35,235 bases of DNA from Bacteroidia bacterium. Its GTDB lineage: Bacteria > Bacteroidota > Bacteroidia > J057. A model generated the notes under the pieces. It had not been told where the DNA came from. It saw only the letters and a program-made list of their open reading frames with translations, and ran no database searches. The DNA lies in the NCBI GenBank assembly GCA_030731845.1, contig JANQTF010000321.1, positions 1-35,235 on the forward strand. Reading direction: 5' to 3'. The translations under genes were made by a program, and so were the position numbers. This document shows, one piece after another, positions 1 through 35,235 of the stretch. Each line of letters begins with the position of its first letter. Within the stretch, counting starts at the first letter, position 1.

Positions 1-352
1 TCTTAGTGGTGAAAAAGGAGCAGGGGAAAATCGTTGAATGGTTGAGTTGTTGAATGAGAGAAAGTCTTGACAGGATTTCAGGATGGCAGGATTTGCAGGA
101 GCAGGAAGAAATCGTTGAATGGGTGAGTTGGTGAATGAGAGAAAGTCTTGACAGGATTTCAGGATGGCAGGATTTGCAGTTGCAGGAGCAGGAAGAAATC
201 ATTGAATGGGTGAGTTATTGAATGGGTGAATGAAAAAGAAAGGATTTTACCCTATACCTCATCCCCATATACCTTCCAAACTTCTTCCAGACCTCTTCCC
301 CTTAGTGAACCTTCATGCCCTTACTTTCTTAGTGGTGAAAAAAGAGCAGGGG
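1..352. repeat. Direct repeat pair at 1-26 and 327-352
   Basis: A motif beginning tcttagtggtgaaaaa is present at 1-26 and again, with one or two differences, at 327-352. The second copy sits in a run of CTTAGTG/CTTCATG-like words (about 300-340) with a period near 10 to 12 bases. The first copy may extend beyond the left edge of the window. No gene with recognisable content lies in 1-407. The open frames here look like chance frames. Confidence 0.6.
30..232. repeat. Tandem repeat, about 81-87 bp unit, 2.4 copies
   Basis: Copies begin at 30, 111 and 198, each opening with an atcgttgaatg-like word. Copies 1 and 2 share a block containing cttgacaggatttcagga followed by tggcaggatttgcag. Copy 2 carries a 6-base insertion, so the periods are 81 and 87. 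Copy 3 is cut off after about 35 bases. This is non-coding intergenic repeat DNA with no visible transposase. Confidence 0.8.
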
Positions 353-407
353 GGCGGATCCGTATTTTCTCGGATTTTGAATATCTTCCCTCAAATTTCC
401 ACTCGCT

Positions 408-1760
408 ATGCCATCCACCAGAAGAGACTTCATCAAGACCAGTGCTGCCGCAGGCACCTTTCTGGCCCTCGCGGGCGCTCCCGCCATCTTGCGCGCAGGC
501 GCGCAAGACAAAGTCCGCCTCGGCATCATCGGCACGGGCCTTCGTGGCCGATGGCACCTTAAGCTCGGCTGCGACCGCAGCGATACCGTGGTCACTGCCA
601 TTTGTGACATCGACGCCGCCGCGCTCGACGAGTCCCAGGCGCTCATCAGCACAGCCGGAGGCCGCAAAGCTGCCGAATATGGCCGCAATGGCGACCCCGA
701 GGCCTGGCGCGACATGCTCGCCAAAGAATCGCTCGATGTCGTGATCATCGCCACGCCCTGGCAATGGCACACCCCACAGGCCGTCATGGCCATGGAACAT
801 GGCATCGTGGCAGGCATTGAAGTGCCCTGCGCCGTGTCGATCGCCGAATGCTGGGACCTCGTGAATACCTACGAGCGTACCGGCACGCCTTGCATGATCA
901 TGGAGAATGTTTGCTATCGCCGCGATGTAATGGCCGTGCTCAACATGGTGCGGCAGGAGATGTTTGGCGAACTCCTCCACCTCGAAGGCGGCTATCAGCA
1001 CGATCTTCGGGAGGTGAAGTTCAACGACGGCAAGCAGCCCTACGGCGGCGGTGTGGAATTTGGGGAAAAAGGATTCTCCGAAGCCAAATGGCGCACCGAT
1101 CACTCTGTGCATCGAAATGGCGACATTTATCCTACCCACGGCCTCGGGCCGGTGGCTACCATGACCAACATCAACCGGGGCAACCGCTTTGTGTCGCTCA
1201 GCTCCACGGCCACCAAATCCCGCGGCCTCCAAAAATATATCACCGAAAAAGGCGGTGCCGACCATCCCAATGCGAAGGTGCGTTTTGCCCTGGGCGACAT
1301 CGTGACCACCGTGCTGCGCACCCAACATGGCGAGACCATCCTCCTCTCCCACGACACCAACGGGCCCCGCCCCTACTCTCTCGGGTTTCGGGTGCAAGGC
1401 ACGCAGGGTATCTGGATGGATATCAACAAGAGCCTCTACCTCGAGGGCATCTCGCCGACTGCGCACCGCTGGGAAGAAGCTGCGCCCTACCTCGAGCAAT
1501 ATGACCACCCCCTCTGGCAGAAGTTTGCCGCTGAAGCCGAAGGCGGAGGCCATGGTGGCATGGATTTCTTTGTGGTGAATGCCTTGATCGAAGCTGTGAA
1601 AAATGGGCAAAAACCACCACTTGATGCCTATGACGCTGCGACCTGGAGCGCCATTTCGCCCCTCTCTGAGCAGTCCATCGCCATGGGCTCCTCGGCAGTG
1701 GAGGTCCCCGACTTCACCCGTGGCAAATGGATGCACCGCAAGGATGTCTTTGCCGGATAA
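408..1760 (+). CDS. Tat-exported Gfo/Idh/MocA-fold glycosidase, GH109 (alpha-N-acetylgalactosaminidase-like)
   Basis: This 450-residue protein begins with a twin-arginine signal (RRDFIK at residues 5-10, then a hydrophobic alanine/leucine stretch), so it is probably exported folded with its cofactor. A Rossmann glycine motif, GIIGTGLRG, follows at 39-46. The block ENVCYRRDVMAVLNMV (from E166) and YPTHGLGP (Y241, H244) match what I recall of GH109 enzymes such as the Elizabethkingia alpha-N-acetylgalactosaminidase. These use a bound NAD+ in an elimination/redox mechanism. The C-terminal GHGGMDFF and DFTRGKW segments also fit that family and the length is usual. Its bases are visibly richer in G and C than the next gene. 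No other glycan-use gene adjoins it. The family call is strong and the exact sugar specificity is inferred. Confidence 0.88.
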   Translation: MPSTRRDFIKTSAAAGTFLALAGAPAILRAGAQDKVRLGIIGTGLRGRWHLKLGCDRSDTVVTAICDIDAAALDESQALISTAGGRKAAEYGRNGDPEAWRDMLAKESLDVVIIATPWQWHTPQAVMAMEHGIVAGIEVPCAVSIAECWDLVNTYERTGTPCMIMENVCYRRDVMAVLNMVRQEMFGELLHLEGGYQHDLREVKFNDGKQPYGGGVEFGEKGFSEAKWRTDHSVHRNGDIYPTHGLGPVATMTNINRGNRFVSLSSTATKSRGLQKYITEKGGADHPNAKVRFALGDIVTTVLRTQHGETILLSHDTNGPRPYSLGFRVQGTQGIWMDINKSLYLEGISPTAHRWEEAAPYLEQYDHPLWQKFAAEAEGGGHGGMDFFVVNALIEAVKNGQKPPLDAYDAATWSAISPLSEQSIAMGSSAVEVPDFTRGKWMHRKDVFAG

Positions 1761-1864
1761 GAAGCGAAGCTTCTTGAGACACCTTTCCCTCCCCAATTTT
1801 CCCTGAAGAAATTGCCCTTTACCATTCTGTTTCTATATCTTCATCCCACATTAACCAATCAATC

Positions 1865-2803
1865 ATGAATATTCAAAGCTTCCTTTTTCTGACGGCTGCT
1901 CTTCTTTTTGGTAGCCTTTCTCATGCCCAGACGACTGGCTATCTGAGCGAATATGGATATCCGACTCCGTTTGCAGACGATGCGATGTATGTAAAAACCA
2001 TCACAGATCTTGATAGCGCAACTATCGTAACGATCGGGTATCAGGACTCCGACCACGTGTTTGTGGAGTCGATTTACGCATCCGCAACCCCGCTGGAGAA
2101 ACGCATCAAGAAAACGAGCAAGCGCAAAAATCCTGACAAGAACGCAACCCTGGAAGTTGTGAACACCTATTATCCAGATGGGAGCAAGATGAGCACCTAT
2201 TCATTTAGTGACCCGCTGAGTTGGAAGGTCTTTTTTCCGGATGGGAACATCAAGGGAGAATTGCAGAAAATAGATGCGGGTTCGACTGACTTAGCTCCCA
2301 GCATTGCCTTAGCCAGATCCTGGTATTTTCCCAGTGGCAACAAAAGGTTTCAGGAGTTTCTGGATACAAACTTTCGACCAGTTGAAAGTAGAGGATATTG
2401 GGAAAATGGCCGGCTCAGTTTTTATTGGGACGGAGATAGCACCATCGCTTGGGATGAACAAGGACAGGTGAAAGAAGAAATCACCTATGAGCAGGACAGC
2501 CTGCCCGAAGACGGGTTACAACAGGACCCTTATCCTCTCAATATTGACTTCATGAAAAGCACCATTGGCTACCCCCAAGCTGCCCGAGATGTAGGCATTC
2601 AAGGCCAGTTCGTAGGTCGGGTATTGATCGATGAAGAAGGGCGCTTTGATTCTTTTATGGTGATCGAATCGATCCATCCGATCCTGGATCAGCATATCCT
2701 GGCCTATTTGCCCCTCATTGCCTTTAGCCCTGCGATCGACCCAGAGGGCAACTCCGCCCCATTCTACGTTAGTATTCCCTTCCTTTTTCGTCTATTAAAT
2801 TAA
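1865..2803 (+). CDS. Secreted protein with MORN-like repeats and TonB C-terminal-like domain
   Basis: 312 residues with a cleavable signal peptide (hydrophobic residues 5-18, ending SHAQ). The middle has several short aromatic/glycine repeats of the form YYPDGSK, FFPDGN, WYFPSGN and YWENGR, resembling the MORN_2 'antitoxin YwqK'-type repeats frequent in Bacteroidota. Residues about 230-312 (YPQAARDVGIQGQFVGRVLI, then IAFSPA) resemble the TonB C-terminal fold. Unlike classical TonB there is no retained N-terminal anchor and no proline-rich spacer, so it probably acts as a free periplasmic or surface protein rather than as an energy transducer. The next gene starts only 8 nt downstream, suggesting an operon. 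Function unknown. Confidence 0.75.
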   Translation: MNIQSFLFLTAALLFGSLSHAQTTGYLSEYGYPTPFADDAMYVKTITDLDSATIVTIGYQDSDHVFVESIYASATPLEKRIKKTSKRKNPDKNATLEVVNTYYPDGSKMSTYSFSDPLSWKVFFPDGNIKGELQKIDAGSTDLAPSIALARSWYFPSGNKRFQEFLDTNFRPVESRGYWENGRLSFYWDGDSTIAWDEQGQVKEEITYEQDSLPEDGLQQDPYPLNIDFMKSTIGYPQAARDVGIQGQFVGRVLIDEEGRFDSFMVIESIHPILDQHILAYLPLIAFSPAIDPEGNSAPFYVSIPFLFRLLN

Positions 2804-2811
2804 CCATTCCT

Positions 2812-3729
2812 GTGCATTCCCCTTCAGCCTTTTTTGCTCTGAGGCAGGTTCTCTTCTCCTTGGTTCTCACGATTCCGGTGATCTTCTCCCCTTCCCTCCA
2901 GGCTCAAACTGAGCCTCATTGGGAAGATTATATCATCTTCGGAGCTGGGTTTATGGGGCCTAATTCGCTCCCCATCCCCCGCACACCCAAAGGCCGGGTA
3001 GAAAACATCAACATGGCCATGGTGACGGGCGTGGCCAATCTCTCGCCGGGCGACAAAACCTATAACCCCGCCACCTTTGCCTATTTCACCCTCGTGGAAG
3101 ACCTCGTTTCGTTTGACTACTACATGGTGCCGGTGGAGTACTTCGTGATGTCGGAGGCGATCAAGGACGAGCGCAACGTGTTTGTTGCGTTCGAAGACGA
3201 ACACTTTGCCATCGGCGATGTCTATCTCAACAGCAATGTGCAGGTGTTCAACCGGGCAAAGTTTCATGCAGCGGTGCGGGCGGGCTTCAAAATTCCCAGC
3301 TCAGGCATGGTGGGAGCTGCGCGCTTCACCGACAGCCCCGGCTACAACCTCGATGCCTCGTTTGGCAGCTATCTCGTGCAGCGAGAAGGGCTCGAACTTG
3401 AGCTTTTTGGTATGGGCGGCTTTTATTCCTACCAAACCCAGGGCGGCTATGTCAACTACCGGCAAAACGATGCGCTACTGTTTGGCCTCGGCCTGGGCCT
3501 CAAGCTCCGGGATTGGCAAATCGACAACGTCGTGCGGGGCTATCTTGGCTACTTCGATCTGCGCGACAAACCCATCGTGTATCGCCTCAATGCCACCCGC
3601 GACTTTGGCAACATCCGCCTCCTCGCTGCCCTGCAAGTCGGACTCAACGACTTCGACTACGTCTCGCCAGAGATCGGCATCGGCTACCTGTTTCCCGCAG
3701 TCAACATCGCCCAACGGGTGTCCAAATAA
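2812..3729 (+). CDS. Predicted outer-membrane beta-barrel protein (GTG start)
   Basis: 305 residues. The GTG start at 2812 is chosen because only this start includes the full signal peptide (hydrophobic residues 10-29, ending SLQAQ). The first in-frame ATG (residue 48) would lose it. The mature part is rich in aromatic and glycine residues with alternating hydrophobicity (for example GLELELFGMGGFYSYQ and ALLFGLGLGLKL), as in a small outer-membrane barrel. I recognise no named family. It lies 8 nt after the TonB_C-like gene and is probably co-transcribed and perhaps functionally paired with it. No Shine-Dalgarno sequence is visible, which is normal in Bacteroidota. Confidence 0.65.
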   Translation: MHSPSAFFALRQVLFSLVLTIPVIFSPSLQAQTEPHWEDYIIFGAGFMGPNSLPIPRTPKGRVENINMAMVTGVANLSPGDKTYNPATFAYFTLVEDLVSFDYYMVPVEYFVMSEAIKDERNVFVAFEDEHFAIGDVYLNSNVQVFNRAKFHAAVRAGFKIPSSGMVGAARFTDSPGYNLDASFGSYLVQREGLELELFGMGGFYSYQTQGGYVNYRQNDALLFGLGLGLKLRDWQIDNVVRGYLGYFDLRDKPIVYRLNATRDFGNIRLLAALQVGLNDFDYVSPEIGIGYLFPAVNIAQRVSK

Positions 3730-3854
3730 CGCCTCTCCCTCCACTCACTTGACCGAGATAAAAGCCGATCGCCAGATCCTTTTCACATTATTCTCCCTCC
3801 AACATTGTCATTGCCCCGTTGAAAGAAGAACTTTACCTTCCAATTCAACGAGCT

Positions 3855-4271
3855 ATGACAATCACCCTGGAGAGACAAAATCAGGCCGTGCACCTGCAAG
3901 GCAGCAACCAAGACGGCCTCACCGTGCAAATCGACGGATCAGCCGCCATAGGTGGAGAAAACAAGGGCGTGCGCCCCATGGAGCTCATGCTCATGAGCCT
4001 GGGGAGTTGCAGCTCCATTGATGTGATCACCATCCTTCAAAAGATGAAGCAGCCCCTCGACGATCTCAAAATCGACGTGAGCGGCACCCGCCGCGAGGGG
4101 GAAATCCCGGCTGTTTTCACCCATATCCATGTGCATTATCACCTCTACGGCGACCTCGACGAGGCCAAAGTAGCCCGCGCCATCGACCTTTCTATGGGAA
4201 CCTATTGCTCAGCGACCAAGATGCTCGAAAAAGCCGCGGAGATCACCCACGAATTCACCATTCACCGATAG
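3855..4271 (+). CDS. OsmC/YhfA-like redox protein
   Basis: 138 residues from the ATG at 3855. An upstream in-frame TTG at 3819 would add 12 residues without family support. OsmC-family proteins reduce organic hydroperoxides using two cysteines. Here C52 lies in SLGSCSSIDV and C118 in MGTYCSATKM, the expected positions. RPMELMLMSLGSC is the signature helix and the C-terminal EITHEF segment closes the domain. The pattern is closer to the YhfA-like branch than to OsmC proper. It is probably cytoplasmic. It precedes metZ by 54 nt on the same strand, so both may share a transcript. A link between the two through sulfur or thiol chemistry is only an inference. Confidence 0.85.
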   Translation: MTITLERQNQAVHLQGSNQDGLTVQIDGSAAIGGENKGVRPMELMLMSLGSCSSIDVITILQKMKQPLDDLKIDVSGTRREGEIPAVFTHIHVHYHLYGDLDEAKVARAIDLSMGTYCSATKMLEKAAEITHEFTIHR

Positions 4272-4325
4272 ACAAACAGAAAGCCCCGCCCCGGCTCATT
4301 CATCGACATAATCCGCACTATTTGT

Positions 4326-5513
4326 ATGGCAAAAAAGCCATTTCATCCCGATACCCTCGCGATCAGAATCCAAACCGACCGGTCGCAACACCGGGAGCAC
4401 GCTACACCGCTCTTCAACACGTCCAGCTTTGTTTTCAATGATGCGGAGCAAATGCGCGCCCTCTTTGCCGACGAAGAAGACGGGCACATTTACAGCCGCT
4501 ACTCCAACCCCAACGGGAAGGAATTTGAGGATAAAATGGCTGCCCTGGAAGGCATGGAAGATGGGTTTGCCACTGCCTCAGGCATGGCGGCGGTGTTTGC
4601 CAGCATGGCAGCCGTGCTGAGCCATGGCGATCATGTAGTGGCCTCGCGGGCCTTGTTTGGTGCGTCTCACAGCATTCTCACCAACATTATGCCCCGCTTT
4701 GGCATTTCTCACACCTACGTTGATCCGGCAGAAGGAGAAAGTGTGTGGGAAGCGGCCATCCAGCCCAACACCAAAATGATCTTTGCCGAGACGCCCTCCA
4801 ATCCGGGTCTTGCCTTGGTGGACCTCACCATGCTGGGCAAGCTTGCCAGCAAGCACGACCTCATGTTCAATGTGGACAACTGCTTCGCGACGCCATATCT
4901 GCAAAATCCCGGCGCATTTGGCGCGCACCTGGTTTCCCATTCTGCCACCAAATTCATCGACGGACAAGGGCGGGTGCTGGGCGGCATCGTGGTCGGATCT
5001 GCTGAGCTTGTGGGCAAAGTGCGGGCATTTTGCCGGGCCACTGGCCCGGCCATTGCCCCATTTAATGCGTGGATCCTTTCCAAAAGCCTGGAAACGCTTC
5101 ATGTGCGCATGGATCGCCATTGTAGCAACGCTCTGGCACTTGCCACCTGGCTCGAAACCCGCAGCGACATTCTCCGCGTGAATTATCCCTTTCTGCCCAG
5201 CCATCCCCAGCATGATCTGGCCAAAAAGCAGATGCGCCAGGGCGGTGGTGTGGTGACCTGTGAAGTAGCAGGCGGAATTGCGCGTGGCCGCGAATTTCTC
5301 AATCATCTGGAGATGATTTCGCTCTCTGCCAACCTCGGCGACAGTCGCAGCATTGCCACGCACCCTGCCTCCACGACCCACGCCAAGCTCAGTGAGGAGC
5401 AGCGGCAAGCCGTGGGCATTACGCCAGGGCTGGTGCGAATCTCTGTGGGGCTGGAGCACATCAGCGATATCATCGCCGATGTGGAGGCAGCATTGGATCA
5501 CACGAAATCTTAG
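4326..5513 (+). CDS. metZ: O-succinylhomoserine sulfhydrylase (PLP trans-sulfuration enzyme)
   Basis: 395 residues, the normal length for the Cys/Met-metabolism PLP family. The enzyme would make homocysteine from an activated homoserine and sulfide for methionine synthesis in the cytoplasm. The PLP-binding lysine is K209 in SHSATKFIDGQGR. That FIDGQGR extension and the following LGGIVVG are typical of O-succinylhomoserine sulfhydrylases as opposed to cystathionine lyases. Other family motifs are YSRYSNPN (from Y56), ATASGMAA (82-89), AETPSNP (154-160) and the aspartate of FNVDNCFATP (D184). SVGLEHISDIIAD near the C terminus is also standard. O-acetylhomoserine as substrate cannot be excluded. 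The gene ends just before the inverted-repeat element at 5550. Confidence 0.9.
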   Translation: MAKKPFHPDTLAIRIQTDRSQHREHATPLFNTSSFVFNDAEQMRALFADEEDGHIYSRYSNPNGKEFEDKMAALEGMEDGFATASGMAAVFASMAAVLSHGDHVVASRALFGASHSILTNIMPRFGISHTYVDPAEGESVWEAAIQPNTKMIFAETPSNPGLALVDLTMLGKLASKHDLMFNVDNCFATPYLQNPGAFGAHLVSHSATKFIDGQGRVLGGIVVGSAELVGKVRAFCRATGPAIAPFNAWILSKSLETLHVRMDRHCSNALALATWLETRSDILRVNYPFLPSHPQHDLAKKQMRQGGGVVTCEVAGGIARGREFLNHLEMISLSANLGDSRSIATHPASTTHAKLSEEQRQAVGITPGLVRISVGLEHISDIIADVEAALDHTKS

Positions 5514-5531
5514 GAAGGACCAGTTTCGGGC

Positions 5532-5852
5532 ATATCCTCAATGGGTGTGCCGTCCGGTTAAGGGAAAAATGACCTGGGAAGGCGCTCCCCAGCCCAGAGG
5601 GCTGAACGATGATAGCCCCGGGTGAAACCCGGGGTAGGAGTGCTCCCTTTGATTCGCAACCCCGAAGTGGGTTGAATTCCAGTAACCCTTGCAAGTATCT
5701 TCAGGTAATTCAACTCCTCCAGATTGCCAGTCTATCTGGTCAGCATTCCCCGGGTTTCACCCGGGGCTACTGTTGTTGTTTCCCTCCGGGAAACCGAAAG
5801 AATCGACTTGTAATCTCCTTAACCGGACGGCTATATCCTCAATGGGTGTGCC
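5532..5852. repeat. 20-bp direct repeats flanking the 5550-5830 element (5532-5551, 5833-5852)
   Basis: The 20-base word atatcctcaatgggtgtgcc occurs at 5532-5551 and again at 5833-5852. The right copy covers the last four codons and the TGA stop of the minus-strand DUF3500 gene (stop at 5839-5841). The left copy is therefore a duplicate of that gene end. The repeats abut or overlap by about 2 bases the inverted-repeat ends of the element between them, as a long target-site duplication would. Confidence 0.85.
5550..5830. mobile_element. Small non-autonomous inverted-repeat element (MITE/REP-like), 281 bp
   Basis: The ends are perfect 14-bp inverted repeats: ccgtccggttaagg at 5550-5563 and its reverse complement at 5817-5830. 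Inside, two copies of a strong hairpin lie in opposite orientation: ccccgggtgaaacccgggg near 5616-5634 and its reverse complement near 5748-5766. Smaller hairpins lie at 5657-5674 (caaccc/gggttg) and 5719-5739 (ccagat/atctgg). There is no coding frame of note. The structure fits a miniature element mobilised in trans, for example by a REP-associated tyrosine transposase, but none lies in the window. The hairpins may also end transcription of metZ and the DUF3500 gene, which converge here. Confidence 0.75.
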
Positions 5853-6906
5853 CGTGATCTGCGTCAGCAGTTTCGTAGTGGCGCTTGAGGTAGTCTTCGC
5901 CGAAGTCGTTGGTGGGGTCGCGCCAGACCACATGCACGTGGTTGGCGTTGTTTTGGGTATTATCATACTCCAAAATCATGGTCGGGCCCTGGATACGATA
6001 ATAGTGCGGTTTTCCGGGCTCCAAACTTCCCATCCAGGTGAAGTAGAGCGCATCGAGTCCGCCTGCGTCGATCATGCGCTGCATCTGGGCCTCAGCGATG
6101 GAGGTTTCCATTTTCCCAACAAATAACCGCACAAGTTGCTCCAGCATGGCGCGCTGCATCTCGGTCATGTCGGTAGCGGACAAGACATGAGTGGTTTCAT
6201 ACTCCGCGATTTCCCTGCCAAAACCAGTCAGAATTTCTTCCGGGGCCTCGCCTGGGGCGATAGCTGAAATCAGCTGTGCTTCGTCGAGGCTTTTGGCCAA
6301 AGCCCTTCCCTGTTCCTGCTCCTTGGTGAGCACCTCGATCACGACCTCAGTGTCTTCTGGCGATCGGGAGGGATAGGCGCCCAAAGCAGTAGGAGTCACC
6401 GAAATCTTATCTCCAACCACGGTCACACTCAAGGATACGTGATGCCCTTCAAATCTCCAGCCCCAGGGCGCAGTCATTGATGGCTCTCCAAATAGGGAAA
6501 TGAAGTATTTGCCGGGGTTGCGAAAGTCGTCTGTACTGTCGCGTTTTTCAATGCTTTTGAGCAGGATCTCCATCTGCATGATGGCAGCCACTTCATTTTT
6601 CCCGACTTCACTCAAGGCAGTACTAAGCAAAGCTCTTGTGGCAGCCTGCTGCGCCTCATTCATTTCTCCATAGCGCTTTCCAATCCGATCGGGCTTGGGA
6701 TACAGGTGCCAGTCGAACTGATTCTCCCCCTGAAATTCGTAGAGCAATCCTTCCTTATCTTCAAAACTATTGATCAGACTTTTTGCGGCAGTCACCATGC
6801 TTGATTCTGTCTCGTGATCATGGTCATGAGAGGCAGCTTTTTCTTCGCAGGAGACAAGGGCTATGAGTACAGCGATCGAAGTGAGGGTGGTTCGAAACAG
6901 GCTCAT
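5839..6906 (-). CDS. DUF3500 family lipoprotein with His-rich ends
   Basis: 355 residues. The N terminus is a lipoprotein signal with lipobox ALVSC (C20), so the mature protein is membrane-anchored on the periplasmic side or exposed. Residues about 40-345 match the DUF3500 pattern: W-x-x-R-F-E-G-H-H-x-S-L-S, then a TPTALGAYPS region, a helical GRALAKSLDEAQ segment, and a C-terminal WMGSLEPGKPHYYRIQGPTM block followed by NHVHVVWRD. A histidine/aspartate cluster follows the lipid cysteine (H27, H29, H31). Another closes the protein (H351, H353, H355), suggesting metal binding. It lies 68 nt after the oxidoreductase gene and is probably co-transcribed. The family has no settled function. Confidence 0.82.
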   Translation of the reverse strand: MSLFRTTLTSIAVLIALVSCEEKAASHDHDHETESSMVTAAKSLINSFEDKEGLLYEFQGENQFDWHLYPKPDRIGKRYGEMNEAQQAATRALLSTALSEVGKNEVAAIMQMEILLKSIEKRDSTDDFRNPGKYFISLFGEPSMTAPWGWRFEGHHVSLSVTVVGDKISVTPTALGAYPSRSPEDTEVVIEVLTKEQEQGRALAKSLDEAQLISAIAPGEAPEEILTGFGREIAEYETTHVLSATDMTEMQRAMLEQLVRLFVGKMETSIAEAQMQRMIDAGGLDALYFTWMGSLEPGKPHYYRIQGPTMILEYDNTQNNANHVHVVWRDPTNDFGEDYLKRHYETADADHGHTH

Positions 6907-6974
6907 GGGTAGTTATTTGATAAGGGGAATTGTAGAAGAATGAATTACAGAATGGGGCAACATGACAGACTTGG

Positions 6975-8018
6975 TCAGGATTCCCAAGAGACAACGAGTT
7001 TACCAATTGTGGCTCTGTTTTGCAGCATTGCCAAAGATTCTTTGAATTGATTGGCCGGCACTACGCTAAAAATTTCAGGGCGAAAGACCTTTCTGCTGGC
7101 CAATTCGGCGGTTTGCGCCATGAGCTGCCCCAGCACTTCGGGCTTATGATCTGCCAATCTGAGCATATTTACCCCAATCACTGATCTGCTCCCACCTGTG
7201 AGCACGAGTGGATGATAAAATCCAGAGGCGAGGAAATTGGCCATTTTGGTGACGATGTTACCTTTTCCGATGAAAGAAGAGCCTCCAAAGGTGACCATGC
7301 GCCCGCCGGGCTTGAGGAGTTTCATGCCGAGCTTCACGGATTTGCCGCCAATAGGATCGAAAACGGCATCGAGCGGCTGAAGATCTCCATCCTGGCTGAT
7401 CACTTGAAAGAAATCTTCTTCCCGGTAATTGATGGGATAATGCACGCCCATTTTCCGGAGATACTTTATCTTCTCTGGCGATCCGGCGGTGCCGTATATA
7501 ATGCATCCTGCATGAAGGGCGACCTGCACCATGAGGGTGCCCACGCCTCCGGCAGCGGCATGGATGAGCACGTGCTCGCCTTGGCGAAGGGGCTGAATGT
7601 AGTTGGCCATATACTGAGCCGTGACGCCTTGTGTGGCGAGAGCCACACCGACTTCCAGCGTGAGAGAATCGGGGAGCTTGGTGATGGCCCCTGCCTCGGT
7701 GATGGCATATTCTGCATAGCCACCAAAGCGACTGAGGCCAAAAACCCGATCGCCGAGCTTCCAATCATCCACATCAGGCCCGAGCTCGTCTATGACACCG
7801 GCTACATCGTAGCCGAGCACGGCAGGAAGTGGCGGGCAGTCCCGATACAGGCCGAGCATGGCCATCACATCGGCGAAATTTAACCCAAAGCGAAGCACCT
7901 TCACGCGCACTTGCCCCGGACCCGGTTTTGGGGTGGGAAGGCTACGAAGCTCAAAGGTATCGGGGGAGTCGCCATGGCGGGTGAGAACCCAGGCACGCAT
8001 GTCTGTTGAAGCGCTCAT
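6975..8018 (-). CDS. Zinc-independent MDR oxidoreductase (quinone oxidoreductase / VAT-1-like)
   Basis: 347 residues, usual for the quinone-oxidoreductase branch of the medium-chain dehydrogenase/reductase superfamily. GQVRVKVLRFGLNFADVMA and LGYDVAGVIDELG form the N-terminal catalytic fold. The NADPH motif AAAGGVG is at 154-160. The structural and catalytic zinc cysteines of alcohol dehydrogenases are absent. FDPIGGKS and GGRMVTFGGSS resemble VAT-1-like members. The cytoplasmic reaction would be NAD(P)H-dependent reduction of a quinone or enone, substrate unknown. The ATG at 8018 is chosen. A second ATG at residue 7 is also possible. It diverges from the peptidase gene at 8135 and leads into the DUF3500 gene. 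Confidence 0.87.
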   Translation of the reverse strand: MSASTDMRAWVLTRHGDSPDTFELRSLPTPKPGPGQVRVKVLRFGLNFADVMAMLGLYRDCPPLPAVLGYDVAGVIDELGPDVDDWKLGDRVFGLSRFGGYAEYAITEAGAITKLPDSLTLEVGVALATQGVTAQYMANYIQPLRQGEHVLIHAAAGGVGTLMVQVALHAGCIIYGTAGSPEKIKYLRKMGVHYPINYREEDFFQVISQDGDLQPLDAVFDPIGGKSVKLGMKLLKPGGRMVTFGGSSFIGKGNIVTKMANFLASGFYHPLVLTGGSRSVIGVNMLRLADHKPEVLGQLMAQTAELASRKVFRPEIFSVVPANQFKESLAMLQNRATIGKLVVSWES

Positions 8019-8134
8019 TTGGCAGAGGGTTGGGGTAGGTTGATCAATTCTATCCTTCGATTTTACTGATAAACTAAGTGAATATTCAAGTTTTCCGTAA
8101 GTTCGTTAGCCAAATGTTCAAATCCAGAATTTTC

Positions 8135-10261
8135 ATGAGAAAGATTGCTCTCCTACTCAGCTCGTTCATTTTCACACTTTCGTCTTTCGCTCAGGTAGTT
8201 GGTCTGGAGGACAGGATTGCCTTGCAGGATGCCGCGAGCGCCCGTTTGCTCCCCGGACAATGGCGGGAATTGGCCTGGCTCAACGACAACGCCTTCGTGT
8301 ACACGACGGATTATCGCACCCTGATGAAATGGGAAGACGGGACCAAGAGCACCTTATTGCAAGGATCAGACCTCCTTCCCGAAGGCGTGAGCGGCTCCCC
8401 GGCCGTATTTGAGTTGAGATGGGACAGCGAAGAAGTGGCCACCTATGTGCGAGGCAATCATGTATTGAGCTATTCCACGGTGTCTAAGAAGTCTGAGATT
8501 CTCTTTTCCTGGCCGGAGGATGCCGAAAACCTGGAGAGAAGCCCTTCGCTGCCTGTGGCCTACACCATCAACCACAACCTGTATGTGGCGGCTCTGGGCG
8601 ATGAAGAAGCCCGAAAGATCACAGACGATGGCAGCATCGACATAGAATATGGCATCGCCGCGCACAGAAGCGAATTTGGCATCGTAAAAGGAATTTTCTG
8701 GTCGCCTGACGCGAAGAAGGTAGCGTTTTACCGTATTGACCAAAGCAACATTCCCGATTATGATTTGATGAATTATCAGGTAATTCCGGCGCAGAAGCAC
8801 ATCATTCGATACCCCATGGCGGGCCGGGCGAGCCAACAGGTCACCGTTGGGATTTACGACCTGGAAACGTCTGCCATCAGCTACCTCCAAACGGGCGAGC
8901 CACTTGAGCAGTACCTCACCAACATTACCTGGAGCCCCGACGGGCAAGATGTGTATGTCGCGGTGGTGAACCGGGATCAGAATCACCTGTGGCTCAAGCG
9001 ATTTGATGCCAACACAGGCGCAGAGGAAGCCACCTTGTTCGAAGAAACCGACAAAGAATATGTGGAGCCAGAGCACGGGCTCTACTTTTTTCCGGATTCA
9101 GAGGAAGATTTCTTGTGGATGAGTAAACGAGATGGCTGGCAGCACCTGTATCATTATCAGACGGATGGCACCTTGGTGAAGCAAGTGACCAAAGGCCGCT
9201 TTGATGTGACCGAATTGGTGCAGATCCTTCCGGGCAGTGAGTCAATTGTGATCAACAGCACCGAAACATCTCCGCTGGAGCAGCGCCTCTATGAGGTGAG
9301 CCTCGGATCTGGAAAATCAAAGCTCCTGAGCGAGGAAGCAGGCGTACACTCAGGCCTCATTTCACCCGGCGGGAATTGGATGCTGGACAGTTGGTCGTCG
9401 ATGGACAGCCCCTGGAACCTTGTGCGCAAATCGCTCAAGGCCAAACGCCCTGCTTTGAGCATTCATGAAGCAGCAGATCCACTTGCCAACATTCCGCATG
9501 GGGAGATGGAGATGGTGACCCTGACAGCAAGCGACGGCACGCCGTTGTATGCACGCCTGATCAAGCCAACAGATTTTGATCCCGAGGTTCAATACCCTGC
9601 CATTGTGTATGTGTATGGAGGGCCCCACGTGCAAATGGTGGACAATAGTTGGATGGGGGGCGCTTCGATGTTCCTCTATTACCTGGCAGAGAAAGGCTAC
9701 GTGGTGTGGACCCTGGATAACCGTGGCACCCCCAACCGGGGAGTGGACTTTGAGCAAGCCACCTTCCGTGCCTTGGGAGAAAAGGAAGTGGAAGATCAAA
9801 TGACGGGCGTAGCCTATCTCAAATCGCTGGGGTTTGTGGATTCAGATCGTGTGGGGGTGCACGGATGGAGCTTTGGTGGCCACATGACCATGTCGATGCT
9901 GCTGGAGCATCCTGGAGAATTTAAGGTGGGCGTAGCGGGTGGCCCGGTGATCGATTGGCAGCTCTACGAGGTGATGTACACAGAGCGATACATGGATACC
10001 CCCGAGGCAAATCCGGAAGGATATGCCAATGCCAACCTGAATAAAAAAGCGGGACAACTGGAAGATCGACTCCTGATTATCCACGGGTTGCAGGACAGCA
10101 CGGTACTGCCGCAGCACACCTATCAGTTTGTGAGGGAATGTGTACAAAAAGGCAAGCAAGTGGATTATTTTCCTTATCCGATGCATGAGCACAATGTGCG
10201 AGGCAGAGACAGACTGCACTTGCTGGAGAAGATCAGCTTGTATTTCGACGAAAACTTGTAA
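8135..10261 (+). CDS. S9 family peptidase, dipeptidyl peptidase IV-like
   Basis: 708 residues from the ATG at 8135, which starts a clean signal peptide (hydrophobic, ending SSFAQ). In-frame starts at 8078 (GTG) and 8114 (ATG) only lengthen the region before it. Residues about 80-440 form the DPPIV N-terminal propeller region. Residues about 470-708 form an alpha/beta hydrolase with nucleophile S579 in GWSFGG, D654 in HGLQDST and H686 in HEHNVRG. YTERYMDTPE is also typical. The propeller motif that carries the paired glutamates in DPP4 reads HRSEFGI here, as in a common bacterial sub-branch. The product would act in the periplasm or at the surface, removing N-terminal dipeptides. It converges on the receiver gene with only 20 nt between stops. 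Confidence 0.9.
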   Translation: MRKIALLLSSFIFTLSSFAQVVGLEDRIALQDAASARLLPGQWRELAWLNDNAFVYTTDYRTLMKWEDGTKSTLLQGSDLLPEGVSGSPAVFELRWDSEEVATYVRGNHVLSYSTVSKKSEILFSWPEDAENLERSPSLPVAYTINHNLYVAALGDEEARKITDDGSIDIEYGIAAHRSEFGIVKGIFWSPDAKKVAFYRIDQSNIPDYDLMNYQVIPAQKHIIRYPMAGRASQQVTVGIYDLETSAISYLQTGEPLEQYLTNITWSPDGQDVYVAVVNRDQNHLWLKRFDANTGAEEATLFEETDKEYVEPEHGLYFFPDSEEDFLWMSKRDGWQHLYHYQTDGTLVKQVTKGRFDVTELVQILPGSESIVINSTETSPLEQRLYEVSLGSGKSKLLSEEAGVHSGLISPGGNWMLDSWSSMDSPWNLVRKSLKAKRPALSIHEAADPLANIPHGEMEMVTLTASDGTPLYARLIKPTDFDPEVQYPAIVYVYGGPHVQMVDNSWMGGASMFLYYLAEKGYVVWTLDNRGTPNRGVDFEQATFRALGEKEVEDQMTGVAYLKSLGFVDSDRVGVHGWSFGGHMTMSMLLEHPGEFKVGVAGGPVIDWQLYEVMYTERYMDTPEANPEGYANANLNKKAGQLEDRLLIIHGLQDSTVLPQHTYQFVRECVQKGKQVDYFPYPMHEHNVRGRDRLHLLEKISLYFDENL

Positions 10262-10281
10262 TTGAAGAGCGGCTACCAATA

Positions 10282-10716
10282 CTACTTACTCATCCGCTGA
10301 TTGATCCCGACCCAGAAGTCGGCTATTTTTTTTAGGGAATCGAGATATTCCTCCCGCTTGATGGGCTTTGTCACAAATGCCGATGCACCGAGTGAATAGC
10401 AATCATTGATATCAACGGGATGAGAAGAGGAGGTGAAGATCACGATTGGCAATTTGGGCAAGGAGCGAGACTGACAAGCAGAAAGTACTTCTTTGCCATT
10501 CATAAGCGGCATTTTGAGGTCTAAGAGCACCAGAGAAACATCTTTGGTTTGGGCAGCATCTTGCTCAACGAATTCCAGAAAACGTTTTCCGGAGTCGAAG
10601 TAGATAAAGTCAGCTTGAATCCCGACCTTTTCAAAGCCGTGACTAACAAGCTGAGCTTCCAGCGGATCATCATCTACCAAGATGATTTTAGGAGTGATAA
10701 CAAGCCCTTGCTTCAT
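10282..10716 (-). CDS. Single-domain response regulator (CheY/Rcp1-like)
   Basis: 144 residues from the ATG at 10716. A longer reading to 10803 would overlap the kinase gene and adds sequence unlike a receiver. The protein is only a REC domain: acidic pocket D15-D16-D17, phosphoacceptor D66 in LVLLDLKMP, switch T95/S96, and K117 in FVTKPI. No DNA-binding or enzymatic output domain follows. It begins 62 nt after the stop of the PAS histidine kinase on the same strand, so the kinase is its probable partner. Such proteins pass phosphate on or bind a target protein, but the target is not in this window. Confidence 0.9.
   Translation of the reverse strand: MKQGLVITPKIILVDDDPLEAQLVSHGFEKVGIQADFIYFDSGKRFLEFVEQDAAQTKDVSLVLLDLKMPLMNGKEVLSACQSRSLPKLPIVIFTSSSHPVDINDCYSLGASAFVTKPIKREEYLDSLKKIADFWVGINQRMSK
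10307..10333 (+). terminator. Possible terminator for the DPP4-like gene, inside the receiver gene
   Basis: ccgac (10307-10311) pairs with gtcgg (10318-10322) around a 6-base loop and is followed by a run of eight T (10326-10333). It lies 46 nt after the DPP4-like stop, within the antisense 3' coding end of the receiver gene. The stem is only 5 bp, so this is tentative. Confidence 0.35.
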
Positions 10717-10778
10717 AATTCCACTATATATTGTGGTTGTAAAATAGGCAAAAGAATCACAAGTTGAGTCAAAACGAT

Positions 10779-12725
10779 CTATTGTCCTGGCAGAGATACC
10801 CAAAAAGTGGCGCCTTCCCCAATTTTTGATTCGGCCCAGACCCTTCCTTTATGGCGATCTACGGCCTTTTTCACACTAGCCAGCCCAATCCCAGTACCAG
10901 GAAAATGCGGCTGCCCCGTGAGTCGTTCAAAAATCAAAAACAGTTTTTCGTAATACTGCATATCAAAACCAATTCCGTGATCCTCCACCTCGATCGTGGT
11001 TCCGGTTTCATCATAGAAAGCTTTGATGATGATGGTAGAATTGGTCTGATTTGAGGAGAATTTCATGGCATTTGACATCAGATTCTGCATAATCACCCGA
11101 ATGAGGTATGGATCTCCCCAAACCCTTGCTTTAATGTCGAGGACCCAGTCGATAGTATCTGCATGAAGGGTGTCAGTCAGCAGCAGCTCTTTGAGTTCAT
11201 CTATCAGCTTGGAGAGATCTACCCATTCAAGCATAAGTGGGTGGTTGCTATCCTTTGCAAACTGAAGCAACTGATCCACCATGGTCCCTAGTTTATCCCC
11301 CGCCTTTTGGATGTAACCAAGAAACTTTTGTGCTGTTTCGGGTAGGAGCTGTGCATAATCTTCGGTCAATACTTCTGCATACCCCTGCATGTGGCGAATA
11401 GGAGCACGAAGGTCATGAGCGATGGTATGGGCAAAGCGCTCAAGTTGGTCATTGGACATCTGTAGATTTGTGTTGGCCTCCTCTAACGCACGGGTGCGGG
11501 TAAGCACCAACCTTTCCAACTCCTCATTGTCAAAAGCCATTTTGGTGACCTGCTCTCGCTGCAGGGTCTGATTATTGACATGGCCCACCAACATCCGAAC
11601 TGCGCCTTCTTCGTTCCTCACCACAGTAAAAGTAAATTCGAGGGAAAGGTAATACCCCTCAGCATGCCTGATGCGTTTTTCGACGGTTATCGAGTCCTTG
11701 AGATTGGTGATCAATTCGGTGAGAACGGTATCCTTATCAAGCCTATCAACCGGATGCATCAGGCTGAGAAATGGCACCTGCCTGTCAGCATAGGGAATTT
11801 GGCCCAACATATTGGACAGCACGGGGCTCATACCAATACAAGTGAGGTCCACATCAAGGAGCAACATGGCTATTCCTCCTTTAGCCATCACGTGGCGAAA
11901 AGCTTGTTCGCTCCCATCTATCCGCTGCTGGGTTTGATTCAAAGATGTGATATCCTGGGTGATCCCTTTTATCAGTAGGGCTCCATCATCTGGGTCCTGC
12001 TCAAAGAGTTGATACGTGGTACGAATATGCCGGATCTGATTATCCGGCGTGCGAATTCGGTAGAGAAGATCTTGGGGTTTTTGTTCTGTATAAACAAGAT
12101 TGCGTACCTCCATAAACCGGTCAACATCTTCCGGCACTACCATGGAAGCAACAATCTCTGGAAAGGATCTTATCTGAACATCTTCTGGGTCAAGGTTGTA
12201 AATCAAGGGAAGCTGAGAAGAAAAATTTAACATCCCATGTCCTGCCTTCCACTCCCAGTAAGCCAGCATTCCGAGCTTACAAGCTTCTGCGAGCTGAAAA
12301 TACTCCCCTGAATACTGGTTTCTGGCAACAAATTCTTTGGTGTGATCATGAAGGGTAATCAATACTCCTGCAATGCCGCCATTCTCTTTTTTCCAGGGTC
12401 TGGCCTCGCAGGCAAGCCATAGGATCCGGCCATCTGAAAAAACAAATCGGTGAGGATCTCCTTTCATGCTCTCCCCTCCCTGGCATTGGGCCAACAAATC
12501 GGCCCACACCAACTCAGCTTGGGGGAATATGTCAAAAAAATATTTCCCGACAGAATGTTGGCTACCAAACCCGATCTGATGCCAGGAATCGCTATGATAT
12601 AAGCATTTGAACTGATCGTCAAACACACCAACAGCCGATGAAGAATACTTTACAAGATCCTTCCATGCGAGGGTCATGGCGGGCGTTTGGGCAAGATGTA
12701 CAGAAGAAATAGGAGGGGTTGACAT
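10779..12725 (-). CDS. Multi-PAS sensor histidine kinase
   Basis: 648 residues from the ATG at 12725. An in-frame TTG at 12767 is less likely. No membrane segment is seen, so it is probably cytoplasmic. About three PAS/PAC modules lie at roughly 20-135, 140-265 and 270-395, one with the PAC-like LLYRIRTPDNQIRHI segment. A coiled linker leads to HisKA with H437 in AHTIAHDLRAPIRH. HATPase_c follows, with an N box (QNLMSNAMKFSSN), G1 (EDHGIGF), F box (FLIFERL) and G2 (GTGIGLASVKKAV). This C-terminal layout resembles the phytochrome/Cph1-type kinase core. It sits upstream of the single-domain receiver gene in one operon. The signal is unknown, since PAS ligands cannot be read from the sequence. 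Confidence 0.9.
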   Translation of the reverse strand: MSTPPISSVHLAQTPAMTLAWKDLVKYSSSAVGVFDDQFKCLYHSDSWHQIGFGSQHSVGKYFFDIFPQAELVWADLLAQCQGGESMKGDPHRFVFSDGRILWLACEARPWKKENGGIAGVLITLHDHTKEFVARNQYSGEYFQLAEACKLGMLAYWEWKAGHGMLNFSSQLPLIYNLDPEDVQIRSFPEIVASMVVPEDVDRFMEVRNLVYTEQKPQDLLYRIRTPDNQIRHIRTTYQLFEQDPDDGALLIKGITQDITSLNQTQQRIDGSEQAFRHVMAKGGIAMLLLDVDLTCIGMSPVLSNMLGQIPYADRQVPFLSLMHPVDRLDKDTVLTELITNLKDSITVEKRIRHAEGYYLSLEFTFTVVRNEEGAVRMLVGHVNNQTLQREQVTKMAFDNEELERLVLTRTRALEEANTNLQMSNDQLERFAHTIAHDLRAPIRHMQGYAEVLTEDYAQLLPETAQKFLGYIQKAGDKLGTMVDQLLQFAKDSNHPLMLEWVDLSKLIDELKELLLTDTLHADTIDWVLDIKARVWGDPYLIRVIMQNLMSNAMKFSSNQTNSTIIIKAFYDETGTTIEVEDHGIGFDMQYYEKLFLIFERLTGQPHFPGTGIGLASVKKAVDRHKGRVWAESKIGEGATFWVSLPGQ

Positions 12726-13072
12726 GGTACTGGGGATAATAGAGGTAAAATCTGCTTTTTTTAACAAAAAACAACAAACTTCAGTGCACCAAAACCTTTC
12801 ATTGAGCCTTATCCCCCTTCTCTTTTTGCTTGTTTGCTTAGGAAGACTGGACTAGAACAAAAGCAGAACAAAGCAGACTAATCCTCCTTTAAGACACATA
12901 AAAGAAGAATAATATGCGTAAGTCGTTCTGCTGAAAACAAAAATTCCTTACGTAGATAGGGGTCTTGATCTCAAATTTTACCAAGTTAAATAAGGACAAA
13001 GGGCCAAATCAGAGGCCTGATAATTGGACAGGGTTCGATATTTTGCTTAACTTTCCTAATCAATCGAGTACG
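12726..13072. other. Divergent intergenic region between kinase and E1 genes
   Basis: 347 bases, AT-rich, holding the promoters of two divergent genes. No exact TAnnTTTG element is seen. For the kinase, TTTTTTG followed about 17 bases later by TACCTCTA (minus strand, close to the start) is a weak candidate. A small inverted repeat, cgtaag at 12917-12922 and cttacg at 12947-12952, lies on the E1 side and could be an operator. No small gene is convincing here. Confidence 0.4.
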
Positions 13073-15466
13073 ATGGAGATCATGCCCCAAGAGATTCAAG
13101 AAGAAATATTGGTGTCAAAAGATGAAGCAATCGGTGATTATCGGTTGTTATATCAGTCGCGCGAGGCGAGCATTCTTGGTCGCAGAGAAGTCCTGACTGG
13201 CAAAGCTAAGTTTGGGATTTTTGGCGACGGCAAAGAGTTGCCCCAACTGGCGATGGCCAAGATTTTCAAGCCCGGTGATATTCGTTCTGGCTACTATCGA
13301 GACCAAACCCTGATTTTTGCCACCAAGCAAGCCACGATTAAGGAATTTTTTGCACAGCTCTATGCCAATCCAGAAGGGAATTTAGATCCTTTTTCCTCCG
13401 GAAGGCAAATGAATGGCCACTTTGGCACTGCCCATCTTGATGAAGCAGGTCATTGGCTGGATCTCACAAAAAAAGCCCTTTCAGCCTCCGATTCTTCCCC
13501 CACTGCTTCGCAAATGCCGCGTCTTACCGGCCTCGCTCAGGCATCCAAGCTATATCGTCAATTGCCAGAACTAGCCTCCATGACCGGGTTTTCCAACCAG
13601 GGCAATGAGGTCGCTTTTGGAACCATCGGCAACGCAAGCTGTGCCGAAGGGCACTTTTGGGAAACCCTTAACGCCATCGGCGTCATACAAGCACCACTGA
13701 TCATGTCTATCTGGGATGACGGCTTCGGCATCTCCGTCCCCAACGAATTTCAGCTCACCAGAGACCTCTCTGATATGATTTCTGGGCTACAACGCTCTGA
13801 AGGAACCCGTGGCTATGAAATATTTCGGGTAAAAGGATGGGACTACGAAGCACTCATCCAGACCTATCGTGAAGCCAACTTCTGGGCACGGGAAAAACAC
13901 GTTCCTTGCATCATTCATGTGGTAGAGGTCACCCAGCCCCAGGGCCATTCCACCTCAGGCAGCCATGAGCGATACAAAAGTCCAGAGCGACTGGCTTGGG
14001 AAAAGGACTATGATTGCCTTGGGCTCCTTCGCCAATTCTTGATCAACAAGGGATTTGCGACAGAAGAAGAGATTAGCGCGTGGGAAAAGGAAGACAAAAA
14101 AATGGTGCGCAATGAGAAGAATGAAGCCTGGAGAGAATTTCAGGAACCCATTCTCGCTCAAAAAAATGAACTCACGGCCATCTTGGATAACCTTCCCGGA
14201 GAAGTGATCAACGACATCAAGTTTCGGCTCAAGCGAGACCCTGCTCCCTCCCGCCGACTCCTGCTTCGCTCCGGTCACGATGCCATGCTCGCCTGTTGGG
14301 GCCTCGAAAGTCCAGAGCTCGACGACCTTCGGCAGTGGTTGGAGGAGAAAAAAAACCACGGACAGAATCTTTTTAGCTCTCATCTATACAGCCAATCCGA
14401 CGAATCGCCCATGCTTGTGCAGCCAATAGAGGCTGTTTATGCACAGGATCCCGAAGTGCTCAGTGGATTCGAAATCCTGAACCGAAACTTTGAAGCTCTC
14501 TTGCGCCGCGACCCTCGCGTGCTGGCTTTTGGCGAAGATGTCGGGCATTTGGGAGACGTAAATCAAGGGTTTGCCGGACTCCAGGAAAAATTTGGCAAAC
14601 TCAGGGTCATAGATACCGGAATCCGGGAAGCTACGATTGTAGGTCAGGCCATCGGGCTTGCCATGCGGGGCCTGCGCCCCATTGCCGAGATCCAATATCT
14701 CGACTATTTCCTCTACGGGCTTCAGACTCTATCCGACGATCTTGCCACCCTGCACTATCGCAGCCATGGCAGACAAAAGGCGCCTGCCATCATTCGCACA
14801 CGTGGCCACCGCCTCGAAGGCATTTGGCATGCTGGCTCCCCCCTCGGCATGATGATCCATGCCCTCCGTGGGATGCACATCGCAGTGCCAAGAAATATGG
14901 TGCAGGCAGTTGGGTTTTACAACACCCTCATGAAAGGCGACGATCCGGCTGTCGTCATTGAAGTGCTCAACGGCTACCGCCTCAAGGAGCGCGTGCCCAG
15001 CAATCTCACCGAATTTTGTCTGCCTCTTGGCGTACCAGAAGTAATCAGAGAAGGCACAGACATTACCCTTGTGACCTATGGAGCCTGCTGCCGCATTGCT
15101 ACTGAGGCTGCCACACAGCTCGAAAGTTGTGGAATCTCGGTCGAAATTGTAGATGTGCAGACCTTGTTGCCATTTGATATCCACCACAAAATCCTCGATT
15201 CGCTCAAAAAGACCAACCGAATCCTATTCCTCGATGAAGATGTGCCCGGTGGCTCCACTTCCTACATGTATCAGCAGGTGATGGAAGTACAAGGCGGTTA
15301 TTTCTGGCTCGATTCTCCTGCGCAGACCCTCTCAGCCAAGCCACATCGCACGGCATTCGGTGATGATGGCGACTATTTTTCCAAGCCGCAGGCTGAAGAT
15401 ATTTTCAAGGCGGTGTATGCCATCATGAACGAAGTGGACCCCGAATCATATCCCTCTTGGATGTGA
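13073..15466 (+). CDS. 2-oxoacid dehydrogenase E1, fused alpha and beta subunits (probably branched-chain type)
   Basis: 797 residues from the ATG at 13073. An in-frame TTG at 12965 would add 36 unlikely residues. Residues about 1-400 form the E1-alpha part (RREVLTGKAKFGIFGDGKEL, SGYYRDQT, SGRQMNGHFG). Residues about 460-797 form E1-beta (GEDVG from E488, DTGIREATIVGQAIGLAMRG, LDEDVPGGS). The product would decarboxylate a 2-oxoacid with thiamine diphosphate and pass the acyl group to a lipoyl E2. The thiamine-binding region is unusual: GNASCAEGHF (from G186) and DDGFGIS (D215) replace the textbook GDG and NN residues. No E2 or E3 gene adjoins it. Pyruvate as substrate is possible but less likely than branched-chain 2-oxoacids. 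Confidence 0.85.
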   Translation: MEIMPQEIQEEILVSKDEAIGDYRLLYQSREASILGRREVLTGKAKFGIFGDGKELPQLAMAKIFKPGDIRSGYYRDQTLIFATKQATIKEFFAQLYANPEGNLDPFSSGRQMNGHFGTAHLDEAGHWLDLTKKALSASDSSPTASQMPRLTGLAQASKLYRQLPELASMTGFSNQGNEVAFGTIGNASCAEGHFWETLNAIGVIQAPLIMSIWDDGFGISVPNEFQLTRDLSDMISGLQRSEGTRGYEIFRVKGWDYEALIQTYREANFWAREKHVPCIIHVVEVTQPQGHSTSGSHERYKSPERLAWEKDYDCLGLLRQFLINKGFATEEEISAWEKEDKKMVRNEKNEAWREFQEPILAQKNELTAILDNLPGEVINDIKFRLKRDPAPSRRLLLRSGHDAMLACWGLESPELDDLRQWLEEKKNHGQNLFSSHLYSQSDESPMLVQPIEAVYAQDPEVLSGFEILNRNFEALLRRDPRVLAFGEDVGHLGDVNQGFAGLQEKFGKLRVIDTGIREATIVGQAIGLAMRGLRPIAEIQYLDYFLYGLQTLSDDLATLHYRSHGRQKAPAIIRTRGHRLEGIWHAGSPLGMMIHALRGMHIAVPRNMVQAVGFYNTLMKGDDPAVVIEVLNGYRLKERVPSNLTEFCLPLGVPEVIREGTDITLVTYGACCRIATEAATQLESCGISVEIVDVQTLLPFDIHHKILDSLKKTNRILFLDEDVPGGSTSYMYQQVMEVQGGYFWLDSPAQTLSAKPHRTAFGDDGDYFSKPQAEDIFKAVYAIMNEVDPESYPSWM

Positions 15467-15486
15467 AACCAAGCCATCATATATAC

Positions 15487-15525
15487 AAAATGAGCCATCC
15501 TGGAATCAGGATGGCTCATTTTTTT
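15487..15525. terminator. Bidirectional terminator between E1 and trigger factor genes
   Basis: A perfect 13-bp stem, atgagccatcctg (15490-15502) with caggatggctcat (15507-15519), encloses a 4-base loop. A T run follows on the plus strand (15520-15525) and A residues precede it, so it can also act on the minus strand. The genes on either side converge. Confidence 0.92.
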
Positions 15526-15543
15526 ATGAGTTAGGCCAGAAAT

Positions 15544-16932
15544 CTATTCTTCCTGACTAGCCTTGCTAGCTTCGATCATCGCAACGAAATCAGTAGCACT
15601 GATTTCCCGAGAAGCAGGAGCAAGTTCCGTTTCGAAATATCTGTAGAGTTTATCATCGAGCAGCTTGCGATACTCCCCGTCCACCATTTCCTGATTCTGC
15701 ATGGCATACTCCATGTATTGGTTCATCATTTCAGGATTGGCATCCATGCCAGAGCGACCCAGCATTTTCATGAGAGAAGCAGCTACTGCTTGTTTCACTT
15801 CCTCTTCAGAAACATCCAAATCAGCTTTCTCTTTGACGCTCTCCACGATAAGAGACCAAGTCACAGATTTGGCAAACTGATCATACTCAGTCTCCAGTTT
15901 TTCTTCCGTGAATTCATCCTTTTTGAGGAGCCATTTTTTAAGAAACTCATCCGGAAGTTCGATCGAGAAATTTTCCATGATGGTTTTCTGGAGGTCATTT
16001 CGGAATTGGTAGCCAGCGCTATCTTTGAGTTCTTCCTCTATTTTGGCAGCAAGGATGGAGCGAAATGTGACCTCATCCTGAACATCCTCTACGTTTTCCC
16101 AACCATAGGCATTGCCCACTTTAGCAAAAAACTCGGGGTTCATCTCGGCTTTACCTACACGGTTGACCTTTTTCAATTCGAAGGCGAGCTTTTTACCTTT
16201 AAGGGCCTCTACTTCCTCGGCTTCCATGAAGAGGATTTCTGCGATAGCAGCTGCATCATCGCTCATGGAAAAAAGGTCAAACTCCTTTTTCTCATCGACT
16301 TGTAGGCCAAAGAAAGGCGTGAAGAACGCATCATTTTTTACGCGATCGGGATTGAAAGCCATCATGCGATCAAATCCACCTTCGAGGACTTCACCGGCAT
16401 CATCGACCTCTACGCCGCGGCCATAGAGAATATCCCCTGCCTGTGCATCATCTGGGTTTGTCACCCCTCCAAAGCGATCAACGTAGTTGTCAATCTCCTT
16501 GTTGAGGAAAGGATCATCTACCTTGATGATGTATTTGGCTGGTATCTCAAGTTTGCTGAAATCGAGAGAAATGTCAGGAGCAAGTCCTACTTCAAAAGCG
16601 AAATCAAGGACTTTGGTGCATTCGAGGTCGAAATCCTCCTCGTTTTTCATGGCTACAGGAATAGGCTCACCGAGGATGTTGAGTTTATTGTCCTGAATGT
16701 AGTGCACGAGTTCGTGGGTCACCTTTCGATTCACTTCTTCGACTACTACGGAAATACCGAGCATTTTGCGAACGAGGGTGAAGGGAATCTTGCCAGGACG
16801 AAAGCCAGGGACAGAAACCTTCTTCGACTGTTTTTTGATTTCGTCAGTAACAGCCTGCTTATAATCGTCGGGGGTAAGTTGAACACGAATCTCAGCAGTG
16901 AGATTTCCAGTGCTGACTTGGGTAATTTCCAA
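15544..16932 (-). CDS. tig: Trigger factor, ribosome-bound chaperone (TTG start)
   Basis: 462 residues, usual length. It would bind at the ribosome exit tunnel and shield nascent chains. The N-terminal ribosome-binding domain carries GFRPGK at 43-48 within VPGFRPGKIPFTLVRK. The middle prolyl-isomerase-like domain (about 150-250) is divergent, as in other Bacteroidota trigger factors. The C-terminal helical chaperone domain follows (EVTFRSILAAKIEEELKD onward). The start is a TTG at 16930-16932. An in-frame TAG lies two codons upstream and the next in-frame ATG is well inside the ribosome-binding domain, so MEITQVSTGNL must begin at TTG. It lies downstream of tRNA-Leu on the same strand, separated by a terminator. 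Confidence 0.95.
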   Translation of the reverse strand: MEITQVSTGNLTAEIRVQLTPDDYKQAVTDEIKKQSKKVSVPGFRPGKIPFTLVRKMLGISVVVEEVNRKVTHELVHYIQDNKLNILGEPIPVAMKNEEDFDLECTKVLDFAFEVGLAPDISLDFSKLEIPAKYIIKVDDPFLNKEIDNYVDRFGGVTNPDDAQAGDILYGRGVEVDDAGEVLEGGFDRMMAFNPDRVKNDAFFTPFFGLQVDEKKEFDLFSMSDDAAAIAEILFMEAEEVEALKGKKLAFELKKVNRVGKAEMNPEFFAKVGNAYGWENVEDVQDEVTFRSILAAKIEEELKDSAGYQFRNDLQKTIMENFSIELPDEFLKKWLLKKDEFTEEKLETEYDQFAKSVTWSLIVESVKEKADLDVSEEEVKQAVAASLMKMLGRSGMDANPEMMNQYMEYAMQNQEMVDGEYRKLLDDKLYRYFETELAPASREISATDFVAMIEASKASQEE

Positions 16933-16974
16933 GGCTATCTAGATTTTGATGATAAGGGACAAAAAGGTGCGAAG

Positions 16975-17015
16975 AAAAATCGTGCTGCCGGCCTGAGCAC
17001 GACAGCACGATTTTT
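16975..17015 (-). terminator. Terminator downstream of tRNA-Leu
   Basis: aaaaatcgtgctg (16975-16987) pairs perfectly with cagcacgattttt (17003-17015) around a 15-base loop. Read on the minus strand, the stem ends in a T run about 14 bases after the tRNA 3' end. It separates the tRNA transcript from trigger factor. Confidence 0.85.
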
Positions 17016-17028
17016 GGGATTAACCCGG

Positions 17029-17110
17029 TGCGGATGGAGGGACTCGAACCCCCACGCCGTAAAGCACTAGATCCTAAATCTAGCGTGTCTACCAATTTCA
17101 CCACATCCGC
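17029..17110 (-). tRNA. tRNA-Leu (anticodon UAG)
   Basis: The 82-nt minus-strand cloverleaf has a 7-bp acceptor stem (GCGGATG with CATCCGC, discriminator A at 17029). The D arm is GTG...CAC with TTGG in the loop. The anticodon stem is CTAGA/TCTAG with loop TTTAGGA, giving anticodon TAG at 17074-17076. A long variable arm, typical of leucine tRNAs, and a standard GGTTCGAGTCC T-arm follow. The CCA end is not fully encoded. Confidence 0.97.
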
Positions 17111-17145
17111 AGAAAAAGAACAAGGCTGAATTCAGATCAGCGGCA

Positions 17146-17180
17146 CAAATTTAAGAGAATTTTTCCGTAAAGGAAACAAA
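17146..17180 (-). promoter_or_regulatory. Bacteroidota-type promoter for tRNA-Leu
   Basis: Read on the minus strand, TTTG (17177-17180) is followed after 23 bases by TAAATTTG (17146-17153), an exact TAnnTTTG -7 element. Transcription would begin roughly 25-30 bases before the tRNA 5' end at 17110. The spacing is at the long end of what is reported for this phylum. Confidence 0.55.
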
Positions 17181-17250
17181 TCATCATTTTTGTGTTCGTG
17201 ATTTATTTGACGAATATTCAGAGCAACTCCTTCATGCGGACTTCCGTATG

Positions 17251-17332
17251 GGAAAGGAGGTTTTTTATGGGCAAAAACGGACATATTCAGGGCATTTATG
17301 ATCAGCGAAGCAGTACAAACCGATCCATTTGA
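17251..17332 (+). promoter_or_regulatory. Strong Shine-Dalgarno with a 21-codon leader ORF overlapping the relA/spoT start
   Basis: ggaaaggagg (17251-17260) is an almost perfect Shine-Dalgarno sequence 6 bases before an ATG at 17267. That ATG opens a 21-codon frame (MGKNGHIQGIYDQRSSTNRSI) ending in TGA at 17330-17332, in a different frame from the relA/spoT gene that starts at 17298. It could be a translated leader that couples to or competes with the main start. Chance is possible, since most genes here lack such a site. Confidence 0.3.
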
Positions 17333-19523
17333 GCAAGAAATTCTCAGGGCATACCGCCGCATGCTGAGGCCACTGAAAGGACTTCCCAAATCTGAAAAAA
17401 AAGCGATCCGCGCCGCGTTTGAAATGGCTAGGGAAGCCCACTCCAGCATGCGCCGAAAGTCTGGAGAGCCTTATATCCTACATCCGCTCGAAGTGGCTCG
17501 AATCGTGGTCGTAGAGATGGGCCTCGTGGATATGACCAGCGTGATTTGCGCCCTGCTCCACGACGTCGTGGAGGACACCGAAATTGAATTGGAAGACATT
17601 CGCAGAGAATTTGGCAACAAAGCCATGGCCATCATCAACGGCCTCACCAAAATCTCGACGAGTCCCGGCCTCGACGATAAGCTCGTGTCCCAACAAGCCG
17701 AGACGTTTCGCAAGATCCTTCTCACCATTTCTGATGACATCCGGGTGGTGCTCATCAAGCTTGCCGACCGCTTGCACAATATGCGCACCATGGGTGCCAT
17801 GCGCGAGGAAAGTATGCGCAAAATCACCTCCGAGACGCTCTACATCTATGCGCCTCTTGCGCACCGACTTGGGCTCTACGAAATCAAAACCGAGCTGGAG
17901 GATCTCTCTTTTAAATTTTCCAATCCCGCTCTCTATCAGGAAATTGGCGATAAAATTGAGGCAAAAAAAGAGGAAGCCCAACTCTATATTGAGCGCTTTA
18001 TCAGAAATATTCGAGACGCCCTCAGAAATTCAAAAATCGATTTTATCATCAAAAGTCGATATAAATCGATCTACTCCATTTACTCCAAAATGGAGCGCAA
18101 AAACCTGCCCTTCGAGGAGGTATATGATATTTATGCCGTCAGGATCATTATCCAAAACGAAGTAGTTGATGAATGCTGGCGCGTGTATGCCATCGTATCA
18201 AGACTCTACAAGCCCAACCTGAAGCGACTGCGCGACTGGATCACGGTGCCCAAGGAAAATGGCTACGAGGCTATCCATACCACCCTCATGGGCCCCAAAG
18301 GCAAATGGGTGGAAGTGCAGATTCGAACCAAACGGATGGACGATGTGGCCGAAAAAGGAATCGCTGCCCACTGGAAATACAAAGACAACGGCGAGGTGCA
18401 AGATGACCTGCTCACCCAATGGATCGGGCGCATCAGGGATATTCTCGAAAATCCAAACCTCAATGCGCTGGAAGCAGTCACAGAATTCAAAGCCAGCCTT
18501 ACCCCAGAAGATGTATTCGCATATACGCCCAAGGGAGAACTTGTCAGGCTGCCTTTTCATTCCACAGTCCTTGATTTTGCTTATAAAATCCATACGAAAC
18601 TAGGTGACACCGCCATTGGCGCCAAGCTCAATACCAAGGTAGTACCGCTAGACACAAAGGTGCAGCCCGGCGATCAGGTGGAGATCATCAACTCCAAAAA
18701 ACCTCATGTAAAGGAAGATTGGCTCAGGTTTGTCATCACACCCAAAGCCAAAGACAGCATTCGCAATGCCCTGCGACGTGAGCGCAAAGAGGTCGTAGAA
18801 TCAGGCATCAAGATGTTTCGATGGAAGGCACGGACATTTGACATGGACGAAAACCACCCGATTCTCGATGAACTGATCGCCTACTTCATGATGCCCTCAG
18901 CAGAAGAATTTTTCTTCAGACTTGGCAATCACAATATCGACTCAGACAAAATTCTGGAATTTATCGAGTTGAAACGGGGAGGAAACAACATTCCCCCGCT
19001 GCCCAGTACGACCTTCTCTCTGCTCCCAGAACAACCTCAAGAGGGCATAGACACCGACATGCTTGTGCTCGGTGACCATGCCAACATCGACAAAACGCTA
19101 CTTGCCACCTGCTGTAATCCCATTCCTGGCGACGAGATTCTCGCCTATGACGAGGGCGACAAAATCACCATCCACAGAGCCAGTTGCAAAGAGGCCATTC
19201 AACTCATGTCGGCCTTTGGGTCACGCATTATCAAGGCTAAATGGCATTCCAAAGCCTCCTCAAGCGTTGAGTTTCTCGTAGCAGTGCGTGTGCAAGGCCT
19301 CGATAAGAAAGGAATGTTGATCGACCTGATCCGCATCATCTCACAGCGGATGAAGCTCAACATGAGGGGAGTAACCATCGAAAGTGATCAGGGTATGTTT
19401 GATGGCTTGTTTAAAATCTATGTTGGCAGCTCCGAGGAACTCGACAAGCTCATCAAGGCGATCAAAGGTCACGAAAACGTGTACACTGTAGCCCGTTTTG
19501 ACCCTCAGCACGAAAATAAATAG
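17298..19523 (+). CDS. Bifunctional (p)ppGpp synthetase/hydrolase, RelA/SpoT family
   Basis: 741 residues. It makes and degrades the alarmone (p)ppGpp. The HD hydrolase domain has H62 in LHPLEVARI, H88-D89 and E92-D93 in LLHDVVEDT, so hydrolysis looks intact. The synthetase domain has R254 and K256 in SRYKSIYSIYSKM, then VYDIYAVRIII and EVQIRTKRMDDVAEKGIAAHWKYK (from E339). A TGS domain lies at about 400-465 (EDVFAYTPKGELVRLP). A conserved cysteine segment follows at about 605-650 (ATCCNPIPGDEI, HRASCKEA) and an ACT domain ends the protein (VQGLDKKGMLIDLI). The layout is the long bifunctional Rel type, often the only such enzyme in Bacteroidota. The gene diverges from tRNA-Leu. Confidence 0.96.
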   Translation: MISEAVQTDPFEQEILRAYRRMLRPLKGLPKSEKKAIRAAFEMAREAHSSMRRKSGEPYILHPLEVARIVVVEMGLVDMTSVICALLHDVVEDTEIELEDIRREFGNKAMAIINGLTKISTSPGLDDKLVSQQAETFRKILLTISDDIRVVLIKLADRLHNMRTMGAMREESMRKITSETLYIYAPLAHRLGLYEIKTELEDLSFKFSNPALYQEIGDKIEAKKEEAQLYIERFIRNIRDALRNSKIDFIIKSRYKSIYSIYSKMERKNLPFEEVYDIYAVRIIIQNEVVDECWRVYAIVSRLYKPNLKRLRDWITVPKENGYEAIHTTLMGPKGKWVEVQIRTKRMDDVAEKGIAAHWKYKDNGEVQDDLLTQWIGRIRDILENPNLNALEAVTEFKASLTPEDVFAYTPKGELVRLPFHSTVLDFAYKIHTKLGDTAIGAKLNTKVVPLDTKVQPGDQVEIINSKKPHVKEDWLRFVITPKAKDSIRNALRRERKEVVESGIKMFRWKARTFDMDENHPILDELIAYFMMPSAEEFFFRLGNHNIDSDKILEFIELKRGGNNIPPLPSTTFSLLPEQPQEGIDTDMLVLGDHANIDKTLLATCCNPIPGDEILAYDEGDKITIHRASCKEAIQLMSAFGSRIIKAKWHSKASSSVEFLVAVRVQGLDKKGMLIDLIRIISQRMKLNMRGVTIESDQGMFDGLFKIYVGSSEELDKLIKAIKGHENVYTVARFDPQHENK

Positions 19524-19557
19524 GAACCATCCGGATTATTGACAAATACTACCCTGA

Positions 19558-19600
19558 GAAAAGCCCGACATCTCGCCGATGCTGGGCTTTTCTTTATTTA
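19558..19600 (+). terminator. Terminator after the relA/spoT gene
   Basis: gaaaagccc (19558-19566) pairs with gggcttttc (19584-19592) and a T-rich tail follows. It lies 35 nt after the stop codon. The AT-rich stretch from here to 19793 holds no further gene and probably contains the promoter for 19794, though no exact TAnnTTTG is present. Confidence 0.85.
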
Positions 19601-19793
19601 TACAACAGGATTTTTTGATCCTGTTCCAACCCTCATTAACGTGCTTTGTCCTTTATGTATGGGGCGTTTCTGAAGGTGATTATTAATTCATTTATTTGTA
19701 TTTTATTTTTTTGTGTTTTATTCAAAATAAAAAACAAATTTCCCGTAGAGTCGTAAACCACTCTATACCAAGAACCACTAACGTCTTTCACTT

Positions 19794-20015
19794 ATGCCTC
19801 TTATTCTACTCCTTTGCCTAATTGGCGGATGCCTCCTCGCCATTTTTCCAAAGACAGGAATCGCTGTGATCATTGTCACCTCTGTGTGGGTAGGAAGCAA
19901 GTCGATCCCTCATCCAAAGAAGAGCCATGTCATAGAAGAATCGGAAAAAAGTATGTATGTTGCCCAGCAAGATCCAGAACAAGAATCATCGCCATGGCTT
20001 ACGCGCATTTCCTAA
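19794..20015 (+). CDS. Small hydrophobic protein, function unknown
   Basis: 73 residues. Residues 2-33 are strongly hydrophobic (PLILLLCLIGGCLLAIFP, then GIAVIIVTSVWVG), enough for one long or two short membrane segments. A charged tail rich in K, E and Q follows. The frame is the first ATG after a long AT-rich leader, and it overlaps the start of the next gene by 22 nt in another frame, a layout that permits translational coupling. I recognise no family. It could also be a spurious frame in the leader of the lipoprotein gene. Confidence 0.45.
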   Translation: MPLILLLCLIGGCLLAIFPKTGIAVIIVTSVWVGSKSIPHPKKSHVIEESEKSMYVAQQDPEQESSPWLTRIS

Positions 20016-20680
20016 CCCGACTCACCTTGTTTGGCCTTCTTTCCGGCTTATTGTTCAGCTGTGATGATCAGGCCCGGCAGCAGGGTGAAGCTGCCTTTCG
20101 AGACCCACGCTATGAGGTGGTGCCAGCCTTGGCAAATGATTCGCAGGTCTATTTTTATCTTGCCATCAACGGAGGGGAGATTCTCTCCACCGACAGCCTC
20201 GCATTTACTATTCGTGATCTCGGGGAGGGCCAATATGTGCAATATGAGTTGTACAACTCCTACCTCAACACTCGGAAACACATAGAACTTGACGTTCTGG
20301 AAACCTTCATCGATACCGGTGATACGATTCTGCGGCAAAAGGTGAGAGACCAACGATTTGAAGTGAATGGTGATACCGTGAAGCTCCTGCGCTTCGATAC
20401 GAAAGCAGTTTCCCTCCACGAAGTATATGAAGTCGCAGTAGGAGATACTACCTACCTTGTGTATAATCTCTATGGATTTGCCCACGAAACCGACTTTGAA
20501 GCTTCTCACCGGATATTCTGGACCCAGGAATTTGGCTCCTTCCTCATTTGGCAGGGAAAATGGATGACCCTTGAGTTGGCTGGAGCCAGGCACCCAATTA
20601 ACCAGGATGCCCTCATGGCCCTGCGCACCGAAATTAGAAGCAGGTTAGCCATTCCTTTTCCGCCAGCGCAGCTCCCTTGA
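19994..20680 (+). CDS. Lipoprotein, possible CpcT/CpeT-like fold
   Basis: 228 residues from the ATG at 19994, where a lipoprotein signal starts and ends in lipobox LLFSC (C23). Upstream in-frame codons (from 19814) are arginine- and cysteine-rich and look non-coding. The mature part is an acidic beta-rich domain (QYVQYELYNSYLNTRKHIEL, DTVKLLRFDTKAVSLHEVYE, FGSFLIWQGKWMTLELAG). Its order of strands and aromatic residues loosely suggests a lipocalin-like CpcT/CpeT fold, but I cannot confirm that. It overlaps the small membrane ORF by 22 nt and converges on arfB. Function unknown. Confidence 0.75.
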   Translation: MAYAHFLTRLTLFGLLSGLLFSCDDQARQQGEAAFRDPRYEVVPALANDSQVYFYLAINGGEILSTDSLAFTIRDLGEGQYVQYELYNSYLNTRKHIELDVLETFIDTGDTILRQKVRDQRFEVNGDTVKLLRFDTKAVSLHEVYEVAVGDTTYLVYNLYGFAHETDFEASHRIFWTQEFGSFLIWQGKWMTLELAGARHPINQDALMALRTEIRSRLAIPFPPAQLP

Positions 20681-20723
20681 TGTCGGAAGACTGGTATCCT
20701 GTTCATTCAAACAGCCGTCATGC

Positions 20724-21134
20724 CTACCAATCCACCCGGCGGTTATTTTTTCTCAGGCTTTGCCAGTTTTTGTCTTGCAATCGCTTCTCCTTCACAGAGC
20801 GGGGAACTGCTGTTTTTCTCCGAAGTTTGGGCGGCGTGAGTGCCGTTTCTACCAGTCTGTGAAGCCGTGCAGTCACAATTTCTTTGTTTTTGAGCTGTGA
20901 GCGAGTTTCCTCGCAGCTAAGCTGAAGGATGCCTTCCTGGCTGATATAGGTTTTTAGCTTCTCGAGGATCAACTCTTTTTGGTACTCACGCAGCACCTGA
21001 GAGGCGCCAACATCCCACCTGAGCCAGGCTTTGGTCGATACTTTGTTCACGTTCTGCCCTCCTTTTCCGCCACTGCGGGCAAAGGTAAATGTCAATTCCG
21101 GGCTCAGGTCCATCTTGATGCTGATTCTATCCAT
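20724..21134 (-). CDS. arfB: Alternative ribosome-rescue factor ArfB (peptidyl-tRNA hydrolase, RF-1 domain)
   Basis: 136 residues, the usual length for ArfB/YaeJ. It frees stalled ribosomes that lack a stop codon by hydrolysing peptidyl-tRNA. The catalytic GGQ is at 25-27 inside ARSGGKGGQNVNKVSTKA. The codon-recognition domain of true release factors is absent. The C-terminal tail is basic (RRKTAVPRSVKEKR, LRKNNRRVDW), as required for insertion into the empty mRNA channel. It is the last gene of a minus-strand group but is separated from the acyltransferase by a terminator, so it probably has its own promoter in 21135-21245. Confidence 0.93.
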   Translation of the reverse strand: MDRISIKMDLSPELTFTFARSGGKGGQNVNKVSTKAWLRWDVGASQVLREYQKELILEKLKTYISQEGILQLSCEETRSQLKNKEIVTARLHRLVETALTPPKLRRKTAVPRSVKEKRLQDKNWQSLRKNNRRVDW

Positions 21135-21245
21135 TCAGGTACATATCGGGCAAATTACCGACTCTCAGGACGGCAAATAGAACGAAAAGTTACCTTTTCA
21201 AAGGCCTTCGGTTGTTTTTCTGCTTTTCCCCCTTCCCCGCTTGCT

Positions 21246-21276
21246 AAAAAACGCTCCAGTACAACATACTGGAGCG
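21246..21276 (-). terminator. Terminator downstream of the acyltransferase gene
   Basis: cgctccagta (21252-21261) pairs perfectly with tactggagcg (21267-21276) around a 5-base loop. On the minus strand it is followed by six T residues (plus-strand A run 21246-21251). It lies about 150 nt after the acyltransferase stop. The 150 bases between hold nothing I can name. Confidence 0.85.
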
Positions 21277-21427
21277 CCTACCTTTACCAAATACCTTAAT
21301 GAGGAACGCAAATGAGTACCTTCTGTCCGCAAGTTGAGGGCGCAGTTTTAGCCAAATGTGAAGCGAAAGCTAAGGTTTGAAAAGATATCAACCAGGATCA
21401 TCCTGCTATGACCCCGCAAGACAAGGG

Positions 21428-22561
21428 TTAGTCATACTGCTCCCGGTTCCAGACAGGCGCTGCATAGATCTGAAGAAACTGCTTTTTCAGCGCTTCTGGA
21501 TCACCTTTCCGCTTGGCAAGCTGCCCGACCATGTGGGCATCGAAGGCTTGCTTATCCATCTCGCTGTAGGCTGCGGCATGGCGCTCGTTTCCTTCCAGAT
21601 AATCGACGGCGATGAAATTGGAGGGCCAAAGGCGAAAGTGCAGATGAATCTCTTTATCCAGAGCATCAGCGAGCTCGCGAAGCCACACATTGAGATTGCG
21701 CGGCTCTGGCAATTCGTCTATCCATTCATTCACCGGCCTCCCAAAAGCCAAATGGATCCGCCCCTTTGGATCACGAATACCTCGGATCATGCCGACCTTG
21801 TCGTCTTTTTCATAGGGAATACCCGCATGAAGGTGACAAAGCTCCTCGGCCTTGAGGCCGTCGCAAGGATCATATTCATACGATACCGCCATGGGAATCA
21901 GATTGAGCCGTCGGAAATTTTCTTTGGCATCGCCTTTTCCACTGATATTCAGCATTTTCAGCAGGCCAGTATGGGTTTCGTCATTGCCGTCTTTGGTTCT
22001 ACCGCTTCGTTGGGCAATCCATACAGAATCTATTTCCTCCACAATCTGATCGCGAATATACTGGGATAAGCGCTGCGAATAGGCCATCAGGTCGCTTCTC
22101 GCCACTTCGCGGTGCACAATGAAACTCTTGTTGAGCTTCATAAGATCGGTGACCAAGCCCGACACAAGCAGGTTATCGCCAATCGCAATTTTTGTGGTAT
22201 GAAAGCCTTGCTCCTTCAGGATGACATTCAAAATGCCGGGATCCAGAATGATGTCGCGGTGATTGGAGAGGAATGTGTATTGTCGATCGGGGTGGAGCTT
22301 GTCTATGCCATCAATGGTGACTTCACCCGCGCTGTCGGCGAGCATTCGCCTGATGGCATGGCGAATATATTCCTCCTGAAATTGCTCTACGCTTCTAATG
22401 TTTGAAAATCTCTCGACAATGGTCTCTCCACTTTGTTCTGGAAAGAGATACTGCATGAGCATAAAAAAGGAAGGCTTCTCGCTTAGCCGTTGCAGTACCT
22501 CAGGGACTTCTTCATCAAAATATGGGCGAATGTGATCGTAGGATAGTGGCAAATCGTTCAT
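21428..22561 (-). CDS. PlsC-like acyltransferase (glycerol-phosphate/lysophosphatidate type)
   Basis: 377 residues. It would transfer an acyl chain to a glycerolipid precursor at the inner membrane. Motif I reads SNHRDIILDPGIL (H101, D107), motif II NKSFIVHRE, motif III WIAQRSGRTKDG and motif IV LIPMAVSYEYDP. All are PlsC-domain hallmarks in the usual order, but the histidine-aspartate spacing is H-x5-D instead of H-x4-D. I recall similar HRDIxLD variants in Bacteroidota. A long N-terminal helical stretch precedes the domain and no clear membrane segment is seen. Phosphatidic-acid synthesis is a reasonable guess, but another acyl acceptor is possible. Confidence 0.83.
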   Translation of the reverse strand: MNDLPLSYDHIRPYFDEEVPEVLQRLSEKPSFFMLMQYLFPEQSGETIVERFSNIRSVEQFQEEYIRHAIRRMLADSAGEVTIDGIDKLHPDRQYTFLSNHRDIILDPGILNVILKEQGFHTTKIAIGDNLLVSGLVTDLMKLNKSFIVHREVARSDLMAYSQRLSQYIRDQIVEEIDSVWIAQRSGRTKDGNDETHTGLLKMLNISGKGDAKENFRRLNLIPMAVSYEYDPCDGLKAEELCHLHAGIPYEKDDKVGMIRGIRDPKGRIHLAFGRPVNEWIDELPEPRNLNVWLRELADALDKEIHLHFRLWPSNFIAVDYLEGNERHAAAYSEMDKQAFDAHMVGQLAKRKGDPEALKKQFLQIYAAPVWNREQYD

Positions 22562-22617
22562 GGAGATAGGTTCGGGCAGAAAGATAGAGAAATCTAGTCA
22601 AGTCTCCGTTTTTCGAC

Positions 22618-23052
22618 TCATGGAATGGAGAGATTCTCCTGAGGAAGCAGGTTATCTGCCAGGATGACGTTCTCCAACACAAGATCTTCACAAGATTTAC
22701 AAGCCAGTCCGGTTTTGTATCCCCTGATGGTGAGATTTTTGAGGGTAACGTGCGAAGCCTGATCCACAAAGATAGCCACACCGGAATAGCCGCCTTTCTC
22801 CTCATTGCTGTTTGCCCCTTGAAGCACGGCCCCTTGAAAATCAATGACAAGGTCACGCCCCAGGATGGTGAGCACCGCCGAAGCCGTGCTATCGATCCCG
22901 GGGATAAAGTAAGTTCCCTCGCGCACAAAGGCCGATTTTCGGATTGACATACCTCGGGTGAGGGTCAACTCTTCGTTTTCCCCGCCACACCCGGTTATCA
23001 GCAGGCTGAGGGTAGCCAGTATCACAAACCATGTCCTTAGGGCAGCATTCAT
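22618..23052 (-). pseudogene. Truncated right-handed beta-helix lipoprotein
   Basis: 144 residues. It has a lipoprotein signal with lipobox LITGC (C22), then a start resembling secreted right-handed parallel beta-helix proteins: GTYFIPGIDSTA, LVIDFQGAVLQG, VAIFVDQASHVTLKNLTIRG, CEDLVLENVILADN. Related proteins normally continue for several hundred residues of further helical turns. This frame stops after about three turns. I looked at the other minus-strand frames downstream and saw no continuation, so a deletion is likelier than a frameshift. Only 56 nt separate the stop from the acyltransferase start. It may be a relic, or a genuinely short lipoprotein. It lies 44 nt after the DUF3570 gene. 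Confidence 0.6.
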
Positions 23053-23096
23053 GGGCGAAAATTACAGAAGCGAAGCAACTGATTCAACCTATTCCG

Positions 23097-24302
23097 TTAA
23101 ATTCGGAAGCCGACGCCCAAAGTAAAGCTATTGGCATCCAATCCATCGGAGCGAAGGAATCGAGAATAGCGCAGATCAATGCGCTCCCACATCGCAATTC
23201 GTGCAGCACCCATCTTCCATCTGCCGAGGCCATACAGCGGTGTGATAGAGAGCCCGGCTCCGAATTGCTGGCTGATAAAGCCCGACAAATCGTAGTCGGA
23301 GCTGTAGTAGCGATCGCTGGATTCATGCTCTCCATAAGCAGCAAACCATTGGGCTGCTCCCTGCCAGTGAAACCGGTAAAAAGGGAAGATGCTCACGAAT
23401 GAAAACATTTTCAACGGGGCCTCTATCATCGCCGTGTGGCCCACAATCCCCCAACTGTCCCAATAAAACCGATAAAAGCCCCGCAACACCAGAAAATCGG
23501 TGGCATAATAGTGCAGCCTAGCTGCAATCGGCATTTTGATGCGCCAAAGGGGCAGCTTCTCAATGCGGGGCAGCAGATCGTTTTGAAAATATACCCGATG
23601 AAAAGCGGTGGACAATAAGCCTTGTTGCACCACGGGCTCCCAGGTCACAGAAAATTGCATGCGAGGGTTGATGGGCTGCGCCCATGTGGTGGCGATCTGG
23701 AGCGATCGGCGCTTATTGGTAGGCACAGAGGCCAAGCCAGGCGCTCGTAATTCTTCCGGAAAAATCACCAGCCAGGTGTCTAAAAACAAGCTTCCGCGAA
23801 TGGAGAGTTCCTTCAGGCCGTCGGTGCTGCGCCGATACCAGCTCCCGGTGAGCGAGGTAGAGAGGTAGTCCGACTCAAAGGAGCCTCCTCCCCCGGCCGA
23901 CCATCCGCTGCGCTTGGTGTCGCGCCCGTAGCCCACGTGCAGGTACACGCGAGAGTCTTTTTGTGAGGCAGAGGAGAGATAGCTGTCAATATTGTCGGTG
24001 GAGGCAGATGAGTAGTGATTGAGGCTGCTGGCAACTTCCATCCGCGCGATGCTATCGAGGGGAACAAGCACCAGAATGGCGGCGCCCATGTCGGTGAGTT
24101 CTTCCGTGCCGATGCCTCCGGTGACGGCTGCGTGCTGCCCGTCTTGCTCATAGTAATGAAACAAAAAATCGGCCTCAACCTGCTTTTTCTGAGGAAATGG
24201 CTTAACCAGGGCGCTATCGGTCTGCGCCCGGATCGCTACGGTGGTCAAGAGCAATAAAGCGATGATCCATCGTTTCGGTAGTGGCTCATGGTGCTGGTTC
24301 AT
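23097..24302 (-). CDS. DUF3570 family outer-membrane beta-barrel protein
   Basis: 401 residues from the ATG at 24302. A TTG at 24320 is the only longer start. A signal peptide (RWIIALLLLTTVAIRAQ) directs export. The family signature is VTGGIGTEELTDMG, followed by SSASTDNIDSYLSSASQKDSR. The rest is a string of amphipathic aromatic strands ending in GVGFRI, with a terminal hydrophobic residue as in outer-membrane barrels. DUF3570 genes often lie near DUF4266 and ApbE genes, but neither is present here. A promoter is visible just upstream (24350-24384). Function unknown. Confidence 0.82.
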   Translation of the reverse strand: MNQHHEPLPKRWIIALLLLTTVAIRAQTDSALVKPFPQKKQVEADFLFHYYEQDGQHAAVTGGIGTEELTDMGAAILVLVPLDSIARMEVASSLNHYSSASTDNIDSYLSSASQKDSRVYLHVGYGRDTKRSGWSAGGGGSFESDYLSTSLTGSWYRRSTDGLKELSIRGSLFLDTWLVIFPEELRAPGLASVPTNKRRSLQIATTWAQPINPRMQFSVTWEPVVQQGLLSTAFHRVYFQNDLLPRIEKLPLWRIKMPIAARLHYYATDFLVLRGFYRFYWDSWGIVGHTAMIEAPLKMFSFVSIFPFYRFHWQGAAQWFAAYGEHESSDRYYSSDYDLSGFISQQFGAGLSITPLYGLGRWKMGAARIAMWERIDLRYSRFLRSDGLDANSFTLGVGFRI

Positions 24303-24349
24303 CAGGCAAAGGGATGACAAGATGGGCGTTTTGAATGGAAGGAGGAGGT

Positions 24350-24384
24350 CAAATGTAGGATTTCACCCTGATCCTGCCAACAAA
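24350..24384 (-). promoter_or_regulatory. Bacteroidota-type promoter for the DUF3570 gene
   Basis: Read on the minus strand, TTTG (24381-24384) is followed after 23 bases by TACATTTG (24350-24357), an exact TAnnTTTG. The gene starts about 48 bases further on, at 24302. The element spacing is the same as in the tRNA-Leu promoter. Confidence 0.5.
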
Positions 24385-24534
24385 ATACGGGCTTCCTAAG
24401 AGTTTTGAAAAGATCAGAGGCAGAATCGTTTAGACAAACTTCTTTATCCAAAAATTGGGATTCGTGAATAAAATAGCGTCATTAAAAAAATAGAACAACC
24501 TTTTCAATCATTCACCCCTGTAAATGTCAACTAC

Positions 24535-25680
24535 ATGAATAACCAACCCGTCATCCTCCAATGGATTCTGCTTGCCGCGATGCTTTGCGTGGCACAAAGT
24601 ATGCGTTCGCAAACCCTCACAAACCGAAGCAATCTCACGGTGCAAACAGGTGCTGTGGTCACGGTAGAGGGAAATTTGGTCAATGAAGCTGCCGGCGTTC
24701 TGAGCCTGGATGGCAGGCTTGAGCTTGAGGGAAACCTTGTCAATAATAGCAGTGCCCCCTTCAGCTCCGGGAGCGGAGAGGTGCAGCTTTCTGGCTCTTC
24801 GCTGCAGCAAATCGACGGAACCAACGCCAGCCGATTCTACCAACTCACCCAGAATAATGCCGCAGGCACGCTGCTCAATCAATCAATTAGCGTTGAAAAC
24901 GATCTCACGTTTCTGGCGGGCTCCATTGACCTCAATGCGCAGTCGATAAATCTGGGGGCCACAGGTGAAATCATGGGCGAATCCGGTCTTAACCGGATCT
25001 ATGGGACAACAGGATCTGTGGAAGCAACTCGGGAGCTCAATGCTCCCAGTGGCGACAACATTGCCGGAATGGGCCTAGCGATTAGCAGCAGCGCCAACCT
25101 CGGCCTTACCAGCATTGTGCGCAGTCATGCCCCCATGCCAGTAGGCACAGGAAGCAGCATCGAACGGTCATTCGACATTCAACCGACCAACAACACCAAT
25201 CTGGAAGCCACACTCAGAATCGACTATTTTGACGAAGAACTCAATGGACAGAACCCAACCACGCTCACTCAATGGAGAAAAGCCAACGGCGCCATCAACT
25301 GGACCCCGGGACTGGTTTCGGCAAGCGGCGCAGGGTTTGTGGAAGGCGGACCCTACGAATTCATGGCCTTGTGGACACTCAGTGCAGATGGCACTTCGGC
25401 CATCGGTGATCAGCTGTCCACCCTCGGTGTGAACATTTACCCTAACCCCCTACGGAGCGGCGATCAGCTTAGCCTTGATGGATTGCAGCAGGGAACGTAC
25501 CAACTATCCCTTTTTGACCTGCGTGGGAGAAAGGTCTGGGAAACCAGGAGTACCGTTTCTTCGGTGAGCACCCACCAGACCTACCGCCTTCCCGCACTTT
25601 CTGAGGGCATGTACACCCTTCAGGTGCAATCCTCGCGTCATGCGCCGTCAAGCACCCTGATCCAGATTCAATCCAATTAA
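24535..25680 (+). CDS. T9SS type-A sorting-domain surface protein
   Basis: 381 residues. A signal peptide (WILLAAMLCVAQSMRSQ) is followed by a beta-rich region with repeated EGNLVN segments (VTVEGNLVNEAAG, LELEGNLVNNSSA) and many Ser, Thr and Asn residues, like an adhesin-type repeat fold. The last 85 or so residues are a type-A C-terminal signal for the type IX secretion system: NIYPNPLRSGDQLSL, YQLSLFDLRGRKVW, LSEGMYTLQVQ. The product should cross the outer membrane by T9SS, and the signal is normally removed with attachment or release. The gene downstream starts 19 nt after the stop. No enzyme domain is seen. Confidence 0.87.
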   Translation: MNNQPVILQWILLAAMLCVAQSMRSQTLTNRSNLTVQTGAVVTVEGNLVNEAAGVLSLDGRLELEGNLVNNSSAPFSSGSGEVQLSGSSLQQIDGTNASRFYQLTQNNAAGTLLNQSISVENDLTFLAGSIDLNAQSINLGATGEIMGESGLNRIYGTTGSVEATRELNAPSGDNIAGMGLAISSSANLGLTSIVRSHAPMPVGTGSSIERSFDIQPTNNTNLEATLRIDYFDEELNGQNPTTLTQWRKANGAINWTPGLVSASGAGFVEGGPYEFMALWTLSADGTSAIGDQLSTLGVNIYPNPLRSGDQLSLDGLQQGTYQLSLFDLRGRKVWETRSTVSSVSTHQTYRLPALSEGMYTLQVQSSRHAPSSTLIQIQSN

Positions 25681-25699
25681 CCCCCAAACCCAATTCAAG

Positions 25700-26677
25700 A
25701 TGAAACATCTATTTATTCTCTTCGCAGGCCTGTTTCTCTCAGGTATGGTATCCGCTCAAAACGTGGGAATAGACCAGCCATCACCAGTCAATAAGCTGGA
25801 CATCAGTGGAAACCTGAGTGTTGGCGAAGCCTATTCCGGAACATTCGCGGCTCCAGCCAATGGCGCTATTTTTCAAGGATTCGTGGGAATTGGCACCAAT
25901 GCCCCGAGTAACCTTCTGAGCATAGAAGGCTCGCAGGGCGCTTTTTTTGTCCACCCCTATTTCCCGCCTTTTAATAAAACGGTGCTCGTAGCCAGCTTTG
26001 GCGGAGAAACTGCAGGGCCACAAATCCGCTTTGAGGGACCAGGAAATTCTTTTATCGACATTGGCAACGATTCCTCCAATAATTTTGTCCTCGAAACCTC
26101 TGATAACGTTCGCTTGCAGGTCAATCAGGATGGACTGATCGGCATGGGAACGACCACCCCTCTGAGTGATTTGCATATTCGCCAAAGCAATTCTCTTTTC
26201 CCAAATCCCTCCACCGGTGGGTTGAGGCTGGATAATGGCAGCTCCAGTTGGCAGATCTGGCATAGCAACAACTTTCTCAGTTTTGGCTTTCAGAACGTGA
26301 GGGTTGCTTATATCGAAAACAGCTCCGGTGCCTATGTCACGACTTCCGATTTTCGGTTGAAAAGAAACATTGAACCCATGAGCAACACCCTTGACCGCGT
26401 GATGGCCCTCCGCCCGGTATCTTTTCATTATGTGCATCAGACAGCAGATGAGCCAAAAGTACAAGGCTTTATTGCCCAGGAGGTGGAGCCATTGTTTCCA
26501 GAGGCCGTTCATCAGGATGAGAACGGCGACATGCGCGGCATTTCCTACTCCGACTTTGGCGTCATTGCCATCAAAGCCATTCAGGAGCAGCAGGAAATCA
26601 TAGATGCCCAGCAAGCGGTGATCGAAGATCTCGTGAAACGACTCGAAGCCCTCGAACAATCCACAGGTGACAAGTAG
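25700..26677 (+). CDS. Tail-fibre-like protein with S74 intramolecular chaperone domain
   Basis: 325 residues. It has a signal peptide (ending GMVSAQ), then beta-rich segments with repeated VGIGT/IGMGT turns (GFVGIGTNAPSNLLSIEG, LIGMGTTTPLSDLHI). The C terminus is a peptidase S74 chaperone domain: SDFRLKRNI with the S216 and K221 dyad, RVMALRPVSFHY, VQGFIAQEVEPLFPEAV and YSDFGVIAIKAIQEQQ. A final coiled coil follows (IIDAQQAVIEDLVKRLEALEQ). In phage tail spikes this domain trimerises the protein and cuts itself off. In Bacteroidota such exported versions are common surface fibres. It is 19 nt after the T9SS cargo gene and is probably co-transcribed. No other phage gene is present. Confidence 0.9.
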   Translation: MKHLFILFAGLFLSGMVSAQNVGIDQPSPVNKLDISGNLSVGEAYSGTFAAPANGAIFQGFVGIGTNAPSNLLSIEGSQGAFFVHPYFPPFNKTVLVASFGGETAGPQIRFEGPGNSFIDIGNDSSNNFVLETSDNVRLQVNQDGLIGMGTTTPLSDLHIRQSNSLFPNPSTGGLRLDNGSSSWQIWHSNNFLSFGFQNVRVAYIENSSGAYVTTSDFRLKRNIEPMSNTLDRVMALRPVSFHYVHQTADEPKVQGFIAQEVEPLFPEAVHQDENGDMRGISYSDFGVIAIKAIQEQQEIIDAQQAVIEDLVKRLEALEQSTGDK

Positions 26678-26707
26678 TCAGTTGTGCAGGATAATTCTGA
26701 TCCAGCT

Positions 26708-26745
26708 ATCCCCAATCGGCTCATCTTGCTGATTGGGGATTTTAT
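26708..26745 (+). terminator. Terminator after the S74-domain gene
   Basis: atccccaatc (26708-26717) pairs with gattggggat (26731-26740), then tttatt follows. It lies 30 nt after the stop. The remaining bases to 26922 contain no evident gene and should hold the promoter of the CoA-transferase gene. Confidence 0.85.
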
Positions 26746-26922
26746 TATGCCTGAAAAAGCCTGCACCTGCAAGGGAGTGCTACGTGCCTGGGAAACGATG
26801 ATATTTGTTTGTGGGCGAACTAGCAAATGCTGTTGGGGAAGGGGGATTGAAGCCTCAATTTAGCGGCCATCACAGGGTGTGACCAAGGATCACATTCTTC
26901 ACATTCACCTTCATTCACTGCG

Positions 26923-28215
26923 ATGCGCCAAATCCTTTCGAAAACACAGTTTGTCTCCGCCGAAACAGCCGTCTCTTGCATCAAATCAGGCGACCGGGTG
27001 TTCATCCACAGCGTGTCAATGACCCCTCACCACCTCGTAGCAGCCATGGTAGCACGGGCGGGAGAACTCCGCAATGTAGAGCCGCTACACATTCATACTG
27101 AAGGGCCAGCTCCCTACCTCGACCCAGCTCTCTCCCAGAGCTTTCATCTCAATGCCTGCTTTGTGGGAGGAAACGCCAGAAAAGCCATCCAACACGGGTA
27201 TGGGGATTACATTCCGGTATTTTTGAGCGAAATGCCCGCCTTGTTTCGTGCCGGAATTCTTCCTATTAATGTGGCAATGATCTCGGTTTCTCCGCCCGAC
27301 AAGCACGGCTACTGCTCTCTCGGTTCTTCGGTTGATATTACCCTGGGAGCACTAGAGTCTGCCAAGATTGTGATTGCGGAGATCAATCCACAAGTGCCGC
27401 GCACCCATGGCGACGGGTTTATTCATATTTCAGAGATTGATTATGCTGTGGAGGTCAACAACCCCATTTTTGAGGTTCCCCTCAGGCAAATCACCGACAT
27501 TGAGCGAAAAATAGGCCGCTATATCGCCGATTTGGTAGATGACGGAGCTACCCTCCAAATGGGCATTGGTGGCATTCCTGATGCCGTGCTAGAAGAACTA
27601 AAAGGCCACCAACGCCTTGGCGTTCACACAGAGATGTTTTCCGATGGATTGATCGACCTCGTGGAGCAAGGCGTAGTGACAGGAGAGGAGAAAAAAGTGT
27701 TGCCACACAAGGTTACTGCAACTTTTGTGATGGGTTCCAAGCGGGTCTATGATTTCATTGACGACAACCCCAAGGTGGTTATGAAAGATGCTGCCTTTAC
27801 CAATGACACGGCCATTATTCGCAAAAACCCCAAGGTCACGGCGATCAACAGCGCCATCGAGATCGACCTGACGGGCCAGGTGTGTGCAGACTCCATCGGT
27901 CCAACCCAGTTTTCGGGTGTTGGAGGCCAAATGGACTTCATTCGGGGAGCATCTTTGTCAAAAGGAGGCAAGCCCATCATAGCGCTTGCGTCTGCGACCC
28001 GGGGCGGTGAGTCCAAAATTGTGCCTTTCCTGAAGGAGGGTGCGAGCGTGACGACCACTCGCGCACATGTGCACTACGTGATCACGGAGTTTGGCGTCGC
28101 CAATCTCTATGGCAAAAACCTACGGCAGCGGGCAAAACTTCTGATCGAAATTGCTCATCCAGACCATCGCGAAGCCCTCGACAAGGCAGCATTTGAGCGG
28201 TTTCAGAGAATGTAG
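26923..28215 (+). CDS. Acetyl-CoA hydrolase/CoA-transferase family protein (4-hydroxybutyrate CoA-transferase-like)
   Basis: 430 residues, standard for the family. It would move CoA between acetyl-CoA and another carboxylic acid, or hydrolyse acyl-CoA, in the cytoplasm. The catalytic glutamate is E237 in GVHTEMFSDGLIDL. Other family motifs are MTPHHLVAAM near the N terminus, SPPDKHGYCSLGSSVD, MGIGGIPDAVL, GVGGQMDFIRGASLSKGG and the C-terminal AHVHYVITEFGVANLYGK. The length and motifs favour the 4-hydroxybutyrate/acetate CoA-transferase branch over propionyl-CoA:succinate transferase, but the substrate is not proven. It stands alone between two terminators. Confidence 0.9.
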   Translation: MRQILSKTQFVSAETAVSCIKSGDRVFIHSVSMTPHHLVAAMVARAGELRNVEPLHIHTEGPAPYLDPALSQSFHLNACFVGGNARKAIQHGYGDYIPVFLSEMPALFRAGILPINVAMISVSPPDKHGYCSLGSSVDITLGALESAKIVIAEINPQVPRTHGDGFIHISEIDYAVEVNNPIFEVPLRQITDIERKIGRYIADLVDDGATLQMGIGGIPDAVLEELKGHQRLGVHTEMFSDGLIDLVEQGVVTGEEKKVLPHKVTATFVMGSKRVYDFIDDNPKVVMKDAAFTNDTAIIRKNPKVTAINSAIEIDLTGQVCADSIGPTQFSGVGGQMDFIRGASLSKGGKPIIALASATRGGESKIVPFLKEGASVTTTRAHVHYVITEFGVANLYGKNLRQRAKLLIEIAHPDHREALDKAAFERFQRM

Positions 28216-28244
28216 CGAGCAGAGCTCGGCCCAAAATACCAAAG

Positions 28245-28275
28245 AAGGCTGCTCCATGATGGAGCAGCCTTTTTG
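28245..28275. terminator. Bidirectional terminator between convergent genes
   Basis: aaggctgctcca (28245-28256) pairs perfectly with tggagcagcctt (28260-28271) around a tga loop, with T residues following on the plus strand. It can also serve the minus-strand gene ending at 28307. Confidence 0.9.
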
Positions 28276-28306
28276 AAAAACACTCGAGTCCTTCCAGAGA
28301 CGCGTG

Positions 28307-29752
28307 CTAGGTGCTGTGGGCACCTTCGAGAAATAATTTTTCAAGGTTCAACATTTCGAGAAAAGCGTATGGACCCACATTCTCCTCATTCCATTTATCA
28401 ATATTCACCTTGAGGTTTTTGGCGCGGGTTCTGGGCTTGCCGCCAAGCGCCACGCTCAATATTCTCAGCAAAATACGCCCATGCTCCCACTTGGCCCAGG
28501 ATGGTTTGCGCAGGGAGCGCTGAAGACTCAAAATGAGCTGATTCGCCAAATCAAAATCCTCCATCATCACGTAGCTAAGCGCCAGAAAAAATTTGGTCTC
28601 TACCTCAGCATGAAGATACTTTCTCAGGTTCACATCGTTGCGGAGGTTGTACAAAACCCGTGCGGCCCTGCGAAAATCACCATTGAGGAAATAAGCATAG
28701 GAGAGAAATGTGTTGTAGTTCACATAAAAACTCATCCTGTAAGGCTCAATTTCATAGAAGCCGATATACTTATCGACATCATTGAGAAGGGCAGGCAGGG
28801 TCTTGTTGCGAATATGATTCTGCAACTTGGAGAAAAGGAAAAGGGAGGTATTTGCGTTGAAATGATACTGTGTGAGAAGTTCCTCTACCTTGTAATCGAG
28901 GGTTTCAAAGAAGATCTTGGCCTTGTCTATGTTGCCAGCTTGCTCGTGATAGGTATATCGCAAGAAGTTGAAGAGGATATTGATGTTTTGATAGAATGGG
29001 TCATCGTTGTACTCATCGAGGTAGCCGATGGCATTTTCAAACATTGTCTCAATGGGCTCGAGCTCACACCTGATGGAGTCGGGAATGACGATGAAAAGCT
29101 TGGCAAAAATGTGAACAATGGCCTTGAAGATATACAGGCGATGGGAATCGTAGAGATTGTTGATGTTGTCAACCTTCTCCATAATCCTGATCATGTTGGT
29201 GTGGTCAATTTCGCGGCGCTTGAGCTGATAGTCGTCGAATGCGCGAAAAAACTGCACCACCAAATCCACGGCTTTGTCCATGGCCACGGCATAGGCCACC
29301 TGCTGATTATATCGGCTTTTGTAGAAGACGTGGTTTTCGTCGAATGCATGGAGATTTTGCAACTCCTTGTACACGATCATGAGGCCATAGGGGAAATCAA
29401 ACTTCAGCAGTTCCCGCTCCAGCCGCCGGAGGGCGGCCACGGCAATTTCACGGGGATTATTAAACACCAGATCATTGACGTTGAGCACCCGCTGCATGAC
29501 TGCAAGATTGGGGTCCCCTACCCGATTGAGCAGGTAGGCTTCGATCTTCTGGTTGAGCCTCGACTTGAGCACATAAAACGCCGCAGGCGTGATGTCTTCC
29601 TGAGCCAAAAACTGCTTGTCAGGTGCCACAGGATCTTCTCTGATCAGCTTGAGAAAACGAGCGCTTTTGTCTGCCTTGTTTTGTGTAAGGCCAGTATATA
29701 CCTCATCAAATTCGTCTTCGGCTAATTGGCTGACTATCTTATAAAGATCCAT
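28307..29752 (-). CDS. Helical repeat protein of unknown function
   Basis: 481 residues with no signal peptide or membrane segment, so cytoplasmic. It is almost wholly helical and rich in Leu, Phe, Tyr and Asn. Amphipathic helix pairs such as NINILFNFLRYTYHEQAGNI, YNTFLSYAYFLNGDFRRAAR and ETKFFLALSYVMMEDFDLAN look like degenerate TPR units in the C-terminal half. I recognise no named family. It probably belongs to a conserved Bacteroidota hypothetical group that acts as a protein-binding scaffold, but that is inference. It is the sole gene of its transcript, with a terminator at 28245-28271 and a long upstream gap. Confidence 0.72.
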   Translation of the reverse strand: MDLYKIVSQLAEDEFDEVYTGLTQNKADKSARFLKLIREDPVAPDKQFLAQEDITPAAFYVLKSRLNQKIEAYLLNRVGDPNLAVMQRVLNVNDLVFNNPREIAVAALRRLERELLKFDFPYGLMIVYKELQNLHAFDENHVFYKSRYNQQVAYAVAMDKAVDLVVQFFRAFDDYQLKRREIDHTNMIRIMEKVDNINNLYDSHRLYIFKAIVHIFAKLFIVIPDSIRCELEPIETMFENAIGYLDEYNDDPFYQNINILFNFLRYTYHEQAGNIDKAKIFFETLDYKVEELLTQYHFNANTSLFLFSKLQNHIRNKTLPALLNDVDKYIGFYEIEPYRMSFYVNYNTFLSYAYFLNGDFRRAARVLYNLRNDVNLRKYLHAEVETKFFLALSYVMMEDFDLANQLILSLQRSLRKPSWAKWEHGRILLRILSVALGGKPRTRAKNLKVNIDKWNEENVGPYAFLEMLNLEKLFLEGAHST

Positions 29753-30264
29753 GTGCAGGGGGTAAAAACTGATAGGAATTAGGGGCGAAAATAACCTCGT
29801 CCAAAGCAGGGAGTTTTGAAGTGGTTCAAGTAATTCGGAATAAAAGCGGGCAATAATCGAATTCGCATTACCTCAATATGCAAACTACCAGCTAATAAAG
29901 TAAGAATGATTACGTAAAAAATGAAAATTGATTGCCTTTCTCTAAAATCAGGTAGTTTTTTTTCAAAGGTAGCATCTCAGCTATGTGAATCCGACCGATT
30001 TCTTACTGATGATTAACATGGATACAAGGGGAGCTAAAAAGTAAAAATCCCCCCTTTTCAGTAAATAGGAACCATTTCCCTCCTAATATCCGTCTATTTC
30101 TTACCTCAAAAGCATGATCACCGATACCTGCCCCCGCATTGCTTTTTTCCAAGCAAAGAAATAGTCCAAATGTGGTGACGATGCTTGACATCCCGCGCAA
30201 AAATCGCCAGTCTCACCGAAATGAAGCCGGAGGTTTTCTATCGAAGAATCGGTTGAAAGGATTG
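29753..30264. other. Intergenic region, 512 bp, no recognised gene
   Basis: AT-rich with several homopolymer runs (T8 near 29954-29961, a C run near 30049-30054). It separates the unknown helical gene from the SWIM gene. Short frames on both strands (for example 30139-30366 plus and 30003-30200 minus) lack any family features. A TATTTTCG on the minus strand close to 29752, one base from TAnnTTTG, may belong to the promoter of the 28307 gene. Confidence 0.5.
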
Positions 30265-31329
30265 CTACGCACGCATACGCGTGAGGGCAGCTTCCAGACG
30301 AGGCAGTTTCCAGCCATAAGCTTCTACCCGATGCTTCAGGAAGGTGGCCGACAAATGGTCTGCTGAGAGCAGGATCATCCACGCTTCAAAGTCGCTCACC
30401 TGATAGGCAATCGCCGGACTGCGTCGCTCATCGGTCGATTCGTAGTAGCTCCATCGATCGCAAAACAAGGTCATCAGTTGTCGCACCATGCCAGGCCCAA
30501 GAATCTCACGGGACAGGGACGCCAAGACCAGGTCGCTGGTTTTTAACCATTCGAGCCGCAAATAGGAGCTATATTCATCAGGAATCGACACATCAAACTC
30601 TTCAGGATTTTCGATTCCTGATATTGCCTCATACATCGCCAGCCAAATCCGGTGGGCATTGAGCAAATCTCCCAATTTGAGACGGCGCTTGATGTGATCC
30701 TGAAGTGGTTTGAATCGCTGCACCAGCGACCTTCGCAGGATATTTTCTGCCACCTCACTGGCCAGAGACTTTGGTCCCGATTGTGACTCCACCTCTCCAG
30801 GATTGATCTCCATCAGCAAGAGGGTGTCACGCAGCTTTTCCCTGAAATCGCGAATGTCAACAAGGTGCTGCTCGGCGGGGGTGTTCTGATATCGCAGGAA
30901 TGCATCGCGCCACTCGGGCCTCCGGGCGAAAGCCTGCATCAGGAAGGCTTCTTGCATCCCTGCAGGAGTAGCCTTGAATTCTCGCTCAAAAAAATCCTGA
31001 TCCGACACCAGCTGCATGTCTTCTCGCTCGGCGATCTGCTCCACATGGCCATCGATCACGGCCATGGCCACAGCCACAATGTGCTTACAAAAACCGGAAG
31101 CCGAGTAGGGACAATTGCAAGTAGCCACAGGCTCGCCTGCTTCGTCGAGCCCAATGGTTTGAATGTATTTGGCACTGCCCTGCACCTGCCCTTCTATGAC
31201 CAGATCGCGCTCTTTGACCGAGATAATCCTGCCCTTTTGGTAGTAAGAGACACCTCTTTCCATGGTCTGGGGGAGGGTTCGCTCCTCCAGCCAGGGCCGG
31301 GTCAAAAATGCTAGGTGAGGACGATTCAT
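30265..31329 (-). CDS. SWIM zinc-finger protein
   Basis: 354 residues. The SWIM motif C-x-C-x7-C-x-H is complete: C71, C73, C81 and H83 in CNCPYSASGFCKHIVAVAMA. It follows the usual N-terminal strand-rich lead (ERGVSYYQKGRIISVKERD). The rest is helical with no recognised domain. SWIM fingers bind DNA or protein and in bacteria often accompany ATPases. The start is 6 nt after the stop of the HerA-like ATPase, so the two are almost certainly translated from one message. The role is unknown, and an accessory to the ATPase is the natural guess. Confidence 0.87.
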   Translation of the reverse strand: MNRPHLAFLTRPWLEERTLPQTMERGVSYYQKGRIISVKERDLVIEGQVQGSAKYIQTIGLDEAGEPVATCNCPYSASGFCKHIVAVAMAVIDGHVEQIAEREDMQLVSDQDFFEREFKATPAGMQEAFLMQAFARRPEWRDAFLRYQNTPAEQHLVDIRDFREKLRDTLLLMEINPGEVESQSGPKSLASEVAENILRRSLVQRFKPLQDHIKRRLKLGDLLNAHRIWLAMYEAISGIENPEEFDVSIPDEYSSYLRLEWLKTSDLVLASLSREILGPGMVRQLMTLFCDRWSYYESTDERRSPAIAYQVSDFEAWMILLSADHLSATFLKHRVEAYGWKLPRLEAALTRMRA

Positions 31330-31335
31330 GAAAAT

Positions 31336-32886
31336 TTACCGACGTTTGCCCCCTACCCCAAGTACGCCGAGAATGCCTCGTGTGAGCTCTCTGGCCATGG
31401 TCCTGCCGAGCTGGCGCACCATGGTGTTTTTGGATAGCTCCTGAATCAGGGATGGCTCTTCTTTCACAGGCCTGACCTTCTGCTCGGCTTGCGCCTGCTG
31501 CTTCATGGTTTCGCGCTGATCAGCAGATTTGGCGGCCTCCACTTTGGCATTGAGCATCTCATAGGCACTCTCCCGGTCGATCACCTCATTGTATTTGTGA
31601 ATGAGGGCGCTCGACTTGAGAATCGTTTTGATCTCCGCATCGGTGAGCACGTCCATGCGCGACTGTGGCGCGCGAAGCATCGTGTGCACAAGCGGCGTAG
31701 GAATCCCTTTTTCATTGAGGGCTGTGACAAATGCCTCCCCAATTCCGAGCTGGGTGATGAGCTCTTCTACATGATAAAACTCAGAGTCAGGGAAGTTTTG
31801 CACCGCCAATTTGATGGCTTTGCGGTCTTTGGCAGTGAATGCCCGCAGCGAATGCTGGATTTTCAGGCCCAGCTGACTGAGCACCGCCTCGGGCACATCA
31901 TCAGGATTTTGGGTCACGAAGTAGATCCCCACGCCCTTGGAGCGAATCAGCTTGATGATCATTTCGATCTGATCGAGCAATTCGTCGCTGGCTTCTTCAA
32001 AAATCAGGTGGGCTTCGTCGATAAAGATCACAAGCTCGGGCAACTCAGAGTCGCCGCGCTCCGGGAAGGTGGAATACACCTCCGCGAGCAAGCTCATCAT
32101 GAAGGTAGCAAAGAGCTTGGGCCTGTCTTGCAAGTCGGTGAGGCGCAGGATAGAAATGATCCCGCGGCCCTGTGAATCAATGCGGCAGAGATCGTCCACC
32201 TCAAATGATTTTTCTCCAAAAAATCGGTCTGCACCTTGTTGCTCAAGTGCGAGGATTTTGCGCATGATGGTGCCTACTGAGGAGGCAGACATGTTTCCAT
32301 ATTCCTTTTGCACTTCCTCTTTCCCTTCATTTGTCATGAACTGAAGGGTGCGCTTGAGGTCTGCCAGATCAATGAGGGGGAGCCCATTGTCGTCGCAATA
32401 TTTAAAGAGTACGGCAATGATGCCCGCCTGCACATCAGAGAGGTCGAGGATTTTGGAGAAGAGGATGGGGCCAAATTCCGTGACGGTAGCGCGGAGTTTG
32501 GCGCCGGGTTCGTCAGAAAGACTGAGGAACTCCACGGTAGAGCCTGCGGCTTCATAAGGGAAGCCGATTTGGGCGTGGCGTTCGTCGATTTTGGCATGAC
32601 CGGCATTGGCCACAGCCACACCTGACAAGTCGCCTTTGATGTCCATGAGCAAAGAAGGAACGCCTTTATTGGCCAATTGCTCGGCGAGAATTTGCAGGGT
32701 TTTGGTCTTCCCGGTACCGGTAGCGCCTGCAATGAGGCCATGCCGGTTGATCATTTTCATGGGAATTTGAACAAAGGAGCCCGTCTGGGCTTTTCCATCG
32801 AGCATCGCACCGCCTAGCACAAGTGCGTCTCCTTTAAACGTATATCCTGCCTCAATGGCAGACAAAAAAGCTTCTTGCTGACTCAT
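31336..32886 (-). CDS. HerA-like ATPase, YjgR/DUF853 family
   Basis: 516 residues, typical for the family. It is a P-loop ATPase of the HerA/FtsK group that probably works as a ring on DNA. Walker A is GATGTGKT (54-61), followed by LLMDIKGDLSG. Walker B is LVIFIDEAHL, then a sensor-like FVTQNPDDVPEAVL. KLRATVTEFGP and KILDLSDVQAG are also typical of YjgR proteins. The C-terminal tail (LSKNTMVRQLGRTMARELTRGILGVLG, split here by family convention) is basic. It lies between a Uma2-type gene (87 nt upstream) and the SWIM gene (6 nt downstream). The cellular role of this family is not settled. Confidence 0.92.
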   Translation of the reverse strand: MSQQEAFLSAIEAGYTFKGDALVLGGAMLDGKAQTGSFVQIPMKMINRHGLIAGATGTGKTKTLQILAEQLANKGVPSLLMDIKGDLSGVAVANAGHAKIDERHAQIGFPYEAAGSTVEFLSLSDEPGAKLRATVTEFGPILFSKILDLSDVQAGIIAVLFKYCDDNGLPLIDLADLKRTLQFMTNEGKEEVQKEYGNMSASSVGTIMRKILALEQQGADRFFGEKSFEVDDLCRIDSQGRGIISILRLTDLQDRPKLFATFMMSLLAEVYSTFPERGDSELPELVIFIDEAHLIFEEASDELLDQIEMIIKLIRSKGVGIYFVTQNPDDVPEAVLSQLGLKIQHSLRAFTAKDRKAIKLAVQNFPDSEFYHVEELITQLGIGEAFVTALNEKGIPTPLVHTMLRAPQSRMDVLTDAEIKTILKSSALIHKYNEVIDRESAYEMLNAKVEAAKSADQRETMKQQAQAEQKVRPVKEEPSLIQELSKNTMVRQLGRTMARELTRGILGVLGVGGKRR

Positions 32887-32973
32887 GAATCAAGTTTCAG
32901 GTTCAGCCGAAAGGTAGGAAAATTTGGAGAATTTACCGGAAAAATCCCGCGCAGATCAGACTTGCCCCATGAG

Positions 32974-33624
32974 CTATTTCACCGCAGCGGCATAAGCCTG
33001 TGGCTCAAATATCGCCCTCACAGGGATCTCAAACCCCGGCACGGCATGGCTCTTGAGAGTGTCTTTGACCGTGAGCCTCTCTCCCCCTTCATATCCCATA
33101 CTCTCCAGATTAAGGGTGAAGGCCTCCACCGTTTCCTGATCTGCGTCCACAAGCCAATATTCCTGAATGCCATGGGCAGCATAGTCCTGAAACTTGATGC
33201 CTCGATCGCGGGCTTCGGTGCTCTTGGAGAGGACCTCTACCACAAGATCAGGCGCAGGGTGGCGCATGGTGTCACCATCAAATGCATCGGCTACTTCCTT
33301 GCGCCAGAAGCAAATATCTGGCTCATAGTCGTTGCGCGAGAGCGCAATGAGGGCTTTTTCAGTTTGTACTTCTCCCAAAAATCTGGATTCAACGAACAGC
33401 TCCAATAACACCAACAAGCGCTTGCTTGCAATTAAATGCTTCCTTTTTGCAGGAGAATGCATGACCACTTCTCCGTTGATGAATTCTGCTTTGATCTCCG
33501 GAGTTAGCCATTCATAGAACTCATCACGCTTCTCCGCCTCAGACTGAAGGGTGTCCTGCACCCTTTCGAGGAGCAACTTGAGATCTGGTGTGTCCATCAA
33601 CTGAAAGTAAAGGGAAGAAGGCAT
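32974..33624 (-). CDS. Uma2 family protein (DUF820, PD-(D/E)XK nuclease fold)
   Basis: 216 residues from the ATG at 33624. An ATG at 33597 is also possible. A longer reading from 33765 overlaps the MFS gene and adds non-family residues. Nuclease-fold residues are visible: E47 in EFINGEVVMHSP, P102-D103 in YEPDICFW, and E130 with K134 in PDLVVEVLSKST. These match the restriction-endonuclease-like core. YWLVDADQETVEAF is the usual C-terminal strand region. Uma2 proteins are widespread and of unclear role, possibly nucleases. It is 87 nt upstream of the HerA-like ATPase on the same strand. Confidence 0.88.
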   Translation of the reverse strand: MPSSLYFQLMDTPDLKLLLERVQDTLQSEAEKRDEFYEWLTPEIKAEFINGEVVMHSPAKRKHLIASKRLLVLLELFVESRFLGEVQTEKALIALSRNDYEPDICFWRKEVADAFDGDTMRHPAPDLVVEVLSKSTEARDRGIKFQDYAAHGIQEYWLVDADQETVEAFTLNLESMGYEGGERLTVKDTLKSHAVPGFEIPVRAIFEPQAYAAAVK

Positions 33625-33703
33625 GAGAAAAAATAAGTAACTTAAAACTTGTTTGATGACTTCATCAAGATACGAAAATCTCCTCAAAAAGGAGAAGAGG
33701 GCC

Positions 33704-34948
33704 TCACAGGTCAGCCGCCAATTTTGCCCTCGCCTGCCAGCGGGTAGTCGCGTAGAGGCCCGCACAACCGAGCAGGGTGAGCAAGGTCATAACGCCAGCC
33801 AGCACCTGATAGCCGAAATGATCGGCGATGTAGCTCCCAGAGCTCGGCGCAATGATGAACGACACGGACCACAACATGGCATATAGCCCCATGTATCTCC
33901 CCCGATAGCTGGGACTGGCGATCGAAAGCGCATAAGAACTGCCGAAGGGAAAGTTGAAGATTTCCCCAAATGTGATGAGAATCACATAGATCAGGGAGAA
34001 AATCATCGCATCGCCCAGGATCAGCACGGCATACCCTGCACCGATCAGCAAGCCGCCGGCCTGTATCCAATAGATGGGTGTTTTCTTGTGTTCGAGATAA
34101 TGAATGAGGGGCATTTCAAGAATCACAATGATGAGGCCATTGGCTGCCATGAGCAGACCGATGCCACGCTCATTGAGATGCAGCACCTGTTCCCAATACA
34201 CAGGAATGGTGGAAAATACCTGCATGAAAGCCATGGCCACCAGCATTTGTGACAACGCAAAGATCAGAAAGCGGCGGTCGCGGTAGGGAGACAATGCGGC
34301 CACCACCGGTTGAGCAGGTACATCCTTCTCGCTTGGGCTTGGGGGAAGTATTTCGCCCTTCTTTTTCTCCTTCAGACCAAAAATCAGCACGAGGGATGCC
34401 AGCCAACAGGTGATCGCATCAATCACAAAAAGACTGTCGTAGCCACCACTGGCAATGAGAAACCCCGCAGCAGCAGGGCCGATCGAAAACCCCAGGTTGA
34501 TCGCTAGTCGAATCAGAGACAGGGCACGCGTACGATTTTCCGGCACACCGTGTAGTTCCACTGCCGTCATGTTGGCAGGGCGTAGCAAGTCGGCAAATAA
34601 GCTGGTGAAAAACACCGCCAAACATACCTCCACGAGGGTATCTGCCTGCCACAAAACCAGCCACATCCCGCCGGCGAGCCAGAGACTCAGCACTTGAACC
34701 CGCAGATAACGCCACTTATCGGTGAGCCACCCCCCGATAAAATTGCCGCCCAAAGATCCTAAGCCAAAAAAGCTCATGACCATGCCTGCCTCGGCAAGGG
34801 AAAATCCTCGGGATTTGGTGAGATAAATCGTCAAAAATGGCAACACCATGGCCCCTGCCCGATTCACGAGCATCACCAAAGCGAGAAGCCACACATCTCT
34901 AGACAACCCTCGAAAGGTGTTCAGATACCGTTGAAATAAGCCATTCAT
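33704..34948 (-). CDS. Major facilitator superfamily (MFS) transporter
   Basis: 414 residues from the ATG at 34948. A GTG at 34987 adds a cysteine/histidine-rich leader unlikely to be translated. About 12 hydrophobic segments are visible, in two halves split by a charged loop near 190-230 (LKEKKKGEILPPSPSEK). The loop between segments 2 and 3 carries the MFS motif A in the form GNFIGGWLTDKWRYLRV. The protein sits in the inner membrane. The sequence resembles drug-efflux type (DHA1/MdtH-like) transporters, but no substrate can be assigned. The Uma2-type gene follows after 79 nt. Confidence 0.88.
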   Translation of the reverse strand: MNGLFQRYLNTFRGLSRDVWLLALVMLVNRAGAMVLPFLTIYLTKSRGFSLAEAGMVMSFFGLGSLGGNFIGGWLTDKWRYLRVQVLSLWLAGGMWLVLWQADTLVEVCLAVFFTSLFADLLRPANMTAVELHGVPENRTRALSLIRLAINLGFSIGPAAAGFLIASGGYDSLFVIDAITCWLASLVLIFGLKEKKKGEILPPSPSEKDVPAQPVVAALSPYRDRRFLIFALSQMLVAMAFMQVFSTIPVYWEQVLHLNERGIGLLMAANGLIIVILEMPLIHYLEHKKTPIYWIQAGGLLIGAGYAVLILGDAMIFSLIYVILITFGEIFNFPFGSSYALSIASPSYRGRYMGLYAMLWSVSFIIAPSSGSYIADHFGYQVLAGVMTLLTLLGCAGLYATTRWQARAKLAADL

Positions 34949-35235
34949 GTGACAAAAGCAAAAGGAATGGCAACGTACCGCTCCCACAGTAGATCAAGCA
35001 AGGCATATGGGCCTTTGCTTAAATCAAAAGGTTTCGTACGACAGATGAAGAAAATTGGTTATGTGTAGCTGGGTTTGAGAAGGGTAGCGTCGTGGCTTTA
35101 TCTATTTCTCACAAAGGCCACCAAGGAATGCACCAAGGTCACAAAGGAAAGATTCACCCCATAAAGCCAGACATGCATCATGCATCCCTGGCCTTTCTGT
35201 GTACGGCCTTTCATGGCAGAGCCTGCTTGATCTTA
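34949..35235. repeat. Terminal intergenic region with degenerate CTTNGTG repeat (35108-35151)
   Basis: No gene is evident in the last 287 bases apart from the promoter region of the MFS gene. At 35108-35151 the words cacaaagg, ccaccaagg, caccaagg and cacaaagg follow one another at about 10-14 base intervals. Read on the minus strand this is a CTTTGTG/CTTGGTG series like the one at 300-340. An imperfect inverted repeat, aaagccag (35163-35170) with ctggcctt (35188-35195), follows. Confidence 0.5.

Follow-up and report, generated by a model that had tools for sequence, protein, structure and literature searches.

The 281-283 bp segment lying between two convergent genes of the window, by which we mean the whole 35,235-nucleotide stretch of DNA that was analysed, is in our assessment a MITE, lacking a transposase of its own and retaining only the ends on which an IS4-family DDE transposase from the CAT-end group (IS231/ISH8-like) acts, with a probability of about 0.93. 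The family of copies, their ends, their target duplications and the existence of autonomous IS4 elements that share these ends together lead to this assignment. The element is thus ordinary in kind and new in detail. A preliminary description of the locus had proposed a mobile, MITE-like element, and this is borne out by the many copies, the common ends, the target duplications and the autonomous relatives. Its suggestion of an undescribed element type is not, as the ends and the duplications of the sibling copies are those of the IS4 family.

Structure of the segment

The features of the locus are listed in Table 1. The segment is non-coding, and the open reading frames that overlap it are short and attributable to chance only. 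Its inverted ends, described earlier as perfect over 14 bp, are real; with the flanking G/C counted in, they match at 15 of 15 bp (5549-5563 against 5817-5831). The 20-bp direct repeats are likewise real, being identical at all 20 positions, or 18 bp long when the final CC is assigned to the element. Relative to the family end consensus, CATAGCCGTCCGGTTAAG, the outer CATAG has become GTGTG in the left end of the window copy, and the right end reads CTATA in place of CTATG. Single-stranded folding of the segment is much stronger than that of shuffled sequences (z = -8.2), mainly owing to the ends and to the inner 22-bp perfect inverted repeat.

Table 1. Features of the element and its surroundings in the window
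Feature	Position	Strand	Remarks
Cys/Met-metabolism PLP enzyme gene	4326-5513	+	PF01053; convergent neighbour to the left
Left direct repeat ATATCCTCAATGGGTGTGCC	5532-5551	.	Final CC common to repeat and element end
Expected true duplication TCCTCAATGGG	5535-5545 / 5836-5846	.	11-bp core, judged from sibling copies
Left terminal inverted repeat GCCGTCCGGTTAAGG	5549-5563	+	15/15 bp against reverse complement of right end
Non-coding core, type A	5564-5816	.	Built of palindromes; own genome has about 20 other places with like cores
Internal 22-bp perfect inverted repeat, arm 1 TAGCCCCGGGTGAAACCCGGGG	5613-5634	+	
Internal 22-bp perfect inverted repeat, arm 2	5748-5769	-	
Right terminal inverted repeat CCTTAACCGGACGGCTATA (family form CTTAACCGGACGGCTATG)	5817-5835	-	Final three bases lie within the 20-bp repeat
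Right direct repeat ATATCCTCAATGGGTGTGCC	5833-5852	.	Holds DUF3500 last codons and stop (5839-5841)
DUF3500 gene	5839-6906	-	PF12006, E 1.8e-74; intact; insertion site is its 3' end

A search for structured RNAs returned the Rfam family Acido-Lenti-1 for the minus strand of 5590-5634, at 29.3 bits against a cut-off of 37, and the other tested copies gave no match; this candidate was set aside. Some members of Acido-Lenti-1 could be hairpins of mobile elements rather than functional RNAs.

Insertion site and neighbouring genes

Both convergent genes are uninterrupted. One of the direct repeats had been recognised as the final codons of the DUF3500 gene together with its stop, which is correct for the right copy. 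The accompanying claim, that the duplication restores the gene end exactly, stands insofar as DUF3500 is intact; it is uninformative, since by definition a target duplication places an intact copy at either side of the insertion. The target at this locus is the quasi-palindrome CATATCC-TCAAT-GGGTGTG, which lies over the DUF3500 stop codon. Several other targets are quasi-palindromic too, among them GGGCCAAGGCCC in a Legionellaceae genome and GACCCTAGCGGGGTC in the own genome.

The segment also contains three terminator-like stems against 0.3 expected, two of them overlapping on the minus strand (5574-5592) and one on the plus strand (5631-5646). The element may therefore serve its neighbours as a predicted terminator.

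Copies in the own genome

The own genome is a draft of 5.26 Mb in 390 contigs, 94% complete, and many of its contigs end inside these elements. The search for further copies that the preliminary description had proposed was productive. With the type A core as query, 40 matching stretches were recovered at about 20 places, and at least 14 short elements (159-346 bp) have paired family ends and two assessable flanks. An end-pattern search that allowed up to two mismatches gave 70 matches, compared with 77 for a control pattern; at this threshold end counts alone prove nothing, and the evidence is carried by exact matches and inverted pairing. The longer end ATAGCCGTCCGGTTAAG, with at most one mismatch, gave 31 matches and its control 0.

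The cores of these elements fall into three types, A (that of the window), B and C, which share no similarity once 25 bp have been trimmed from each end. Identical copies of a type B element lie at C181:12339-12605 and C118:5076-5342 within different flanks, and another type B element is nested in a type A element with the same ends (L005, C91:22014-22643). Both observations argue for transposition.

Two further observations concern the surroundings of individual copies. At L046 (C118:5071-5376), a 10-11 bp target copy comes after a type B element and is itself followed by one end of a second, identically oriented element, so that two tandem elements have one target copy in common. At L009, a strong 14-pair G+C hairpin (1353-1389), situated at a distance of about 110 bp from a core of type A, gives a match to part of the Rfam sX6 family that stays below the cut-off.

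Palindromes of types A and C are also found alone in the own genome (L238, L239, L240, L241, L244 and L247), with no IS4-type end within 350 bp. These may be decayed elements or captured free REP-like repeats. They also bear on an alternative that we regard as unlikely, namely that the primary mobile unit is a REP-like palindrome, moved or maintained by a RAYT Y1 transposase, and that this palindrome has come to lie between IS4-type ends by chance or capture. The occurrence of core palindromes without ends and the almost wholly palindromic nature of the core would fit such a unit, but the target duplication bounds the element defined by the terminal inverted repeats and not the palindrome, and RAYT movement is not known to produce such duplications. 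The GTAG- and CGTC-tagged REP palindromes resemble the window element in being intergenic palindromes of high copy number, and PMC3733652 gives their size as 20-40 bp; unlike the window element, they are not bounded by long terminal inverted repeats with target duplications.

Target duplications and the long repeat of the window copy

The sibling copies in the own genome carry duplications, mostly of 10-12 bp, directly outside CATAG...CTATG. Examples are CCCTAGCGGGG at the C181 element (11/11), GGGAAAGGGG at the C171 element (10/10) and GGGAAATRCCT at the C379 element (10/11). The pairing of flanks was assessed by permutation, with right flanks swapped among elements in 2000 trials. For the own genome the observed value was 59, against a permuted mean of 6.4 and a maximum of 36; for elements of other genomes it was 133.5 against 15.8. 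None of the 2000 permutations reached the observed value in either case. A clear duplication is absent from about half of the elements in the own genome, as expected of old copies.

The duplication of 18-20 bp had been put forward as a trait of the element type. This is not supported: siblings and autonomous relatives mostly have 10-12 bp, as is usual in the IS4 family, and the surplus is peculiar to the window copy. To the right of the expected duplication, TCCTCAATGGG, the left copy reads TGTGCC, which occupies the place of the element's outer CATAG, and the CTATA of the right end, for CTATG, matches the left flank. The inner 15 bp are perfect in both ends, which makes random decay of the outer bases into neighbouring sequence unlikely. 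Our guess is that the surplus of 7-9 bp most likely arose after insertion, when repair or conversion between the target copies replaced the five outermost bases of the left end. Such conversion is, we infer, the simplest account of the long repeat. By analogy, an unusual cut may instead be its source, a possibility kept because IS1634 and IS1549, of a related family, are known for long and variable duplications (PMC2266710).

The long repeat might also be read at face value, as the normal 18-20 bp target duplication of an undescribed element type, which we consider very improbable. The exact 20-bp repeat of the window copy agrees with it, as does the C379 copy, a weak parallel in which a 17-bp repeat with two mismatches was found. 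Against it, the same-ended siblings and autonomous relatives have 10-12 bp, and in both long cases the surplus stands where the left outer CATAG belongs. The unusual recombination product that the preliminary description offered as another option, in which the right end of DUF3500 was copied by ectopic duplication without transposition, draws on the fact that the duplicated stretch takes in the gene end, and is refuted by the many copies at unrelated sites, with duplications of their own.

Related ends and autonomous elements in other genomes

In the genome contig collection searched, the exact 18-bp end was present in four other stretches, and paired short elements were found in a Caldithrix MAG, in Chryseotalea and in a Legionellaceae MAG. 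Across 395 sampled genomes of the phylum, exact ends occurred in the own genome only, and the group is thus patchy. No copy of the element was found in the plasmid collection, and viral contigs held scattered single ends with no convincing pairs. With the element and its flanks as query, neither an empty nor an occupied orthologous site was found among 60 relatives, the flanks being too diverged, so that the suggested alignment of occupied with empty sites did not yield a comparison.

The 3-Mb Legionellaceae genome G507 contains 16 pairs of the ends CATAGCCGTCAGGCTAAG, 15 of them spaced 1445 bp apart and one 3027 bp. The sole copy translated, L223, encodes an intact transposase (DDE_Tnp_1) that NCBIfam places in the IS4 family (NF033592, 195 bits, cut-off 115). 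With this transposase as query, a second autonomous element, L231, was found in G004, a genome of the window's own family. It is 1545 bp long, has the inverted ends CATAGCCGTCAGGCTAA, is flanked by an exact duplication of 11 bp (GCGATCGGGGG) and contains an intact 474-aa frame that is 32% identical to the L223 transposase. The four transposases of L231, L223, IS186 and L232 share an aligned Y(2)R(3)E(6)K motif. A Spirosoma plasmid carries a broken IS with exact ends 1457 bp apart. Identity to the family end is 16/18 for L231 and L223 and 17/18 for the Spirosoma element, all of which lie outside the own draft genome.

L231 and L223, for which no public name was found, are likely the source-type element for the MITE. 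They share its ends, to which the assessment of likeness was confined, and L231 its 11-bp duplication; unlike the window element, they are 1.4-1.5 kb long and have an intact transposase.

A transposase gene bounded by the same ends, which the preliminary description had proposed to look for, therefore exists in other genomes (L231, L223). In the own draft genome no intact IS4-type transposase of matching sort was found, and the L223 transposase as query returned nothing. The only DDE_Tnp_1 match there, an unrelated-looking 156-aa fragment, was rejected as the source: by eye it is ISAs1/H-repeat-like, and no matching ends were seen. The DDE_Tnp_1 matches in the Caldithrix and Legionellaceae drafts were also rejected, as they lack these ends.

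In the six G507 copies whose flanks were read (L223-L226, L229 and L230), the targets are GGGC...GCCC-like palindromes, often lying within repeats of the GTAGGT(T/C)GGGC... type. The Caldithrix MAG G061 holds about 259 end copies at up to two mismatches, against 15 in the control, a large MITE expansion whose cores are made of CACGAGCTAAAGCTCGTGG and CCCTCACCC...CTCTCCC palindromes.

Comparison with known systems

IS231 targets are of the GGG/CCC type, as in the family of the window element. In the IS231 and ISH8 subgroups the ends start with CAT and conserve a T or TAA at positions 15-17, and the repeats are 10-12 bp long (PMC2266710, Table 1, De Palmenaer 2008). The family consensus has such ends, the window copy having lost its left outer CATAG, and the siblings have such repeats, against 18-20 bp in the window copy. 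The DDE transposase with Y(2)R(3)E(6)K is present in the autonomous relatives only; the MITE encodes none. IS231/MIC231 of the Bacillus cereus group resemble the family in the CAT start, the TAA at 15-17 and the 10-12 bp duplications, and transposase-less cassettes of the IS231 group are moved in trans (PMC1196294). They differ in the middle of the ends, where the AA at 11-12 of the IS231 subgroup proper is replaced by CG in the family and by AG in the autonomous relatives. The window element, moreover, has no cargo gene and a palindromic core, and members of the IS231 subgroup have been described almost exclusively from the B. cereus group.

Similarity extends to IS186/IS421 of E. coli, IS4-family members whose ends, CATAAGCGCTAACTTAAG, are identical to the family end at 11 of 18 positions. 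IS186 in K-12 has a GC-bounded duplication of about 10 bp, as read from its sequence. Unlike the window element, IS186/IS421 are autonomous, and the middle of their ends is different. The Coxiella MITE QMITE2 was rejected as a counterpart: its repeats are mostly 7-9 bp, and these ends are not apparent in the text of PMC5896051.

Proposed mechanism

In the mechanism that we propose for this IS4-family MITE, a transposase made elsewhere would bind the inverted ends CATAGCCGTCCGGTTAAG and excise the element, which would then be joined to a target whose two strands had been cut about 11 bp apart. Filling of the gaps would produce the 11-bp target duplication. In the window, insertion into the quasi-palindrome over the DUF3500 stop codon would have left the gene unharmed. 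Mobilisation probably took place in trans, by an IS4-type transposase in the own host, an enzyme deduced from relatives.

Implications

The finding allows unexplained intergenic palindromes to be annotated as MITEs, and shows how the ends by themselves can link a set of unexplained intergenic repeats to a single transposase family. L231 provides an intact candidate enzyme, and the three core types within one set of ends form a small case study of how MITEs gain or exchange cores. More tentatively, and with considerable doubt, the CATAGCCGTC(C/A)GGTTAAG ends could be a general carrier in several phyla, enclosing unrelated REP-like palindromes, some of which are also found alone. If that reading is true, IS4-type transposases acting in trans may have contributed to the spread of many REP families.
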